IMG/VR virus record: IMGVR_UViG_3300033148_007408
Span: 38,656-102,655 of that record
Length of the DNA stretch: 64,000 nt
From: a virus
Direction: 5' to 3' (one strand)
Both the position numbers and the translations under genes were made by a program. This document shows, in pieces, positions 1 through 64,000 of this stretch. The notes beneath the pieces are model-generated. The model did no database searches. It saw nothing but the letters and a program-made list of their open reading frames with translations, and was not told the DNA's origin. Position 1 is the first letter of the stretch; each line of letters opens with the position of its first letter.

Positions 1-1
1 A

Positions 2-3000
2 TATCGAAGTGGAAGTTCATTATCAAGTAACATAAGCACCTACACTCCTGTTGAAATTGCCGATGAAACAATATCAATATCGGGATTGGAGTCTGTCGGG
101 GAAAGATTTATTAACAACAATGCGTCTAGGGCAATTCTAATAGGAACATATCAAAGTGGCGAAGATGGTGTTACGACCAATGGTAGTAATTTATTTACCT
201 CCAATAGTGCGACTTTTACTGCAGATGATGTTGGCAGAGCACTTATTATAGGAGCATCAACAAATACTCCAGTTCAGCAGGTGGAGATATCAACAATAAT
301 AAATAGCCATCAAGTTACTGTAGATGAGAGTATAACACATACTGGGGCCGATAGGGTCTGGGTTATATTGGATTTATCTACTGAAGCCGACAAAACCATT
401 ACACTAGAAAATGATATTATATCTGTTAGTAATATCTATCTGGTTAATCAACTTGGAACAGTTCCATTTTCTTCGCTGGATGGATATTATGATGTAAGTC
501 GTGATTCGTTTAGTGGGAATATAATAACTTTGGGTGCCACTAACCCACTTTCAGTTGGAGAGGCAATAATAGTAAATTATAACTCTGGTAATATTTTTGT
601 TGATTATCAATATCTCAAAGACGAAATGTTAGTATCTTATGAATATGGAAAAAACTCAATAGATTGGAGTATCAGTAATAGTTTAAGCGAGGATGATGAA
701 TATTTTGTGACATATAAATATGGAGCACTGAGAGAGCCACTTTTATTAAACTTTGGCTCTTTAACACAAATACCGGTTTTAACAAACTTCCCATATGATT
801 TTGACCGAGAAGTTTATCGCTCTGTCGTTGGTGGAACTTTACAATCGTTCGTAAAGGGCCCAACCATACCCTCTATGGAAAAATTAGTAGAATCTTTTAC
901 AAATGTTACCCCCACTATAACCGAATATGCTTTTAGTAATTGGGTGCTAGGAAGAGATTACCTAAATCTAAATGTTGCGAAATCAGAAACATCAGCCAAA
1001 TTTGATGTTGGAAAATTCGGAAATGGTGTTAAAATTGAAACAGGGCAAAATATACAAATCTCCGCATTATCGCATTTGAGATTAGAAGAGGGGACTTTGG
1101 AAACTTGGGTTAGACCATCGTGGAAGGGACTAGATAATGATGCCACAATAACCTTTGATTTATACAAAGATGGTTATAGGACGGCGGATAATGTGTTTAT
1201 AGGTTTTGATGCTCAAAATCCTGACGAGATTCCATTTGATTTGTTAGCATCAAGCACCTCTGTTATAGGACAGCCGAAAAATATAGACTCTAGTGTGGGA
1301 TATTTTATATGGTATGATGAGTTTGCCAACCAGTGGAATTTAAGATGGAGAGAGACTAACGATTCAACGCACGATTTTGTCGGAACTATTACCACTAGCG
1401 GGGAATTATTTAATATAGAAAAACCAACGAGCGACGGTTATGATTTAAATGAGATTACTGATTTAATAACCAGTTCTATTAAAATAATAGATTTTTCCGC
1501 CGAAATAGATGGATACGAACCCTCTGGGGATTATTCAAGTGATGGTTTATTATTTTCATCCGGCGACATTCATTATGTTTTAGATATGGCTGGTGCTTCT
1601 GATGCAAATCGATTTTCAATATTCAAAGATGGTGTAGGTTATTTGAACTTTAGAATAATAGACAATAGCAAAGAGTTAGGTAATGATGCTAGAATATGCA
1701 ACATATCCGAGTATGTGGGTGGTTGGAGCGCGGGAAGCTTACATCATGTTGCTGTTTCTTGGAAACTTAATTCATATAATGAAAATGACGAAATGCATCT
1801 TTTTATTGACGGACAAGAATCCCCAAATCTGTTTAAATATGGCGGAAATCCCAGTGCATCAAGCCAATATGATTTTGGTGATGTCGGAGAAGAGATAGTT
1901 GTGTCTATTGCCACCCGACCTACAGTTGGGGGATATGATGGCGTTTCAGAAGCAGGCTCTACTTTATTTAGGTCCGTAGATATAGATTTTGAGTCACGCG
2001 GTGTTTTGGTCGGCGACAACCTATATGTATTAGAAGAAAACGCGGATGGCACAGAAGATTCTTTAGGTGGAATCTATACTATTGTTGGTGTAGGATCAAA
2101 TACACTAAGTTTGAATCGTGCTCTTACTCTTTCATTGGGAAATATAGATTTTAGTGTTAATCCAATCGCACAAGAGGTTGCTACTGCTTTAAACTTGCAA
2201 AAGTTTGGAATATATACGACTGACGCAGATGGAAGCGAAACGGAACTTCAAGGTCTTAATGCTTCGGAACCAGATTATTCAGTGTCTCGTGGAACATACG
2301 ATGCTCATATATTAACAGTAATGGATGGCGTGGATGTTGGTGATGCGATTACTATTAAAACTTTTGGTCTTGTATTTAGAAGATGTAAAGATCAAATATT
2401 TGTATATGAAAATAATGAAAGTCAAATAAGGACAAACTCTCCTTATCCCGCTACATTGGGCGATGTAGATATAACTGCTATATTATTATCTAAAAGGTTG
2501 GTAAGTCAATATAATGATGAATTTACTCTATTGGAAAATGGCTCATTATTCGCATCTTATGGTGGTGATGGGTATGATTCACAATTTAGAGATGGATATG
2601 TGTATGGAGATGGATATGTGTGTCAGCCTAGCAACCAAACTAAGGGCCGTCGGGTGTCTCTTACTTTATCCGGCGACAATATTAACTACGGAGTAAATAA
2701 AGGAAATAGGGCAATTTTAACCGGAGAAACATATAATGGAGATCTGGAAGAGACTTTATATTTTACTGAAAACGGAACAGTTACCACATCCGAATATTGG
2801 TTAAACATCGAATCTGTTCAAATATATGTAATTCCAATAGATTCATCGGAACATGCCGGAACATTAGAAATTAGGGAGTTCAAGCCAATAAATGAATCGG
2901 AAAATAATGGTGATTTTGCCTCAATTGCCAATTATGAAAATGGAATATTCTCACTTGAAATTTTTGGTTCTGGTGGTTTAGATTTCGATCTAACCTCTTG

Positions 3001-4429
3001 TTCTTATGAAATAGACTATCCTACATTTCTTAAGATAAATATAGACACGATTCCCGATACATTATTTTTTGGCAGTGATTTTGAGGAAAATAATGAGTTC
3101 GATGGCACTATGGATGAATTACGTATATTAAATGTTATGTATGGTGATTTAAGAACTGGAGACACTTCGTCCGATGGCAAAAATATTACATCAGATTACA
3201 ATAAGATTGCATCTTTTGTTAAGGACAATAATACTACATTATTGATGCATTTTAATGATTCTGTGGCTGATTCTGCCGACTATGTAGATTCTTTTGATTC
3301 TGGATTTGAGGTGGCGGAGAGTGTAAATAGTTTATTTGGGAATGCCATTAGAGTTTCAGAAGATAAAAAATACGAAATAGGCAATGCAACCAATATATTT
3401 AACAACAACGAAGGAACCATTGAGTTTTGGGTAAGTCCATTGATAGAACCTCAAGAAGATCCGACTCTTCGCTATTATATCGATATTTCCTCATCAGTCG
3501 AAGAAGAGGTTGGGTCCTACACAAAACTTAATCTTATAACATCTAGAAGAATTAAAGAAGTAATTAGTATTTATTTACTGTCGGATATAAAAAACATAGG
3601 AATAGATTATTTCGTTGGAGGAAGTGTTTCTAATGTGGATGGAAAAACAATAACCCTAGGAACGCCACTTCCGTCCCAAAATACAAACGTCAAGGTTAGA
3701 TATGTTCCGTTGGGCGTAAGTGGTGATAGAGTGTCTATATTCAAAAGCAAAGAGGGAGCCATTAACTTCTTTTTGAAAGCAGAAGAAGTAGAACATATGA
3801 TAACCATGCAGGTTGATTGGGACAGAAACACATGGCATCGAGTAATGGTAATGTGGAAAACTAATAATTCAGATAATAATGATCGCATACGACTTTTTGT
3901 AGATGGAACGGAACGAGGAACTATTAAGTATGGAACTGGTTTATTATATGGAACCGGCGTAATATATGGGCAGGCAGAAATAAGACCGGGAGTTAATAGG
4001 TTCGTTGTTAGTGATATAAACCTACTGGACACTTTCTCAAAAATACACATAGGGACAGATTTTTATGGTGTAAATAATGCTATGGCACGGATAGACAATA
4101 TAAGATTCTCAGACGAACAACGACTTTCATCCATTAAAACAGTTGGTTATGATGTGCTGGACACAAACTATAATAGTAATGACAGTTTAGCCAATCCAGT
4201 AGTAAGCGATTTAATAACTACGCTGTTGGTGAACTTCGACAAAGAAATACAAATAATTGATGATTTAGTGACTTTGATGAACTCAAATCGGGGCTTATTT
4301 AGGTTTAAGATTGAAGTAGTGGATAGTTTTGGTAAGATAGGAGATGATGCCGTGCTTAGACAATTGTTGGTTGATTTAATAAATACATTAAAACCTGCTA
4401 ATAGTGAAGCAATTGTAGAGTTCATTTAA
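2..4429 (+). CDS. LamG/concanavalin-like phage structural protein, 5' end outside window
   Basis: The frame is open from base 2, so the gene begins upstream of the window; the first possible start inside is a TTG at 86 with no ribosome site, which I do not believe. About 1,475 residues are visible. At least three LamG/ConA-type beta-sandwich modules can be seen from paired signatures: EGTLETWVRPSW (around codon 331 counted from 86), HHVAVSWK followed by HLFIDGQE (around 551), and EGTIEFWVSP with WHRVMVMWK and RLFVDGTE (1108-1270). Such modules bind glycans or pack on virion surfaces. The C-terminus ends in a short helical stretch and VEFI. Size, composition and the neighbouring gene suggest a tail, baseplate or fibre component. 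That role is inferred; the LamG folds are fairly clear. No membrane segment is seen. Confidence 0.75.
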   Translation, partial: YRSGSSLSSNISTYTPVEIADETISISGLESVGERFINNNASRAILIGTYQSGEDGVTTNGSNLFTSNSATFTADDVGRALIIGASTNTPVQQVEISTIINSHQVTVDESITHTGADRVWVILDLSTEADKTITLENDIISVSNIYLVNQLGTVPFSSLDGYYDVSRDSFSGNIITLGATNPLSVGEAIIVNYNSGNIFVDYQYLKDEMLVSYEYGKNSIDWSISNSLSEDDEYFVTYKYGALREPLLLNFGSLTQIPVLTNFPYDFDREVYRSVVGGTLQSFVKGPTIPSMEKLVESFTNVTPTITEYAFSNWVLGRDYLNLNVAKSETSAKFDVGKFGNGVKIETGQNIQISALSHLRLEEGTLETWVRPSWKGLDNDATITFDLYKDGYRTADNVFIGFDAQNPDEIPFDLLASSTSVIGQPKNIDSSVGYFIWYDEFANQWNLRWRETNDSTHDFVGTITTSGELFNIEKPTSDGYDLNEITDLITSSIKIIDFSAEIDGYEPSGDYSSDGLLFSSGDIHYVLDMAGASDANRFSIFKDGVGYLNFRIIDNSKELGNDARICNISEYVGGWSAGSLHHVAVSWKLNSYNENDEMHLFIDGQESPNLFKYGGNPSASSQYDFGDVGEEIVVSIATRPTVGGYDGVSEAGSTLFRSVDIDFESRGVLVGDNLYVLEENADGTEDSLGGIYTIVGVGSNTLSLNRALTLSLGNIDFSVNPIAQEVATALNLQKFGIYTTDADGSETELQGLNASEPDYSVSRGTYDAHILTVMDGVDVGDAITIKTFGLVFRRCKDQIFVYENNESQIRTNSPYPATLGDVDITAILLSKRLVSQYNDEFTLLENGSLFASYGGDGYDSQFRDGYVYGDGYVCQPSNQTKGRRVSLTLSGDNINYGVNKGNRAILTGETYNGDLEETLYFTENGTVTTSEYWLNIESVQIYVIPIDSSEHAGTLEIREFKPINESENNGDFASIANYENGIFSLEIFGSGGLDFDLTSCSYEIDYPTFLKINIDTIPDTLFFGSDFEENNEFDGTMDELRILNVMYGDLRTGDTSSDGKNITSDYNKIASFVKDNNTTLLMHFNDSVADSADYVDSFDSGFEVAESVNSLFGNAIRVSEDKKYEIGNATNIFNNNEGTIEFWVSPLIEPQEDPTLRYYIDISSSVEEEVGSYTKLNLITSRRIKEVISIYLLSDIKNIGIDYFVGGSVSNVDGKTITLGTPLPSQNTNVKVRYVPLGVSGDRVSIFKSKEGAINFFLKAEEVEHMITMQVDWDRNTWHRVMVMWKTNNSDNNDRIRLFVDGTERGTIKYGTGLLYGTGVIYGQAEIRPGVNRFVVSDINLLDTFSKIHIGTDFYGVNNAMARIDNIRFSDEQRLSSIKTVGYDVLDTNYNSNDSLANPVVSDLITTLLVNFDKEIQIIDDLVTLMNSNRGLFRFKIEVVDSFGKIGDDAVLRQLLVDLINTLKPANSEAIVEFI

Positions 4430-4468
4430 ACGTATTATATATAACTTTTCTTGTCTTGTCATACATGG

Positions 4469-4478
4469 TATAATATAA
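4469..4478 (+). promoter_or_regulatory. Promoter-like TATAATATAA element
   Basis: TATAATATAA lies 58 bases before the 4527 start. The same core (TRTAATATAA) stands before 8751, 24044, 63638 and, reversed, before the gene ending at 62495. The start of the next gene has the ribosome site GGAG 8-11 bases before its ATG. The -35 region (CTTGTCTTGTC) is not a canonical TTGACA. Calling it a promoter is inference from position and recurrence. Confidence 0.6.
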
Positions 4479-4526
4479 CGCCATTTCTTAAAAAAACAAG
4501 TAAAAAGCGACATAGGAGATAAAAAA

Positions 4527-6332
4527 ATGAGTCATATGATTTATTCACGAAATAATTTCTTCGACGGCCAAGAAATATTCGAGGAAGAGATGGATTTGGA
4601 GCAAAATGCTTGGCACGGTACTTTAGCCGGCAATGTGGATTTTATTTCTGGCAGCGGCGTAGAGAAAGAATATTCCACGCAAAGAGTTTTATTTGACACT
4701 GATTCGGCTCCTGCATCTGTTCAAACATTAATAAGTACGCAAAACTTTGATGGAGAGCCCTTGTATGAAACTGATTCATTCGGCAGCACTGTGTTTTTAC
4801 AGCCATCGGATTCGACTCAAGGAAATCAGATGGAAATAGAAATAAGCGGATCTTCTTTAGATGGGACGCCCCTTCTCAAAGTTTATTTATTCGGTACAAT
4901 TTTTGATGGGGAGTTTAAAGAAGAGGTAATGATATTTGATTCAAATTCCAGTCATATCACTCAAAATTATTTTACTACTGTTGTTGCTATTATGACTCAA
5001 GATTTTAGAGGAAATCAAAATACTCTTGTGGACGGAGTGGCAAGTAGAAATAACGGAGGCAGGCTTAAGATCTTGGAAGCATTACCTATGGCCGTTGCTT
5101 ATGATTCTATAATGGTTCAACAGGCACGAGAACCCAACCAAGACTATGTAGATTTCAAGCCGGCTACCCTATTTAAAACTTTGGATATTTTGCTGGATGA
5201 AATTGCGGCAGAGGGAGGAAAGGACAAAGACGATCTGGAAATAAACATGACATCCACTGACACACGAAAGCTTGAATCAGAACAAACGGGTGTAATTATA
5301 GGGCAGAAGTTTAAAGCGACAACCAATAATATACAAAAAATAACTATATTGCTTGCCGTAGAGGAAAGAACATTAGTACCAGAGTCCGTAAAGTATGATT
5401 GGTCTGGAGATATAGTTGTTGGAATAAGAGCGTTACAGACTACTACATCCTGTCCTACCGATATAATACCAAACTCTCAAATTGAATTCGACCCAGAGCC
5501 ATCCTCAATAGCGGAAGTATCATTCAGTAAAGCAGAGTTAGAAGATCTTGGTGTGGTACTTACAGACACGGCACAAGAGGTTGATTTTGTATTCACTCAA
5601 TCTTTATTGGCAAACCCAAATCTATCGCCAAGTATTATTCCGAGTTCTTATTATGTTTTAACCATTAGACGATCAGGAAATGTTAGAACTGGAAATATAA
5701 TACTACAAGAGGCGGCGAATACTACTGCGGACCCAACTGAAACTGATGAAATGATGATGACCGTATTCTCACAAAATAAATGGACTGATATTCCGGAAAA
5801 TGATTTGTGGTTTCAGATTCACACAGATGCCGTTAGAATTGTTGACGGCACAGCAATAGACACGGGAGTTGCCATTACCTCACCCAAAGTTAAAGAAAAT
5901 ACAAGCACCGGCCTTAACGAGCCATATGTTGAGGGACATCATAGTTTTATTAACGTTTCGGATAATGATTACAATTATATCATAGTTCAGAAGTCTAACG
6001 AATTTACCGATACGGTTAGTCACCCCTCTACTGGAAACTTGGTATTTTCGAGAATTAATGATGCTCCAGAAATTGCAGTGGTGGCGGAGTCTACTTTAAC
6101 TACCTTGATTTCTGCTGGCAATAAACCCATAGTTCTCGCTGCGGTTCAAGACACAAATCCGGTAAGTAATGAAACTATAACTGGATATACTTTATTTCCG
6201 GGGCTTGCGGGAACGAATACTTTTACGTTTATTGCTCCTTCTTCTGACATTACAGTAAATAATTTAGTTGGGTCTATTTTGGTGCCTAATACCGATGAGC
6301 CTGACCTAAAGCAGACTCATACGGCGATATAA
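4527..6332 (+). CDS. Putative phage tail/virion structural protein, upstream part of a frame-broken gene
   Basis: ATG at 4527 has a good ribosome site (AGGAG). The 601-residue product is rich in Thr, Ser, Asn and Asp with short beta-strand-like stretches, and follows the LamG gene in the same direction. Its N-terminus (MSHMIYSRNNFFDGQ) resembles phage tail proteins that begin with an R-x-x-F-F-D-G-Q-type segment; I cannot name the family with certainty. No catalytic motif is visible. The frame ends at 6332 with an abrupt tail, while coding-like sequence continues at once in the -1 frame to 7312. One extra A in the AAA at 6308-6310 would join the two into a single protein of about 928 residues. 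I treat 4527-7312 as one gene with a break. Confidence 0.65.
   Translation: MSHMIYSRNNFFDGQEIFEEEMDLEQNAWHGTLAGNVDFISGSGVEKEYSTQRVLFDTDSAPASVQTLISTQNFDGEPLYETDSFGSTVFLQPSDSTQGNQMEIEISGSSLDGTPLLKVYLFGTIFDGEFKEEVMIFDSNSSHITQNYFTTVVAIMTQDFRGNQNTLVDGVASRNNGGRLKILEALPMAVAYDSIMVQQAREPNQDYVDFKPATLFKTLDILLDEIAAEGGKDKDDLEINMTSTDTRKLESEQTGVIIGQKFKATTNNIQKITILLAVEERTLVPESVKYDWSGDIVVGIRALQTTTSCPTDIIPNSQIEFDPEPSSIAEVSFSKAELEDLGVVLTDTAQEVDFVFTQSLLANPNLSPSIIPSSYYVLTIRRSGNVRTGNIILQEAANTTADPTETDEMMMTVFSQNKWTDIPENDLWFQIHTDAVRIVDGTAIDTGVAITSPKVKENTSTGLNEPYVEGHHSFINVSDNDYNYIIVQKSNEFTDTVSHPSTGNLVFSRINDAPEIAVVAESTLTTLISAGNKPIVLAAVQDTNPVSNETITGYTLFPGLAGTNTFTFIAPSSDITVNNLVGSILVPNTDEPDLKQTHTAI
6308..6310 (+). other. 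Frame break (-1) joining the 4527 and 6374 frames
   Basis: Frame 4527 reads ...DEPDLK up to here. Moving to the -1 frame gives ADSYGDINRSGEIDADD, containing a textbook EF-hand loop (D-x-N-x-S-G-x-I-D-x-x-D). That loop is encoded upstream of any usable start of the second ORF, so the two parts belong together. One missing A in the AAA run explains it. The local sequence (C CTA AAG) is a poor ribosomal slippery site. It may be an assembly error, a real mutation or recoding. Confidence 0.65.
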
Positions 6333-6373
6333 ACCGCTCTGGAGAAATCGATGCCGACGACGTAACTCGATGT

Positions 6374-7312
6374 TTGGAAATCGGAGATATTGTTGCCGGA
6401 GATGGATATTCTGAAGATCTGGCCACCGGTTCTTTGGGTTCTGATAATCAACTGGCCGGCCTACTAGCTGGCAACGTAACAATGGTTGAAATCATCAGAG
6501 CAGACGTATTGGATGTTGGGCTTGTAACAACAGCATCAGCGGCAGCGATACAACAACACATTTCTTTAGGGACGGCGTTTGCTGCGGGAACTACATTTAC
6601 GCGAGTAATGCTGACAGTGGAAAGCGTCATCAATCCACTTACAACAAGCCCAGATATAGAGGGTGGTGATACTGCGTTCAACACAGTTCCGTTTTCAGAT
6701 ATACCTTTCCGGATAGATTTCATTCCGCTGTGGTCCGAAAGTAATATCGCGGTAACGGATTTGAGACGATTTGTACCGAAAACACTTACTGAGATTGCCA
6801 CTACCGATATTACAGGAACAACAAAAAGCGGAGGAAAGAACATTGCGCTCGTTCCGGATGATCTAATTTTGACAGGTGATTTATTGGACGAAGATAGCAA
6901 TCCGAAGAAGATAGATTTAGAGACAACGAATATTACGATTACTTTGCCTGAAGGTGATACGATTGGAGAAATTGATATTTTCAACAACTACATAAAAAAC
7001 ATTATGTATTTTTCAGATGGTACGTTGGTTAGTTCGAGTGCTCTTACAGACGAGCAGATTCGTATAGACGCTGCGATACAAAGTTTATATAAATCGGATG
7101 GATATTCTGATCAAGTCGAGAATATCGCCGTTTTATATACTTCGTCATCGGGGATATTGCGTATTAATGCAACAAGTGTGCAGAATGTAGTTACGAGCGC
7201 CGAACAGAAAACGAGAATAGTGCTTTCCGTATCCCTCAAAAAAGCAGGATTTAGAAACGCCGAAGTTGATATTTCTGCCACTGATGTTGACGAATTGCTG
7301 ATTCCGCTGTAA
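6374..7312 (+). CDS. Downstream part of the frame-broken structural protein, with dockerin/EF-hand-like module
   Basis: The frame is open from 6305; the earliest conventional start is a TTG at 6374 with no ribosome site. The segment before it encodes an EF-hand-type calcium loop (DINRSGEIDADD, 6326-6361), so true coding starts earlier and this is best read as the continuation of the 4527 gene. After the loop comes a second, degenerate dockerin-like half (AAAIQQHISLG, around 6540-6575), then a beta-rich region and a C-terminus ending in ATDVDELLIPL. Dockerin-like pairs usually bind calcium and mediate protein-protein docking. Here it could join virion parts, which is inference. A strong terminator follows at 7344. 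Confidence 0.6.
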   Translation: MEIGDIVAGDGYSEDLATGSLGSDNQLAGLLAGNVTMVEIIRADVLDVGLVTTASAAAIQQHISLGTAFAAGTTFTRVMLTVESVINPLTTSPDIEGGDTAFNTVPFSDIPFRIDFIPLWSESNIAVTDLRRFVPKTLTEIATTDITGTTKSGGKNIALVPDDLILTGDLLDEDSNPKKIDLETTNITITLPEGDTIGEIDIFNNYIKNIMYFSDGTLVSSSALTDEQIRIDAAIQSLYKSDGYSDQVENIAVLYTSSSGILRINATSVQNVVTSAEQKTRIVLSVSLKKAGFRNAEVDISATDVDELLIPL

Positions 7313-7343
7313 AAAAGCACAATTAAAATAATAGGTTAGGATT

Positions 7344-7387
7344 AAAAGCCTCTGTTGAAAAAAAGTCAAAAAAACAGAGGCTTTTTT
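7344..7387 (+). terminator. Rho-independent terminator after the structural genes
   Basis: The 13-base arm AAAAGCCTCTGTT (7344-7356) is the exact reverse complement of AACAGAGGCTTTT (7373-7385), with a 16-base A-rich loop and a run of six T (7382-7387). It closes the structural unit before the GIY-YIG gene. Confidence 0.9.
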
Positions 7388-7392
7388 GCGTC

Positions 7393-7420
7393 AATCTATC
7401 AATAATCCGGATATAGTATA
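7393..7420 (+). promoter_or_regulatory. Conserved AATCTATCAATA upstream element, copy 1
   Basis: AATCTATCAATAATCCGG followed by ATATAGTATA lies just before the ribosome site (GAGGAG) of the GIY-YIG gene. Nearly the same block is at 20263-20290, and a variant is at 30914-30950. Because it touches the ribosome site, it may be an operator or a phage-type promoter with a very short leader. Confidence 0.55.
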
Positions 7421-7432
7421 GAGGAGACAAAA

Positions 7433-8704
7433 ATGGAAAAAACTGGAATAATTTACATGGCAACAAACAAAATAAGCGGAAAATCTTATATTGGGCAAAC
7501 CATAAGGGCGTTGAAAAAAAGAATTCGGGAACATTTTTATGACTCGAATATAATAAAAAAAGATGGCTCTTTCAAACATACTTTTAAGTTTGCTAATGCT
7601 CTCCGAAAATATCAAGAGGGCGATTGGAAGTGGAAGATACTACTTGACGACATTCCCCAAAAATATCTTGCAACCAAAGAGGAGTGGTCTGTCGCCAAAC
7701 ATGACACTTTTCATAATGGTTATAATTCTACTAAGGGTGGAGAAGACTGTCCAATGAGATACGAAGAATCTAGAAGAAAATTATCTGAGTCCAAAATGGG
7801 AACAAAACGACCTGATTTATCTGAGAGGAACAAACGAGTTAAATATTTCGGAGAAAAGAATCCCAAATCTAAACTGAATTGGGAAAAAGTAAAAGAAATT
7901 AGAGACAAATACTTATCGGGCAAGTTCACATCTGTTAAATTAGGCAAAGAATATGGGGTGGCACCAAATACTATTTTGGGCATCATTGAAAACAAATCGT
8001 GGAAGAATGATGATTATAATGTCGATTTTGATAAGATTCGAGAAATTAAAAGAAGAAATCTTAGCGGCAAGGGAGGAAACAACTATGGCGCTAGATTAAG
8101 TTGGGATAGGGTCGAAAAGATTAGGAGTAAATATTTATCGGGCAATTTTTCATTAAGCAAATTGGCAACTAAATATGAGGTAAGCAAAGATGTTATAAGT
8201 CGCATCGTAAATAATAAATTTTGGATTGATCCATTATACAAAGCGGATAGTAATGTTATAAAAGAGATAGGGAAAAAGAACAGAAAAAAAGAAATGAGCG
8301 GTGAAAACAGCCCACTTGCTAAATTAACTTGGGGTCAAACTAGGGAAATTAGAGAAAAATATTTATCGGGTGGTTTAACATCTGCTAAACTCGCCAACCA
8401 ATATAATGTAAGCCCATCTACTGTTTTGCGTGTAATAAATAATAAAGCATGGGAAGATCCGTTATGTAGTATAAACGGCGATGTGGCAAAAAAGATTGGA
8501 AAAGAAAACGAAAAAATGAAGAAAATAAGCGGAGAAGATAACCCACATGCTAAATTAACATGGGATATTGTGAGAGAAATAAGAAGCAAGTATTCATTCG
8601 GCAAATTTTCTTATGATGATTTGTCTAAAGAATATCACGTATCAAAACCACACATTGGTCGTATTATTAATAACGAAAATTGGAAAATACCACCAAAAAA
8701 ATAA
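7433..8704 (+). CDS. GIY-YIG homing endonuclease with four DNA-binding repeats
   Basis: Residues 5-25 carry the GIY-YIG signature (G-I-I-Y ... S-Y-I-G-Q-T), followed by the conserved Arg/Glu-containing helix (IREH). This is a nicking or cutting nuclease of the phage homing type. From about residue 143 there are four similar units of some 75 residues (near 143, 216, 291 and 370), each with W-x-x-V/T-x-x-I-R-x-K-Y-x-x-G, an L-x-x-x-Y-x-V-S helix-turn-helix and a terminal N-N-K-x-W. They are NUMOD/HTH-like and probably read the target DNA. ATG 7433 has GAGGAG upstream. It stands alone between a terminator and a new promoter, as free-standing homing genes often do. The repeat number is unusually high. 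Confidence 0.9.
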   Translation: MEKTGIIYMATNKISGKSYIGQTIRALKKRIREHFYDSNIIKKDGSFKHTFKFANALRKYQEGDWKWKILLDDIPQKYLATKEEWSVAKHDTFHNGYNSTKGGEDCPMRYEESRRKLSESKMGTKRPDLSERNKRVKYFGEKNPKSKLNWEKVKEIRDKYLSGKFTSVKLGKEYGVAPNTILGIIENKSWKNDDYNVDFDKIREIKRRNLSGKGGNNYGARLSWDRVEKIRSKYLSGNFSLSKLATKYEVSKDVISRIVNNKFWIDPLYKADSNVIKEIGKKNRKKEMSGENSPLAKLTWGQTREIREKYLSGGLTSAKLANQYNVSPSTVLRVINNKAWEDPLCSINGDVAKKIGKENEKMKKISGEDNPHAKLTWDIVREIRSKYSFGKFSYDDLSKEYHVSKPHIGRIINNENWKIPPKK

Positions 8705-8725
8705 GCGGAAACCCATAATAAACTG

Positions 8726-8735
8726 TATAATATAA
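8726..8735 (+). promoter_or_regulatory. Promoter-like TATAATATAA element before the glycosyltransferase operon
   Basis: TATAATATAA lies 25 bases before the ATG at 8751, with GGAGGT between. It is the same motif as at 4469, 24021 and 63593. It probably starts the transcript covering the small regulator-like gene and the glycosyltransferases to about 20.2 kb. Confidence 0.6.
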
Positions 8736-8750
8736 ACAAGGAGGTCTAAA

Positions 8751-8915
8751 ATGGCTAGAAAGAAGTATGATTATAAAATTCTTATCGTGAACTTTAAGAA
8801 ACAACACTATGACCTGTACGATTGGTTGAAAAAGTATTGTGATGACAACGGACTTACTATTTCTCATTTAGTGCGGGAAATAATAAGAGATTTCAAGGAT
8901 TCTAAGGGTGGATGA
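8751..8915 (+). CDS. Small ribbon-helix-helix-like protein
   Basis: A 54-residue ORF with a strong ribosome site (AAGGAGG). It has one beta strand (KILIVNF) followed by two helices (HYDLYDWLKKYCDDNG and SHLVREIIRDF), the layout of Arc/MetJ-type ribbon-helix-helix DNA-binding proteins. It resembles the 60-residue product at 20304 in size, layout and position, so the two are probably paralogues. Its end overlaps the GTG start of the next gene (8908) by eight bases, which puts it first in the glycosyltransferase operon. It may regulate the nearby conserved upstream elements, but no target is proven. Confidence 0.65.
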   Translation: MARKKYDYKILIVNFKKQHYDLYDWLKKYCDDNGLTISHLVREIIRDFKDSKGG

Positions 8916-10131
8916 AAAATTAGATATTAGAAGTTTCAGTTGGCTTAAACCCGATCTTTCATGGGCGTTTGTAATATACGAGTTGACAAACGCTTTTGAC
9001 AATCTTGGGTGTAATTCGATGGTCCTTTCTACAAACGGAATGGACGAATCTTATTTTGATACACCCAACAAACGAAACAAATCTATCGCTGCTCTTGAAC
9101 AATTTGGGCCGGGAAAGAAATCGGTATTTCTGGACTACTGTTATACGGTGGCTCCAAATTATTCAAAAAGATTTCTTCAAAACTCAAAAAATCGGGCGTG
9201 TGTGTATAACTACGAGACAACTATAATGCCCCCAGCGTGGAAGAGTTTGTATGACACTATCGACTATCACTTTCCCAGTTCTAATTTTTGTGCCGAGGTT
9301 TTTTATCGTAATGGGGTGCCGCTGGAGAAGATATTTGTTATACCTCATGGTGTGAATCAAAGAAAATTCAATAAAGATGTGCCTCCGATTAAATTGAGAA
9401 CCAAGAAGGCTTATAAGTTTCTTTGCGTTGCGGCGCCTCATTATCGAAAAAATCTGGATGTGTTGCTAGATGCATATTGTCAAGCGTTTACTGCTGATGA
9501 TAATGTATGTCTTGTACTGAAAACGAAGGTATATAAACACTCGGATGGGATTATTGGGAAAGACAATCCGAACGGCAGACAGTTATATGAGTTATGTTTG
9601 GGTGATTTGTTTAAACCGCTGATTAAAAAATATGGTAAAAAAATGCCTGAAATTGAAATACTGGGCGGGCGAGTGAAAAATCCCGCCAGTGTGTATAATT
9701 CGTGTAGTTGCCACGTTAGTACTACTGGCGGGGAAGGGTTTTTCCTCCCTGGGCTAGAGTCGCAATCTTGTGGCGGCGTTGATGGCAAAGGCATTGTAAA
9801 TATTGTTCCGCGATATTCTGGTCATCTTGATTTTATGAATGAGAATAATGCCCTTCTTATTAACACTAAATTACGCCATGCGACCGGGCAGGAGCAATAT
9901 TGGGGATATGATCCGAAAGCCGTAATAGGACAGCCGGATTTGAGGTACACTGTGGAGTTAATGAGAAAAGCCTATAAAGAACACGACTCATTAGTTCAAA
10001 AGTTTAAGCCAGAAATAGAACGCATCGTGAATAAGTTTTCGTGGGAAAACGCTGCACAAATGATGATAGACGTGTGCAATAAAAAAATAAACCATTATAT
10101 TCCGGACACTTACAATTACTGGCCAAAATAG
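8908..10131 (+). CDS. GT4-family glycosyltransferase (GT-B fold)
   Basis: The product has 407 residues and starts at GTG 8908, overlapping the preceding stop. Its C-terminal half shows GT4 hallmarks: the IPHGVNQRKF loop near residue 145, a lysine-rich nucleotide-sugar site in the APHYRKNLDVLLDAY region, and the E-x7-E element EGFFLPGLE near residue 275, which contacts the donor sugar nucleotide. It should transfer a sugar from an NDP donor with retention, in the cytoplasm. The acceptor and sugar are unknown. It heads a run of glycosyltransferases that probably build one glycan. Length is normal for the family. Confidence 0.85.
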   Translation: MDEKLDIRSFSWLKPDLSWAFVIYELTNAFDNLGCNSMVLSTNGMDESYFDTPNKRNKSIAALEQFGPGKKSVFLDYCYTVAPNYSKRFLQNSKNRACVYNYETTIMPPAWKSLYDTIDYHFPSSNFCAEVFYRNGVPLEKIFVIPHGVNQRKFNKDVPPIKLRTKKAYKFLCVAAPHYRKNLDVLLDAYCQAFTADDNVCLVLKTKVYKHSDGIIGKDNPNGRQLYELCLGDLFKPLIKKYGKKMPEIEILGGRVKNPASVYNSCSCHVSTTGGEGFFLPGLESQSCGGVDGKGIVNIVPRYSGHLDFMNENNALLINTKLRHATGQEQYWGYDPKAVIGQPDLRYTVELMRKAYKEHDSLVQKFKPEIERIVNKFSWENAAQMMIDVCNKKINHYIPDTYNYWPK

Positions 10132-10139
10132 GATAATAA

Positions 10140-10826
10140 ATGAACAAATCAACAGTCTCTATAGTTATTCCCGTTTATAACCAACTCAAAATGACGATCG
10201 CTTGTCTTAACGATCTCCTCAAAACCCCTATACCAACAGAAACAATAGTAATAGATGATGGCTCTAAACGCGAACCAATATCAAAAGCACTTCCTAAACT
10301 ATTTCCACAAGTTAAACTTCTCACCAACGATACAAACTTAGGATTCGCCAAAACTGTAAATAAAGGCATCAAAGCATCAACAGGAACCCACATACTTTTA
10401 CTCAATAACGACATTCGACTTCACAATCCCAACTTTCTACAAATAATGCTCGACAACATGAAAAAACGCAATTTAGACTTAACCGCTCCTAAAGGCGGAA
10501 GAATGTGCGAGAAAACTTGGGAATATCAACCCGGAGAAGCAACTAAAACTACGGACTCTTTTACTTTTCTGCCATTCTGGTGTTGTTTGATTAAAAGAGA
10601 AGTATTTGACAGGATAGGTTTTATAGACGAATCATATGGTAAAGGGTTCTGGGAGGATGTGACTTTCTGTCTAACCGCAAAAAAAGCAGGATTTAAGATG
10701 GGAATTACTGAAGGTACAGGCGTAGAGCATCTTTATCACAGGACTTTTAGAGCAGAGGGTTATGATTTAGCCAAAGAATACGAAGAGAAACGCAAAATAT
10801 TTCTGAAATTAGTGAAGAAAATATGA
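10140..10826 (+). CDS. GT2-family glycosyltransferase
   Basis: The 228 residues begin with the GT2 nucleotide-binding strand (VSIVIPVYN), then VIDDGS near residue 37 and the metal-binding L-L-N-N-D-I (a DxD variant) near 86. A later E-D-V near residue 180 fits the catalytic base region. It is an inverting, rhamnosyl-transferase-like enzyme, short but complete for a stand-alone GT-A domain. A curious feature is that the first ~380 bases are rich in C over G, and from about 10550 the strand becomes G-rich like its neighbours, suggesting a mosaic gene. It overlaps the next start by four bases (ATGA). Confidence 0.85.
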   Translation: MNKSTVSIVIPVYNQLKMTIACLNDLLKTPIPTETIVIDDGSKREPISKALPKLFPQVKLLTNDTNLGFAKTVNKGIKASTGTHILLLNNDIRLHNPNFLQIMLDNMKKRNLDLTAPKGGRMCEKTWEYQPGEATKTTDSFTFLPFWCCLIKREVFDRIGFIDESYGKGFWEDVTFCLTAKKAGFKMGITEGTGVEHLYHRTFRAEGYDLAKEYEEKRKIFLKLVKKI

Positions 10827-11215
10827 TTAGTTTATCGAATGAAACCACATCTTATATGAACCGTATGATGACTTATAGATACACGAACGATGTGTATTCT
10901 ATTTTTCCACCGACAATATATCAGCGTTATTTGGCACATGGAGAAGTTGGAGTTCTAAAATCACCAGGAAGGTATTTGACTAGAACCCATAATAATAACT
11001 GGGGAACAGTGATTACAGGGAAATATCCAAATAGGTATATGGTGAGTGTGGATGGAGTTAGTCCTGGGCTTTTATTGATGAAAATATTTTATATTTGCGG
11101 GATGTTTAATATTAAGCAGATATGGTGGGGATCAATGCCAGAGATTCAGTCTTTCGGAGACAAGTTTTTTACAAAATGCATGTGTTCTTTTATACTTGAA
11201 GGTGCCAGTGGTTAA
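10823..11215 (+). CDS. Unknown 130-residue protein
   Basis: It starts with an ATGA overlap with the glycosyltransferase before it. The product contains a tyrosine- and arginine-rich N-terminus, an N-N-N-W-G-T-V motif and an aromatic C-terminal half (IKQIWWGSMPE). I recognise no family, membrane segment or catalytic motif. Tight coupling to glycosyltransferases suggests expression with them but says nothing firm about function. Its end overlaps the following gene by eight bases. Confidence 0.55.
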   Translation: MISLSNETTSYMNRMMTYRYTNDVYSIFPPTIYQRYLAHGEVGVLKSPGRYLTRTHNNNWGTVITGKYPNRYMVSVDGVSPGLLLMKIFYICGMFNIKQIWWGSMPEIQSFGDKFFTKCMCSFILEGASG

Positions 11216-11507
11216 TTTTAATGTTTTGGTAATGAGAATGTCAAAAAACCGTGGGCTTGGGTTATACTGTAATAATATATCCCACTTGGTGCTTCGGTAT
11301 TTACATAAAAACTGCCAGAGTTTTACGAGAGAGCCTTTAACACAAGCCACAGAATATCGAATTGAGCAATATTGCGAGTCTATTTTAAACGAACTAGGGC
11401 GTTGTGGGATAATTAGAGAAAACCAGCATAGGGTTTGTGAGTTTGCTATATTTTCACACGAAATAACACCAAAAGAATATTATTGTCATTTTGCGAGGAA
11501 AACATGA
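11208..11507 (+). CDS. Unknown small protein, first of a tandem pair
   Basis: About 99 residues. I place the start at GTG 11208 because the N-terminus then aligns with its tandem paralogue (11504); a TTG at 11196 would add four residues. The two proteins share F-x-V-x-V-M-R, L-x-x-Y-C-N-N-x-S-x-L-V-L, Y-L-H-K, C-Q-S-F, and an identical E-I-T-P-K-E-Y-Y-C block near the end. This points to a local duplication. Conserved Cys, His and Tyr residues are notable but no known fold is recognised. Confidence 0.6.
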   Translation: MVNFNVLVMRMSKNRGLGLYCNNISHLVLRYLHKNCQSFTREPLTQATEYRIEQYCESILNELGRCGIIRENQHRVCEFAIFSHEITPKEYYCHFARKT

Positions 11508-11803
11508 ATAAATTTGATGTTTCGGTAATGAGAGTACCACACAATCTTGGGCTGTCGATTTATTGCAACAACGTATCTTACTTGGTGCTTCTATATTTAC
11601 ATAAAATTTGCCAGAGTTTTGTGGGAGTATGTTTAACGTCGGCAGTAGAACATGAAGTTAAGGCACGTTGTGAGTTTGTCTTAAGTGATTTATGGCATAG
11701 TGGGACAATTAGGGAGAACGAGTATATGATTTATGAGTTTGCTATATTTTTACACGAAATAACACCAAAAGAATATTATTGTTATTTTGCGAGTAAGACA
11801 TGA
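11504..11803 (+). CDS. Unknown small protein, second of a tandem pair
   Basis: The ATG at 11504 overlaps the preceding stop (ATGA), so I prefer it to the earlier start at 11483. The 99-residue product is a paralogue of the gene just upstream over its whole length, with the same Y-C-N-N, Y-L-H-K-x-C-Q-S-F and E-I-T-P-K-E-Y-Y-C motifs. Retention of both copies inside a glycosyltransferase operon suggests selection. No function can be assigned. It overlaps the next glycosyltransferase start by four bases. Confidence 0.6.
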   Translation: MNKFDVSVMRVPHNLGLSIYCNNVSYLVLLYLHKICQSFVGVCLTSAVEHEVKARCEFVLSDLWHSGTIRENEYMIYEFAIFLHEITPKEYYCYFASKT

Positions 11804-12624
11804 AAATCGATATTTGCATAACCTCATATAGAAACGCCGAAAAACTCAAAATGTGCTTAGAGTCGATAATAGAAAAGACCAAGTTTGTCGATTACCATAT
11901 TTATGTTTTGTTAAATGACCCAAATGAAGAAATGAAAAAAGTTATCCATGATTCAATTTTTATGGGCGATGTACAATTTACCGATCGCATTACTCCGGTT
12001 TTTAATGACAATAACAATGGTTCGTTTTCTAAAAATAATAATGAGTTAGTCGCAGAGGGCGACGGAGACCTAATTTTGTTTTTGAATGACGATATCGAGA
12101 TTCAACACGATTCTTGGTTATTGAACATGACTCAAGTAACGGACAACGACCCAAATATCGGCGTTGTGGGGGCTTTATTGCTATACCCTTCAAAAAAAAT
12201 TCAGCACGTCGGGGTGTTTTTTAGCGAACGAACCAACAATCTTCCCTTTCATATGTATTATCGCAAAAGCCCAAAAGAAGTTAAGGATTTCATATCTGTT
12301 CCTCGTTATTATCAGGCAGTAACGGGAGCTTGTATGTTAGTGAGAAGAAAAGATTTTGAGACATTGGGCGGGCTATGTAATGATTATTTCTATTGCTATG
12401 AAGACATACAATACTGTTTGGATGTTAGACATAAATTAAAAAAGAAATGTGTTTATACGCCCAATGCGGTTCTTATTCATCACGAAGGAATAAGCAGCTC
12501 TTCTAAAAATAACCCCCATCTACAAAAAAACATAGAAGCATTTAGGAAAAACTGTACGGGTAAATATTATAACGATTTAGAATTTTACCTATCTAATCCA
12601 AACTTCATGGTATACAATAAATGA
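11800..12624 (+). CDS. GT2-family glycosyltransferase
   Basis: A 274-residue GT-A enzyme. It has an N-terminal DICITSYRN strand, the metal-binding LFLNDDIEI near residue 95, the GVVGALLLYPSKKIQHVG segment typical of rhamnosyl/galactosyl GT2 enzymes, and an acidic catalytic region YCYEDIQYCLDV near residue 205. It should add a sugar with inversion. It is closely related to the first GT2 domain of the next gene (shared GA-x-L-L-Y-x-x-x-x-IQH and Y-E/D-D). ATGA overlaps occur on both sides. Confidence 0.88.
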   Translation: MKIDICITSYRNAEKLKMCLESIIEKTKFVDYHIYVLLNDPNEEMKKVIHDSIFMGDVQFTDRITPVFNDNNNGSFSKNNNELVAEGDGDLILFLNDDIEIQHDSWLLNMTQVTDNDPNIGVVGALLLYPSKKIQHVGVFFSERTNNLPFHMYYRKSPKEVKDFISVPRYYQAVTGACMLVRRKDFETLGGLCNDYFYCYEDIQYCLDVRHKLKKKCVYTPNAVLIHHEGISSSSKNNPHLQKNIEAFRKNCTGKYYNDLEFYLSNPNFMVYNK

Positions 12625-15185
12625 ACTCTGCTGGTGGCCCCGGATATAAATGGCGCGGTAAAAATATTCGTCTCATACAAAGGCGAAATATTGATTGCGT
12701 AACTATGCCACGAAAAGATTCTTGCGTGGTTTTAAGCGCCAAGATAAAAGCAAATACCATGTACCGCGTTAATATAACAGCGAAAAATGCCGGCGGAAAT
12801 GGTTTGGTTGCTGCGAGATTTTCTTCCGGAGAGTGTGGGGCATCACCGGCATATGTAGTATCAAAAGACTTTCATACTGTGCAGATAGAGGTTTGGGTAA
12901 AAAGTATAGTTTCAAAAGATACTACCCTAGAAGTATATCGTCCCCCAAAAGCAACTGGCAATATACTCGTCAGCAATGTTTCTTTTCATATGATTAAGAA
13001 AGTTAAACCCGCACCTATTAAAAAAATAGAGGATAAGGCTACAAAAAAACGAGTGCAAGAAATAACGGCGCGACAGAATAAGTTGGAACAAAAAGAACGC
13101 GTAGATAAATTGAAAAAAATATCCGAGGCGCGAAAAATAGGTATGTCGGTCGGAAATCAGTGGCAAGGAAAGAATATACGCACAGTTAATAAGTTTGGAT
13201 CCAGTTGTGCTAATATATCGGGCTCAGACTCAATTCTTTTATTGCCAGTTGTTGTAAAACCCGACTCAATATATCGTGTGGTTATTACGGCATCTAAAGC
13301 ATCAGCGTCTGGAAATGGCGAACTATTAATAAACTTTTCTGCCGGCCGAGGTTTTGATGGACCCTTGGCGACTTTTAAGGCAAATGGTATAATACTTCGT
13401 GACTATTCTCTCAATCTTCAAAGTCCAAAAGCAAAACCAAGCACACAAGTTTATTTAAGAGTGTGGCGGTCAAAATCTTCAGGTGCCAATATACTCATTA
13501 AAGATATTAGGTATTCTTATGTGAAAGAGGTCCAGAAACCAAAACCTAAAATTAGACCTCGACCCAAACCTCGAAGTAAAACAAAAAACAAGGAAGATAA
13601 AATAATGAAATTTCGACCATATGCAAAAATAAAATCTAGTGTGGCGAATATGGTGAATGAGGTTTTAATCACCGATGCACTTCAAGTTCCCAAGGTGAGC
13701 ATAATAACTCCAACACGAGATAATCTAAACTTGCTTTCGAAATGCCATAAAGCGTTAGGTGAAAATACTGCTTATCCGAGCTGGGAGTGGATAGTTGGAG
13801 ATAGCGATTCTACTGACGGCACTGTAGAGTTTATGCAAAATGTGAAACGAGACAATGTAAAGTTCATAGAAAGAGGAACTACGGACGGTTCATTTTCTTC
13901 TATAAACAATGAGCTAGTGGAACAATCAACGGGAGAATATGTGCTCTTTCTTAATGACGACACGGAACCTCAACCGTTTTGGCTTTACAATATGATGTCC
14001 AAGATTCATCGTCATCCGGAGATAGGGATAGTTGGGGCAAAATTATTATACAGTCCAGGCAGAATACAACACGCGGGAATAGCATTTATGAACGAGGGGC
14101 CAGGAAACTTGGGTAAATCTGTGTTGAAATCATTCCCCAAGGGCTTTGCCGAACACGATCGTTTTTATCAAGCAGTTACTGGTGCTTGTTTGTTAATGCG
14201 CCGTGAAGATTTTGAAGCAATTGGTGGGTTTGATTTGGAGTACTGGTTTTGCTACGATGATATGGCGCTGTGTATGAAAGTTAAACATCAATTAAAGAAA
14301 AAGATTCTATATGCGGCTAATGCGGAGGTGTTTCATCGAGAAAGCGTAACGCAAAACAAATTCAAGACGGGCGGAGAAAAACAAAAGGCGGGAATAGAAT
14401 ATTTTAAGAAGACATGGATGCCCAAAGCAGAAAAAGATTTCAATAAGTATATGAAATTAGTGGGAAAAAACAAGTATCCAGTTGACATTTCCTTCGTAAC
14501 TTGCGTAAATAACCTTCAGCAATACACCAATTATGTTGTGGGGTCTCTGTTTAGCAACAAAACCGGTAAAAATTATGAGATTATCCCTATTCTTAATTTC
14601 GGCAACAAATATTCAGCAGCACGAGCGTTAAATATTGGAATAGACAAAGCGAGGGGTAGTTTGATTATCCTAATACACCAAGATGTAATATTCCTCAAAG
14701 GGTGGGTTGAGATGTTATATGAACGGATTGCAGAAATAGAGAAAGAGGACAAGGGATGGGGTGTATTGGGGACAGCAGGAATAAACACAAAAGATGACAC
14801 AATAGGTATAGTTTATAATACCAAGGGAAGAGTTCAATGGCAATCCACTAGGAGAAAACGCATATGTTCTGTGCAAACAGTAGACGAGCATTGCATGATA
14901 ATACGAAAAAAATCCGGATTGAGATTTGATGAGGCCTTTAATGGCTGGCATATGTATGGGCCGGACATTTGTTTGACTGCGATCCAAAAGGGAATGACTA
15001 ATTATGGGATATTATGCCCTTTAATTCACGATTCCAAATCCACTAGTTTAATTTCAGGCAAAAAAGAGTTCATGAGATACTTAAATATGCTGAATACAAA
15101 GTGGGGATCTAAAATACCACTGATAAGAACGCCCACATCGATAATAAAAAAGAGAGTGGCGAGAACTTTTGTGAGGTTCAAATGA
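12621..15185 (+). CDS. Multidomain protein: two beta-rich modules plus two GT2 domains
   Basis: The product has 854 residues. Residues 1-130 and about 175-300 are two copies of a beta-rich, carbohydrate-binding-like module (each with W-x-G-K-N-I-R and Y-R-V-x-I-T-A). They are separated by a Lys/Glu-rich helical linker and followed by a Pro-Lys-Arg linker (around 304-330). Residues 358-600 form a full GT2 domain (VSIITPTRD, GDSDSTDG, LFLNDDTE, CYDDMALC). Residues 620-830 form a second GT-A-like domain (VDISFVTCVNN, PILNFGNKYSA, ILIHQDV). It may add two successive sugars while held on its glycan by the modules, which is inference. A shortened paralogue follows at 17708. Confidence 0.8.
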   Translation: MNSAGGPGYKWRGKNIRLIQRRNIDCVTMPRKDSCVVLSAKIKANTMYRVNITAKNAGGNGLVAARFSSGECGASPAYVVSKDFHTVQIEVWVKSIVSKDTTLEVYRPPKATGNILVSNVSFHMIKKVKPAPIKKIEDKATKKRVQEITARQNKLEQKERVDKLKKISEARKIGMSVGNQWQGKNIRTVNKFGSSCANISGSDSILLLPVVVKPDSIYRVVITASKASASGNGELLINFSAGRGFDGPLATFKANGIILRDYSLNLQSPKAKPSTQVYLRVWRSKSSGANILIKDIRYSYVKEVQKPKPKIRPRPKPRSKTKNKEDKIMKFRPYAKIKSSVANMVNEVLITDALQVPKVSIITPTRDNLNLLSKCHKALGENTAYPSWEWIVGDSDSTDGTVEFMQNVKRDNVKFIERGTTDGSFSSINNELVEQSTGEYVLFLNDDTEPQPFWLYNMMSKIHRHPEIGIVGAKLLYSPGRIQHAGIAFMNEGPGNLGKSVLKSFPKGFAEHDRFYQAVTGACLLMRREDFEAIGGFDLEYWFCYDDMALCMKVKHQLKKKILYAANAEVFHRESVTQNKFKTGGEKQKAGIEYFKKTWMPKAEKDFNKYMKLVGKNKYPVDISFVTCVNNLQQYTNYVVGSLFSNKTGKNYEIIPILNFGNKYSAARALNIGIDKARGSLIILIHQDVIFLKGWVEMLYERIAEIEKEDKGWGVLGTAGINTKDDTIGIVYNTKGRVQWQSTRRKRICSVQTVDEHCMIIRKKSGLRFDEAFNGWHMYGPDICLTAIQKGMTNYGILCPLIHDSKSTSLISGKKEFMRYLNMLNTKWGSKIPLIRTPTSIIKKRVARTFVRFK

Positions 15186-15928
15186 GAGGATTTAACTTGG
15201 ATAAAAAAACGCTTAGTGCGTTATATTTAGACCAGAAAAAGAGTTGCAAAAGTATCGGAGAATTGTATGGAGTGGGCTTTGAAGCCATAAGAAAAAATCT
15301 GATTAGATGCGATATACCAAGACGCTCCGCGGCATCTTATAAAATTAGAGATAGATTGGTGCTTAAACCGGAACAATTAGAGTTTTTAGACGGGTTTTTG
15401 GCAGGTGATGGTTCTATTTCATACAGGCTTGCGCGCGACACTTGTAACGGTTGGCTCAGTGGGATGTTCAAACACAAAGAATTCGCCAAATACATTTCTA
15501 ATTATTTGGATATAGATAAAAATGTTTCAAAATATATACATAAAAGCGAAAGATACAAGTCCGGAGAGTGCATTTGTTATACCGTTCATTCCGGAGCAAA
15601 TGTTTTTTACACCGAAGAAAGAGGTAGGTGGTACCCAAACGGTGTTAAAATAATTCCCAGTGACTTCAGTTTTTCGCCAACATCAATGAACATACTATAC
15701 TTATGCGATGGGTCTAAACTAAGGCTGGGCGCAGTAATTTGTACAGATAGTTTTGAAATTGATAATGTAGAGGCGACAATTATTACATTTTTAAGAGATA
15801 TAGGGATTAAATGTCATGTACGTAAAGACAGTAAAGTCTATATAAGCGAAAAGTCGATTAGAGATTTCTTGAACTTTATTGGCGATTGTCCGGTAAAATG
15901 CTACAACTATAAATGGAGAATCAAATGA
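15182..15928 (+). CDS. LAGLIDADG homing endonuclease (LAGLIDADG_2 type)
   Basis: The 248 residues contain an N-terminal helix-turn-helix segment (residues 9-50, SIGELYGVGFEAIRKNL) and two LAGLIDADG-type motifs: FLDGFLAGDGS near residue 66 and ILYLCDGSK near 168. Their acidic residues coordinate the catalytic metal. It should cut a long DNA site and spread its own gene. It sits with four-base overlaps between two glycosyltransferase genes, a site typical of free-standing phage homing genes. It is a paralogue of the 16752 gene (shared EFA-x-YI, W-Y-P-x-G, C-P-V-K-C-Y-x-Y-K-W). Confidence 0.85.
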   Translation: MRGFNLDKKTLSALYLDQKKSCKSIGELYGVGFEAIRKNLIRCDIPRRSAASYKIRDRLVLKPEQLEFLDGFLAGDGSISYRLARDTCNGWLSGMFKHKEFAKYISNYLDIDKNVSKYIHKSERYKSGECICYTVHSGANVFYTEERGRWYPNGVKIIPSDFSFSPTSMNILYLCDGSKLRLGAVICTDSFEIDNVEATIITFLRDIGIKCHVRKDSKVYISEKSIRDFLNFIGDCPVKCYNYKWRIK

Positions 15929-16755
15929 GTAAAAATCTAATGTCCGTTGTAATACTTAATTGGAACAGACTTGAATATTCTAAACGCACTATCGAAAGTA
16001 TAATTAAAAAGATGACCGTTCCGCATATTTTAACATTAGTGGATAATAACAGTTCCAAGCAAAGTGGTATTCGAGATTATCTTTCCAGTATAACCAAATC
16101 GAACACCAACGCCGAGGAGGTTATTCATGTATTTAACGAAAAAAATCTTGGCGTTGCTGGCGGTCGAAACTCTGGAATATGGGCGGTAGAGCAGAAAAAG
16201 TTGGAACCGACTTATTTGTTTAATCTTGATGACGATGTACTCTTACCAGATCGGTTCGATGTATTAATGAAAGAAATATGTGATAAAGTGTTAAGGGTGG
16301 GAATAACAGGTGTGAGCGTAGAGCCAAACAAATATCCTTTAGTAACAATGAATGGAGTTAGGGTACAGTTGAAAAGACAGGGGAACTTGAATGGGGCAGC
16401 ACTTTGTCTATCGCGGCGTGTTCTTTTGAGAGTTGGTTATTATGGGTTTGGAAGGGGGACTATATATGGGCACGAGGATAGCTATCTGAGGTACAAACTT
16501 GACATTCTTGGTCTTTTAAGTGCTTATATTCCTGGTCGTGGCATACATTTGGACACCGATAAGGATAAAAAATATAGAAAGGCAAAGAATCTAGCACACG
16601 TAAAAGGTTCAATGCAGCTTAACGAATTATCCGGAAGTATTGTAGAAATGCGGAAAACAAAGAACGTTTATACTTCTTATACACTGCCGGAAGAATATAA
16701 CCCAGTTGACGGAAAGATTTTTACCAATGATTTAATTCTTGGTGATAGAAAGTGA
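15925..16755 (+). CDS. GT2-family glycosyltransferase
   Basis: I use ATG 15925, which overlaps the upstream stop (ATGA), rather than ATG 15913 inside the homing gene. About 276 residues: N-terminal SVVILNWNR, VDNNSS, a G-x-A-G-G-R-N-x-G donor-site loop, and the metal site FNLDDDVLL near residue 99. The region YGHEDSYLRYKL (around 185) supplies the likely catalytic acid. It is flanked on both sides by LAGLIDADG genes, suggesting it is, or was, the unit that the pair invaded around. Confidence 0.85.
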   Translation: MSKNLMSVVILNWNRLEYSKRTIESIIKKMTVPHILTLVDNNSSKQSGIRDYLSSITKSNTNAEEVIHVFNEKNLGVAGGRNSGIWAVEQKKLEPTYLFNLDDDVLLPDRFDVLMKEICDKVLRVGITGVSVEPNKYPLVTMNGVRVQLKRQGNLNGAALCLSRRVLLRVGYYGFGRGTIYGHEDSYLRYKLDILGLLSAYIPGRGIHLDTDKDKKYRKAKNLAHVKGSMQLNELSGSIVEMRKTKNVYTSYTLPEEYNPVDGKIFTNDLILGDRK

Positions 16756-17711
16756 TCGGAAGAAATTATGTTCCACCATTAAACAGAGATAAACTATACG
16801 ATTTATATATTACCAAGCATATGCGTATGATAGATGTGGCTAAGGAATTTGGTGTATGTACTGATACAATAAGAAGAGATTTGAACAAATACAATATCCA
16901 AATTCGCAAAAGAGGTTATGGATTTTTGGTTCATCCAGAGATAAAATATTCACCCGAGCAGCTTGAGTTTTTTGACGGTTTAACGGTGAGTGATGGCAAT
17001 CTAGCCAAACCGAAACAGGGAAGGGCGTTCAAAAATTCATTTGTTAGTTGCAAGTTCAAATATGAAGAGTTTGCCGAATATATAAATGAATATTTGGATT
17101 TTAAGTGCAAAGTTAAAATGTATAGACATTATAGCGAGAGATATAAAAAAGGCTATTGCGATAATTATAATTTATACTCTCAAAATAATATATTTTTTAC
17201 AAAAGAGTTGTCTCGTTGGTATCCCGCTGGAGGTGAGAAAATAGTACCAATGGATTTTAGGTTTAGCCCAATATCTATAAACATAATGTACTTGGGTGAT
17301 GGTTTTATTACCTCCGGAGGCGCCGTGTTATGCACCAATTCTTTTACAGAGAGCAACTTAAATGATACATTTGTACAGTGGTTTGCTCAAATTGGAATAA
17401 TGTGTGCGGTTAAAACTGGAAACAAATTGTATTTTAATATGGAAAATACACGTAAGTTTTTAGAATATATAGGAGAATGTCCCGTTAAGTGCTATGAATA
17501 TAAATGGAAAGTTCGGGAAATTGCCCATCCTACATTTATTAAGCCACTCCAAGAAGATTTATTTGAAATGTATATAGGGGAAAAAATGTCATCGCCGGAA
17601 ATATCAAAAGTTTATAAAACCAGCGCAAATGTAATATCGAGATACCTTAGGAAATACAACATCCCAGTAAGATCTTTATCCGAGGCAGTTAAGTTGGCAA
17701 AAAACAAATGA
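16752..17711 (+). CDS. LAGLIDADG homing endonuclease with extra C-terminal HTH
   Basis: Starts with GTG overlapping the previous stop (GTGA). The 319 residues hold an N-terminal helix-turn-helix (VAKEFGVCTDTIRRDL), two LAGLIDADG-type motifs (FFDGLTVSDGN near residue 75 and IMYLGDGF near 178) and an additional C-terminal HTH (SSPEISKVYKTSANVISRYL). The first motif is more degenerate than in its paralogue at 15182 (L-T-V-S-D-G), but the acidic residues remain. The extra HTH likely lengthens the recognised DNA site. It sits between two glycosyltransferase genes. Confidence 0.82.
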   Translation: MIGRNYVPPLNRDKLYDLYITKHMRMIDVAKEFGVCTDTIRRDLNKYNIQIRKRGYGFLVHPEIKYSPEQLEFFDGLTVSDGNLAKPKQGRAFKNSFVSCKFKYEEFAEYINEYLDFKCKVKMYRHYSERYKKGYCDNYNLYSQNNIFFTKELSRWYPAGGEKIVPMDFRFSPISINIMYLGDGFITSGGAVLCTNSFTESNLNDTFVQWFAQIGIMCAVKTGNKLYFNMENTRKFLEYIGECPVKCYEYKWKVREIAHPTFIKPLQEDLFEMYIGEKMSSPEISKVYKTSANVISRYLRKYNIPVRSLSEAVKLAKNK

Positions 17712-19378
17712 AAAAACCCAAATCTAAAAAAACAAAACTCAACATCGGCACAAAATGTCATGGAGAGAATGTAAAAGTCTATCGCAGAGACCGTGGATTT
17801 GCCGTTTCTTTTAAGGATCCAGAGGCAACCATAGTAATACCAGTGCACACAGCTGAACACGCGATTCATAAAGTAAAGATAATTGCCGAAAAACCGAGTT
17901 ATTTTGGATTTGCCGAGATACGCATGTTTTTAGTTGAGGGTGGCAGAGTAATTGCACGATCCGAAAAGGCACAGGTCAAATATGATAGGTCTTCTGTTCA
18001 TTCCGTGCCAAAGGAATATTTGTTGACGATAGAAACTAGAAAAATTAAAGAAAGTGCTATTTCCGCCCAAAGAGTTTTGAAAATAAGAGGAACTGAGAAA
18101 TCTAAAGCGTTATTTTACATAAACAGGCTACAATATAAAGTAATACAAAAAAAGAAAACGCCCAAAAATACAGACAGTGCCTTGAGGTTTCACGTGTTTA
18201 AAGAAACTAACTCAGTATCCGATTTTAACAAAGAAGTTTTAATGACAGATACGAGCGATTTTCCAGCCGTTAGTATAATAGTATATGGTGAAGACAAATA
18301 TCTCAAAAAAGTATCGGCGGTAGTTAAAGACATTTCTGTTTATCCGAACTGTGAGGTAATAGTTGGCCACGAGGAAGAAATACAGGGTACACCGGAACCT
18401 AATCACATCGAATCAACAAAGCAAGGCGATTTGATTGATGTATGTAGCGGGGAATATGTGTTTTTTCTTAAAGATGATTTTGAAATAAATCCTTTTATTC
18501 TATTCAATTTAATCAGCAGTATGAAGCGATATAGGTTAATTTATCGTAGAGGAGATACGATATGCCAATATCTTTTTGCTCGACGGAAGGATTTTTACAG
18601 ATACGATGAAATTAAACTTCGTGAGTGTTCGGAGGAGAGGGATGTAAAGTTTGATTTGTCTTTTGTTTCATGCGTGAATAATATAAGACAATACACGCAA
18701 TATATAATAGCGTCTTTGTATAAAAACCATACGGATAAGGTTTACGAGCTTGTTCCTATTTTGAACTTTAAGAACAAATACTCCGCGGCACAAGCATTAA
18801 ATATTGGAACAAAACAAGCACGAAGCAATCTGATAATCGCATGCCACCAGGACTTAATCTTCTACAGGGATTGGGTTGAGACTTTGTTTGTGCGAATTGG
18901 GGAAATAGAGGAAGAGGACGAAAACTGGGGCGTATTGGGGACGGCAGGAATAACTACGAGGGAAAGTGCGATAGGGAGGGTCTATGATTTAAAGGGAAGG
19001 TGTCAATGGGAGGGTGTCAAGTCGATTATGTTTGCTTCCGTGCAGACCGTAGATGAGCACTGTGTGATTTACAGGAAAGATTCGGGGCTTGAGTTTGACG
19101 AAGAAAGATTTGACAGCTTCCATTTTTACTCGATTGATTTATCACTTTTGGCATTATCTAGGGGTTTTAAGAATTATGGTATTATGTGTCCGCTGTCTCA
19201 TATCTCAAACTCGGCAAGCATGTTAACCGGCGAAGAAGTTTTTATGAAGTATTTAACTGTGATAAGAAAAAAGTGGGAGGGTCAATTTAGGAGAATCAAA
19301 ATGCCTACCGCTATTATTGAGAGAGGCAAAATAAGCGTATTTATTAAGTTCAAAAAGGAGGAGTGGAATGGCAAGTAA
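17708..19378 (+). CDS. Multidomain glycosyltransferase, shortened paralogue of the 12621 gene
   Basis: The 556 residues follow the plan of the C-terminal part of the 12621 product. There is one beta-rich module (1-155), a Lys-rich linker, a GT2-like segment at about 185-310 that looks decayed, and a well-preserved GT-A-like domain at 314-556 (FDLSFVSCVNN, PILNFKNKYSA, IIACHQDL, VLGTAG, VQTVDEHC). In the decayed part the usual D-x-D region reads FFLKDDFEI, and the stretch after it is shortened by roughly 100 residues. So the second domain may be the only active one. It overlaps its upstream neighbour by four bases and the next gene by eleven. Confidence 0.78.
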   Translation: MKKPKSKKTKLNIGTKCHGENVKVYRRDRGFAVSFKDPEATIVIPVHTAEHAIHKVKIIAEKPSYFGFAEIRMFLVEGGRVIARSEKAQVKYDRSSVHSVPKEYLLTIETRKIKESAISAQRVLKIRGTEKSKALFYINRLQYKVIQKKKTPKNTDSALRFHVFKETNSVSDFNKEVLMTDTSDFPAVSIIVYGEDKYLKKVSAVVKDISVYPNCEVIVGHEEEIQGTPEPNHIESTKQGDLIDVCSGEYVFFLKDDFEINPFILFNLISSMKRYRLIYRRGDTICQYLFARRKDFYRYDEIKLRECSEERDVKFDLSFVSCVNNIRQYTQYIIASLYKNHTDKVYELVPILNFKNKYSAAQALNIGTKQARSNLIIACHQDLIFYRDWVETLFVRIGEIEEEDENWGVLGTAGITTRESAIGRVYDLKGRCQWEGVKSIMFASVQTVDEHCVIYRKDSGLEFDEERFDSFHFYSIDLSLLALSRGFKNYGIMCPLSHISNSASMLTGEEVFMKYLTVIRKKWEGQFRRIKMPTAIIERGKISVFIKFKKEEWNGK

Positions 19379-20207
19379 GAAGAAGGTTTTGCTTATAACG
19401 ACTATCTATAATCGGGCACATTATTTGTCCGCTTGTTTGGATTCTGCATTAAACTCTACGCTGGATAAAAAATATTGGGTTCATTTACTGATCGACAACG
19501 CAAGTACTGATGGAGCGACAAAAATAGCACAGGAATATTGCGATAAACACGAGCATATGTATCTGGTTAAAAATGAAACTAATATAGGCCAAATGCCTGC
19601 TTATAACTTTGCTCTGGATTGGGTGCGGGAGAAGTTCAGTGAAATCGAATACCTGTCGATGCTAGACTCGGATGATTTAATAGCGAAAGCTGGTCTGGAG
19701 ACTTGTTTTGATTTATTTGAACGAGAGCCTAGCATCGACATATCATATTCTGGTTTTCATGTAATTGGGCCGGGTAAGGGAAAAATACAGGTTAAAAATC
19801 ACCCCAAGAGTCATCGAATTGTACCTAAAGAGATAGAGTTGACCGAAGCAGGGCAAAGGGCTTATAGACAGAGGCAAATTAATGTTCGTAATGGAAACGT
19901 GGCTACACATTTACGCTTTCTTAGATTATCCAGTCTTTTCAGTAAGATGGGACGGTTTAATGAAGACAAAGAGTTTTCGACAGATTTTAATATTTATACG
20001 TCGGCCCTCGATTTTGGAATGATTTTAGCTCGTGCGGATGCTGGAAAAAATAATAAGGGCGTTCTTTATCTTTGGCGAGATCATGGGAAAAGAAAAGGCG
20101 AAGTCGTTATTCAGGTGGAAAAAAACCACGGAGAGATTCAAAACAGGCAGTGGCATGAATTGCGAGAGTTTTATGAGAAAAAGTGGAAAAAAGAAGGTCG
20201 AATATAA
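19368..20207 (+). CDS. GT2-family glycosyltransferase
   Basis: ATG 19368 follows a GGAGGAG ribosome site. The 279 residues show KVLLITTIYNR, LIDNASTDGA, and the metal site SMLDSDDLI near residue 97. It is related to the 21984 product: both share N-A-S-T-D-G-A-x-K-I-A, L-D-S-D-D and E-F-S-T-D-x-x-I-x-x. Its C-terminus ends in a basic W-K-K helix. It closes the first glycosyltransferase run before a short intergenic space with a conserved upstream element. Confidence 0.85.
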   Translation: MASKKKVLLITTIYNRAHYLSACLDSALNSTLDKKYWVHLLIDNASTDGATKIAQEYCDKHEHMYLVKNETNIGQMPAYNFALDWVREKFSEIEYLSMLDSDDLIAKAGLETCFDLFEREPSIDISYSGFHVIGPGKGKIQVKNHPKSHRIVPKEIELTEAGQRAYRQRQINVRNGNVATHLRFLRLSSLFSKMGRFNEDKEFSTDFNIYTSALDFGMILARADAGKNNKGVLYLWRDHGKRKGEVVIQVEKNHGEIQNRQWHELREFYEKKWKKEGRI

Positions 20208-20262
20208 AATAAATGCTCAATGAAATCAGTTGAGTCCAAAAAAGTTTCAGATATTTTCCACA

Positions 20263-20290
20263 AATCTATCAATAATTCCGTATATAGTTA
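20263..20290 (+). promoter_or_regulatory. Conserved AATCTATCAATA upstream element, copy 2
   Basis: AATCTATCAATAATTCCG followed by TATATAGTTA directly precedes AGGAGG and ATG 20304. It matches copy 1 (7393-7420) in about 23 of 28 positions. Both copies stand before a unit carrying an endonuclease. It could be promoter or operator. Confidence 0.55.
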
Positions 20291-20303
20291 AGGAGGAAAG
20301 ATT

Positions 20304-20486
20304 ATGTATGATAAAACGAAATATTATTTTATTACGATCAATTTGTTTAGAGGGCGTCATAAGGATTTAATCAGATGGATCAAAGAGAAAGCAGAACGAG
20401 ATGATAGAAGCATATCCTCCTTTATTATCTCTATTTTAAAAGAAAAATTTGCGGAGGATAAAAATGACCAAGAGAAAATGGAGTAA
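20304..20486 (+). CDS. Small ribbon-helix-helix-like protein
   Basis: The 60-residue product has a strong AAGGAGG ribosome site. It has one strand (YYFITINLF) and two helices (HKDLIRWIKEKAERD and SISSFIISILKEKF), the Arc-like ribbon-helix-helix plan, and resembles the 8751 product. Its 3' end overlaps the start of the next endonuclease gene (20464) by 23 bases, so the two are translated together. It may control its own promoter element at 20263. Confidence 0.65.
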   Translation: MYDKTKYYFITINLFRGRHKDLIRWIKEKAERDDRSISSFIISILKEKFAEDKNDQEKME

Positions 20487-21987
20487 GGAAAAAATTGTTG
20501 ATGAGATAAGAGAAATTGTCGAAAAGCATGGTGAAGAACATCTAACTACTTTAAATCTGGCTAAAAGTTATCCTTTGTTGTATCAAGCTATGGGTAGGTA
20601 TTTTGAAAAACTAGAGGATGCAATAGTTTCTGCGGGTTTTGATTGTAATAACTTTAGACAAAATAAAAGATGGGGCAAAGATGAGGTGTTAGCAGGGTTG
20701 AAAAAAATTGTAAAGAAAAGTGGTAAAGATGGATTAAATGCTAAGTTTTTAAGGGAGAACTGTCCGGCCTTATATCATGCGTCTCGTCAGCATTTTGGTA
20801 GTTTAGAGCATGCCGTTACAGCCATTGGGTTTAACTATAAAGATATTAAAAAACATCGCGATTGGAATAAAAATAAAGTCGTTTCGGAATTGCAAGCGAT
20901 AGCCAAAAAGGATGGTTTGGGGTGTTTGTATCATTGTTATCTAAGGAGGCATAATTCTAGATTAATTGGCGCGGTCATTATGTATTTTGGAAATCTATCA
21001 GATGCAATTACGTTCGCCGGCTTTGATTATGATGAGGTCCGAAAAAAACAAGAATGGAATGATTGTAAAATTATTGAGGCGCTTCAGATAATTGCGCGAC
21101 GAGACGGAGAGGAATGTTTAAATGACTCTATGATGAGAAAAAATAATGGAAAGTTGTTGGGAGCCACTAGGGTGCATTTTGGAAGCTTAGAAAATGCAGT
21201 CCGCGTAGCCGGTTTTGATTATGATAAGATTAGGGGAACCGAGAAATGGAATGGGGATAAAGTTATCTATAGATTACAGAAGATCGCACAAAAAAATGGT
21301 GAAAAATATTTAACACGTGGTTTTGTGAAAAGGAAGTATAGAGGGCTGGCCGATGCTGGCATTAGATATTTCGGCAACTACGGTAATGCGGTTGAGGCAG
21401 CAGGCTTTAATTACAGCGACATTAAGAGACATGAGGAGTGGAGCAAGGATAGAATTATTTATGAATTGCAAGAAGTTGCAAAAGAGAAGGGCCAAAAATA
21501 TTTAAGTGATCATATGCTCAGGAAATATAACGGCAGGTTGCTTGGTGCTTCTAGATTGTATTTTGGCACTCTGGAAAATGCAGTTGAGGCGGCAGGTTTT
21601 GATTATAGTAAAATTAGAAAAATTAATATTTACGAATCTATGGTTAGAGATGTGCTTATCAACCTATTTCCTAATATTGAAATCAAAACTCATTATACCG
21701 GTTTTAAGTGGCTCAGACATAAAGGACAAATGCATGTAGATTTTTATATTCCGACATCAAAAGCGGTCGTTGAATTTCATGGACAACAGCATTATGAGTT
21801 CGTAGATTGGGGCGGAAGTGAGCCATATGAGAAGAAATACGAGAAGTTTAAAGCAGGATTATTTCGCGACAAGCTTAAAAGGAAATTGTTTAAAAAACAC
21901 GGCATTAAACTAATTGTCTTCAAATATGATGAAGATATTTCCACCGAGGCTATTAAAAAGAAACTCATCAAAAAGGGCATACTATGA
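20464..21987 (+). CDS. Repeat-rich homing-type endonuclease (six HNH-associated repeats plus nuclease domain)
   Basis: I choose ATG 20464 (ribosome site GGAGG) over the TTG at 20449. Residues 1 to about 385 are six repeats of 64 residues, each starting with Trp and ending in A-x-x-A-G-F-x-Y/C, with L-x-x-x-x-x-x-F-G-x-x-x-x-A in the middle. This matches the homing-endonuclease-associated repeat type (HNH_repeat). Such repeats probably read successive DNA segments. The C-terminal ~110 residues (HVDFYIP, VVEFHGQQHYE, VFKYDED) look like a restriction-endonuclease-like (Vsr/DUF559-type) nuclease. That domain is distantly like the ends of the 37474 and 39549 products. Confidence 0.8.
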   Translation: MTKRKWSKEKIVDEIREIVEKHGEEHLTTLNLAKSYPLLYQAMGRYFEKLEDAIVSAGFDCNNFRQNKRWGKDEVLAGLKKIVKKSGKDGLNAKFLRENCPALYHASRQHFGSLEHAVTAIGFNYKDIKKHRDWNKNKVVSELQAIAKKDGLGCLYHCYLRRHNSRLIGAVIMYFGNLSDAITFAGFDYDEVRKKQEWNDCKIIEALQIIARRDGEECLNDSMMRKNNGKLLGATRVHFGSLENAVRVAGFDYDKIRGTEKWNGDKVIYRLQKIAQKNGEKYLTRGFVKRKYRGLADAGIRYFGNYGNAVEAAGFNYSDIKRHEEWSKDRIIYELQEVAKEKGQKYLSDHMLRKYNGRLLGASRLYFGTLENAVEAAGFDYSKIRKINIYESMVRDVLINLFPNIEIKTHYTGFKWLRHKGQMHVDFYIPTSKAVVEFHGQQHYEFVDWGGSEPYEKKYEKFKAGLFRDKLKRKLFKKHGIKLIVFKYDEDISTEAIKKKLIKKGIL

Positions 21988-22754
21988 ATAAAATATTATT
22001 AGTTTCTCTTGTGCACAATCGCAAACAATTACTCGGGTTGGCAATTCGTAGTGTATTGGCTCAAACTTTGTCGTCGGATAAGTTTGATTATCTCTTATGG
22101 AATAATGCATCTACGGACGGAGCGGAAAAAATTGCTCGTATCGCGGCGCAGAAATATAAAAACTTTCATATGATTGATTCGAAAGTAAATCTAAAACAGC
22201 AAGGGGCCTATAACGAGATTCTAAAAACCGTTATTCCCAGCCAATTCAAAAATCGTCATGATATAATCGTAATTCTCGATTCGGACGATGAGCTGTATCC
22301 GAATGCACTTTTTGAAATCCAAAAAGTGTTCTCTAAGCACCCAGAAATAGGCGGGGCCTATACGGGATTTTGTCTTATTAATTCCCGAGGATCTGTTATC
22401 GTACCGGATCACGGAAAAGCAAAGTTAGTACCTAAACAATATACGCCGGAGGGACAGTTGGCTCTTAGACGGCTCTTTTTATTAGCAAATCCTTGTGGCC
22501 ATGCGAGATGTTATAGAATAAGTGCTCTCAATGATATAGGCGGATTTACAACAGCCCAAGAATTTTCTACAGATTATGCTATTTTCGGACAACTTTTAGA
22601 AAGGTTCTCAGTAGTAAAAATAGATAAAGTTCTCTATAAGTTTCGCCAGCACGGAAATCAAATTCAGGCTAAACACAGTCCCGCTCAAACGGCAGCATGG
22701 CACTACTACCAAGACTATTTTCGCGAGAGATGGAAGAAACTTAAACTAATATGA
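21984..22754 (+). CDS. GT2-family glycosyltransferase
   Basis: ATGA overlap with the endonuclease upstream. The 256 residues carry ILLVSLVHNR, WNNASTDGA, the metal site VILDSDDEL near residue 96 and the catalytic region TAQEFSTDYAIF. It is a paralogue of the 19368 product, and the endonuclease unit lies between the pair. Inverting sugar transfer is expected. It overlaps the next (broken) gene by four bases. Confidence 0.85.
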   Translation: MNKILLVSLVHNRKQLLGLAIRSVLAQTLSSDKFDYLLWNNASTDGAEKIARIAAQKYKNFHMIDSKVNLKQQGAYNEILKTVIPSQFKNRHDIIVILDSDDELYPNALFEIQKVFSKHPEIGGAYTGFCLINSRGSVIVPDHGKAKLVPKQYTPEGQLALRRLFLLANPCGHARCYRISALNDIGGFTTAQEFSTDYAIFGQLLERFSVVKIDKVLYKFRQHGNQIQAKHSPAQTAAWHYYQDYFRERWKKLKLI

Positions 22755-23424
22755 TGCTTTTTAATCTTTCCCTAGATGATTTTTCGCCCCATTTACACGC
22801 GGGTCTTAATTTTGAGTCCATCTATTGGTGTCTCAAACCGAACTTTATCCCGACATTAAAATCAATCTGTTCGTTCCCGCTAGATATGCTCGTCTCCAAG
22901 AAAACCCACATCCGCTCATCCAAAACCCAGAATGGTGCGAAAGAGTAAATGAACTTCCGAGTAACTTTCAGGTAGGGATGCATGGACTGTACCATCGTAG
23001 TTCTTCCGACGATTTTAATTTTCACACCACACAGTCAAACAACGATGAGTTCCGATACTTAAACACCGAACAGGCCGAAGTTGTGGTAAATGAAATGATA
23101 AATGAGTTCGAGCAATCGGGGCTTAAATACGCTAAGATTTTTCGTCCGCCTCGTTGGTCTATTTCTTATGATGTCGCCCAAATACTAACGAAGCGGGGTT
23201 TTACTATAGCCGGACATGATGATTATTTTCAGCAGTGTAAGGGTATTGAAGGGTTAAAGTGGGTTAGCGTGAACTGGCATTTAATTGATGTTCCTCCCCC
23301 GCAAAACATTATAGCGGCGGGACATACGAGCGACTGGACTTATAACTATTTCAACCAAGAGAGGTTTGAGCTAGTGAAGAAGGTTTTGGAAGGACAGGAG
23401 TGGAAGTTTCGGTTTATAGTTTAA
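22751..23424 (+). CDS. Polysaccharide deacetylase-like protein, frame-broken
   Basis: ATG 22751 overlaps the previous stop. The first frame gives MMLFNLSLDDFSPH, the N-terminal D-D motif of NodB-like carbohydrate deacetylases, and runs on to 22948 as nonsense. The rest of the domain is in the -1 frame, open to 23424: INLFVPARYARL, the metal-ligand-like MHGLYHR (a variant of H-x-x-x-H), FRPPRW (the R-P-P motif) and GHDDYF. One extra A in AAA at 22835-22837 would give a continuous protein of about 225 residues. If intact it would remove N-acetyl or similar groups from a sugar of the glycan. It may be an assembly slip or a pseudogene. Confidence 0.7.
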
Positions 23425-23983
23425 TAATGCCTAATCCGCCCCATTTTTTATTTTTTGTTATTTCGGTGGTGTTGGAGTACTGTAATTTGAGTTCTTCCCA
23501 AAACTTATATATGAGGCACCCAAGTTGTATATGATAAGAAGATTTTGTAATGTCATGTAAAACTATGTGTCCGCCGGGCTTAACTAGGGGCGAATATGTC
23601 TGAAAGTCCCTTTTTGCTCCTCGATATGTGTGATCTGCGTCGATTAACAAAAGATCAACTTCTCGTCGATGGAATCTTAGCAGATGGTTAATTTTTGTCA
23701 ACACGCGAGGGTTTTTGCTGGTCCGGTTAATAAAATAGAGTTGGCTTTTTCTGGATATGATGTTTTGCTTCTTTGGCTTAAAGAGATTATTGTTGTCTAC
23801 TGTAATAATTAAATCAGCAAAATGAGCGAAAGTATAGGCACTACCACCTTTGTAAGTGCCTATTTCTAATACTGTTTTGGGTTGTGCGACCATAAGGAAC
23901 TTAATAAACTCTATCCATTCGGCTCGAACTTGCTGTAGTCCGAAGTTTTTTTGGGCACGTTTATATAATTTTAATGAGCTCAT
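23414..23983 (-). CDS. Class I SAM-dependent methyltransferase (Methyltransf_24-like)
   Basis: One of only two reverse-strand genes. The 189 residues show the SAM-binding motif VLEIGTYKGGSAY (38-50), an acidic VDNNN after strand two, and LLLIDADHTYRGAKRD (around 110-126), typical of the Methyltransf_24 / O-methyltransferase group found in glycan clusters. It probably methylates a sugar. The start at 23983 has no visible ribosome site, and only 60 bases separate it from the divergent 24044 gene. Its 3' end overlaps the deacetylase gene by 11 bases, convergent. Confidence 0.8.
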   Translation of the reverse strand: MSSLKLYKRAQKNFGLQQVRAEWIEFIKFLMVAQPKTVLEIGTYKGGSAYTFAHFADLIITVDNNNLFKPKKQNIISRKSQLYFINRTSKNPRVLTKINHLLRFHRREVDLLLIDADHTYRGAKRDFQTYSPLVKPGGHIVLHDITKSSYHIQLGCLIYKFWEELKLQYSNTTEITKNKKWGGLGIIKL

Positions 23984-24020
23984 ATAGTAAATGAAATATT
24001 AGTAGATTTTTTAAGAATGG

Positions 24021-24030
24021 TGTAATATAA
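24021..24030 (+). promoter_or_regulatory. Promoter-like TGTAATATAA element in a divergent intergenic space
   Basis: TGTAATATAA lies 23 bases before ATG 24044 with GAGG between. It is the same core as the other four elements of this type. The space 23984-24043 is divergent, so it should also hold signals for the reverse gene; I see none that is convincing. Confidence 0.55.
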
Positions 24031-24043
24031 AAGTGAGGTTAAA

Positions 24044-24661
24044 ATGAAATATTATAAAAAATACGCAGATTACTGGTCTAAACGAAATGAATTAATCGAT
24101 GTATATTGGAACGACGAAGATCTGATAAGACATTCGAAACGACTGGCAAGTAGATTGAGTAGATATGATTTTTCTTCTGTATATGAAATTGGTTTATATT
24201 GCGGGAGAAACCTCAAATATATTCATGACAGGTTTCCAGAGGTAAAAATAGGCGGGTGTGATGTAAATAGATCTGCTCTTAATTATGCTAGGGAAAACCT
24301 TCCGCCAAATACGGTTTTAGAAAATATTGATGTCTTAAACATGGATACAGACGACAAATGGGATATAGTATTTACGCACGGAGTTTTAATGCACATTCCT
24401 CCGGACGGAATATCTTTGGTGCTCGATAAGTGTTTAGAAAAGGCTAATAAGTATGTAGTGCATATGGAAAGACAAGAAAGCGATAATCATATTCTTCGAG
24501 GTGCTGAAGAAATGAAACCCGAAATGGTGTCAGTAGAGTTTAGGTGGGCACCTAATATTTCTGATATGTATCGTGCGAAGGGATGTAATATAATATACAA
24601 AAAGAATAAAAGGGTGGGAATAAGCGAGAAATTACAAACAATTTTAGTAATTAAGAAGTAA
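24044..24661 (+). CDS. Class I SAM-dependent methyltransferase
   Basis: The 205 residues contain the SAM motif YEIGLYCGRNLKYI near residue 47, an acidic strand-two end (GCDVNRSALNYA), and the motif-IV-like WDIVFTHGVLMHIPPDG (around 105). This is the usual small-molecule methyltransferase arrangement. It may methylate a sugar or lipid in this cluster. It opens a new transcription unit at a TRTAATATAA element. The next gene has its own ribosome site (AAGGAGG). Confidence 0.82.
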   Translation: MKYYKKYADYWSKRNELIDVYWNDEDLIRHSKRLASRLSRYDFSSVYEIGLYCGRNLKYIHDRFPEVKIGGCDVNRSALNYARENLPPNTVLENIDVLNMDTDDKWDIVFTHGVLMHIPPDGISLVLDKCLEKANKYVVHMERQESDNHILRGAEEMKPEMVSVEFRWAPNISDMYRAKGCNIIYKKNKRVGISEKLQTILVIKK

Positions 24662-24670
24662 GGAGGCTGG

Positions 24671-25663
24671 ATGGCTACTATCTATTATAGCGTTCAAGGT
24701 TCATTCAATGCCGGAGGTCCAAGCATTCATGTGGCAAAAATGACTTCTGGTTTGGCCCAAAAAGGACATAAGGTAATATTCGACAAGCCACAAAGAGCGT
24801 CGGTGGCAATGTGTATTATTAACGCAGGAAGTATATTTAGAAAGGTGAATAGAGACAAGACTCGTGTAATATTAAGAATAGACGGAATCTATAACAAACT
24901 TTATAATGAAAAGTTCAAGCGTAAAATAAGACCAGATATGATTGCTTTACATGAGGAGTTGAGACGAACTATTCCTTTATTTGATTACATCGTGTATCAG
25001 AGCGAATGGTCTAAGGGTTGTATAGACACAGAGATTTTGCCAAGAAACGACAATTATTCTATTATTCACAACGGAGTTAATACAAAGATTTTTAAGCCGC
25101 ACCCCGACGCAAATAAAAAAGATGGGTTTATTAAATTGGGACATATAGGTTTTATGAGAGACGCTTATTTGATGGAAGTTTTAGTGGGAGTTTATAAAGA
25201 ATTAAAAAGTCGAGGACACAAAGTTAAATTATTTTTATGTGGTAGTATGGATGCTGGTTGTAGTAAAGTTTATTCCGCCAACAAAGACTCTAATATTATT
25301 TACTCACCTCATGTTAAAAATACTCGACTGGCCACTAAATACTGTGAGGCTGATATTTATATGAATGTTCGCCAAGGCTGTTCTTCCAATAATGTAGTTC
25401 CAGAAGCCCAAGCATGTTGTTTGCCTGTGATTACAAGTAGTTGGGGCGGAGATTGCGAAATGGTCGTGGGTGGGAAAACTGGAATAGTGGTGGACGGAGG
25501 AAAGTGGGATTACGATCGGAAATATATTGTCAGCTTATCTGATGCGGTAGAGAAAATAATACCAGATTTAGACGGATTTAAGACTCGGGCTAGAAAACAT
25601 GCAGTTAAAAATCTCAATGTTGACACTATGATTAACAAATATCTAAAGGCGATGAAATTATGA
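24671..25663 (+). CDS. GT4-family glycosyltransferase (GT-B fold)
   Basis: The 330 residues begin with a GT-B Rossmann segment (MATIYYSVQGSFNAGGPSIH), then IHNGVNTKIFKP near residue 132, IKLGHIGFMRDA and the donor-binding VPEAQACCLPVI near 242, the E-x7-E region of GT4 enzymes in reduced form. It should be a retaining transferase using a nucleotide sugar. ATG 24671 follows AAGGAGGCTGG. A TRTAATATAA-like stretch at about 24594 inside the previous gene could add transcription, but it may be chance in AT-rich DNA. Confidence 0.82.
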   Translation: MATIYYSVQGSFNAGGPSIHVAKMTSGLAQKGHKVIFDKPQRASVAMCIINAGSIFRKVNRDKTRVILRIDGIYNKLYNEKFKRKIRPDMIALHEELRRTIPLFDYIVYQSEWSKGCIDTEILPRNDNYSIIHNGVNTKIFKPHPDANKKDGFIKLGHIGFMRDAYLMEVLVGVYKELKSRGHKVKLFLCGSMDAGCSKVYSANKDSNIIYSPHVKNTRLATKYCEADIYMNVRQGCSSNNVVPEAQACCLPVITSSWGGDCEMVVGGKTGIVVDGGKWDYDRKYIVSLSDAVEKIIPDLDGFKTRARKHAVKNLNVDTMINKYLKAMKL

Positions 25664-25779
25664 GTCATTTCATGCGTGATGTTTATACGATAATGGTTTC
25701 TGCTTATTGGAGGTTGGGGCAGAGGGCTGTTGCTTCACTTTCATATGATTTTGTAATGAAACATTTGAGGCCGAAATGA
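25660..25779 (+). CDS. Possible 39-residue small protein
   Basis: A very short ORF starting in an ATGA overlap with the GT4 gene and ending in an ATGA overlap with the next gene (25776). The double coupling is the only evidence that it is real. The product is basic and aromatic (MSHFMRDVYTIMVSAYW...). No family is recognised. Confidence 0.4.
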   Translation: MSHFMRDVYTIMVSAYWRLGQRAVASLSYDFVMKHLRPK

Positions 25780-26087
25780 ATGGCGAAATGAAAGTTTTAT
25801 ATCGGTATTGTTGCGGTGGTTCATTGCCAAAAATTAGCCTTTTTTTGATGCGGAGAGATATAAAACGCGCTCTTAACTTATATGAGGAATATAGGTATTT
25901 GAGAGGTAAGTTTTTCTGTAATCATCAATGGCAGTTATTTACCATAGTGCCTTCTGGAACTTTCGCTGTATATTTTGGCACCGCGAAGTGCATATGTGAA
26001 AAATGTGGCAAGGTTTCGTATGATAAGAGATGTAGAAATCCAGACGATAGGCTGATAGATTGCTCTAGTCATGTGGTGTATGGATGA
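25776..26087 (+). CDS. Small Cys-rich protein of unknown function
   Basis: The 103 residues start at an ATGA overlap. The C-terminal half contains C-I-C-E-K-C-G-K-V followed by a further Cys seven residues on, which looks like a zinc-binding knuckle. A C-N-H-Q-W motif lies ahead of it. The N-terminal half is basic. It opens a block of four to five tiny overlapping genes between glycosyltransferases. Function unknown; a small zinc-binding adaptor is possible. Confidence 0.5.
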   Translation: MNGEMKVLYRYCCGGSLPKISLFLMRRDIKRALNLYEEYRYLRGKFFCNHQWQLFTIVPSGTFAVYFGTAKCICEKCGKVSYDKRCRNPDDRLIDCSSHVVYG

Positions 26088-26326
26088 ACTATTTATTTTT
26101 GGAATTATATAGGGATTTTTGTTCAGATCTGTTTGTTTTTACATCAGAGCGATTAGGGTGGAGTTTTCCCGAAGGTTATAAGATACATGTTTTTAACAAA
26201 GAAGTTTTACAGCACATTCGGCCAAAACTGATTAAATTGTTTGTGTTTCAAAAGTCATCCGAGCATTTGATAAAGACATTCACAATAGTTGGAAGCTATA
26301 TAGGAAGAGCGGATAGGAGATATTAA
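26084..26326 (+). CDS. Unknown 80-residue protein
   Basis: Coupled by ATGA to the Cys-rich gene and by a one-base overlap to the next. The product is rich in aromatic and hydrophobic residues (LFLELYRDF, LIKLFVFQKSSE) but has no clear membrane helix or motif. It belongs to the same small-gene block. No function assigned. Confidence 0.45.
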   Translation: MNYLFLELYRDFCSDLFVFTSERLGWSFPEGYKIHVFNKEVLQHIRPKLIKLFVFQKSSEHLIKTFTIVGSYIGRADRRY

Positions 26327-26676
26327 TGAGCAATTATACGACGGCAGCAGTAGGGCAAATGAAAGCGAGATCGTTTATGTTTTGGTTTCCTCGTCAATGT
26401 TATTCTCAATTTGTGCCATCTAAATATCCTAATCTTAAGGAGGGTTCTGTGGATTTCGGACATGATTTTGCTTCTGATATTGATTATAAATTAGCACATA
26501 TGCTTGTCGATAAAAATGAAAGAAAAAAGCGATTCGACAAGGTTAGGGGTAAAATATTTCATTATTTTCACACGCGATCGGCAATAGCAAACGAAATAAT
26601 GGCTTTAATAGAACTCAAACAGAAGATTCGGGATTATATACGAGTAAGCATTGAGTCTTTCAGAGCCACCAAATGA
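26326..26676 (+). CDS. Unknown small protein, first of a tandem paralogue pair
   Basis: The 116 residues start at ATG 26326, overlapping the previous stop by one base. The C-terminal 65 residues match the next product: D-Y-K-x-x-x-x-L, K-K-x-x-x-K-x-R/K, I-x-x-x-I-R-D/N-x-I-R-x-S-x-E-S-F/Y-R-x-T-K. The predicted structure is mostly charged helices. The N-termini differ. No known family is recognised; a small phage helical protein retained in two copies. Confidence 0.5.
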   Translation: MSNYTTAAVGQMKARSFMFWFPRQCYSQFVPSKYPNLKEGSVDFGHDFASDIDYKLAHMLVDKNERKKRFDKVRGKIFHYFHTRSAIANEIMALIELKQKIRDYIRVSIESFRATK

Positions 26677-26981
26677 AAATAGATTATTTTGTAAAAAAAA
26701 CATATTGGAGGTTTATTCCGCCTAATGACTCAAGGCCAGAGGAGGAGACAGACGAATATTACATTTACGATCAAAGTGACGATGATGATTATAAGATTAT
26801 TAAATATCTGTGTTCCAAACAAGAGAAAAAGAAAAACTATCAAAAAATTAAGAAGCGATTACTGCGGAACATGAGACAAAGATCCGTATTGATCTCAGAA
26901 ATTATAAATGCCAAGATTACAATTAGAAATCTTATTGATTATGTAAGGTTCAGTCTAGAGTCTTATAGAGAAACCAAATGA
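26673..26981 (+). CDS. Unknown small protein, second of a tandem paralogue pair
   Basis: 102 residues, ATGA-coupled on both sides. It has an acidic middle (EEETDEYY, SDDDDYK) followed by a basic helical C-terminal region paralogous to the 26326 product, ending S-L-E-S-Y-R-E-T-K. The alternation of acidic and basic stretches suggests binding to protein or nucleic acid, but that is a guess. Confidence 0.5.
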   Translation: MKIDYFVKKTYWRFIPPNDSRPEEETDEYYIYDQSDDDDYKIIKYLCSKQEKKKNYQKIKKRLLRNMRQRSVLISEIINAKITIRNLIDYVRFSLESYRETK

Positions 26982-27670
26982 GCAATCTAACTGTAATTAC
27001 CGTTGCTTATGGTGCAGGTGATTTGCTAAACTTGATGATTCGCTCTGTTAAAAAAACTTCTTCTCCGCGAATCTTAATATGCGATACTTTAGGCAACCTA
27101 AAAACCAAAGAAGCGGAAGTAATACAATACAAACCTTCTTTATTGGGTGGCAGTAATGCTCATGGTGAATCTCTTAACTACCTAATAAAACAAGTAAAAA
27201 CTTCCCACACCGCAATAATTGAAAGCGATGTGGTTGTTTTTGACGGTTGGAATAAAATAGACAACTGTGATGCGTTATTAGCAAGAAAGGATAAAGGCTT
27301 ATACCATGTTTGTTTTGCTATATTAAAAACAGATTTAATTAGGGGCGTAGATTTTAGAGCAGGAAAAAATAAAGCAGGCAGAATAAACAATAAGAGTTAT
27401 GGCGCTAAATATGATGTAGGTTGGCAGTTGGGTAAGGTAAAGTTAAATGTGAAACCTGTAGATTTTGTTGATTGTAAAACAGATAAGGCTGTGTTCTTCA
27501 AGCACTTTCAGGGGGATGAGTTTCATTTAGACGGTAAATGTATAGCAGCGCACTTCGGTCGGGGTAGTAATATTGGGGGAAAAGCAATTCGTAAGAACTT
27601 TAAGTCACACTCGGAGCAGTTAAAAGAATGGAAACAAATATGCGAGAAACTCATATCGAACAAACAATAA
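26978..27670 (+). CDS. GT2-like (GT-A) glycosyltransferase
   Basis: The 230 residues begin with the GT2-type strand LTVITVAYGAGDLLNLMIRSV, but the usual D-x-D is replaced by TAIIESDVVVFDGW (around 77-90), with E-S-D as the likely metal site. Conserved His residues (AHFGRGSN) come near the end. Length is short but adequate for a bare GT-A domain. Activity is less certain than for its neighbours. It overlaps the next ORF by 43 bases. Confidence 0.65.
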   Translation: MSNLTVITVAYGAGDLLNLMIRSVKKTSSPRILICDTLGNLKTKEAEVIQYKPSLLGGSNAHGESLNYLIKQVKTSHTAIIESDVVVFDGWNKIDNCDALLARKDKGLYHVCFAILKTDLIRGVDFRAGKNKAGRINNKSYGAKYDVGWQLGKVKLNVKPVDFVDCKTDKAVFFKHFQGDEFHLDGKCIAAHFGRGSNIGGKAIRKNFKSHSEQLKEWKQICEKLISNKQ

Positions 27671-27924
27671 AGGGTTATTTGTCTTGGGACGATGTATTTA
27701 TGGTGATTGAGTTTGAAGGCGATAAAGAGATATTTTTAGCATTGATAGTAATTACACAGGATAGTGATTTTTTTCCTTTTGAAATACCCACAGAAAAACA
27801 GGGTGTTAAATACTTAAAAATAAGCGGAGAGACTAATATTTTTGGTTTATATAAGAGAATGGTTGGCGTTGAGCAGTGGGGAGTTAAGTGGCCGTCTAAA
27901 ATTAAAAAGGTGTGGATAAAATGA
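27628..27924 (+). CDS. Unknown 98-residue protein
   Basis: Starts inside the preceding gene at ATG 27628 (a second ATG at 27640 would shorten the overlap to 31 bases). The product has an acidic beta-rich N-terminal half (DDVFMVIEFEGDKEIFLALIV) and a basic C-terminus (WPSKIKKVWIK). No family is recognised. It is ATGA-coupled to the methyltransferase that follows, supporting that it is real. Confidence 0.45.
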   Translation: METNMRETHIEQTIKGYLSWDDVFMVIEFEGDKEIFLALIVITQDSDFFPFEIPTEKQGVKYLKISGETNIFGLYKRMVGVEQWGVKWPSKIKKVWIK

Positions 27925-28508
27925 AAACTCGAACTGATATAATCAATTATTTAATAATGAGATTTCAATATAAACGATATTTGGAAATAGGCGTAGGAAC
28001 GGGAGACAATTTCAATAAAATAAAAATAGAATCTCGGCATAGTGTAGATCCAAATTATCCCGCTACTTTTTCTATGACATCCGGCAAGTTTTTTCAGGAG
28101 GCATGTAAAGACAAATATGACATAGTTTTTATAGACGGAGATCATAAAGGAAAGGCGGTAATTAAAGATATACAAAACTCACTTCAACATTTATCTGAGA
28201 ATGGAATTGTATTGGTTCATGATATAAGCCCAACATCACCAAAATTAGCACGAAATAAACCAAAAGAAGGCCGCGTCACTTGGTTTGGGAGTGGGTTTAT
28301 GCAAATAGTAAAACTTCGTGCGTCAAATCCATATTTATTTATACGAACGATAGATACAGATTGCGGTGTGGCAATTATTAAACCGGTAAAAGAAAAGCAG
28401 GAATTAATTAAAACGCCCGAACGAATATCATATGTTTTTATGGATCAAGATAGGCGATATTCACTGGGACTTATATCCGTTCAAGAGTTTCTAAAACTTA
28501 ACCTGTGA
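27921..28508 (+). CDS. Class I SAM-dependent methyltransferase (Methyltransf_24-like)
   Basis: I place the start at ATG 27921 (ATGA overlap) rather than GTG 27912. About 195 residues with SAM motif YLEIGVGTGDNF near residue 20, HSVDPN after strand two, DIVFIDGDHKG near 68 and VLVHDISPTSP. It resembles the reverse-strand 23414 gene in type. Methyltransferases of this class often cap or decorate glycans in surface-polysaccharide loci; the substrate here is unknown. Confidence 0.8.
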   Translation: MKTRTDIINYLIMRFQYKRYLEIGVGTGDNFNKIKIESRHSVDPNYPATFSMTSGKFFQEACKDKYDIVFIDGDHKGKAVIKDIQNSLQHLSENGIVLVHDISPTSPKLARNKPKEGRVTWFGSGFMQIVKLRASNPYLFIRTIDTDCGVAIIKPVKEKQELIKTPERISYVFMDQDRRYSLGLISVQEFLKLNL

Positions 28509-28514
28509 GGAAAA

Positions 28515-29060
28515 ATGATTACACTTATTTTAGGACCGATGCATAGCGGAAAAACCACAGAACTTTTGCGTAGATTAGAGCGTTTTCATTTAGCCCAAAA
28601 ACCAACTGTATTATTGCGCCCCTCGATAGATTCTCGTCCGTTTCTTACCCATTCCCCAAAAGATGTTTCGTGGCTTAAAGAGGAGTTTGTATCTTCTTTG
28701 GTGGATTATGATATAGGCGATTATTCTGCTGTCGGGCTAGATGAGGGTCAATTTCATTTAGGACTATCAGAGTTTTGTAAAAAATACGCACCAACCAATA
28801 AAAATATAATTATTAGCGGTTTAGTTGCCACATCAGAATCCGAAATGTTTGGTTCTATGGTAGAAACTATTCCGTTTTGTGATAAAATAATTAAATTAAA
28901 TGCGGTATGTACGGGGTGTGGTTCAGAGTTTGGAAGTTATACCTATTATACGGCAGGAAAAAAGACAGATAAGATAGTAGTAGGCGGAACAGAGTCATAC
29001 ACGGCCTTATGTAGCCGGTGTTATTTCGGAAGAATGGAGGGCGGGCACCATAACACATAA
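28515..29060 (+). CDS. tdk: Thymidine kinase (class II)
   Basis: The 181 residues match the small tetrameric thymidine kinases. The P-loop is GPMHSGKT (7-14), the Walker-B/lid region LDEGQF is near residue 75-80 with the catalytic Glu, and the C-terminal zinc site pairs C-x-x-C near 132 (CTGC) and 166 (CSRC). It phosphorylates thymidine to TMP with ATP in the cytoplasm, feeding phage DNA synthesis. It is the only nucleotide-metabolism gene in the window and sits amid glycan genes. Ribosome site GAGG before ATG 28515. Length is normal. Confidence 0.93.
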   Translation: MITLILGPMHSGKTTELLRRLERFHLAQKPTVLLRPSIDSRPFLTHSPKDVSWLKEEFVSSLVDYDIGDYSAVGLDEGQFHLGLSEFCKKYAPTNKNIIISGLVATSESEMFGSMVETIPFCDKIIKLNAVCTGCGSEFGSYTYYTAGKKTDKIVVGGTESYTALCSRCYFGRMEGGHHNT

Positions 29061-29727
29061 AAAATGTTTAAAATGCAACGAGAACAAACATTTAGAAGAA
29101 TTTTGCAAAGATAGGCTTTGCAAGGATGGGTATAGAAATGTTTGTAAGGAATGTTATAACGCTCGCAAAAAAGAGTTGGTCAACCCGAAAAAAAGAGCTA
29201 AGAAATATCAGGAAAACAAAGAAAAAAATAAGAAGAGGGCAAGGGAGTATTACTATAAAAACAGAGAAGACATTTTGAAGTATAAGAAGCAACATTATGA
29301 GCAAAATAAAGAAGATATTATAGAATATCACAGAGAATATAACGAAAAAAATAGAGAAGTTATAAATCAAAAAGCAAGGGTTTATAAAGATAAAAATCGT
29401 GAAAAAGTTAAAAGGTCAAATAGGCAGTACGACAGGAAGAGGAGAGATTTGCGAAAATCCATAGGAGAAAAATATACCAGTTTTGATGAAAAAGTTACTA
29501 GGATGGTGTTTGACAATGTATGTGCCAATTGTGGCTCTAAAGAGAATCTTCAAATAGACCATCACTATCCATTATCAAAAGGTTTTGCTCTTTCCATAAC
29601 AAATGCCGTGCTATTATGTAAAGATTGTAATTGGGCGAAATTTACTAAACTGCCAGAAGAATTTTACTCCAAGAGAAAGTTGACAAAAATAAATTTGTTG
29701 CTTAAAAAAGCAAAGGATTACAAATGA
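29050..29727 (+). CDS. HNH homing endonuclease with N-terminal zinc motifs
   Basis: The first conventional start in frame is ATG 29176, but the frame upstream clearly encodes the usual N-terminal zinc module (KCLKCNENKHLEEFC ... CKECYN, 29062-29160). The only codon preceded by a good ribosome site (GGAGG at 29036-29040) is ATA at 29050, so the start is non-standard or mutated. A long Lys/Glu/Asn-rich coiled region (around 29176-29460) follows, then the HNH core VCANCGSKENLQIDHHYPL ... NAVLLCKDCNWAK with paired CxxC. It is a free-standing homing nuclease inserted after thymidine kinase and overlapping it slightly. Confidence 0.75.
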   Translation: MTHKKCLKCNENKHLEEFCKDRLCKDGYRNVCKECYNARKKELVNPKKRAKKYQENKEKNKKRAREYYYKNREDILKYKKQHYEQNKEDIIEYHREYNEKNREVINQKARVYKDKNREKVKRSNRQYDRKRRDLRKSIGEKYTSFDEKVTRMVFDNVCANCGSKENLQIDHHYPLSKGFALSITNAVLLCKDCNWAKFTKLPEEFYSKRKLTKINLLLKKAKDYK

Positions 29728-30797
29728 CTGAAAAAATTGCGTTAGTGGTAAGAGAACTTACCTATCTTAAGGCGCTTCATCCGATAATGGTGGAATTGAA
29801 AAAAGCAGGCCAACAATATATCATTTATCATTATGATATGTTTAGAGGCGCGAAGGAATATAATCGTGCGACCAGAAAGAAAATGGTACAATCGTCCAGA
29901 GAAGTGATGGCCGGCGCTAAGAAAATTAAGGCATTTGCGGACGAAAAAGAGTTACAAAAGGGTTTGTTACACGATAGAATAACTAAAATGGTGAGTTTGG
30001 AGATATGGCTGTGGGCTCGTAAGTATATGGATTTTTTTAAGAAACATAATATAAAAACATATTCTATTATGTATTTAACCGATAGTTTGTGGCAACCAGA
30101 TCCAAGATGTGCGACTTCGGTTTATAGAGTTTATTATTCCTCTCGGCATATTATGGAAAAACATCATAAATTTGCTGGAATTAAATATAATGAGGTTCGA
30201 GATAAATGCATAGGCTCTCCGATATTCGACTCGTTGGCGGAAGAAACAGAGGGGGAAGATATTTTAGTGTTGCTACCCAATATGCTGGCAGAGCATGTTA
30301 GAGCGACATTCGGCACCAAGGCAAACTTTAATAAAATCATCGAAAAAGTGTGCGAATATAAAAAGCCCATATTCAAAGCACGAAAGAAACAATGGATTCC
30401 CAAAATAGTTAAAAACGGGAAACATGAGATAATATTCGATGGGGCTCAAATGTATCCGCCTAAGATTTCGGAATTATTGCAGAGGTCGTTTGCTGTTGTA
30501 ATGTTTCTCTCTAGCGGTGTTTATGAGTGTGTATATAGTGGAAATTACGTAATAAACATAACTATTCCGGTTAAAAGATGGTCTTGGAGTAAAGATAAAA
30601 TGCAAGAGTATTTTTCAACCAAACCCCAAAGTTTATACAATTTCGAGGGGGTGATTGAAAGCCACTCACAAGAAGGCTTTTTATCTGGCGATTTTAACCC
30701 TCGGCGAATTGATAAAGATAAACAAAAAGATTGGGTTAAGTCGTTCGGTGTTGCCAGTGGGGCGTCAAATATTGCACAAGATATAATTAACAGTTAG
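29724..30797 (+). CDS. GT-B transferase-like protein, paralogue set A
   Basis: The 357 residues start in an ATGA overlap. It is clearly paralogous to the products at 46595 and 51596. Shared features are an N-terminal L-x-x-L-x-P-I-M segment, a Y-S-I-x-Y-x-x-D-S stretch, G-S-P-x-F-D, a P-N-x-x-x-x-x-x-A-T-F-G segment, and a late S-x-x-x-Y-E-x-x-x-x-G-x-Y-V-I-N motif like the donor site of CDP-glycerol or capsule-type GT-B transferases. The exact sugar is unknown. It is the last gene before the long intergenic region. Confidence 0.6.
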   Translation: MTEKIALVVRELTYLKALHPIMVELKKAGQQYIIYHYDMFRGAKEYNRATRKKMVQSSREVMAGAKKIKAFADEKELQKGLLHDRITKMVSLEIWLWARKYMDFFKKHNIKTYSIMYLTDSLWQPDPRCATSVYRVYYSSRHIMEKHHKFAGIKYNEVRDKCIGSPIFDSLAEETEGEDILVLLPNMLAEHVRATFGTKANFNKIIEKVCEYKKPIFKARKKQWIPKIVKNGKHEIIFDGAQMYPPKISELLQRSFAVVMFLSSGVYECVYSGNYVINITIPVKRWSWSKDKMQEYFSTKPQSLYNFEGVIESHSQEGFLSGDFNPRRIDKDKQKDWVKSFGVASGASNIAQDIINS

Positions 30798-30825
30798 TTT
30801 TTTTCGGTCAGACCTTCCAAAAAAA

Positions 30826-30969
30826 TCGCGTTCTTAAAAAATATCCTCCAAGTCGCGTTTTCTTAAAAATACTTTCCTAATAATTTCAACCACTTAAAAA
30901 AAATAATTCTGAAAATCTATCAATATTCTAAAAATCTATCCATAGTTGGGTATAAGGTGTGGGTATAAG
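30826..30969. promoter_or_regulatory. Repeat-rich regulatory region before the pseB-like operon
   Basis: The 236-base space 30798-31033 is the longest without a gene. It holds a direct repeat TCGCGTT..CTTAAAAA (30826 and 30853, 27-base spacing), two copies of the AATCTATC core (30914 and 30933) with variants of the conserved element, and a doubled GGGTATAAG (30948 and 30961). No clear terminator hairpin is seen. It is a good candidate for an operator cluster controlling the operon that begins at 31034. Confidence 0.55.
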
Positions 30970-31033
30970 TTTTCTTAAATGGGCTTAAATAATGACATTG
31001 CTGGAAAGTAATTAAATCTGGGGTTTGAAACGC

Positions 31034-32215
31034 ATGGAACAATATTCAATAGGCGAAATGGCTAAAAAATTGGGAAAAAGCGTGAAAACCTTGCAGCGGT
31101 GGGATAAAAATGGGACACTATCGGCTTTTAGACATGCTTCCAATAGGCGTTATTATACCCAAAAACAATTTCTAGAAGCCTCCAACAGAGTCAATTATAT
31201 TAAAGATGGTACGGACTTGGATGCTGTTAGAAATAAAACGGTATTAATAACCGGGGCAACAGGGAGTCTCGGAACTAAACTCACGGCACGCATTTGTACT
31301 GTGGCCAAAAAAATTATTGTTTTTAGTCGGTGCGAATTAAAGCAAGCAAATATGCAGGCTCAGTTTTCCGATAAAGACAATATAAGGTATATGCTGGGAG
31401 ATATTAAAGACAAGGAAAGGTTAGATTCTGCCTTGGATGGTGTAGATGTTTGTGTCCACGCTGCTTGTTTTAAGAGAATAGACAGTTGTTCTTATAATCC
31501 CTTTGAGGCAATTAAAACCAACATTAATGGCTCCGTAAATGTTGCGGAGGCGTGTATTAAGCGACAGGTTAAAAAAGTAATTTTTGTTTCAACAGATAAG
31601 GCAACTGAGTCCGGTACGTTATATGGCGGAACAAAGTTTGTCGCAGAACAGATGTTTATCAATGCAAATAACTATTCTAGTCGTAACTCTACAATTTTTT
31701 CGATAGTCAGGTATGGGAATGTTTATGGCAGTAATGGGAGCGTTAGGCATATTTTTGAGAAACAGGCGGAAGAAAATGGTGTTATTGGCATAACACACCC
31801 GGAAATGACTAGGTTTTTTATGTCTCTTGATGATGCGTGTGATCTTGTTTTATTTTGTGCAAATGGTATGATTGGTGGAGAAATATACGTTCCGAAAATG
31901 AAATCCATAGAGATAGTAAAATATGCAGAAATCTTTGCACCAAATACTCCCATAAAAATTATAGGACTTCGTGGCCATGAGAAAATACATGAAAAGTTAA
32001 TCTCCGAAACGGAAATGCTATATGTGGTTAAATGTAATGAAAAGTATTACAAAATAATCCCGCCCCATGTTAATATTCCGGGATTGGGTTGGGACGTTAA
32101 TTATCCAGAAGAAAAAAAGACACATAAAGTTACCTTATCATCGAATACTGCAGAAAGATTTACCAACCAAGAAATTATGAAGTTTGAATGCGACTTAAGT
32201 AATAAGGATGCGTGA
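31034..32215 (+). CDS. pseB: MerR-type HTH fused to PseB-like UDP-GlcNAc 4,6-dehydratase (SDR)
   Basis: Residues 1-50 are a MerR/IS607-type winged helix (YSIGEMAKKLGKSVKTLQRW ... SNRRYYT). From about residue 70 there is a full extended SDR: the Rossmann loop GATGSLG, STDKA near 186 (Asp-Lys of PseB/FlaA1-type dehydratases), the Y-x-x-x-K pair YGGTK near 196, and the late GHEKIHEKLISE. PseB enzymes (about 330 residues) make UDP-4-keto-6-deoxy-L-AltNAc, the first step to pseudaminic acid. I choose ATG 31034 over TTG 31025. The DNA-binding head and the repeat-rich upstream region suggest autoregulation, which is inference. Both parts lie in one uninterrupted frame. Confidence 0.85.
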   Translation: MEQYSIGEMAKKLGKSVKTLQRWDKNGTLSAFRHASNRRYYTQKQFLEASNRVNYIKDGTDLDAVRNKTVLITGATGSLGTKLTARICTVAKKIIVFSRCELKQANMQAQFSDKDNIRYMLGDIKDKERLDSALDGVDVCVHAACFKRIDSCSYNPFEAIKTNINGSVNVAEACIKRQVKKVIFVSTDKATESGTLYGGTKFVAEQMFINANNYSSRNSTIFSIVRYGNVYGSNGSVRHIFEKQAEENGVIGITHPEMTRFFMSLDDACDLVLFCANGMIGGEIYVPKMKSIEIVKYAEIFAPNTPIKIIGLRGHEKIHEKLISETEMLYVVKCNEKYYKIIPPHVNIPGLGWDVNYPEEKKTHKVTLSSNTAERFTNQEIMKFECDLSNKDA

Positions 32216-33433
32216 ATGAGCAAACCAGCGATAGAAGGCGGAAATCCTATACGAGAGAATTTTCTAGTTTTTGGCCAGCCTCAGGTTACAAAAGAAGATA
32301 TTTCCGCAGTTACAGAAACAATGCAGTCTTGTTGGCTAGGCACTGGAAAGAAAACAACTGAGTTTGAACATAAGTTTGCTGAATATCAAGGGGTTAAACA
32401 CGCTATAGGCCTAAACTCGTGCACTTCTAGTCTCCTTTTAGGCCTATTGTCGCTGGGATTGAATTTTCGCGACGAAGTCATATGCCCTATTTTCACCTTT
32501 ACAGCCACTGCTAGCCAAATAATCCACAGCCGACTCAAACCCGTGTTCATAGACGCCCAAATGAAAACGCAAAATATCGAGGTGGCAAACATAGAGCAAG
32601 CAATAACCGCAAAAACTCGTGCAATAATTATAGTGCATTTTGCTGGATTGTCGTGCGAGATGGATGAAATAATTGACATATGTAAGCGATACAATTTATA
32701 TTTATTATGTGATTCCGCACATTGTATAGAAGGGACTTACAAAGGAAAACACTGTGGGACGTTTGGTGACATAGGATGTTTTTCATTCTACAGCACCAAA
32801 AATATGACGACAGCAACCGGCGAGGGCGGAATGCTTGTGTGCGAAGATGATAGAATAGCAGAGTTTGTGCGTAAAGCTTCTCTTCACGGTATGTCTAAAG
32901 GAGCACATAACAGATTCAATACAGGCGGTTTTAATCATTACAGCGTCGATATGTGTGGCTTCAAGAGTAACCTAACAGATGTACAATCATCAATGGCGAT
33001 GACTCAATTATCTCGAATCGAATTGAATTGGGAGAAACGTAGTAAGGTATGGGATAAATACATGAAAGCATTTGGGGCATTAGACAACTTATTATTTACC
33101 CCGCCGCCTGTACCAAAACATATCAAGCACGGGTATCATCTTTTCACTCTACACCTGAAAATAGAAAAGCTTAAGGTGGGACGAGATTTTGTTCTTAATG
33201 CGTTGGCCAAAGAGGGTATAGGGACCGGAGTGCATTATCTGTCTTTACATATGCACCCATATTATATGAACACTTTTAATTTATCCGCTGTAGATTTTCC
33301 ATGTGCGCAATGGGTTTCAGAGAGGACTATTTCATTACCGCTGTCACCAAAACTTACGGAAAAAGACACAGATGATGTGATAAAGGCGGTTTATAAAATA
33401 CTCAATTATTATAAGAAAGTTGGCTCGGTATGA
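32216..33433 (+). CDS. pseC: PLP aminotransferase, DegT/DnrJ family (PseC-like)
   Basis: The 405 residues have the family layout: EDISAVTETM...CWLGTG near the N-terminus, NSCTSSLLLGL, the PLP-ring contact region CDSAHC near residue 163, and the Schiff-base lysine in FYSTKNMT near 195. It should aminate the 4-keto sugar made by the upstream dehydratase. It follows pseB directly (ATG after the stop) and is four-base coupled to the next gene. Part of the first third is C-rich against its surroundings. The assignment as PseC rather than another sugar aminotransferase rests on context. Confidence 0.85.
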   Translation: MSKPAIEGGNPIRENFLVFGQPQVTKEDISAVTETMQSCWLGTGKKTTEFEHKFAEYQGVKHAIGLNSCTSSLLLGLLSLGLNFRDEVICPIFTFTATASQIIHSRLKPVFIDAQMKTQNIEVANIEQAITAKTRAIIIVHFAGLSCEMDEIIDICKRYNLYLLCDSAHCIEGTYKGKHCGTFGDIGCFSFYSTKNMTTATGEGGMLVCEDDRIAEFVRKASLHGMSKGAHNRFNTGGFNHYSVDMCGFKSNLTDVQSSMAMTQLSRIELNWEKRSKVWDKYMKAFGALDNLLFTPPPVPKHIKHGYHLFTLHLKIEKLKVGRDFVLNALAKEGIGTGVHYLSLHMHPYYMNTFNLSAVDFPCAQWVSERTISLPLSPKLTEKDTDDVIKAVYKILNYYKKVGSV

Positions 33434-34113
33434 TTGATTTAGATGGAAAAAATATATTACTGACGGGCGATAAGGGTTTTTTGGGGAACAACCTTAAAAA
33501 CAAACTGCTCCAAGAGTTTGGTTGTAATGTCGTTGGTGTTGATTTGAATGTTTTTGATATAACGGATCCAAATGCCACCGAACAGTATTTTAACTCGATT
33601 GACCTTGAGTTTGATGGAGTGATTAATAATGCGGCAGTCAGTTTTAAGGGAAAGAATATTTCGAATAAAAAGTTTTTAGAAACGCTAAATGTTAATATTT
33701 TTGGCACATATAATGTAATGAAACATGTCCTCCCGAAAATAAAAAAAGGCGGAAGTGTGGTTAATATATCTAGCGTTTATAGTTTTGCAATTCCCAAATA
33801 TTCTATGTATGATGGGAACGAAGAACAATATAACAATATTTCATACGGTGCCAGTAAAGCAGCCGTAAACCAAATGACCAAAATAATGGCAGTGCAAATG
33901 GCACCGGACATAAGAGTAAATGCCGTTAGTCCGGGGGGAATAAGAGGGGATCAAAATATAGAGTTTGTTAAAAAATATTCCCAAAATGTTCCGCTCCAAA
34001 GAATGGTAGAGGTCGATGAGGTTATTGGCTGTATTGTATTTTTGCTGTCAGATATGTCTAGCGGTATAACGGGACAAAATATTTATGTTGATGGTGGTTT
34101 GGGGATTGTATAA
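33430..34113 (+). CDS. Classical short-chain dehydrogenase/reductase
   Basis: The 227 residues carry the NAD(P) loop TGDKGFLG (13-20), NNAAV, Ser in NISSVYS and the catalytic Y-x-x-x-K as YGASK near residue 139, then PGGIRG and a C-terminal G-Q-N-I-Y-V-D-G-G. It should oxidise or reduce a sugar hydroxyl or keto group. Similar SDRs accompany nonulosonic-acid loci. Its exact step (for example epimer or side-chain adjustment) is not decided by sequence. Overlaps link it to pseC and the synthase. Confidence 0.82.
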   Translation: MIDLDGKNILLTGDKGFLGNNLKNKLLQEFGCNVVGVDLNVFDITDPNATEQYFNSIDLEFDGVINNAAVSFKGKNISNKKFLETLNVNIFGTYNVMKHVLPKIKKGGSVVNISSVYSFAIPKYSMYDGNEEQYNNISYGASKAAVNQMTKIMAVQMAPDIRVNAVSPGGIRGDQNIEFVKKYSQNVPLQRMVEVDEVIGCIVFLLSDMSSGITGQNIYVDGGLGIV

Positions 34114-34937
34114 TGCAGAAGGTTTTTATAATAGCGGAAGCAGGCATAAATCATAATGGCGACGTAGAAGAGGCCAAGAGACTAATAGATGTTGCTCAAA
34201 AATCAGGGGCAAATGCTGTTAAGTTTCAGTCTTATCATACAGACTCGCGTGTTAAAAAAGATAATCCTGCCTATGAAATATTAAAAAAGTGCGAATTGTC
34301 CAAAGAAGAACAGATGTCTCTAATATCTCACGGAAAAGATATGGGAACAGAGGTATTTTTTACTGTTTTTGATTCCGACCATCTTTCATTTTTATTGAAT
34401 GATTGCGGAGCCCAAAGGATAAAATTGGCGTCTTTTGATATAGTTAATATGTCGTTTCTCCGAGAAATAAATCAGTATGCTAGAAGTGATTATAATTTGA
34501 ATGTATTACTATCTACCGGTATGTCTGACCTCCATGAAATAAATAATGCAAGAAACTGCTTAAGTAATGTATCTAATTTGACATTAATGTATTGTGTTTC
34601 TGCGTATCCTATAAAAGATGAAAGCCAAATAAATCTATCATCCATACAAACATTAAAATCGTTTGCATATGGTCCAATTAAAGTGGGGTATAGCAACCAT
34701 CATAAGTCATCCGATATTCCGTTATGGGCCGTTTTAATGGGCGCAAAAACAATAGAATGTCATTTTATGGAAAACGAAAATGACAAATGTGTTGATGCAC
34801 CAGTATCATTAGACAAAAAGATGTTTTCCGATATGGTAAATAAAATACGACGAGCTGAAACCATAATGGGCGATGGAGTGTTGGGGCTAAAGCAAATAGA
34901 AAAAGATGCTTTGGGTTTTAGGAGGGTTTCTGGGTGA
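34113..34937 (+). CDS. pseI: NeuB/PseI-family nonulosonate synthase, no SAF domain
   Basis: The 274 residues form the TIM-barrel part of sialic/pseudaminic acid synthases. Visible motifs are IAEAGINHNGD, VKFQSYH, LSTGMSDLHEI, MYCVSAYP and VGYSNHH. Enzymes of this family condense phosphoenolpyruvate with a 2,4-diacetamido- or N-acetyl hexose to a nine-carbon acid. The usual C-terminal SAF (antifreeze-like) domain of about 60 residues is missing, as in the copies at 56634 and 58072. It shares one base with the SDR stop and is GTGA-coupled to the PseG-like gene. Assigned as PseI from position. Confidence 0.82.
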   Translation: MQKVFIIAEAGINHNGDVEEAKRLIDVAQKSGANAVKFQSYHTDSRVKKDNPAYEILKKCELSKEEQMSLISHGKDMGTEVFFTVFDSDHLSFLLNDCGAQRIKLASFDIVNMSFLREINQYARSDYNLNVLLSTGMSDLHEINNARNCLSNVSNLTLMYCVSAYPIKDESQINLSSIQTLKSFAYGPIKVGYSNHHKSSDIPLWAVLMGAKTIECHFMENENDKCVDAPVSLDKKMFSDMVNKIRRAETIMGDGVLGLKQIEKDALGFRRVSG

Positions 34938-35779
34938 AAATTTCTTTTTACAGGGATCACGGTGCTATTCGTGAGATAGGCAAAGGGCATTTATATCGAA
35001 CCAAAGCAATTTCCCGCGAGTTAGCAAAGAGAGGTCACTCAGTAGCAAATATTGAAGATGATGTACTTTACTCCGATCTTGATGCATTAGTGATAGATCA
35101 TATACACAGCCAAAAAGAAATTATTATGAGAGCGAAACAAGCAAAAATAAAGGTAATTTTGATCGATGGGGCGGTAGAAGATGTTGCATTAGTTGATGTT
35201 AGTATTAGTGCAATGTATAATCCTATTGCTCAATTTTCAGGACTTAAATATGTATGTATTCCGACAGAGGGTCGTACTAATTACTATTCCGTCGGCAGAA
35301 AGAGTAAAAATGTATTCGTTGCGATGGGAGGATTTGACGCCAACAATATAGCAGAAATGATTGTCGATGCACTCGGGGGTATTGGATTATATGCGATAGT
35401 GGCTAAAAGTATAAATCATGACTTTGCGCCATATAGCAATATGGAGTTTTTCGAGGAAGAAAATTATTACGATGCTATGAACGAATGCACAATAGCAGTA
35501 ACAAACGGCGGACTTAGTCTTTTTCAACTTTTATATTATGGAATGCCCTGTGTAGCAATTCCGCAGTATAAACATCAATCTAAAAACATTTCTTTTGTGA
35601 GTGGTTGTTGTGTTAAGTGTATGCCGGAAAAAGATGAGATAAAAGAAAAAGTGAAATTTCTTATGGATGATGAGTATGCCAAAATCGATTTCAGTATATT
35701 TGGCTCTAACGTAATTGATGGTAAGGGGTGCGAAAGGGTTTGCGATATAATAGAAGGTGTTCATGATTCCGCTAATTGA
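34934..35779 (+). CDS. pseG: PseG-like UDP-sugar hydrolase
   Basis: The 281 residues start at GTG (GTGA overlap). N-terminal features match PseG: an R-D segment then GKGHLYRTKAISREL (16-30), whose His is catalytic in the family, and a C-terminal GT-B donor site (TNGGLSLFQLLYYGMPCVAIP, around 192). PseG removes UDP from UDP-2,4-diacetamido-trideoxy-L-altrose to feed PseI. Length matches (about 275). Position beside the synthase supports the call. Confidence 0.8.
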   Translation: MKISFYRDHGAIREIGKGHLYRTKAISRELAKRGHSVANIEDDVLYSDLDALVIDHIHSQKEIIMRAKQAKIKVILIDGAVEDVALVDVSISAMYNPIAQFSGLKYVCIPTEGRTNYYSVGRKSKNVFVAMGGFDANNIAEMIVDALGGIGLYAIVAKSINHDFAPYSNMEFFEEENYYDAMNECTIAVTNGGLSLFQLLYYGMPCVAIPQYKHQSKNISFVSGCCVKCMPEKDEIKEKVKFLMDDEYAKIDFSIFGSNVIDGKGCERVCDIIEGVHDSAN

Positions 35780-36689
35780 TCGTAGGATTTTGCTTTTTGG
35801 TTCGCAGAAAATAGCCATAGATATTATAAATCTAATAAAAAAGCGGAAGTTTTGCGGAATGGACATGGAGACATATGTTTATCCCGAGTTAGTTGGTGTA
35901 ATAACTTCTGATGAGGAAAGAGACAGGCAGGGCGACAATCAATTAGTGTCAGAGTATTGTTTTCAGCAGGGCATTCCATCTTTTTGTTTTGAGGGAAAAA
36001 TAAACACCGAAATAATTAAGAAAATGAAACCCGATATAATATTCAGCGTGTATTATAGAAAAATGATTCCAAAAGATGTGTTAAGCATTCCGCATATGGG
36101 TTGTGTAAATCTTCACCCATCTTTACTTCCCAAAGATCGTGGTCCAAATCCAGTATATTGGTGCATTAGGCGGGGAGATAAGATAACGGGAACCACATTG
36201 CATTATATGGATGAAGGAATGGATACGGGAGATATTATAGACCAGAGGCAAGTACGAATTAATAACATGGCGGGCTTTAGGTTGGGCGAACAGTTAATGA
36301 AGTCGGGAGTTGATTTGTTTAGGTCCAATTACGCAGATATAATGTGCGGAAAGAATGATAGGATGGAACAGGACAGTACGTATATTGCCCCGACATGTAA
36401 TATTTTGTTTAATGATTTAATGCGTAAAATAAATTGGACCGAAAGTGCGGAAAGTATAATCAACCACATCAGGGCACACACTCGGCCTTATTCTGGTTCG
36501 ATTGCGGAAAATAAAAATGGCGGTCAGACTTTTTTGTGGAAGGCCGAGATATTACACGAGTTAAGGGGCAATAAAGGCCCGGGCAGTTATGAAATACGCA
36601 ATGGAGATTTAATTGTGCAGACTTATAATTCCCCCATTAGGGTTAAAGATTATACGGGCGAAATAAAACCAAAAGGAAGGTTTGTATGA
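35763..36689 (+). CDS. Formyltransferase (Fmt/ArnA-N-terminal-like), probably sugar N-formyltransferase
   Basis: I use ATG 35763 (ribosome site GAAGG) instead of GTG 35757. The 308 residues contain the formyl-THF enzyme motif NLHPSLLPKDRGPNPVYW near residue 118 (catalytic Asn-His-Asp triad type, with the later D-T-G-D at about 155). In a pseudaminic pathway it could put a formyl group on a sugar amine in place of acetyl. Length is near 310 as in Fmt. Genuine methionyl-tRNA formyltransferase is less likely because it sits mid-pathway. Confidence 0.82.
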   Translation: MIPLIDRRILLFGSQKIAIDIINLIKKRKFCGMDMETYVYPELVGVITSDEERDRQGDNQLVSEYCFQQGIPSFCFEGKINTEIIKKMKPDIIFSVYYRKMIPKDVLSIPHMGCVNLHPSLLPKDRGPNPVYWCIRRGDKITGTTLHYMDEGMDTGDIIDQRQVRINNMAGFRLGEQLMKSGVDLFRSNYADIMCGKNDRMEQDSTYIAPTCNILFNDLMRKINWTESAESIINHIRAHTRPYSGSIAENKNGGQTFLWKAEILHELRGNKGPGSYEIRNGDLIVQTYNSPIRVKDYTGEIKPKGRFV

Positions 36690-37459
36690 GTGTTGGAATT
36701 ATTATACAGGCTAGATCTGGGAGCAGTAGATTTCCACGTAAAATCTATGCCCCTTTTAATAATGGCAAAAATAGCATTCAGTGTATTTTAGAGGGAACAA
36801 AGAAAACCATTGTTCCGCATAAGATTGTGTTGGCTATGCCCAAAGATGACCAAAAAGAAATAGAAAAAAGATTGGCAGAAGGAGAATTTAACGAATATAT
36901 CGATAATAGGTTTGAGTTATTTATTGGGCTAGGTGAAGAAGACGACTTGGTGGATAGGTATTATGGGGCGATGAGGAAGTTCGATATAGATGTTTGTATG
37001 AGGATAACGGGAGACTGCCCTATGCACTGTGCCACTTCCGGTATGATGGATGATATGCTGCTGAAATATTTGGGCGAGAGAAAAAGCGTTTTTATGGGAA
37101 ATGATCTGTTAGTGTCACGAGTTCCTTATCCATGCGGAATTGACATGGAGGTATTCAATTACGAGATGATGTGCTGGGTTAAAATGCATGCGAAAACTGA
37201 TGCTGAATTAGAACATTGTGTAACTACCTTGTATGGAACTTTTTCACCCTTCGATTTATACGGTTACGAAAACATTAGGCCACAAATTCAAATATCAACA
37301 CGTATTTCTGATTTTTCCCTAGATACGCGTGAAGATTATGAATTGTTGAAAAAATTGATGAATGAATATGATAAATATCAAGACATAAACAAGGCGATAG
37401 AGAGTGTAAGCCTATCCAATATTAAAAAAACCAATATGAGCAAGAATTTTAGGCAATAG
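36686..37459 (+). CDS. pseF: CMP-nonulosonate cytidylyltransferase, SpsF/PseF-like
   Basis: The 257 residues show the SpsF/NeuA-type start (IIIQARSGSSRFPRK), then a G-E-E-D-D-L-V-D-R-Y segment, RITGDCP near residue 112 and a late LDTREDYELL. It should activate the nonulosonate as its CMP sugar. It is ATGA-coupled to the formyltransferase and is followed by an inserted zinc-ribbon endonuclease. Together with pseB, C, I, G and H it completes the pathway in this operon. Confidence 0.82.
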   Translation: MSVGIIIQARSGSSRFPRKIYAPFNNGKNSIQCILEGTKKTIVPHKIVLAMPKDDQKEIEKRLAEGEFNEYIDNRFELFIGLGEEDDLVDRYYGAMRKFDIDVCMRITGDCPMHCATSGMMDDMLLKYLGERKSVFMGNDLLVSRVPYPCGIDMEVFNYEMMCWVKMHAKTDAELEHCVTTLYGTFSPFDLYGYENIRPQIQISTRISDFSLDTREDYELLKKLMNEYDKYQDINKAIESVSLSNIKKTNMSKNFRQ

Positions 37460-37473
37460 GGCGGGCGAGGGCG

Positions 37474-38592
37474 ATGAGAAAAAAACGAACTATAGAGGGG
37501 TGCCAAGAACATGCCGAGAGTAAGGGCGGGAAATGTATATCGGTAGAATATATCAATGCATGCACTAATCTCGAATGGGAATGTAAAGAAAAACACAGGT
37601 GGTTCGCAACTCCAAATAACATATTGAACAGTGGCACTTGGTGCCCGTTTTGTGTTAGAGTGGCACCATTAAATATTGAGATTTGCCAAGAGCATGCAGA
37701 AAGTAAAAAGGGGAAGTGTTTATCGACTGAATATATAAATGTGCATACTAAACTTGAATGGGAGTGTGAAGAGAGACATACATGGTTTGCAACACCAAAT
37801 AATATTTTGAACAAAGATCGATGGTGTCCCGAGTGCAATAGTCCCGCGCCTCTAACCATTGAAATTTGCCAAGAGTATGCAGAAAGTAAAAAGGGGAAGT
37901 GTTTATCGACTGAATATATAAATAACAAAACAAAACTTGAATGGGAATGTGAAGAGAAGCATACATGGTTTGCAACATCGAGCAGTGTGTTTAATAAAGA
38001 ATGTTGGTGTCCATATTGTGTCAAGAAGGCGAAGCTTACTATTGAAATATGCCAAGAGTATGCCAAAAGCAAAGGTGGAAAATGTTTATCGACTGAATAT
38101 ATTAATAACCACACAAAACTTGAGTGGGAGTGTGAAGAAAAACATCGATGGTTTGCTAAACCACATAATGTTCTAAATTGTGGCACCTGGTGCCCGCAAT
38201 GCAAAAATAAAACACAGAAAAAATTAACGGATATAATTAAGTCTATATTTCAGGATAAAACGGTGCTCTCGGGTTATACTGGGTTTATTTGGCTCAAAAA
38301 TAAAAGAACCAAAAAACACCAAGAGCTAGATATTTATATACCAGAACTTAAAATTGCCATAGAATATGATGGAGAACAACACTTTGGCCCAGTTCGGTTT
38401 AACGGTATATCAATGAAAAGGGCTAAAGAAAAATATAAAGACCAAAAGAGACGAGATAAAAGGAAAAACCGAGTAATTAAAGCACATCCGGAAGATGTAA
38501 AATATTTTATAAGAATACCCTGCGCCGACAAGAAGAAAATATCAGAAAAATATGTAAAAGAGAAATTGCAAGAAGCTGGAATTGAAATATGA
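37474..38592 (+). CDS. Zinc-ribbon-repeat homing-type endonuclease, copy 1
   Basis: The 372 residues contain four ~60-residue repeats, each with C-Q-E-x-A, G-K-C-x-S-x-E-Y-I-N, L-E-W-E-C and a W-C-P-x-C end, so each has zinc-binding Cys pairs (probable zinc-ribbon type). The C-terminal ~120 residues (ELDIYIP, AIEYDGEQHF, a Lys/Arg-rich helix) look like a restriction-type nuclease related to the 39549 product. The repeats are nearly identical at DNA level (for example 37683-37740 against 37864-37921), showing recent internal duplication. It was probably inserted between pseF and the cytidylyltransferase gene. Confidence 0.78.
   Translation: MRKKRTIEGCQEHAESKGGKCISVEYINACTNLEWECKEKHRWFATPNNILNSGTWCPFCVRVAPLNIEICQEHAESKKGKCLSTEYINVHTKLEWECEERHTWFATPNNILNKDRWCPECNSPAPLTIEICQEYAESKKGKCLSTEYINNKTKLEWECEEKHTWFATSSSVFNKECWCPYCVKKAKLTIEICQEYAKSKGGKCLSTEYINNHTKLEWECEEKHRWFAKPHNVLNCGTWCPQCKNKTQKKLTDIIKSIFQDKTVLSGYTGFIWLKNKRTKKHQELDIYIPELKIAIEYDGEQHFGPVRFNGISMKRAKEKYKDQKRRDKRKNRVIKAHPEDVKYFIRIPCADKKKISEKYVKEKLQEAGIEI
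37679..38100 (+). repeat. Near-identical tandem repeats (about 182 bp) inside the zinc-ribbon endonuclease gene
   Basis: Units starting near 37679, 37860 and 38043 share long near-exact blocks such as TTTGCCAAGAG.ATGCAGAAAG and GAAGTGTTTATCGACTGAATA. Spacing is 181-183 bases. They encode the Cys-pair modules, so they are coding repeats and not CRISPR. Confidence 0.8.
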
Positions 38593-39035
38593 GAAAAAAT
38601 GAGAAATACATATGTCTTTCTGGTATGGCGGATCCTTTACGACTTGGGCATATTAAAATGTTGCAGGAGGCGAGCTTTTATGGTAAGGTTATTTGGATAT
38701 TAAACTCGAATGAGTGGATCGAGAGACGGCGAGGCTATTATTTGATGGATTGGAGTGAACGAGCCGAAATACTACGAGCCTATAAAGAAATTCATGATGT
38801 TGTGCCTGTTGACGATCTTGAGGGCGGAACAGTTGAAGAGGCCTTGATACGAATCAAACCACATTTTTTTGGTAATGGCGGCGACTCAAACCCAGACAAT
38901 ACACCGGAAATTAATATCTGTAATCAACTAGGCATAGAGGTGGTGTTCGGATTGGGTGGAGACAAAATGCACAACTCAGGAGAACTCATAGATGTGGTTG
39001 TCGCATCGATTATTAAAAAATTGGAAAAGTGGTAA
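38589..39035 (+). CDS. Cytidylyltransferase-fold nucleotidyltransferase (TagD/RfaE2-like)
   Basis: The 148 residues have the nucleotidyltransferase core: LSGMADPLRLGHIKML, a G-x-x-D-x-x-x-x-G-H variant in which the first His of the usual H-x-G-H is replaced (LRLGH). It is followed by W-S-E-R-A-E-I-L and FFGNGGD. Such enzymes join CTP or ATP to a sugar or polyol phosphate. The altered first His may lower or change activity. It is ATGA-coupled to the endonuclease and shares one base with the acetyltransferase. Confidence 0.7.
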   Translation: MRKNEKYICLSGMADPLRLGHIKMLQEASFYGKVIWILNSNEWIERRRGYYLMDWSERAEILRAYKEIHDVVPVDDLEGGTVEEALIRIKPHFFGNGGDSNPDNTPEINICNQLGIEVVFGLGGDKMHNSGELIDVVVASIIKKLEKW

Positions 39036-39571
39036 TGAAATATTTGGTTGGGCAGAAGATTAAACTCGAAAAGTTCTGCGATAAGCACATAACAGACGAA
39101 TATATTTCATGGTTAAATGATTCCGAAGTTAATAGATACTTGTGCGTAGGAAGGATTCCAGTGTCGAAATCTGATGTTTCTGTTCCGTCGGGAGATAAAG
39201 ATATTCGATTTGCTATAATTGCGAAACGGAAAAAGTATATCGGAACAATATCTTTACATAAAATTGATTGGATTGATCGACGTGGAGAGATAGGTTATAT
39301 AATAGGCGATAAGAGTTTTTGGGGAAAGGGTGTAGCAAGTGAAGCAATATCTTTGGTGACGGCCTATGGTATTAATAGACTTGGACTTAATAAAATAGTG
39401 GCCGGAGTAATCGAAGGAAATACTGGGTCAATGAAGGTGCTGGAAAAGAATGGGTACAAAGAACATGCCATAGAGTATCAGGAATATTGGTTAGAGGGGA
39501 AGTTTTTAGATTTACACAAGTTTTACATTTTGGCGGAATGGAGGCAACATGACAAGAAAACGAACCATTAA
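39035..39571 (+). CDS. pseH: GNAT acetyltransferase (PseH-like)
   Basis: I use ATG 39035 in the TAATG overlap. The 178 residues belong to the RimJ/RimL-PseH type: R-G-E-I-G-Y-I-I-G, W-G-K-G-V-A-S-E-A (acetyl-CoA loop), L-N-K-I-V-A-G-V-I-E-G-N, and S-M-K-V-L-E-K-N-G-Y-K-E. It likely acetylates the 4-amino group of the UDP-sugar between PseC and PseG. The paralogue at 57485 may serve another nonulosonate. It overlaps the next endonuclease gene by 23 bases. Confidence 0.8.
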   Translation: MKYLVGQKIKLEKFCDKHITDEYISWLNDSEVNRYLCVGRIPVSKSDVSVPSGDKDIRFAIIAKRKKYIGTISLHKIDWIDRRGEIGYIIGDKSFWGKGVASEAISLVTAYGINRLGLNKIVAGVIEGNTGSMKVLEKNGYKEHAIEYQEYWLEGKFLDLHKFYILAEWRQHDKKTNH

Positions 39572-40691
39572 AGAATGCCAAGACATCGCCAAAGAACATG
39601 GTGGAAAATGCTTATCCTTGGAGTATATAGATGGAAAGACCAAACTTGAGTGGGAGTGTGGAGAGCATCACATATGGCATACTGCCCCAAATAATATATT
39701 TAACAGCGGTTGCTGGTGCCCCGAGTGTGTTGCAAATCGTCAAAAATTGACGATTGAAATGTGTCAAGAACATGCAAAAGGCAAAGGTGGCAAGTGTCTA
39801 TCGGCAGAATATAAAAACGCATTATCCAAACTTGAGTGGGAATGTAAAGAGGGACATATTTGGAGTGTAACTCCGAATCAAGTATTAAATAATGATACTT
39901 GGTGTGCCCAATGCGTTAAGGTGGCAAAATTATCCATTGAAATTTGTCAAGAATACGCAGAAAGTAAAAAGGGCAAATGTTTATCGATTGAATATATTAA
40001 TAGCAAAACAAAGCTTGAATGGGAATGTGAAGAAAAGCATACGTGGTTCGCAACTCCGAGTAATATTTTTTTCAGCACCTGGTGTCCACAATGTTGCAGT
40101 AATTTTAAGAAAACTATCGAAGAGTGCAAAGATTATGCCGAAAGTAAAGGTGGAGAGTGTTTATCGGTTGAATACATAAATAGCAAGACCAAACTACTGT
40201 GGAAATGCGGGTGCGGTTATATTTGGGAGGCAACGCCGGGCCATGTTTTGACGGGCACCTGGTGTCCATTATGCGCAAAGCCGGGCGACAAAATCAGAGG
40301 AAGGGTTTTATCTATATTGAAAAGTATTTTTATGCCCCCCGAATGTAAGATAGAAATAAACAAAAAAGGTTTCAAGTGGCTGATAGGCCCAAATAACGGA
40401 GAAATGGAGTTGGATTTCTATATTTATAACAAGGCATTTACTCTGGGCATAGAATACGACGGAGAACAACACTTCAAGCCCGTTCAATTTGGTGGAATAA
40501 GTATGAAAAGGGCAAGAGAGAACTTTAAAGCACAAAAGAAACGAGACAGAAAGAAAAATAAGTTACTTAGGGAACATAAGGATAATATTATGTATTTTGT
40601 AAGATTTAATTGTAAGGAAAAAATAACCAAAGAGTTCGTCGCAGACAAGCTCATAAAATTTGGAGTTCCGCGGGAGTTTATGAATGTCTAA
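39549..40691 (+). CDS. Zinc-ribbon-repeat homing-type endonuclease, copy 2
   Basis: The 380-residue product is a paralogue of 37474: four repeats with C-Q/K-x-x-A, G-x-C-L-S-x-E-Y, L-x-W-x-C and W-C-P-x-C, then a nuclease domain (ELDFYIYN, GIEYDGEQHF, GGISMKRARENF). Start ATG 39549 has GGAGG upstream. The block GISMKRA is shared with copy 1, so both came from one element. It lies between PseH and the aminotransferase, eight bases over the next start. Confidence 0.78.
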   Translation: MTRKRTIKECQDIAKEHGGKCLSLEYIDGKTKLEWECGEHHIWHTAPNNIFNSGCWCPECVANRQKLTIEMCQEHAKGKGGKCLSAEYKNALSKLEWECKEGHIWSVTPNQVLNNDTWCAQCVKVAKLSIEICQEYAESKKGKCLSIEYINSKTKLEWECEEKHTWFATPSNIFFSTWCPQCCSNFKKTIEECKDYAESKGGECLSVEYINSKTKLLWKCGCGYIWEATPGHVLTGTWCPLCAKPGDKIRGRVLSILKSIFMPPECKIEINKKGFKWLIGPNNGEMELDFYIYNKAFTLGIEYDGEQHFKPVQFGGISMKRARENFKAQKKRDRKKNKLLREHKDNIMYFVRFNCKEKITKEFVADKLIKFGVPREFMNV

Positions 40692-41955
40692 TAATAAAGC
40701 AAAAGACCTATTAAAAAGAGCACTTAAGGTCACCCCCAGAGCGACCCAAGTAATGTCCAAAGGTTTTCAAATGTGGTGTTTGGATGATAACTTTCCTATA
40801 TTTATTGAGAGCGGAAAAGGCTGCAAGATGAAGTCAGTAGATGGGCAGATTTTTATAGACACAATGGGGGCTTTGGGTCCTAACATTCTCGGTTATTGCC
40901 ATCGAAAAGTGGATACTGCGATAAAGAAACAGCTATCAAAAGGCATCATATTTAGTTTACCCTCACCGCTGGAAACTGAATTGGGTGAATTGCTGTGTGA
41001 GGTAATCCCGTGTTGCGAAAAAGTACGGTATTGTAAGAATGGCTCTGATGCTGTGTCTGGTGCTATTCGTGCAGCTCGTTCTTATTCCGACAAAGACCAT
41101 ATACTCTGCGTTCGAGGAGGATATAATGGCTGGTCGGATTCTGTGGCTGCAGCTTCTCAACGTCCATATGGTATTCCTGGTGTTTTAGCACAGTTTGTAG
41201 ATTTTTTCGAGTATAATAACCTACGAGCGCTGGAAGAGAAACTAGAAACTAATAGATTTGCCTGTGTGCTTATGGAGCCGGTTTCATTAGAGGCTCCGAA
41301 AAAAGGGTTTCTGGAGGGTGTGCGCGAGTTGTGTGATAAATACAAAGTTGTTTTAATCTTCGACGAAATGATAACTGGTGCAAGGTGGGCATTGGGCGGA
41401 GCGCAAGAATATTATGGAGTAACGCCGGATTTGGCTTGTTTTGGAAAAGCAATCGCAAATGGAATGCCACTTGCTTTTATATGCGGGAAAGATGAGTTTA
41501 TGAAAGAGTTCGAGCATGTTTTCTTTTCGGCTACTTTTTTTGGTGAAACTTTATCTTTGGCTGCGGCGATAGCAACAATAAAAGAAATGCAAAATAAAAA
41601 AGTGCATAAACATATATGGCGTCAGGGAAGAAGAATAAGGCGAAAGTTCCTAGAATGCTGTAAAAAGTATGAAGTAAATGCCGAGGTACTTGGTTTGGCG
41701 CCCAGAATGAACTTTAAGTTTAATCATGAAGACGAAGTCGGTGTGCGAGATCTGTTTCATAAAGAGATGATTAAACGAGGAATATTTATCGGCATTCAGG
41801 TTTATGCTACATGGGCGACAAAGAAAAAAGATATAGATGTGGTCTTATCTGCAATGGATGAAAGTTTGGAAATAGTCGGTAAAGCCATTAAAGAAAATAG
41901 AGTGGACGAATGCTTGGGCGGAAAAAGATCCATGACAATATTTAAGAGGCAATAA
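40684..41955 (+). CDS. Class III (GSA-like) PLP aminotransferase
   Basis: The 423 residues follow glutamate-1-semialdehyde aminomutase-type enzymes: GLGP-like GALGPNILGYCH, F-C-K-N-G-S-D-A near residue 118 (here RYCKNGSDAVSGAIRAAR), L-I-F-D-E-M-I-T-G and the PLP lysine in CFGKAIANG near 254. In surface-glycan clusters such enzymes add amino groups to keto sugars or their precursors. It has its own start inside the end of the endonuclease gene. The real substrate is not evident. Confidence 0.82.
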   Translation: MSNNKAKDLLKRALKVTPRATQVMSKGFQMWCLDDNFPIFIESGKGCKMKSVDGQIFIDTMGALGPNILGYCHRKVDTAIKKQLSKGIIFSLPSPLETELGELLCEVIPCCEKVRYCKNGSDAVSGAIRAARSYSDKDHILCVRGGYNGWSDSVAAASQRPYGIPGVLAQFVDFFEYNNLRALEEKLETNRFACVLMEPVSLEAPKKGFLEGVRELCDKYKVVLIFDEMITGARWALGGAQEYYGVTPDLACFGKAIANGMPLAFICGKDEFMKEFEHVFFSATFFGETLSLAAAIATIKEMQNKKVHKHIWRQGRRIRRKFLECCKKYEVNAEVLGLAPRMNFKFNHEDEVGVRDLFHKEMIKRGIFIGIQVYATWATKKKDIDVVLSAMDESLEIVGKAIKENRVDECLGGKRSMTIFKRQ

Positions 41956-41957
41956 TT

Positions 41958-43046
41958 ATGATAAATGGATTGTTTTTAGATCCTAGATCGTGGAAGATAG
42001 ATTATTTATCCTCCCCCTATTGGAATCCCAAAAAATATGGGGTTAATATAGATTTGCACCCGAATGCATTTAGAATCCCGCAAATGGGAATAGATAAAAA
42101 ATATAAGTTTGTTATTGCTACTGAAGTCTGGGAGATTCCGATACACAAAACATTGGATTATCTGCGCAAAAAAGGACTTAAGGTTTTTTTGGTGCCGAGA
42201 GAGATAGCTCCTCCAGTCATGATGTTTAATGAGGAAAAATTCAAGCACAATGGAAAATGTTTTTTTATGCCAGACAAGTTGTTATCTGCTGGTGAGAGAT
42301 ATGCCAGTTTATGGCGCAATGTCAATATAGAAAAGGAATCTATTGGGCATCCACGGTTTGATATCTACTTAAAACCGAATCTTTGGAAAACTCGTAAACA
42401 GATTTTAAAAAGATTTGGAATAGAGCCGGATAAAAAGATTATATTTTTCCCCTCATTTCCCCCTTTCGCATTACAGACGGTTAATGGCAAAAATGAAATG
42501 GCCGATTTACAAGATGATTTACAAAGTATAATGCGTTCGCTAGAGCAGTTTGCTTTAAATAATGATGGTGTTCAGGTTATAGTAAAAATTCACCCCTATG
42601 CGCAAAAATGTTATAATAAAAAAATTGGATTTGGAAACGAGGTAAGCGGATTATTAAAGAAATATTACAAGCACCCTACAAAAAACATTAAAGTTATTGG
42701 TGATATTCGTAATGATTCCAGTGTGTCTAGGGAGATGATTATTATTGCTGATATTGTTACAGGATATACGAGCATGATGTTGCTTGAGGCAGCGATAATT
42801 AATAAGCCCATCGTTCATATAGAGTTTGTGCAGGCAAGAAAGTTATTAAGCTCTATTCCAGAGTTTAATAAACACCTGTACACGGTTCAAACGCCAGACA
42901 GTTTGGGTGTTGCGTTAAAAGACGTAATGCTGAATAAAACCAACCAAAAGTATATGGCGGATCCAAATATAATTGAATACTATTTGCATAAAATCGATGG
43001 AAAGTTTTGTGAAAGGCTTTGTGCAAATATAAAAAAATATAAATAG
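41958..43046 (+). CDS. CDP-glycerol-transferase-like GT-B protein, set C
   Basis: The 362 residues show GT-B features of the glycerophosphotransferase / capsule polymerase group: VKIHPYAQ near residue 211, IADIVTGYTSMMLLEAAIINKPIVHI near 273 (donor-binding part). A R-x-Q-I-L-K-R-F-G-I-x-P-D-K linker precedes the C-terminal half. It may transfer a sugar or polyol phosphate from a CDP or CMP donor. It opens the second half of the cluster; another member of this type is at 61421. Confidence 0.65.
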   Translation: MINGLFLDPRSWKIDYLSSPYWNPKKYGVNIDLHPNAFRIPQMGIDKKYKFVIATEVWEIPIHKTLDYLRKKGLKVFLVPREIAPPVMMFNEEKFKHNGKCFFMPDKLLSAGERYASLWRNVNIEKESIGHPRFDIYLKPNLWKTRKQILKRFGIEPDKKIIFFPSFPPFALQTVNGKNEMADLQDDLQSIMRSLEQFALNNDGVQVIVKIHPYAQKCYNKKIGFGNEVSGLLKKYYKHPTKNIKVIGDIRNDSSVSREMIIIADIVTGYTSMMLLEAAIINKPIVHIEFVQARKLLSSIPEFNKHLYTVQTPDSLGVALKDVMLNKTNQKYMADPNIIEYYLHKIDGKFCERLCANIKKYK

Positions 43047-43053
43047 GGCATCG

Positions 43054-44416
43054 ATGAACATTTTGGTAATAAATATTTCTATGCGTCCGCAGTTGGAGGC
43101 AAAATTATTTCCAGTTGGCCTCGGATATATATGTACGGCTATGAAAAACGCTGGGTTGAAATTTGATCTCGTTGATATAGATGCCCATAGATATTCTTAC
43201 GAAAAAGTTGCCCGGATTATATCAGAAAAAAAATATGACGTAGTGTGTATGGGTTGTATAGTCACTGGGTATTCAAAAGTCAAAAGTTTATGTTCGGTTG
43301 TTAGGGGGATTCACCCTGACTCGAAAATTATAGTGGGAAATTCGGTGGCAACATCTATACCAAATATATTATTGAACAATACGGAAGCCGATATAGCAGT
43401 AATGTCCGAGGGTGATGAAACTATAATAGACTTATTGCAATGTATTGACACTGGCGATGATTTAAGCAAAGTGAACGGTATAGCATTTAAAACTGCGAGT
43501 GAAATTATTCGCACGCAGACAAGAAAACCAATATCTGATATATCATCATTGCCGTTTATAGATTTTGATATATTTGATGTTGAGACATATATAACGAACG
43601 CAAATATACACGAGTCGAAGGTTTCTACAGTAAATAGGCCAAGAGCATTGCCAGTCAATACAGCCAGAGGGTGTATTGCAAACTGTACATTTTGTTACCA
43701 TGTGTTTAAAGGGGTTAAATATAGATATAGAACCTCCAAATCTATTGTTAATGAAATTAAAAACTTAGTCGACAAATATAATATAAATTATGTCCAAATG
43801 TGGGACGAGTTGACTCTTTTTTCCAAGACTCGGGCGGAATCTTTGGCTCAGGAAATTATTGACGCCGGCCTTAAAATTAATTGGACGGCACAATGTAGGG
43901 CTAATTTATTTACAGAAGACGGAGACCTGAGGATAATAGAAAAGTTAAAAAACGGAGTCGTCGGATGCGGAAATACTGAATGATATGAATAAAAAAATCT
44001 CTGTCAAACAATTTTCCAAGCAAACATCTTTGTTGCAAAAGGTCGATATGGCAACATGGACATCATTGGTATTTGGCTATCCGAGGGAGAGCACAAATAC
44101 AATACGCGCAACATTTGATTGCTGTATAGAGAATAATATTTATCCGTCAGTCGGATATCTTTTACCACAACCGGGATCCATAATGTACAAATATGCCTTG
44201 GATAATGGGTTTATAGATAATGAGGAAGAATATCTGTTAAAAATAGGAGATAGGCAGGATTTAACCATTAATCTAACCACAATGAACAATAGAGAGTTTG
44301 AGAATGCCGTCTCGCTAGGTATTCGCAGATGTAATAAAGAAATGAAAATGGGATTGGGCGAAAATCTGATAAAAACGAAATCCTTTAGGGGATCGAAGGT
44401 ATCAAGAAAGCAATAA
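43054..44416 (+). pseudogene. Cobalamin-type radical SAM protein, broken by internal deletion
   Basis: Two ORFs (43054-43983 and 43985-44416) together match the intact paralogue at 48471. The first has the B12-binding-like N-domain and the [4Fe-4S] motif C-I-A-N-C-T-F-C near residue 210. At about 43954 the frame moves to -1: GAG TCG TCG GAT GCG encodes the E-S-S-D-A of the paralogue. About 29 bases are missing relative to the paralogue, removing A-G-C-C-G-M-G-Y-S-L, which holds a conserved Gly/Ser part of the radical SAM core. The product is presumably inactive unless this is an assembly fault. Confidence 0.75.
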
Positions 44417-44460
44417 AAAACATGCGTTGCTGATCGAATATAAACAGAGGTTAATTTTTA

Positions 44461-45468
44461 ATGGCTCGTGGACCAACTAAAAAATTCTATAAGGCGCTCG
44501 GTGAAGAATACGTGGAAGGCACTTTAACGTGTCTTAAACCCGAGGTGATTAAAAAAAGAATCAATTTAGAATTTCCACTAGTTTTGAATGTGGAGCCTAC
44601 CAATGTTTGTAATGCGCATTGTTATTATTGCCCTCAAAAAATGATAATTAAAGCTCGTGGTGCAAATTATCTAAGTTTTGATGATTTCAAAAAAATAGCA
44701 GACCAGGTGTCTGCATCTGGCAATAAACTAATTATGTTAAACCTCCATAAAGACGGAGAGCCACTTTTGCATAAAGACCTGCCGTCAATGGTAGAATATG
44801 CAAAGAAAAAAGATATAGCAAAGACAATTCATTTAAACACGAATGGCACTTTGATTAATACTAAAGTTGGCAGGGGTATTATTGAGAAAAATATCAATGA
44901 CATAACGATAAGTGTTGACGCCTCATTGGAAAAAACCTATTTTAAACTCAAGGGAATCAAGGGGCTCCAAAAATTAGAGGAAGATATTAAAAGAGTCATA
45001 GAGTTTAGGGATAAAGTCAATAGCCAGACTACGATCAGAGTGAAAATAATGGAGTTTGGAGGTCTCGAAGATGAAGAGGTTGATATGTTTGTCGATAAAT
45101 GGACCGATATTGCCGATCAGGTTCAAGTTACGGGCATACATAATTGGAGTGGAGCCATTAAGAAATTAAAAATAACTGACGAACAAAGTGCCAGCAGATA
45201 TCCTTGTGCTTTGCTTTGGTATATGCTTGCAATAAATAGTAACGGACAAGTGAGCATATGTAGTGTGGATTGGAATTGTTCGGGGGTTGTGGGCGATATA
45301 CACAAACAGAGCATTAAAGAAATCTGGAATGGAAAAAGCATACGAGAGATTAGGAAAAAGCAACTAGAGGGCGTGTGGAACTGCCCGAGTGTTTGTGAGA
45401 AGTGCGTTGTTTGGGTGGGCGTCGGAGACATGTGGGAATATTTGAAAACAAGAAAAGAGTTTATTTAA
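44461..45468 (+). CDS. Radical SAM protein with SPASM-like C-terminus
   Basis: ATG 44461 follows an AGAGG site. The 335 residues have the iron-sulfur motif C-N-A-H-C-Y-Y-C (51-58), HLNTNGTL and a SPASM-like C-terminus with C-A-L-L-W ... C-S-V-D-W-N-C ... C-P-S-V-C-E-K-C, binding extra clusters. SPASM enzymes modify peptides or sugars, for example by oxidation or epimerisation. The neighbourhood favours a sugar substrate. It is flanked by GT-B genes and the two B12-type radical SAM copies. Confidence 0.85.
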   Translation: MARGPTKKFYKALGEEYVEGTLTCLKPEVIKKRINLEFPLVLNVEPTNVCNAHCYYCPQKMIIKARGANYLSFDDFKKIADQVSASGNKLIMLNLHKDGEPLLHKDLPSMVEYAKKKDIAKTIHLNTNGTLINTKVGRGIIEKNINDITISVDASLEKTYFKLKGIKGLQKLEEDIKRVIEFRDKVNSQTTIRVKIMEFGGLEDEEVDMFVDKWTDIADQVQVTGIHNWSGAIKKLKITDEQSASRYPCALLWYMLAINSNGQVSICSVDWNCSGVVGDIHKQSIKEIWNGKSIREIRKKQLEGVWNCPSVCEKCVVWVGVGDMWEYLKTRKEFI

Positions 45469-45470
45469 CA

Positions 45471-46592
45471 ATGAAGAAAATATTATATGTACTTACCTCT
45501 TTGTCTCACAAACGTTGCTATGAATCCTTTGTAGAACGTAATGATTGTGCTCAAATGATAGCGGGACTAAAGCCGGTTATTACTCAAAAAATAATTCCAG
45601 AAGATTATAGCGATTTCAATATAAAAAATATCAAATTTTATTCTAACAAAAAAGATCTTCAAGGCATAGTAAATAGTTTTCGTCCAGATATATATGTTCA
45701 GGCGTCTATTCCCTGTGCCGATGGGATTAAACTTCCGAGTGGCTGCAAGAAAGTTTATTTAAGTCACGGACTTATTGGCAATCATGTTAAGGGTATCGTA
45801 AAATCATTGCCCGGTAGTGTGCCCAAATGGCGTGGATGTGATTTATATTGTGGCGGAACTAAAATATTTGAGGATTGGATTAAATATTCGGCCAAATGCA
45901 GCTCATCAAAAATATTATTAAATGCCGTACCTCAATTTGATTTAATAAAAAGCCCAAACTATTACAATTCTTACAGAGACGAGATTATATCAAATAGTCG
46001 TAATCCCCATGCATCTAAGGTTATATTATTTGCGGGGTTTTGTTGTCGAGAGCGTGATGACTTTAAGGCACACAATGAGGATTATTTTAAGACAGTTATT
46101 GAGTTGGAAAGATTGGCAATGAAACATAATTGGTTGGTAATGGTAAAACCTCGACAGTATTACCCCAAGATGATGAAGTTTCTTAAAGCACAAAAGTGGG
46201 GCAACAAATATTATAAAAAGTATGCCGAGATCCAAAAAAGCAAATATCTTCATTTTATTACTACCACCGGACATATTTATAGATATTTTTTTGCAGATAT
46301 ATTTGTGTTAAACGGGTGTTCTACAATAGAAATAGAAGCATGTATTGCTCAAAAACCATTAATCGCGGTCAGGACAAACAAACTAATAACGAAAGACACA
46401 TATGACCCATACAATACAGTAAGTTTTGGCGCAGCGCATGAAATCAAACGTATAGAAAGCTTAGAGGGGTGTCTTTTGAATGTCGATTTTGGAGATAAAT
46501 TGGTTAAACAAAAACAACTTATAGATAATATGAAACTAACGATAGATGGCAAAATGCACGAAAGAATACAAAATAAATTGAGAGATTTATAG
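45471..46592 (+). CDS. CDP-glycerol-transferase-like GT-B protein, set B
   Basis: I use ATG 45471 just after the previous stop; an upstream start at 45402 lies inside that gene. About 373 residues. It has a typical KKVYLSHGLIGNHVKG (the L-x-H-G motif of glycerophosphotransferases), VKPRQYYP and a late NGCSTIEIEACIAQKPLIAVR donor region. It is a paralogue of 52635. The order B, A, Maf/DUF115-like here is echoed as A, B, Maf/DUF115-like at 51596-54495. Confidence 0.65.
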   Translation: MKKILYVLTSLSHKRCYESFVERNDCAQMIAGLKPVITQKIIPEDYSDFNIKNIKFYSNKKDLQGIVNSFRPDIYVQASIPCADGIKLPSGCKKVYLSHGLIGNHVKGIVKSLPGSVPKWRGCDLYCGGTKIFEDWIKYSAKCSSSKILLNAVPQFDLIKSPNYYNSYRDEIISNSRNPHASKVILFAGFCCRERDDFKAHNEDYFKTVIELERLAMKHNWLVMVKPRQYYPKMMKFLKAQKWGNKYYKKYAEIQKSKYLHFITTTGHIYRYFFADIFVLNGCSTIEIEACIAQKPLIAVRTNKLITKDTYDPYNTVSFGAAHEIKRIESLEGCLLNVDFGDKLVKQKQLIDNMKLTIDGKMHERIQNKLRDL

Positions 46593-46594
46593 GA

Positions 46595-47680
46595 ATGAAA
46601 ATTGGTATAATATTACGCGGAATGAGCGAACTTAAAGTTTTACAGCCTATAATGGAATATTTATGCCATCTAAAGGTGCAATACTTTCTGTTTGTGCCAA
46701 CCGAAAGGCACGGCAGTGTTAAGAAAAGATACAATGTGCTTAGTGTGGATAGAATTAATATGTCATCTCGAAAAACACTTGATGGTGCCGAAAAAACAAT
46801 AACATTTAATGATTTGTTTGAAGTGGTTCCAAAAATAGAAGATCTTGAAATAGAAAAACTTCTAATGGTTGAAGCGCCAAGATTTAGAAAATTTTTATCA
46901 AGTGTTGGAAAAACATGTCGCATTTATTCTATTAGTTATTTTAGTGATTCGTGTTTCAAAAAGAAAAACAGAATGTGTGTAGATGACATTCGTAAAATTT
47001 ATCATACGACCTCACACTGTATGAGGATGTTTCATAAGTTTTACGATATGGAGTTTGATCAAAATAGAGATATGTTGCTTGGCTCTCCTCTTTTTGACTG
47101 TTTGCCTCGAAGCAATTCAAAAAACGGAATCATTTTGTTCGCTCCAAATCTATATGAACAAAATCTTCCTGCTACTTTTGGAACGCCGAACAAGATGGCT
47201 CGACTTATTAGAAAAATAATGAGAGAGGGGTCGGACTCAATAATAATAAAATCAAGATGGAAACAATATCTACCCAAAAGAACAAAAAATGAGTTTAGAA
47301 ATGTCATATATTACGATGGTGGCATTATGTATCCAACTGTGTCGTCAAAATTATTTGCCAAATCGTCTATTTCCATGATGTTCTATTCAAGCACAATATA
47401 TGAAGCGATTTTTGCCGGCCAGTATGTAATAAACTGTCATATAAATTTCGGAAGATGGAAGACACACGAGAAAGTTAGAGATTATATGACGCCATTGTAT
47501 AAAAATGTTGATGGTCTGATAGAGAATATTACTATGAACACAATAGCAAATCGCCAATTATCTTTCAAAAATAAGCAGGCAGATCCACAAAAAGCCCAAG
47601 AATGGATAGAAAATTTTATTATGCCGGAGATAATAACAGACAGTTATAAAAGAATAGTGGATGATTTTCTGGCAGATTAG
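46595..47680 (+). CDS. GT-B transferase-like protein, paralogue set A
   Basis: The 361 residues align with 29724 and 51596: L-K-V-L-Q-P-I-M near the start, GSPLFDCL, APNLYEQNLPATFGTPNK, IKSRWKQYLPK and YEAIFAGQYVINCHINFGR at the donor site. The RBS is AGG just before ATG. The triad with its neighbours (set B and DUF115-like) suggests one glycan-transfer module. The specific sugar is unknown. Confidence 0.62.
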   Translation: MKIGIILRGMSELKVLQPIMEYLCHLKVQYFLFVPTERHGSVKKRYNVLSVDRINMSSRKTLDGAEKTITFNDLFEVVPKIEDLEIEKLLMVEAPRFRKFLSSVGKTCRIYSISYFSDSCFKKKNRMCVDDIRKIYHTTSHCMRMFHKFYDMEFDQNRDMLLGSPLFDCLPRSNSKNGIILFAPNLYEQNLPATFGTPNKMARLIRKIMREGSDSIIIKSRWKQYLPKRTKNEFRNVIYYDGGIMYPTVSSKLFAKSSISMMFYSSTIYEAIFAGQYVINCHINFGRWKTHEKVRDYMTPLYKNVDGLIENITMNTIANRQLSFKNKQADPQKAQEWIENFIMPEIITDSYKRIVDDFLAD

Positions 47681-47688
47681 AGGTAAAT

Positions 47689-48474
47689 GTGGCGATACTA
47701 AAAGAATACTTGAATAAAAAATATGATACTCCGCAGAATCTTAAAGACAAATACAATGGTTCTGAAATTCTAATAGTTGGCACGGGAAATTCTACTATTG
47801 ATCTGGTTAAATATAAAGATCGCCTAAAAGACAAGTTTGGTGTTGTGATAGGGTTAAATTATTCAACAAAAGATTTTGAGAGCGTGATGGATTTTAGATT
47901 GATAGTGGAGAAAAAGGCTGATGGGTTTTTGAAAGATTTAGATGGTCGGGAATATAGACGGGATTTGCCACATATTATAAATTGGAAGTCCATAGATAAA
48001 TACCCAAGAGATTTGCCATTATATAAAACTACGCGATCTAATTTCAACTTCAATCCGCGTATTAGAGAATATGGATATAATGGCAGTGAGGGGCTTTTGA
48101 TAGGCCCACCAGATACTACCGGACTTTCTGCTGGTACTGCTGCATGTCAAGCATTGCATTTGGCTTGCATTATGGGTGCCAAAAGCGTATATTTGATTGG
48201 TTGTGATTTAATGTTCAAAGCGGGTGGTGATCATTATTATGGCGGAGATTATTATGCCAAATCAGTGACTAAACCGGCAAACAGATCTCCTATCGTAAAT
48301 ATAATAAAGGACGGAAAAGAACATAGAACGACTGAATTCTTTCTAAACAGCGCTCGGTTTATTGATTTTATTGTTGAAAAATATTGTAGGCGGGCGGGCG
48401 TAAATGTATATGATTTTTCGAGCGGACTAATAGTTAAAGCGAAAAAACAAAACTTGGGTGAGTTTTTTAAATGA
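47689..48474 (+). CDS. Maf/DUF115-like or GT42-like putative nonulosonate transferase
   Basis: Starts at GTG 47689 (AGAGG upstream). The 261 residues have EILIVGTGNSTIDL near 25, VIGLNYSTKDFESVMDF, and GTAACQALHLACIMGAKSVYLIGCDL with a following G-G-D-H-Y-Y. This two-part pattern (G-x-G-x-S near the N-terminus, A-L-x-L-A...Y-L-I-G-x-D later) is shared by motility accessory factors (MAF_flag10), which put pseudaminic/legionaminic acid on flagellin, and by GT42 sialyltransferases. Which family applies cannot be settled by eye. Three copies occur in this window. Confidence 0.68.
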   Translation: MAILKEYLNKKYDTPQNLKDKYNGSEILIVGTGNSTIDLVKYKDRLKDKFGVVIGLNYSTKDFESVMDFRLIVEKKADGFLKDLDGREYRRDLPHIINWKSIDKYPRDLPLYKTTRSNFNFNPRIREYGYNGSEGLLIGPPDTTGLSAGTAACQALHLACIMGAKSVYLIGCDLMFKAGGDHYYGGDYYAKSVTKPANRSPIVNIIKDGKEHRTTEFFLNSARFIDFIVEKYCRRAGVNVYDFSSGLIVKAKKQNLGEFFK

Positions 48475-49832
48475 ATATTTTGATAATAAACTTCCCACTT
48501 CGTTCGGGTATGTCTCAACGGTTTTTTTCGCTTGGTTTGGGCTATATAGCAACAGCAATAAAAAACGCCGGATTTGCGTTTGACCTAATAGATTTAGATG
48601 TGAATAGAAACCAAGGGTTAAAGTTTGCAAAATCCTATGACGTGGTATGCATGGGGTCATTAATCTCGGGGTATAAGAAAATTAAACACATTTTACTTGA
48701 GGTGAGAAAGTTTAATCCGCATGCCAAGATTATAGTGGGAAATTCAGTGGCAACTTCAATTCCGAATCTTTTATTAAACAACACAGAGGCCGACATAGTA
48801 GTAATGTCCGAGGGTGATGAGACTATCGTAGATTTGTTAAACACGATTAAACATGAAAAAAGTATAGACGATGTTCGCGGCATTTGTTATAAACACAATG
48901 GTCGAATAGTATATACTGAGCAACGAAAGGCAATTAAAAATATTTCACTTATTCCAAATGTAGATTTTGACATTTTTGACATAGAGGGGTATATTAAAAA
49001 TAGTGACGTAGATGAGTCCGATGAATTAATTGGAAAAGATATAAGACCGCTGGCAATTAATACTGCTCGTGGTTGTCCCTTTAATTGTACCTTCTGCTAT
49101 CACACTTTCAAGTCCATTAAATATCGTCGTCGAAGTCCGCAGTCAATAGTGTCAGAGATTAAAAATCTCATTAAAAAATACGGTATAAATTATGTTAAGT
49201 TTTATGACGAACTAACCTTTTTTACTAAAAAACAGGCAAATGATTTTGCCGAAGAAGTATTATCTTCTGGTCTTAATATATACTGGGTGGCACAATGTAG
49301 GGCTAATCTATTTAACGCACAAGACATAGATATAGTTAAAAAAATGAAAGATGCTGGTTGCTGTGGAATGGGTTATTCTCTTGAGTCTTCCGATGCGTCT
49401 ATATTATGTGCTATGAATAAAAAAATATCGGTTAAACATTTTTCTGAACAAAGCAAACTTCTTCAAGACGCTGGTATTTCAACTTGGACATCTTTGGTGT
49501 TAGGCTATCCGCAAGAGACACCGGAAACCATTAGGAAGACATTTGAGTGTTGTACCAGAAGTAATATTTATCCGTCAATTGGGTTTTTATTACCACAGCC
49601 GGCGTCGGTTATGTATGAATATGCCATTGAGCATGGTTTTATCCAAAATGAAGAAGAGTATATTCTAAAAATGGGCGACAGACAAGATTTGACAGTTAAT
49701 ATGACTCAAATGTCCAATGATGAGTTTGAATCTATTATTGCCGAGGAAGCACAAAAATGTAATGAAGCGTTACGAATGGGGCTTGAAAAGGATAAGTTGA
49801 TTAAAACTTCATTTTATAGAATTACCAAATAA
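48471..49832 (+). CDS. Cobalamin-type radical SAM protein, intact copy
   Basis: The 453 residues include a B12-binding-like N-terminal domain, the radical SAM motif C-P-F-N-C-T-F-C (202-209), the G-M-G-Y-S-L-E-S-S-D core and a helical C-terminus. Such enzymes often methylate carbon or phosphorus centres. It is a clear paralogue of the broken 43054 gene. ATGA coupling to the DUF115-like gene and the following synthase makes a sugar substrate likely, but unproven. Confidence 0.82.
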   Translation: MNILIINFPLRSGMSQRFFSLGLGYIATAIKNAGFAFDLIDLDVNRNQGLKFAKSYDVVCMGSLISGYKKIKHILLEVRKFNPHAKIIVGNSVATSIPNLLLNNTEADIVVMSEGDETIVDLLNTIKHEKSIDDVRGICYKHNGRIVYTEQRKAIKNISLIPNVDFDIFDIEGYIKNSDVDESDELIGKDIRPLAINTARGCPFNCTFCYHTFKSIKYRRRSPQSIVSEIKNLIKKYGINYVKFYDELTFFTKKQANDFAEEVLSSGLNIYWVAQCRANLFNAQDIDIVKKMKDAGCCGMGYSLESSDASILCAMNKKISVKHFSEQSKLLQDAGISTWTSLVLGYPQETPETIRKTFECCTRSNIYPSIGFLLPQPASVMYEYAIEHGFIQNEEEYILKMGDRQDLTVNMTQMSNDEFESIIAEEAQKCNEALRMGLEKDKLIKTSFYRITK

Positions 49833-49854
49833 ATTATTAAGTTGGGAGATACAA

Positions 49855-50847
49855 ATGTCGGTTAAAATTATTGCTGAAATTGCACAAGGATACGAGGGCG
49901 ATGTGGATTTAGCAAAACTACTAGTTAAGGCCGCGTGTAAGACAAAAACCGATGCGGTTAAATTACAATGTGTTTATGTAGATGAGTTAGCAGTACCAGC
50001 ATATAAACATTACAAATTGTTTAAGAGCCTCGAAATGGCAACAGATGTATGGGCAGATCTTGTTGAAATGGCCCACTATGAAAAAAAAGAAATTTATTTT
50101 GATATATTTGGCAAAAAGAGTTTGGAAATTGCATTGGCTAGCGGGGTCGACGGAGTAAAGTTGCATTCGACGGACTTTTTTAATGATGAATTGGCACAAG
50201 AAGTGTTTTTGAATTTTAATAAGATTTTTGTATCTATAGGTGGTATTGAATTGTCGGAAATAAGAGAGTTTTTGGATCGATACAATACCGGCGACAAAGA
50301 TCTGTGTCTTATGTTCGGACACCAAGCTGAGCCCACCCCAATACATGATAACAATATCAATAGATTAAAAATTCTAGCCGAAGAATTTAGGGGTGTTAAA
50401 TTAGGTTTCATGGACCATTCGGAGTTTTGTTCAGAAGAGGTTCAAACATTATCCCTATTGGCTTTGCCGTGCGGAGTGGATTATATTGAAAAACATATTA
50501 CATTAGATCATAAATTATTGTTAGAGGATTATGTGTCTGCTATTACTCCGACCGAGTTTGATATTTTTATAAATCGAATTGAAACCCATGAGAGGGCGCT
50601 TGGAGAAAATAATTTCATTTTGGACGCTGGTGATTTGGAATATAGAAATAGAAAAACCAAAGTTATTGTAGCCGGCAAAGATTTAGTATCCAGACATCAA
50701 ATATCCCAAGATGATATAGCGTTAAAAAGAGTAAATTATACCAACACTCGTCCAGAATGTTTTCGAGTTAAATCGGATGTAGTGGGAAAAACAACGAATA
50801 GGCTTATTAAAGAGAATGAGTTAATATCATATGAGGATTTGAAATGA
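49855..50847 (+). CDS. neuB: NeuB-family N-acetylneuraminate/nonulosonate synthase with SAF domain
   Basis: The 330 residues are near full family length. Motifs: IAEIAQGYEGD (a variant of the usual N-H-N-G-D), VKLQCV, SIGGIELSEI, GHQAEPTP, MDHSEF, YIEKHITLD. A C-terminal SAF-like segment (about 270-330, VIVAGKDLVSRHQIS...R-V-N-Y) makes it the only one of four synthases in the window with this domain. It makes a nine-carbon acid from PEP and a hexosamine derivative. It is ATGA-coupled to the SpsF-like synthetase that follows. Confidence 0.85.
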   Translation: MSVKIIAEIAQGYEGDVDLAKLLVKAACKTKTDAVKLQCVYVDELAVPAYKHYKLFKSLEMATDVWADLVEMAHYEKKEIYFDIFGKKSLEIALASGVDGVKLHSTDFFNDELAQEVFLNFNKIFVSIGGIELSEIREFLDRYNTGDKDLCLMFGHQAEPTPIHDNNINRLKILAEEFRGVKLGFMDHSEFCSEEVQTLSLLALPCGVDYIEKHITLDHKLLLEDYVSAITPTEFDIFINRIETHERALGENNFILDAGDLEYRNRKTKVIVAGKDLVSRHQISQDDIALKRVNYTNTRPECFRVKSDVVGKTTNRLIKENELISYEDLK

Positions 50848-51599
50848 GAAAATTGGTTGCCTGTTTGGCGTGCAGAAATGATGGAACTAGGCTGTATGGA
50901 AAGCCCATGCAGAATTTGGATGTTCAAGGCGGGGTCTCGGTACTTAAACACATTGTGGACATGCTCAAACGCATAAAAGCAATAGATTCTATTGTTTTGG
51001 GCATTGCTCTCGGTCCGAGTAATGATATATTTGTAGATTTTGCTAATAAAAATAATATTCCATATATTCTGGGATCCGAGGATGGAGTTTTCGATAGACT
51101 TATCCATTGCTGTAAACTGGTTGGCGGAACGGACATATTTAGAATTACTACCGAATCGCCATTTACATATTTTGAAAAAATAGACTCGGCCTGGCAAACG
51201 CACATTAAAAACACTAATGATTTAACTATATTGGATGATTTAGTGCCAGAGGGATGTCATTTTGAAATAATTACCCTCGCTGCATTCGAATTTGCCAAAA
51301 AGCACGGCGAAGATAGGCATAAAAAAGAATTTTGCACTCTTTATTTTAAAGAAAATATAGAAAAGTTTAAGTTCTGTCGTATTCCGGTGAAAGATGAGAT
51401 GAAAAGAATTGGAGATGTTAGACTAACCATAGATAATCCGGAGGATCTTGTTGTTTGTCGAGCCGTTTACAAGGCACTCAAAAAAGATGCACCATTAATC
51501 AAGCCAAAGGATATAATCGAATTTTTAGATAAAAATAATTATCTAAAACTGCTCGTTAAAAAATATATAATAGATACAGGTTTTTGGGACGGACTATGA
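50844..51599 (+). CDS. CMP-sugar synthetase, SpsF-like
   Basis: The 251 residues start LVACLACRNDGTRLYGKPM, with the SpsF-type R-N-D-x-T-R-L-x-G-K-P. Later motifs are RITTESPF (parallel to R-I-T-G-D-C-P) and RLTIDNPEDL. It should activate the product of the preceding synthase with CTP. The pairing synthase + synthetase is repeated elsewhere in the window. It is ATGA-coupled to the next GT-B gene. Confidence 0.8.
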   Translation: MRKLVACLACRNDGTRLYGKPMQNLDVQGGVSVLKHIVDMLKRIKAIDSIVLGIALGPSNDIFVDFANKNNIPYILGSEDGVFDRLIHCCKLVGGTDIFRITTESPFTYFEKIDSAWQTHIKNTNDLTILDDLVPEGCHFEIITLAAFEFAKKHGEDRHKKEFCTLYFKENIEKFKFCRIPVKDEMKRIGDVRLTIDNPEDLVVCRAVYKALKKDAPLIKPKDIIEFLDKNNYLKLLVKKYIIDTGFWDGL

Positions 51600-52633
51600 T
51601 TGGTTTTTTTGTGAAATACTCATCTTTAATGAGAATCTTTGGTCCAATAGCCAAACAGATAAATGCCCTTGGTGCCGATTATGTCGTTTTTCTGCCCGAG
51701 AAACTGCGCGGACACCCGTATGAAGCTTCGGTAGAAAAAGTAAGTGCGGGACATCCGAATTTTTTATCCAAGGCAAGGGATGTGAGGACATTTGGTCATG
51801 AGTGCAACCTTGATGGCATTTCTAAAATATTTACCGTTGGGATAAGTTTTCTTTCCGAAGATTTTATTAATCGCGTAAAGGAAAAAGAGATCAAACTTTT
51901 TAACCTGTTATATTTTACTGAAGCATTAGTTACCAGACGCAATAGGCAAATACTCTGTCCGGATAGGGTATACTATCCGTCCAAATATATCAGAGATTTA
52001 ACACTGGAACATTTTGGCATTGAACCTAATCGAAAAAGAGATAGATTGTTCGGTATGCCGTTTTTTGAAAATATAGAGTTTAAGAGTAATTCGTGCAAGC
52101 TTTCTGGCGATAAAGTAATCATTCTCGTTCCTTCGCTTAAAAAAAGACATCAGTTGTCGGATGCTTTTGATAAAAAGGTAAAAATACTTTCTAGGTTTGT
52201 AAGCCGTGTTGCTAAAAAAAGCGAAATTATTGTAAAAACGAGGGAGAAAATATACATTCCGCCCCCAATAATAAAATTGGCAAGTTCGATAATATTAGAT
52301 GATGTAAGTGTTAACGACATGCTCAAAATATCTAGAAATGTAATTATGTTTTATTCGAATGGCATTTATGAATATGTTTTGGGTGGTGCAAATATCATAA
52401 ATGTTCCAATGGTTATAAAGGATAAATCGGGGTATTTCGGTTATCAAAAGCAATCTTTGTTTAATTGGCCTACGGTCGTAAGGCACCTCTCTTGGGCCGA
52501 AACTAGAACTTTTGATAAATTTAAAACGAGTCGCTTTAGGGACGGTGAAAAGAAAAAATGGATTGAAAAATTTATAGGGCTTAAGTACTACAAAAACATC
52601 TCTAGGCGTATAGCAGAGGATATATTGGTCTGA
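51596..52633 (+). CDS. GT-B transferase-like protein, paralogue set A
   Basis: ATG 51596 overlaps the preceding stop; a TTG at 51584 is inside that gene. About 345 residues, paralogous to 29724 and 46595: an N-terminal L-M-R-I-F-G-P-I segment, L-F-G-M-P-F-F-E-N-I, IILVPSLKKRHQLSD, and YSNGIYEYVLGGANIINVPM. It follows a synthetase and precedes set B and a Maf/DUF115-like gene, as in the 45471-48474 triad. The donor is unknown. Confidence 0.62.
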   Translation: MIGFFVKYSSLMRIFGPIAKQINALGADYVVFLPEKLRGHPYEASVEKVSAGHPNFLSKARDVRTFGHECNLDGISKIFTVGISFLSEDFINRVKEKEIKLFNLLYFTEALVTRRNRQILCPDRVYYPSKYIRDLTLEHFGIEPNRKRDRLFGMPFFENIEFKSNSCKLSGDKVIILVPSLKKRHQLSDAFDKKVKILSRFVSRVAKKSEIIVKTREKIYIPPPIIKLASSIILDDVSVNDMLKISRNVIMFYSNGIYEYVLGGANIINVPMVIKDKSGYFGYQKQSLFNWPTVVRHLSWAETRTFDKFKTSRFRDGEKKKWIEKFIGLKYYKNISRRIAEDILV

Positions 52634-52634
52634 T

Positions 52635-53735
52635 ATGGAAAAGAAACAAAAAATTGCTATAATAATGCACGGAGCAAGGTTCTTAAAAAACTTTATTTCA
52701 TATAAAAATAGATCGGACGTTGATCAGATTTTATTAGTACCCAGGGAGGTGGAGCATAAGAGATTTGGCATATCCGATGTTAAAATTTATGATGCGCGAG
52801 AGCAAATAGATCGTTATTTGAGGAAGTTTAAGCCCAATTTTTGTATTCAGGCGTCCACAGATTTTACAAACTATAGATATTTTTTGAAAACCAAAGTTAG
52901 GAAAGTATTTGTGTCGCCGGGAATGTATGCAGATTCTGATGAAGTAAGAAGGATTCTTTTTAGGGAGCGAAAAAAATTCAAAATTTTTGATTTAATATTC
53001 GTGGCATCCGAAAGAGAAAAGGAACTATTTGAGTGCATGAGAATCCCAGAGAAAAAAATAAGAGCCGTATCTCTTCCGCAATTTGATTTGCTTGGTAAAG
53101 ATAGATATCACGAATATAGAACATCTTTATTATCGCAACTCAAGTTTGTTCCAGAAAAGATAATTTTATTTGCCGGCGATAGATACTCAAACTCTGCGGA
53201 TGTAAGAAGAGTCAGAGACAATTATGATACAATTTTAAAACTTTCCGAAATAGTAAGGCATAGGAACTGGCTTGTTTTGATCAAACCCAAAAGCAACAAT
53301 ATGTTAGAATTTATAGAGAGAGATAGCCTTGGTTTTTCCGAGGGTTACATAAGAAAATTTCATAACGCTTTGAAAAATGATCATGTGGTGGTGTTAAAAT
53401 TTAGTGATTGGTTTTATCCATATTTTTTTGCTGATGTGATAATAGATAATGGCGGGTCTACGGTTGCAATAGAGGCTTGTCTGGCAAATCGACCATCAAT
53501 ATCAATTTCCGAGAGACAATCTTTTGCAGAAATGGATAGCCACGGGGTACTTGGTTCTGATGCGAGTTTTTATCTAAGTGATATGTTGGATTTGCTTAAG
53601 TGTATTTATGAAGCAAATTACACTAGTGATATTGGGATGGCCCAAAATAACTTTTTAGACAAAATAGGATTAGTTAAGAGCCCCGAATCGAGCAATGGTT
53701 TAATTGATGCCATATTAAAAGAATACGGGGTTTGA
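52635..53735 (+). CDS. CDP-glycerol-transferase-like GT-B protein, set B
   Basis: The 366 residues parallel 45471: I-Q-A-S-x-D, KVFVSPGMYADS (the L-x-H-G-like region lacks the His here), ILFAGDRYSN, WLVLIKPKSN, and NGGSTVAIEACLANRPSISI at the donor site. The missing His in the motif may reduce or alter activity. It has tight spacing on both sides. Confidence 0.6.
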   Translation: MEKKQKIAIIMHGARFLKNFISYKNRSDVDQILLVPREVEHKRFGISDVKIYDAREQIDRYLRKFKPNFCIQASTDFTNYRYFLKTKVRKVFVSPGMYADSDEVRRILFRERKKFKIFDLIFVASEREKELFECMRIPEKKIRAVSLPQFDLLGKDRYHEYRTSLLSQLKFVPEKIILFAGDRYSNSADVRRVRDNYDTILKLSEIVRHRNWLVLIKPKSNNMLEFIERDSLGFSEGYIRKFHNALKNDHVVVLKFSDWFYPYFFADVIIDNGGSTVAIEACLANRPSISISERQSFAEMDSHGVLGSDASFYLSDMLDLLKCIYEANYTSDIGMAQNNFLDKIGLVKSPESSNGLIDAILKEYGV

Positions 53736-53736
53736 G

Positions 53737-54495
53737 ATGCTGTCTAATTGTGAGAACAACAGGATTTTGATTATTGGATCTGGGCCATCAACTAAAAATA
53801 TTGTCAGGTATAAAAACTGTCTCAAAGAATGTTTCGATGTAATAATAGGAATTAATAGTGTATTTTTGGAATTTGAGGATCTTCTAAACTTTCATATGAT
53901 TCCAGAGGCAAATGCGTTTCAAGAATATGATTTATTAAACGATAAAAAAATAATAAAAAACCCGCTGACCCCTAGAATAGTGGATGAAAGCAATATAAAA
54001 TGCGTGGATAAACCATTGAACGTGATTGGTTGCAAAAAAGTAAATATCGATTATCTTTCAAGTTTTAAAAGATATGATGGGAAATCTTTATATAACTTGG
54101 CAGAAAAATTTGATGATTCGTTCGGTCCAATCGGAACTGCATTCTTACAATCGCTTCATTTTGCGGTAATGCTTGGCGCACAATCTATATTTATAATAGG
54201 AAGTGAGTTTTGTTTTGCCGATTCTTCTGATAGGTTTTATAATACTAAATTTTACTCAAACCTATCTGGTGGCATTTATGAAAAAACCAAGATAATCCGT
54301 GGTAATAGAACTTACAATACCATGCTTGCGTTTAAATTGGCAGCGTTGACGGCAGATTTTGCTATAAATAAGTTTATTTTACCAGAAGGTATAAAAATAT
54401 ATGACTTTTCGAATGGGCTTATGTCTTCTCCAAAAAAATTAGATTTGGACAAGTTTATGTGTTCAAACGGAGTGCAGAATGAAGGTTGTGTTTGA
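53737..54495 (+). CDS. Maf/DUF115-like or GT42-like putative transferase, divergent copy
   Basis: The 252 residues share the pattern of the 47689 product: ILIIGSGPSTKNIVRYKN (the G-x-G-P-S form seen in GT42 and MAF proteins), VIIGINSVFLEFEDLLNFHMI, then GTAFLQSLHFAVMLGAQSIFIIGSEF, with D-R-F-Y in place of D-H-Y-Y. It lies at the end of the second triad and overlaps the HAD gene by 17 bases. Confidence 0.66.
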   Translation: MLSNCENNRILIIGSGPSTKNIVRYKNCLKECFDVIIGINSVFLEFEDLLNFHMIPEANAFQEYDLLNDKKIIKNPLTPRIVDESNIKCVDKPLNVIGCKKVNIDYLSSFKRYDGKSLYNLAEKFDDSFGPIGTAFLQSLHFAVMLGAQSIFIIGSEFCFADSSDRFYNTKFYSNLSGGIYEKTKIIRGNRTYNTMLAFKLAALTADFAINKFILPEGIKIYDFSNGLMSSPKKLDLDKFMCSNGVQNEGCV

Positions 54496-54847
54496 TATAG
54501 ATGGGGTAATTTGCACTAATACATGGGGAAATTATGCAAAGGCGAAACCTCATTTAGAAATGATTGCTTTTATTAACAAATTACACGACGATGGAAATGA
54601 GATAATTTTTCATTCTGCTCGTGGGTTTGGAACATGCGGTGGTGTAATAAAAGATATAAACGCAAAATGGTATGATTTTACCGTGAAACAATTGTACGAT
54701 TGGGGTGTAAAATATAACTTTTTAACATTAGGAAAGCCAGACGGGCAAATATATGTAGATGACAAAGCATTTAGGGCGAATGGAAATACATGTGGCGATA
54801 TTAGTCGGCTTGAACTTTACATTGAAGGGTTGGATGCCAATGGTTAA
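54479..54847 (+). CDS. HAD-type phosphatase, small (capsule type)
   Basis: The 122 residues carry all HAD motifs: FDIDGV (first Asp nucleophile), HSARGFG (motif II Ser), a Lys in GKPDGQ (motif III) and YVDDKA (motif IV). Small HAD enzymes of this kind occur in capsule and phage clusters and may remove phosphate from a 9-phosphate sugar, as NeuB partners sometimes need. That role is inferred from its position next to NeuA. Confidence 0.8.
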   Translation: MKVVFDIDGVICTNTWGNYAKAKPHLEMIAFINKLHDDGNEIIFHSARGFGTCGGVIKDINAKWYDFTVKQLYDWGVKYNFLTLGKPDGQIYVDDKAFRANGNTCGDISRLELYIEGLDANG

Positions 54848-55505
54848 TGTATGTATAATTCCCGCTAGAGGCGGATCTAAAGGAATACCGCATAAAAATA
54901 TTAAATTGTTAAATGATAGACCGCTTATATACTATTCTATTTGCGCGGCCCAGCAATCAAAAAAGTTTGATTGCATAACAGTGTCTTCGGATAGTCAAAA
55001 AATATGTGATTTGGCTCAAAGTTATGGCGCTCAAACCCGAAGAAGACCCGCTTGTCTTGCAGTAGATTGGGTTCATTCTGTGCATGTCGTTTTAGATTGT
55101 ATAAAGTTTTATGGCTTAAAGGGCACTGATCTAATATGTATGCTTCTTCCCACCGCACCGCTGAGGGTTGGTCGGGATATAATAGGAGCGGTGGAGAGTT
55201 TTAATCCCAACAGATACGATTCACTAGTAAGTGTGTGCGAGTTTAATGGTGTGATGTCAAGTTTTAGATTTGTAGAAAAAGATATTTTGATTCCAGTTGT
55301 TTCCACGAATAATTTTGAAAACCAAAGGCAGGACTCGAAAACGATATACGAAGTGAATGGATCGATATATATCTCAACAGTAAAAAATCTGATAGACAAT
55401 AAAAGTTTTCACAAAGGAAAAGTTCAACCCTTTATTATGGAAAGAGAGAGGTCGATAGATATAAATGATAAATATGATTGGAAGATCGCAGAGGCTTTAA
55501 TATGA
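54840..55505 (+). CDS. neuA: CMP-N-acetylneuraminate cytidylyltransferase-like (NeuA)
   Basis: I choose ATG 54840 so that the family N-terminus starts correctly; the frame is open further upstream, inside the HAD gene. About 221 residues: IIPARGGSKGIPHKNIKLL (canonical CTP loop), VSSDSQ, MLLPTAPLR near 98 and YEVNGSIYI near 178. It activates sialic-type acids with CTP. It is the most canonical of the three CMP-sugar synthetases in the window. ATGA coupling to the pyruvyltransferase follows. Confidence 0.88.
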   Translation: MVNVCIIPARGGSKGIPHKNIKLLNDRPLIYYSICAAQQSKKFDCITVSSDSQKICDLAQSYGAQTRRRPACLAVDWVHSVHVVLDCIKFYGLKGTDLICMLLPTAPLRVGRDIIGAVESFNPNRYDSLVSVCEFNGVMSSFRFVEKDILIPVVSTNNFENQRQDSKTIYEVNGSIYISTVKNLIDNKSFHKGKVQPFIMERERSIDINDKYDWKIAEALI

Positions 55506-56641
55506 AAAAAATTTGGATGGTGGGTGCGTGGGCCAATAATTATGGTGATCGCATCTTGCAGAAGGCTAATGCAGATTTATTGAGCCGAATATCTGATTGT
55601 TGCTTCGCATATATAAACTGCCAGCAAACATATTTTTCTCGACAACTTATTGATTATCTAAACAAAGATGCCGATATGTTATTTTTGGCCGGCGGGGGGC
55701 TTATTTTTAATCGTCCGCAAGACAAATCATTCTCGGGCTGGCAATGGAATATAAAAAAGGAAGACATTGGGCATATCAAGGTTCCAATAGTCGTAAATGC
55801 CGTGGGGTATAATAAGTTTCCCGGCGACGCATCAGATTTCAAGTCAGGAATGTGGGATCACGTACAAGAAACAATAGATAGGTCGGTTCTTTTTTCTGTG
55901 CGTAATACAGGAACATACGAAAGACTAAACTGTGCCGGATTAAATACATCGGGAGTGGAAATTACCCCAGATTGCGGAATGTTTATAAAAGAAGAGCCAT
56001 TTGAACACGATATTTTTAGTCGAGGGTTTAAAATAGGATTAAATTGGGCTACAGATCGCATACAGCAAAGATTTGGCGAAAACTGGACGCAAAAATTGCT
56101 TGATGTATTAACTTGGTGTAAGGAAATGATTAAAGAAAAACAGGCAACCGTCTATCTTATCGAACATCTCATGCCTAATGAGTTAAATTACACTGCCAAA
56201 AAAATCGCTAGGGAAATGTTTGCCTCGGAGTTGGGAAAAAATGGTATTATTGTGCGTGATGAGCTAGAAACAGAGATGTATCCTATGTTCGATTATACCG
56301 CCTCTTTTTTTGCCAATATATATGGTAAAATGGATTTGGTAGTTGGAATGCGGGGACACAGTATGATTGTTCCATTTGGGCTTGGTGTGCCTATTATAGG
56401 ATTGGGGCAGCATAATAAAATTAAGTGGTTTTTAGAGGATGTGGGGCTTGAAGATTTTTTGGTGAGGTTAGATTGTGATAGTAATAAAAATGTAGCAGGC
56501 TTGGGGCGTCTAACCGATAGAATTTTTGACGATTTGGACTCCTACATGTGTACTATTAAACATAGCAGAGAAAATCAAACCAACCAATGCACAAAGTGGT
56601 TTGATAAAATAAGAAATATTTTGGAGCATTCTCATGGATAA
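55502..56641 (+). CDS. Polysaccharide pyruvyl transferase family protein
   Basis: ATG 55502 overlaps the stop of neuA. The 379 residues show the family start (WMVGAWANNYGDRILQKA), FLAGGGLIF and the conserved GMRGHSMIVPFGLGVPIIGLG near 283. These enzymes usually move a pyruvyl ketal from PEP to a sugar hydroxyl, giving a negative charge. That reaction would further acidify the glycan. Length is normal. Confidence 0.83.
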   Translation: MKKIWMVGAWANNYGDRILQKANADLLSRISDCCFAYINCQQTYFSRQLIDYLNKDADMLFLAGGGLIFNRPQDKSFSGWQWNIKKEDIGHIKVPIVVNAVGYNKFPGDASDFKSGMWDHVQETIDRSVLFSVRNTGTYERLNCAGLNTSGVEITPDCGMFIKEEPFEHDIFSRGFKIGLNWATDRIQQRFGENWTQKLLDVLTWCKEMIKEKQATVYLIEHLMPNELNYTAKKIAREMFASELGKNGIIVRDELETEMYPMFDYTASFFANIYGKMDLVVGMRGHSMIVPFGLGVPIIGLGQHNKIKWFLEDVGLEDFLVRLDCDSNKNVAGLGRLTDRIFDDLDSYMCTIKHSRENQTNQCTKWFDKIRNILEHSHG

Positions 56642-57473
56642 AATACTCTATATAGCAGAAATAGGACTGAATCATAACGGAGATATAAAAATTGCAAAAC
56701 AGATAATTGATGCTGCGGTTCAAGCGGGGGTCGATGCTGTAAAGTTTCAGAAAAGAACGCCGGATTTGTGTGTGCCCGAAGATCAAAAAAGTGTAATGCG
56801 AGAAACACCGTGGGGTCTAATGAGTTATTTGGATTATCGTCGTCGAATCGAGTTTGACGAAAAGGAATACGACGAAATAAATGAATATTGCGAACAGTGT
56901 GGCATTAGTTGGTTCGCCTCTTCGTGGGATATTCCGTCTCAAAAATTCTTGCGCAAATATAATTTGAGTTATAATAAAGTCGCGAGTGCCATGCTTACAT
57001 ATGAAGATTTATTACACGAAATGGCATCGGAGAAAAGACATACATTTATCTCAACCGGAATGTCTACATGGAACGAAATAGAATCTGCGGTTGAAATATT
57101 TAGACATTATGATTGTCCGTTCACCCTTATGCATTGTACATCAACATATCCTACCGCGATGGAAGAGTTGAATCTGAATGTAATACCCGTGCTCAAAGAC
57201 AAATTTCCAGACAGCGTGGGAGTGGGATTCTCTAATCATAGCCCAGGGATTTTGGCGTGTTCTTTGGCAGTTTCTCTAGGGGCAACTTGTGTTGAGGGAC
57301 ATTGCACTATTCGAAGAAATATGTGGGGAACCGATCAAAGCAATTCACTGGAACCAAATGGACTTGAAAAAATGATAAGAGATTGTAACAATGTACACAA
57401 GATTTTAGGAGATGGGACCAAAAAAGTATATGAAAGCGAAAAGCCGATAAGAAAAAAATTACGTAAATACTAA
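56634..57473 (+). CDS. NeuB-family nonulosonate synthase, no SAF domain
   Basis: The 279 residues have IAEIGLNHNGD, VKFQKRTP, ISTGMSTWNEI, MHCTSTYPT and VGFSNHSPG: the full set of active-site motifs. The SAF domain is absent, as in 34113. It has the most canonical active site and follows the pyruvyltransferase by an eight-base overlap. A GNAT gene comes next, so this synthase, GNAT and the following synthase may act on one or two related acids. Confidence 0.82.
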   Translation: MDKILYIAEIGLNHNGDIKIAKQIIDAAVQAGVDAVKFQKRTPDLCVPEDQKSVMRETPWGLMSYLDYRRRIEFDEKEYDEINEYCEQCGISWFASSWDIPSQKFLRKYNLSYNKVASAMLTYEDLLHEMASEKRHTFISTGMSTWNEIESAVEIFRHYDCPFTLMHCTSTYPTAMEELNLNVIPVLKDKFPDSVGVGFSNHSPGILACSLAVSLGATCVEGHCTIRRNMWGTDQSNSLEPNGLEKMIRDCNNVHKILGDGTKKVYESEKPIRKKLRKY

Positions 57474-57484
57474 AGGAGTTTAAT

Positions 57485-58033
57485 ATGTTGGTTGGAGAAA
57501 AAATAACTTTAGGGGAAGTAGATCCCGAAAACATAGAACAACTTAGGATGTGGAGAAATGATCCGTCTATGAGAAAGTTTTTTAGAGAGTGGAAAGACAT
57601 AAGCAAGGATAAACAGCAACAGTGGTACGAAGAACGCGGCAACAATACCAATCCGAGCCATATTTACTTTCAAATAAAATCAAAAAATAAATTAATTGGA
57701 TGCTGTGGGCTTCATTATATCGATTGGCGAATTCGTTCTGTTGAGTTTTCTATATTTCTCGGTGTCGACAGGGGACAGGGGAAGGGAAAAGAAGCTCTGG
57801 TCCTCATGTGTGATTATGCTTTCAAAGAGGTTGGCGTCCATAAGGTTTGGTGCGAAGTATATGATAACAATCCGTCTGTCAATCTGTATAAAAAAGTTGG
57901 GTTTGTTGAAGAGGGAGTTCTCCGGGACAATTATTATCACGAGGGAAAATATGGTAATTCAATTATCATGTCCGTATTAGAGAATGAGTGGCGTGCTAAA
58001 TATGGAGACGGTGTATTGTGGGGAGATTTATAA
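57485..58033 (+). CDS. GNAT acetyltransferase (PseH/RimJ-like)
   Basis: ATG 57485 has AAAGGAG. The 182 residues carry WRNDPSMRKFF, L-I-G-C-C-G-L-H-Y-I-D-W, an acetyl-CoA loop (RGQGKGKEAL), VWCEVYDNNPSVNLYKKVGF and a late G-N-S-I-I-M-S. It is a paralogue in type of 39035, probably N- or O-acetylating a nonulosonate precursor for the synthases on each side. Confidence 0.8.
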   Translation: MLVGEKITLGEVDPENIEQLRMWRNDPSMRKFFREWKDISKDKQQQWYEERGNNTNPSHIYFQIKSKNKLIGCCGLHYIDWRIRSVEFSIFLGVDRGQGKGKEALVLMCDYAFKEVGVHKVWCEVYDNNPSVNLYKKVGFVEEGVLRDNYYHEGKYGNSIIMSVLENEWRAKYGDGVLWGDL

Positions 58034-58071
58034 CAAAAACCGAAAATCAAAATGCCAAAAAGGAGGCAAGT

Positions 58072-58800
58072 GTGACAGAAATTATTGCGGAAATAGGCAT
58101 AAACTTCATGGGGAATATGGAAATTGCCAGAAAACTTATTGCAGATGCGACGGAGTGTGGTGCAGATATTGCAAAGTTTCAGTGGTATAGTTGTGATTCT
58201 CTTTTTGGCGATCCATCAAAAGACACATACAATCAAAAGATATATGAAGCAGTAAAGCCGTTTGAGCTTGATGAAAAAAAGATTGAACAACTTGTCAAAT
58301 GGTGTGAGTTGGAGGGTATAGAGTTTGCATGTAGTGTTTTCGACAAAGAAAGGTTCGAAACATTGGAAGATTTAGGTGTCTCGGTGCATAAAGTTGCCTC
58401 TCGTGTTTCAAAATATGATCGAGATTTGGCAGTCAAAATAATAGAAACGGGAAAACCCTGTTATGTTTCGTTGGGTTTTGGTGCTGAGCCATTTGATACA
58501 GAAAAATATCCCAAGGTTCGACATCTTCAGTGCGTCGCTAAATACCCGACTTGGAATGAAGATTTTGATATACCCAAATCATTCGAGGATTCTATTTATT
58601 ATGGACTATCTTCTCATGCGACAACTCCCTATCCGGCCATGGTTGCTGTTGCTCGCGGTGCAAAAGCAATTGAAGTACATTTTACTTTAAGCAAGAGTAT
58701 GGTTGCTTTGCCAGGTGGGTTTGATCATTTGTGCTCGTTGAATAAAGATGAACTTAAACAATTGGTAGATTTTGCCTATCATGCCGATCAAATTAAATAA
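58072..58800 (+). CDS. NeuB-like nonulosonate synthase, short and divergent
   Basis: I use GTG 58072 with GGAGG upstream; the frame is open from 58018 but without a start or site. About 242 residues: IAEIGINFMGN (N-H-N-G-D altered to N-F-M-G-N), AKFQWYS, YVSLGFGAEP in place of S-T-G-M, LQCVAKYPT and LSSHATTPYP. The altered motifs suggest a different substrate or reduced function. The SAF domain is absent. It is the fourth synthase in the window. Confidence 0.75.
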   Translation: MTEIIAEIGINFMGNMEIARKLIADATECGADIAKFQWYSCDSLFGDPSKDTYNQKIYEAVKPFELDEKKIEQLVKWCELEGIEFACSVFDKERFETLEDLGVSVHKVASRVSKYDRDLAVKIIETGKPCYVSLGFGAEPFDTEKYPKVRHLQCVAKYPTWNEDFDIPKSFEDSIYYGLSSHATTPYPAMVAVARGAKAIEVHFTLSKSMVALPGGFDHLCSLNKDELKQLVDFAYHADQIK

Positions 58801-58819
58801 ATATAGCAATGGGTTTAAA

Positions 58820-59608
58820 ATGAGCACAGCATATTATATGTCCTATAACCTTCCGACGCCAGCAAGTTTGCGTGCTCGGTATGATGGGTATAGTGCGTTA
58901 ATTATCGGCACGGGACAATCAACAGAAAATCTTTTAAAATACAAATCGGAAATAAAAAAACATTTTGATATTGTTATTGGGTTGAATTATGCGACGAAAG
59001 ACTTTGAAGATGTTATGGATTTTCATATGGTCATGGAAATTCGACCAATCGATATGGCAACGGAAATGGCATTAAATTATAGGAAAGATTTGCCACGAAT
59101 ATTAAACTACAAATCCATAAAATTTTTTCCAAAAGATATGAATATAATCAAAGCAAGACGAGAACCTTTTTTTGGAACACCGAATATAACTAAATATAAA
59201 TTTAATGGAGTGGAGGGTCTATTAGAGTATCGAAAAGATGGGCGAAAACTTCATTATGGTACGGTTATGTTACAGGCATTACATTTTGCGTGTATACTTG
59301 GTTGTAAGGACATATATCTTATTGGCGCGGATTTGGCATTTAAGGGTGAGTTTGATCATTACTACAAAGATAAATTTTATCGGGAGCCAATTACAGTGTC
59401 CACAAGCCGAAGTCCACTAATTATGACCAAGTTGGATGGCGAAATGATTCCAACGACCCACGTGTTTAAAAAAAGTGCAAGGTATATTGATAGAATGATA
59501 ATACAACAGTGTAGACCCCGTGGGATTGAGGTTTATGATTTTTCGGAAGGTTTAATCAATCGAGCAATTAAAGTAGAAATCGATTCATTTTTTCAAGTTG
59601 GTCCATAA
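58820..59608 (+). CDS. Maf/DUF115-like or GT42-like putative transferase
   Basis: I place the start at ATG 58820, where it aligns with the N-terminus of the 47689 product; an earlier in-frame start lies inside the preceding gene. About 262 residues: SALIIGTGQSTENLLKY, VIGLNYATKDFEDVMDF, MLQALHFACILGCKDIYLIGADL and F-D-H-Y-Y. It is the closest relative of 47689 and directly follows the divergent synthase. Confidence 0.68.
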   Translation: MSTAYYMSYNLPTPASLRARYDGYSALIIGTGQSTENLLKYKSEIKKHFDIVIGLNYATKDFEDVMDFHMVMEIRPIDMATEMALNYRKDLPRILNYKSIKFFPKDMNIIKARREPFFGTPNITKYKFNGVEGLLEYRKDGRKLHYGTVMLQALHFACILGCKDIYLIGADLAFKGEFDHYYKDKFYREPITVSTSRSPLIMTKLDGEMIPTTHVFKKSARYIDRMIIQQCRPRGIEVYDFSEGLINRAIKVEIDSFFQVGP

Positions 59609-59609
59609 T

Positions 59610-60209
59610 ATGGAAATTTCAGTAATCGTAACAAATTATAATTATGAAAGATTTCTCGCTAGATCAATTAGATCATTGATCTGTCAATCTTATAATAACG
59701 AAGAATACGAAATAATAGTTATAGATGACTATAGTACCGATAGTAGCAAAAAGATAATAGAATCATTTAGTGGACACATTAAATCAATATTTAACGATAA
59801 GAACCTTGGCCTTGCTACCAGTTGTAATAAGGTGATAAAACAAGCCCTCGGAAAATATGTTGTTAGGGTGGATGCTGATGACTATGTTGCTGTCGATTTT
59901 TTGAAAGTTCATCAATTATTTTTGGCCAACAATAAGTCTGATATGAATGCAACCAGTTCGGACTATCTTGAAGTTGACAGTGAAGAAAATATCATACAAA
60001 GACGTAGTGGCGTAACGTTTCCGATAGCGTGTGGGACAATGTATAAGACCGACGACATGCTGGAACTTGGATTATTCAATAAAGACCTGCCACGTGAAGA
60101 TGAGGACTTTAGATGTAGGTTTTTGAAGAGCGGAAGGCATATTTATAACATTCCAGTGCCGTTATATCGTTATTGCAAGCATGGTATGAATATGACATGT
60201 GGCTTATAG
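59610..60209 (+). CDS. GT2-family glycosyltransferase
   Basis: ATG 59610 follows the previous stop. The 199 residues have the GT2 start VIVTNYNYERFL, VIDDYSTDSS, and VRVDADDY near residue 92 as the metal site. The EDEDFRCRFL region near 165 contributes the catalytic acid. It is short but retains all GT-A elements. Confidence 0.84.
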   Translation: MEISVIVTNYNYERFLARSIRSLICQSYNNEEYEIIVIDDYSTDSSKKIIESFSGHIKSIFNDKNLGLATSCNKVIKQALGKYVVRVDADDYVAVDFLKVHQLFLANNKSDMNATSSDYLEVDSEENIIQRRSGVTFPIACGTMYKTDDMLELGLFNKDLPREDEDFRCRFLKSGRHIYNIPVPLYRYCKHGMNMTCGL

Positions 60210-60224
60210 CACATTTGGAAAATT

Positions 60225-61115
60225 ATGACTAAATTTACTTATACTAAAACCAAAAACTTTCCCAATATTAAGTTTTTGGTAGGCTCTCGGCATTCCGGCT
60301 TGCTATATTTTGATGGAGAGGATTTTAAAAGAATTTATCCAAGATACAGGGTTTATGGAATAACGAAAGGTCGTCATGGATGGTGCGCCTATGTTAAAGA
60401 CCCGGGATCTAAAACTGGAACAATTGTGTCATTTAACATAGAGGACGATAATTTTTGTAATTTTAAGAACATTATATGCCCTGCGCCAAAGGATATACAT
60501 CAAATAGACTTTATAGGAAAAAGCCTAATATTAACCGATGTAAGATCCGGGTCGTTAATAGAATATAAAAATTTTTTGAAATTTACCCGTCCGCCCTTAA
60601 AAATAGTACATAAAATTGGCACACCGATGAAGCACTTTAACTCAATATATTTTTACAATAATCAAATATTGGTATTGGCACACAACCAATATGCGAAAAC
60701 CGAGCAAAAAAGTAAAGTGATTTATTTGAATAAAAGTTTTGACAAAGTTAAAAGATATAAGTCAAATGCTAAGTGCGGACACAATATATACCAAGACAAA
60801 TCTTGTATAATTGTATGTGACTCCTTGGGCGGCAATGTGCTATACAACAATAAACCAATATTGAAAAATATGGGTTTTGTGAGAGGTTTGTCTATTTCAG
60901 ATGACTACATACTAATCGGTTCATCAAAACAATCTGATGATGATAAAAATAGAATAAGTTTGGGGCATATTCACGTGTTTAATAGAAAATTTAAGAAGAT
61001 TGGTCGCATTTCTATTCCAAAAACTCAAATATATGAAATACGACGAGTGGATAGTATTGATTATTGCATGTCTAATGGTTCTAGCAAAAACAAGGTCCCT
61101 TTATATGTCAAATAA
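60225..61115 (+). CDS. Unknown beta-propeller-like protein
   Basis: The 296 residues are rich in short strands with repeated G-x-L-Y-F-D, G-S-L-I-E-Y, K-V-I-Y-L-N and G-N-V-L-Y blocks, suggesting a beta-propeller (four to six blades by eye). No catalytic motif is visible. In glycan clusters such proteins may bind sugar chains or act as lyases. It is followed, with an 11-base overlap, by a broken sulfotransferase-like frame. Confidence 0.55.
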   Translation: MTKFTYTKTKNFPNIKFLVGSRHSGLLYFDGEDFKRIYPRYRVYGITKGRHGWCAYVKDPGSKTGTIVSFNIEDDNFCNFKNIICPAPKDIHQIDFIGKSLILTDVRSGSLIEYKNFLKFTRPPLKIVHKIGTPMKHFNSIYFYNNQILVLAHNQYAKTEQKSKVIYLNKSFDKVKRYKSNAKCGHNIYQDKSCIIVCDSLGGNVLYNNKPILKNMGFVRGLSISDDYILIGSSKQSDDDKNRISLGHIHVFNRKFKKIGRISIPKTQIYEIRRVDSIDYCMSNGSSKNKVPLYVK

Positions 61116-61424
61116 TTTATACGAGTTTGGAAAATTATATCATGATTATTCAATTTTTGGCTTTGAGAGTCACCAAAAAGAGGATGTTTTTTTCATTATT
61201 GTGATTTGTTAGATGACACAGAGGAAGCAGTTAAAAGAATTATTGAGTTTGTTGGTGTTCCGCAACTGAAGAAATACGATATGGCGGAAAAAGAAATAAA
61301 AGAATTTGTGTCGAAAAAACTGCAACATTACAGATCAGAAGAAACGATTGAAGATATACAAGTTCGAAGTTTATACGATAGTTTGTTGAAACGTTGCTAC
61401 AATCACAAAATAGGTCGCACATGA
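61105..61424 (+). pseudogene. Sulfotransferase-like C-terminal fragment, frame-broken
   Basis: ATG 61105 starts a frame that ends at 61206 after KEDVFFIIVIC. Adding one T to the T7 run (61187-61193) instead gives KEDVFFHYCDLLDDTEEAVKR, which matches the late D-L-L-x-D-x-E-x-x-x-x-x-I-x-E-F-V/L-G-V/L-P part of sulfotransferases, continuing to 61424. About 106 residues in all, without the N-terminal PAPS-binding P-loop. It is either a remnant or a very short protein. The T TTT TTC heptamer could permit -1 slippage. Confidence 0.55.
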
Positions 61425-62506
61425 AACAAATATTTATTTTTTCGGATTTATATCTTCCAACTTTTCCATTTCTTGAAGTTCCTCTTTATCAGAACTTAAA
61501 AGATCGCGGGTTGGATGTCAAATATGTGTTGCAGGCGGGAGATATACGACTTACGCTTCCACATCTTAAAAAAATCTATGAACCAATAACCACCATTGTT
61601 AAAAAACCAAAAAACATTCTTGCGGAAATGGACAAAAAAGATTTGTTGGTGTGTAGATTTGCATATAAGGATGTTGCCGGCAGTTTAATTGCGAAAGCAC
61701 GCAAAAAAAGAGTTATAGTGTTGGATCCCGCAGCAGTTGATATTGCATTTAGAGAAACTGGGGCGCAATATATGACGGTAAAAAGCCCGTGGATGAAGCG
61801 AAGAGTAATTAAAAAATTTCCCAAGAGAAAGAAATATATCTATACCACAGGCACATTGCATTTTGATATGGCTTGGGGCCTAGGAGATATTAATAAAGTA
61901 AAGTTTATGGAGTCATATGGCTTAAATCCGAATAAAAAATTGGCTATTTTGTGCAAGAGTAGCGCCGGAGAAGTAGGGCATCAGAAAGGGATAGACGCCG
62001 AATATAAGCAAATAGTGAATATAGTAAGAAAAAAATGCCCGGAGTGGGAGGTTTTGGTAAAGTTTCATCCCGTAGATCACTTGTCGGAATACGCCCCTAT
62101 GCCTGGTGTGATGAACAAAAACCTACATTATAAACATAGACCCTCATGGGAGATTTTATTTCCAGGGGGTGTAAATATATTAAAGCCGGAAGAAGGGTAT
62201 CTTGGATTTAAATGTGCCGATGTAATATTAAATGTTCGTTCTTCGATAGGAATGGAGTCGGTGCTTTTTCCTACTCCGCTTTTAAACATAAACTCGCATA
62301 AGTATTTGATAAATTGGCCCAAATCTAGCAATCCGAGCATAATGAAATTTATCAAGATGGAAAGTTTAAGTAGAGCACTTAATAACCATGAGTACAGTGT
62401 GGACATAGGTGCGTGTAGAAAACATGTGTTGGAGTATTGTGATCCGGTGGGAGACGGAAAGGCTTACAAGAGAATTGCTAAAATAATAGAAAACTTAATC
62501 CAATAG
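61421..62506 (+). CDS. CDP-glycerol-transferase-like GT-B protein, set C
   Basis: I use ATG 61421 (ATGA overlap), not the earlier start at 61394. About 361 residues: an N-terminal P-L-Y-Q-N-L-K-D-R-G Rossmann segment, VLVKFHPVDH (the family's V-K-x-H-P motif) near 209, and CADVILNVRSSIGMESVLFPTPLLNIN near 266 as donor site. It is the last forward gene of the cluster and overlaps the end of the reverse-strand GT4 by 12 bases. Confidence 0.65.
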   Translation: MKQIFIFSDLYLPTFPFLEVPLYQNLKDRGLDVKYVLQAGDIRLTLPHLKKIYEPITTIVKKPKNILAEMDKKDLLVCRFAYKDVAGSLIAKARKKRVIVLDPAAVDIAFRETGAQYMTVKSPWMKRRVIKKFPKRKKYIYTTGTLHFDMAWGLGDINKVKFMESYGLNPNKKLAILCKSSAGEVGHQKGIDAEYKQIVNIVRKKCPEWEVLVKFHPVDHLSEYAPMPGVMNKNLHYKHRPSWEILFPGGVNILKPEEGYLGFKCADVILNVRSSIGMESVLFPTPLLNINSHKYLINWPKSSNPSIMKFIKMESLSRALNNHEYSVDIGACRKHVLEYCDPVGDGKAYKRIAKIIENLIQ

Positions 62507-63514
62507 GCTTTTGTACAACCTTTTCCATTTTTCAGCTTGTATGTCGAGATTAAACTCTTTCTTTACTAGATCGTATCCCCATTGTCCAAACTCATCACAA
62601 ACTCTGGGGGTGTTGGAAAGGTAAAGTATGTATTTGGTTAGTTGAGTAATGTCTCCGGTTCTTATTAAATATCCATTTTTTCCGTGGTGGCATATTTCTG
62701 TTGCTTGACCTACTTTGGTGGATATTGTGGGTTTTTTCAGCATAGAGGCTTCAATAAGACCATTGCTAATACCGTGCGTTGCTGCCGGAACTACACATAA
62801 ATCAGAGCCGGCGATTAATTCGGGCACATTATCTACAAAGCCGGTGAAAATACAATTTTTTCCTAGAGGTTTTGCTAATTTAATCAATTCTGGTTTTATT
62901 TTTTCGTACCCGGCTTGATTTGGTCTATCCCCGGTGATTATTAGTTTTACACGAGGGTTTGATTTATTTGCTTGTATTGTGGCTTTAATTAGATCGTCCG
63001 CTTTTTGTCCTCGGCCCAAACGACTGCAAGGGTATATTACCACAAATCCATCTTTAAATGATTTTGCGGGTTCAGTGTTTTCGTTTAAGTTTGTTCCATT
63101 GTGTATGACTGTGATGGGGCCTGAATAAGATTTGCGTATTGCTGGAACTATTCCATGTGACGAGGAAACCAAATGAGTTACGCCGTCGTGGTCAGATTTA
63201 AGAGATCGTGGGCCTGCAATTCTCTCAATGATTGCGGGCGTTTTTGCTTTGAGCGCACAATTCTTGTATTGTGGTAGATTTCCGTATTGAAGTATATCTA
63301 TTTTGTTGGATTTTAGATAGTCGGTTATTTTGTTCCACTTTTCGCCCGAGTATGTGGTTTTTCCTATTTTTGCAAACTTTGGGTGGATGTCTGGGTTCCC
63401 TGTGGCTATAAAATGAAACTCAAAATGATTTTTGAGGTGGTTGGCTGTATTATAGATGAAAGTTTCCGTTCCGCCGATATGTAAAGATTGAATTATATAG
63501 CATATTTTGGTCAT
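62495..63514 (-). CDS. GT4-family glycosyltransferase (reverse strand)
   Basis: Second reverse gene. I start it at the ATG at 63514 (GGAGG seven bases upstream), not at 63541. The 339 residues show SLHIGGTETF (GT4 N-loop), VIHNGTN near 137, YPCSRLGRGQKADDLIKA, TGFVDNVPELIAGSDL and the E-x7-E-type region ISNGLIEASMLKKP. It should be a retaining sugar transferase. Promoter-like TGTAATATAA lies just upstream on the same strand. Confidence 0.86.
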   Translation of the reverse strand: MTKICYIIQSLHIGGTETFIYNTANHLKNHFEFHFIATGNPDIHPKFAKIGKTTYSGEKWNKITDYLKSNKIDILQYGNLPQYKNCALKAKTPAIIERIAGPRSLKSDHDGVTHLVSSSHGIVPAIRKSYSGPITVIHNGTNLNENTEPAKSFKDGFVVIYPCSRLGRGQKADDLIKATIQANKSNPRVKLIITGDRPNQAGYEKIKPELIKLAKPLGKNCIFTGFVDNVPELIAGSDLCVVPAATHGISNGLIEASMLKKPTISTKVGQATEICHHGKNGYLIRTGDITQLTKYILYLSNTPRVCDEFGQWGYDLVKKEFNLDIQAEKWKRLYKSLLD

Positions 63515-63528
63515 CAATACCTCCAATT

Positions 63529-63538
63529 TTATATTACA
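63529..63538 (-). promoter_or_regulatory. Reverse-strand promoter-like TGTAATATAA
   Basis: Reverse complement of 63529-63538 reads TGTAATATAA, 14 bases before the start codon of the reverse GT4 with GGAGG between. It is the same core as on the forward strand at 24021. With the element at 63593 it forms a divergent promoter pair. Confidence 0.6.
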
Positions 63539-63592
63539 CACCGCACGTAAAAAATATTTTTTATTTTTAACTGAAAAATTTTAATAATCGCG

Positions 63593-63602
63593 TATAATAT
63601 AA
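63593..63602 (+). promoter_or_regulatory. Promoter-like TATAATATAA element
   Basis: TATAATATAA 45 bases before ATG 63638. AT-rich DNA precedes it. The gene downstream has AAGGAG. It is the forward half of the divergent pair. Confidence 0.6.
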
Positions 63603-63637
63603 ACAGAAGGATTTTTCGACGCAACAAGGAGTTTTCG

Positions 63638-64000
63638 ATGAAGGTTAATATTATATGTGGTGATCGCGGTTGGATTTATAGCAAGTTTATTAAAGAAATG
63701 AAAAAATTCTCCGAACACGAAATATTACTAAACTCAAAAGAGAAATGTGATTGTGTTTATTTTTTACCCTACTATGAACAACGAAAAACTGACATTCCGT
63801 CAACTGGGTGGTGGTCCCATATGGAATCTAAGGATCCTATTAAATCCAAGTTTTTATCTTCTGCGCGTCAAGTAGATTATTGTATATCTCAGTCAAAAAA
63901 ATATGCCTCGGTGCTTGTGGCTAATGGAATTGAAAATGTGACACAAATAATGCCGGGTATTGATTTGGATGTCTATAAATTGCGCTCAACTTATAGAGTG
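63638..64000 (+). CDS. Glycosyltransferase-like protein, 3' end outside window
   Basis: ATG 63638 with AAGGAG. The frame is open to the end of the window (121 codons). The sequence has a GT-B-like N-terminal domain ending in IMPGIDLDVYK, comparable to the I-P-x-G-V/I-D-x-x-x-F segment that precedes the donor domain in GT4 enzymes, and a WWSHMES segment. The C-terminal half is not in view, so the family call is tentative. Confidence 0.6.
   Translation, partial: MKVNIICGDRGWIYSKFIKEMKKFSEHEILLNSKEKCDCVYFLPYYEQRKTDIPSTGWWSHMESKDPIKSKFLSSARQVDYCISQSKKYASVLVANGIENVTQIMPGIDLDVYKLRSTYRV

Follow-up and report, generated by a model that had tools for sequence, protein, structure and literature searches.

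Does a phage enzyme of sugar-nucleotide metabolism carry its own DNA-binding domain and, if so, does it act on the promoter of its own gene? This question is raised by the gene at positions 31034 to 32215 (+ strand) of a 64,000-nucleotide stretch of viral DNA (the window), which represents bases 38656–102655 of a virus record of 102,655 bases. A preliminary description of the DNA had read the gene as an HTH fused to a sugar-nucleotide dehydratase, and had proposed a pathway enzyme that binds its own promoter, perhaps sensing UDP-sugar or NADP. The left part encodes large tail-type proteins, one of which is about 30% identical to the Bacillus phage G baseplate wedge over a quarter of its length, and we read the source as a large contractile-tail phage, a point missed in the preliminary description. 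The segments of the fusion protein, its neighbouring pathway genes, the gene before it and the repeats between them are all given for the + strand.

Domain composition of the fusion protein

The gene is a single stop-free frame encoding 393 amino acids. Pfam profiles match residues 4–49 as MerR_1 (32.9 bits; cut-off, 21.6) and MerR (31.2 bits; cut-off, 28.2), and residues 70–336 as Polysacc_synt_2 (277.5 bits). Three parts can be delimited: an IS607/MerR-type winged HTH (residues 1–50; 31034–31183), assigned by these profiles, an AlphaFold model and codon comparison; a linker (residues 51–64; 31184–31225), assigned by pLDDT and closed by the sequence DG-DLDAVR that is conserved in the alignment of two phages; and a PseB-like UDP-GlcNAc 4,6-dehydratase (residues 65–393 plus the stop; 31226–32215), assigned by profiles, fold match and catalytic residues. 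In the AlphaFold model, the HTH has MerR topology (pLDDT 92–96), the dehydratase part is mostly above 90, and confidence falls to about 50 in the linker (residues ~50–62). The winged HTH stands separate on this flexible linker and does not pack onto the enzyme. The reading of an HTH (residues 1–50) in one frame with a PseB-like SDR is thus borne out by Pfam, NCBIfam and AlphaFold, and the structural model that had been proposed as a check indeed yields an ordered winged HTH, a low-confidence linker and an ordered dehydratase. The pairing of the two domains is genuine and goes far beyond what chance would produce.

The same pair had been suggested as something to look for in other genomes, and a pattern scan (HTH tryptophan motif followed by a Rossmann motif) recovered it from a second phage contig of 206,495 bases (phage 2). 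The two fused proteins align end to end with 61% identity, the join included, and in each of them the head scores above the cut-off for MerR_1.

The best NCBIfam model for the fusion is PseB (TIGR03589), which scores 330.6 bits over residues 66–378, and the phage 2 protein scores 337.8 bits. Because both scores are under the equivalog cut-off of 407.75, the enzyme part is to be classified from its profile scores as PseB-like and not as a PseB equivalog. Among solved structures, Helicobacter pylori FlaA1 (PDB 2gn4) comes nearest in both sequence and fold, with 40% identity, a TM-score of 0.90 (normalised by target) and an rmsd of 1.9. The motif TGATGSLG (residues 73–80), T187-D188-K189, Y197 and K201 align with FlaA1, whose named catalytic residues D132, K133 and Y141 (PMC5774825) correspond to D188, K189 and Y197. 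The claim that the SDR active-site motifs are kept therefore agrees with the alignment, and D188, K189, Y197, K201 and the nucleotide motif are present in both phages. From UDP-GlcNAc, the C-terminal part is predicted to make the first intermediate of the pathway.

Three residues common to both fused proteins set them apart from 47 unfused relatives: C100 (31331–31333) replaces an Asp found in 44 of the 47, C145 (31466–31468) an Ala found in all 47, and N234 (31733–31735) an Arg found in 44. Judged by its place in the SRDExK motif, the Asp replaced by C100 matches D38 of WbjB, which forms a salt bridge in the hexamer interface (PMC5774825). A changed hexamer interface or a redox pair is a possible consequence of these substitutions.

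By sequence, the closest kin of the head are IS607 transposases. Residues 8–48 are 63% identical to Staphylococcus phage transposases in the phage and plasmid collections, and residues 8–57 are 56% identical to an IS607 transposase of Ligilactobacillus. RacA is among the proteins with the closest solved heads. In each phage record, no MerR_1 match other than the head exceeds the cut-off; neither record holds a clear match to resolvase or serine-recombinase remnants, and TnpB is absent from the record of the window and represented in phage 2 by one sub-threshold match (12.4 bits). The tnpB gene is an optional feature that is missing from many IS607 elements.

The classical MerR dimerisation coiled coil is absent after the HTH in the AlphaFold model, where the low-confidence linker leads into the dehydratase. 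The coiled coil is also missing from the MerR-like protein BldC, which binds in head-to-tail fashion to direct repeats of 9 bp and contacts DNA through K26, T27, R30, W31 and K33 (PMC5859096). In a span match to the BldC chains, these residues correspond to K18, T19, R22, W23 and K25 of the head. The IS1535 TnpA protein binds four 9-bp direct repeats (PMC6188088). As a separate observation, several bacteria have C5-cytosine DNA methyltransferases fused to MerR-type HTHs that are related to this head (loci L074, L064, L078, L091 and similar).

Occurrence, selection and translation start

The two phages share synteny over 50 kb around the fusion, mostly at 40–60% protein identity, and are distantly related. 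The gene immediately upstream (29724–30797), which has no Pfam match, is 49% identical to the upstream neighbour in phage 2. In a phylogenetic tree, the two fused proteins group together (support 100/100) on a long branch apart from the 47 unfused proteins.

Comparison of the HTH codons between the window and phage 2 gave 60% amino acid identity, with pN of 0.34 and pS of 0.835, values that indicate purifying selection on the head as a protein with silent sites saturated. In phage 2, K18 is replaced by Q and R22 by N, changing two base-contact positions, and T19, W23, K25, R33 and R38 are the same in both phages. Because the resulting variant QTLRNW is seen in many IS607 transposases, the two changes suggest an altered recognition sequence rather than a dead domain.

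Phage 2 also bears on where translation starts. Its HTH is immediately preceded by a GTG start with a GGAGG six bases upstream, and codons 48 to 67 of its gene offer no alternative ATG, GTG or TTG. Note that a TTG at codon 62 of the window gene could in principle start the enzyme. Given that the HTH is under selection and that the GGAGG site precedes it in phage 2, translation evidently begins before the HTH; translation and selection of the head are both well supported by the comparison. The preliminary description had allowed that no other genome might carry the fusion and that translation might start after the HTH. What was found is a fused gene in phage 2 and a selected HTH.

The fusion is rare. 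Among 2.9 million viral contigs, scanned eight times, only these two phages were found to have it, the other viral PseB genes met in those scans all being unfused, and the phage and plasmid collections hold no fused relative. About 320 strong PseB-like matches in 1,481 bacterial genomes from four phyla are likewise unfused: nearly all of their alignments begin near residue 50–65 of the fusion, and their upstream extensions hold stops. One bacterial match (G1046) is stop-free to residue 19, but proved to be GC-rich read-through with no HTH, and two more candidates were plain PseB-type genes when read. An HTH-pattern scan of genome contigs, which is blind to fusions with a different HTH, returned 109 relatives, and none of the best 80 of these 109 is fused to a dehydratase. 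The bacterial sample is broad, and rare bacterial fusions remain compatible with it.

The gene neighbourhood and the upstream gap

Directly after the stop of the fusion lies a PseC-like aminotransferase gene (32216–33433; DegT, 368 bits; TIGR03588, 293 bits). It is followed by genes for an SDR oxidoreductase (33430–34113; Pfam), a NeuB/PseI-type nonulosonate synthase (34113–34937; Pfam and NCBIfam), a PseG-like UDP-sugar hydrolase (34934–35779; TIGR03590, 41.6 bits, under its cut-off), a formyltransferase-like protein (35757–36689; Pfam) and a CMP-sugar synthetase-like cytidylyltransferase (36686–37459; Pfam). A GNAT acetyltransferase further downstream of this run (39029–39571) is a candidate for the PseH role. 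Together with the PseB-like enzyme, these proteins would make up a nearly complete pathway for a nonulosonic acid (pseudaminic-like, sialic-acid-like); several of them score under their equivalog cut-offs. The fusion heads the run of pathway genes in both phages, and the pathway genes are syntenic.

Across the window, four different NeuB-type nonulosonate synthases (at 34113, 49855, 56634 and 58018) and two cytidylyltransferases (at 36686 and, PseF-like, at 54759) are present, and much of this set is syntenic in phage 2. One phage with several nonulosonic-acid branches, if true, would be remarkable in itself. Proteins that by eye resemble homing or HNH-type endonucleases are scattered between the sugar genes (7433, 15182, 16752, 20449, 29176, 37474 and 39549). 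Two B12-binding, radical-SAM-like proteins are also encoded, the first (43054–44416) split into frames 43054–43983 and 43985–44416, and the second (48471–49832) in one frame of 453 amino acids.

The gene stands behind a 236-nt gap (30798–31033) that had been described as the longest, repeat-rich intergenic region. That it is rich in repeats holds: it contains 10 repeated 9-mers where 1.3 are expected, a number reached by none of 2,000 dinucleotide shuffles, and its repeat score is equalled by 18 of 1,707 windows along the contig. It is only among the longest, however, as called ORFs leave other gaps of 241, 238 and 241 nt at 20208, 26088 and 27671. Direct repeats, and not close inverted ones, dominate the gap. 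They comprise a 19-nt tandem repeat of ATTCTRAAAATCTATCMAT in two copies (30906–30943), two copies of TCGCGTT(TT)CTTAAAA (30823–30868) and two copies of TGGGTATAAG (30947–30969). A search of the gap for a sigma-70-like promoter found none. In phage 2, a 75% complementary palindrome overlaps the ribosome site. Because IS607-type and BldC-type heads bind direct repeats, the repeat region is plausible as an operator.

A motif for such heads was derived from the regions upstream of 27 genes with IS607-type heads, where enriched words include TATAAAAA, AATCTAT and TAACAGTT. The two best window hits of the refined matrix (consensus CAATCTATACA) are the two copies of the 19-nt tandem. Against shuffles, the best hit in the window has p = 0.04, a generous value given that several matrices were tried, and the summed score has p = 0.145; in phage 2 the matrix is not significant (p = 0.115 pooled; p = 0.062 with its own HTH class). 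Another word enriched upstream of IS607-type genes, TAACAGTTA, occurs once in the contig, at 30788–30796; it is weak evidence, as this copy runs into the 3' end of the preceding gene, covering its final codons. No significant motif is common to the window gap and the 86-nt gap of phage 2, the best match being reached by 20 of 200 shuffles. The direct repeats at 30906–30943 are thus a good candidate operator, with motif evidence that is weak and at most suggestive. Across the IS607-type genes (L048–L120), the enriched upstream words vary with the class of recognition helix (ATCTATAAAAA for RNW and AAACTATGCAA for RRW), suggesting a readable protein–DNA code for this HTH family.

Proposed function and comparison with known systems

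The most likely reading, to which we give about even chances, is that the protein has two functions, as an enzyme and as a repressor of its own nonulosonic-acid operon, acting through direct repeats upstream of the gene. The sequences support the fusion itself, the fact that it is conserved, selection on head and enzyme, the catalytic motifs and the position of the gene at the start of a pseB–pseC set. That the protein binds DNA, acts as a repressor at this operator and assembles into hexamers is inferred, as is any modulation by NADP or UDP-GlcNAc. In this mechanism, the C-terminal dehydratase would convert UDP-GlcNAc to the first intermediate of nonulosonic acid synthesis. Since FlaA1, CapE and WbjB are hexamers (PMC5774825, PMC3699295), the fusion is probably a hexamer too, and such an enzyme would present several heads on one particle, allowing strong repeat binding despite the missing MerR coiled coil. 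The heads would bind direct repeats in front of their own gene, for which 30906–30943 is the best candidate, and the operon would be repressed in proportion to the amount of fusion protein. Against autorepression stand the weak motif evidence for an operator, the absence of a significant motif common to the two upstream regions, the two changed base-contact positions in phage 2, the negative search for a sigma-70-like promoter and the limitation of the fusion to two genomes.

We favour simple amount-dependent self-repression above ligand sensing in view of the behaviour of Q1, a chimera of an HTH and active shikimate kinase that is catalyst and repressor at once, but whose turnover blocked effector-driven release in vivo (PMC3602430). 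By this analogy, ligand sensing by an active enzyme is doubtful. The authors of the WbjB study suggest that the coenzyme switches the enzyme into its hexameric form (PMC5774825), and modulation of the fusion by NADP is conceivable on the same pattern. A more elaborate history is a long shot: the left part of an IS607-like element (TAACAGTTA, the AATCTAT direct repeats and the OrfA head) may have been captured whole, with PseB replacing the recombinase and the transposon-end repeats becoming the operator of the operon, and hexamer assembly together with C100 and C145 may tune repression by coenzyme or redox state.

An artefact, whether from chimeric assembly, read-through or a start after the HTH, would be in keeping with the occurrence of the fusion in two genomes only and with the TTG at codon 62. 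It has to be set against an independent second contig that is similar across the join, purifying selection on the head, and, in phage 2, a strong ribosome site before the head and the lack of start codons around the linker, and it is refuted for practical purposes. If the head is real, it may still bind DNA away from its own promoter, on the phage genome or the host chromosome, and thereby control other genes or hold the enzyme close to phage DNA. This reading fits the conserved contact residues, the selection on the head, an own-promoter motif that is weak and not common to both phages, and the likeness to RacA, a chromosome-anchoring protein. Nevertheless, in both phages the gene stands ahead of the pathway genes, the repeats lie directly before it in the window, and we know of no benefit from tethering a soluble sugar enzyme to DNA. 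We consider binding elsewhere rather unlikely.

It is distinctly unlikely that the head has lost DNA binding and now has a role in structure or protein contacts, such as assembly or the recruitment of partner enzymes. The fusion-specific changes in the dehydratase, including C100 at the WbjB salt-bridge Asp (PMC5774825), suggest altered assembly, and R22, the equivalent of BldC Arg30, is N in phage 2. However, T19, W23, K25, R33 and R38 are retained in both phages, R-to-N and K-to-Q changes are normal in IS607 transposases of the QTLRNW class, which must bind DNA, and the modelled winged HTH is not packed into the enzyme. A pure transcription factor, whose dehydratase part binds a ligand without turnover, is improbable. 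BzdR evolved by this route (PMC3602430), and C100, C145 and N234 displace residues conserved in unfused enzymes, but the catalytic residues and the nucleotide motif are all present in both phages. Furthermore, when the fusion protein was used as the query, neither phage record yielded another strong match to PseB, such that the pathway would be without its first enzyme unless the host supplied it.

If self-repression is correct, the phage controls a long glycan pathway via its first enzyme, needing no repressor of its own for the task, and the head of a transposase has found a new use in regulation, in a compact single-protein system that is testable. Few enzymes have their own DNA-binding head. 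In the open-access literature, we found no description of a MerR–SDR or PseB fusion and no paper on a DNA-binding head on a nucleotide-sugar dehydratase or within a phage sugar pathway, and the pairing of an HTH with a nucleotide-sugar dehydratase appears undescribed there.

The protein belongs to a known category, that of enzymes bearing a DNA-binding head. With PseB/FlaA1 (TIGR03589, 2gn4) it has in common the fold, the catalytic residues and the pseB–pseC gene order, but it differs in its N-terminal HTH, its sub-cut-off score and the presence of C100, C145 and N234 in place of D, A and R. It resembles IS607 OrfA/TnpA in its related head, the N-terminal position of that head, the short linker and phased direct repeats as known or candidate sites, whereas it has no serine-recombinase domain and the phage records have no resolvase or clear TnpB. 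Like BldC-type regulators, it combines a winged HTH without a coiled coil, matching contact residues and direct repeats; unlike them, its head is attached to an enzyme and its DNA binding is only predicted. BzdR and Q1 also link an HTH to the fold of a small-molecule enzyme, but natural BzdR lost activity and the fusion retains its catalytic residues. The closest working precedent is a group of cytosine methylases in which an N-terminal HTH serves to repress the gene of the enzyme itself (PMC3874152). As in EcoRII, SsoII and Ecl18kI, an active-type enzyme with an N-terminal HTH heads its own operon, although here the substrate would be a nucleotide sugar instead of DNA and the HTH is of another kind.
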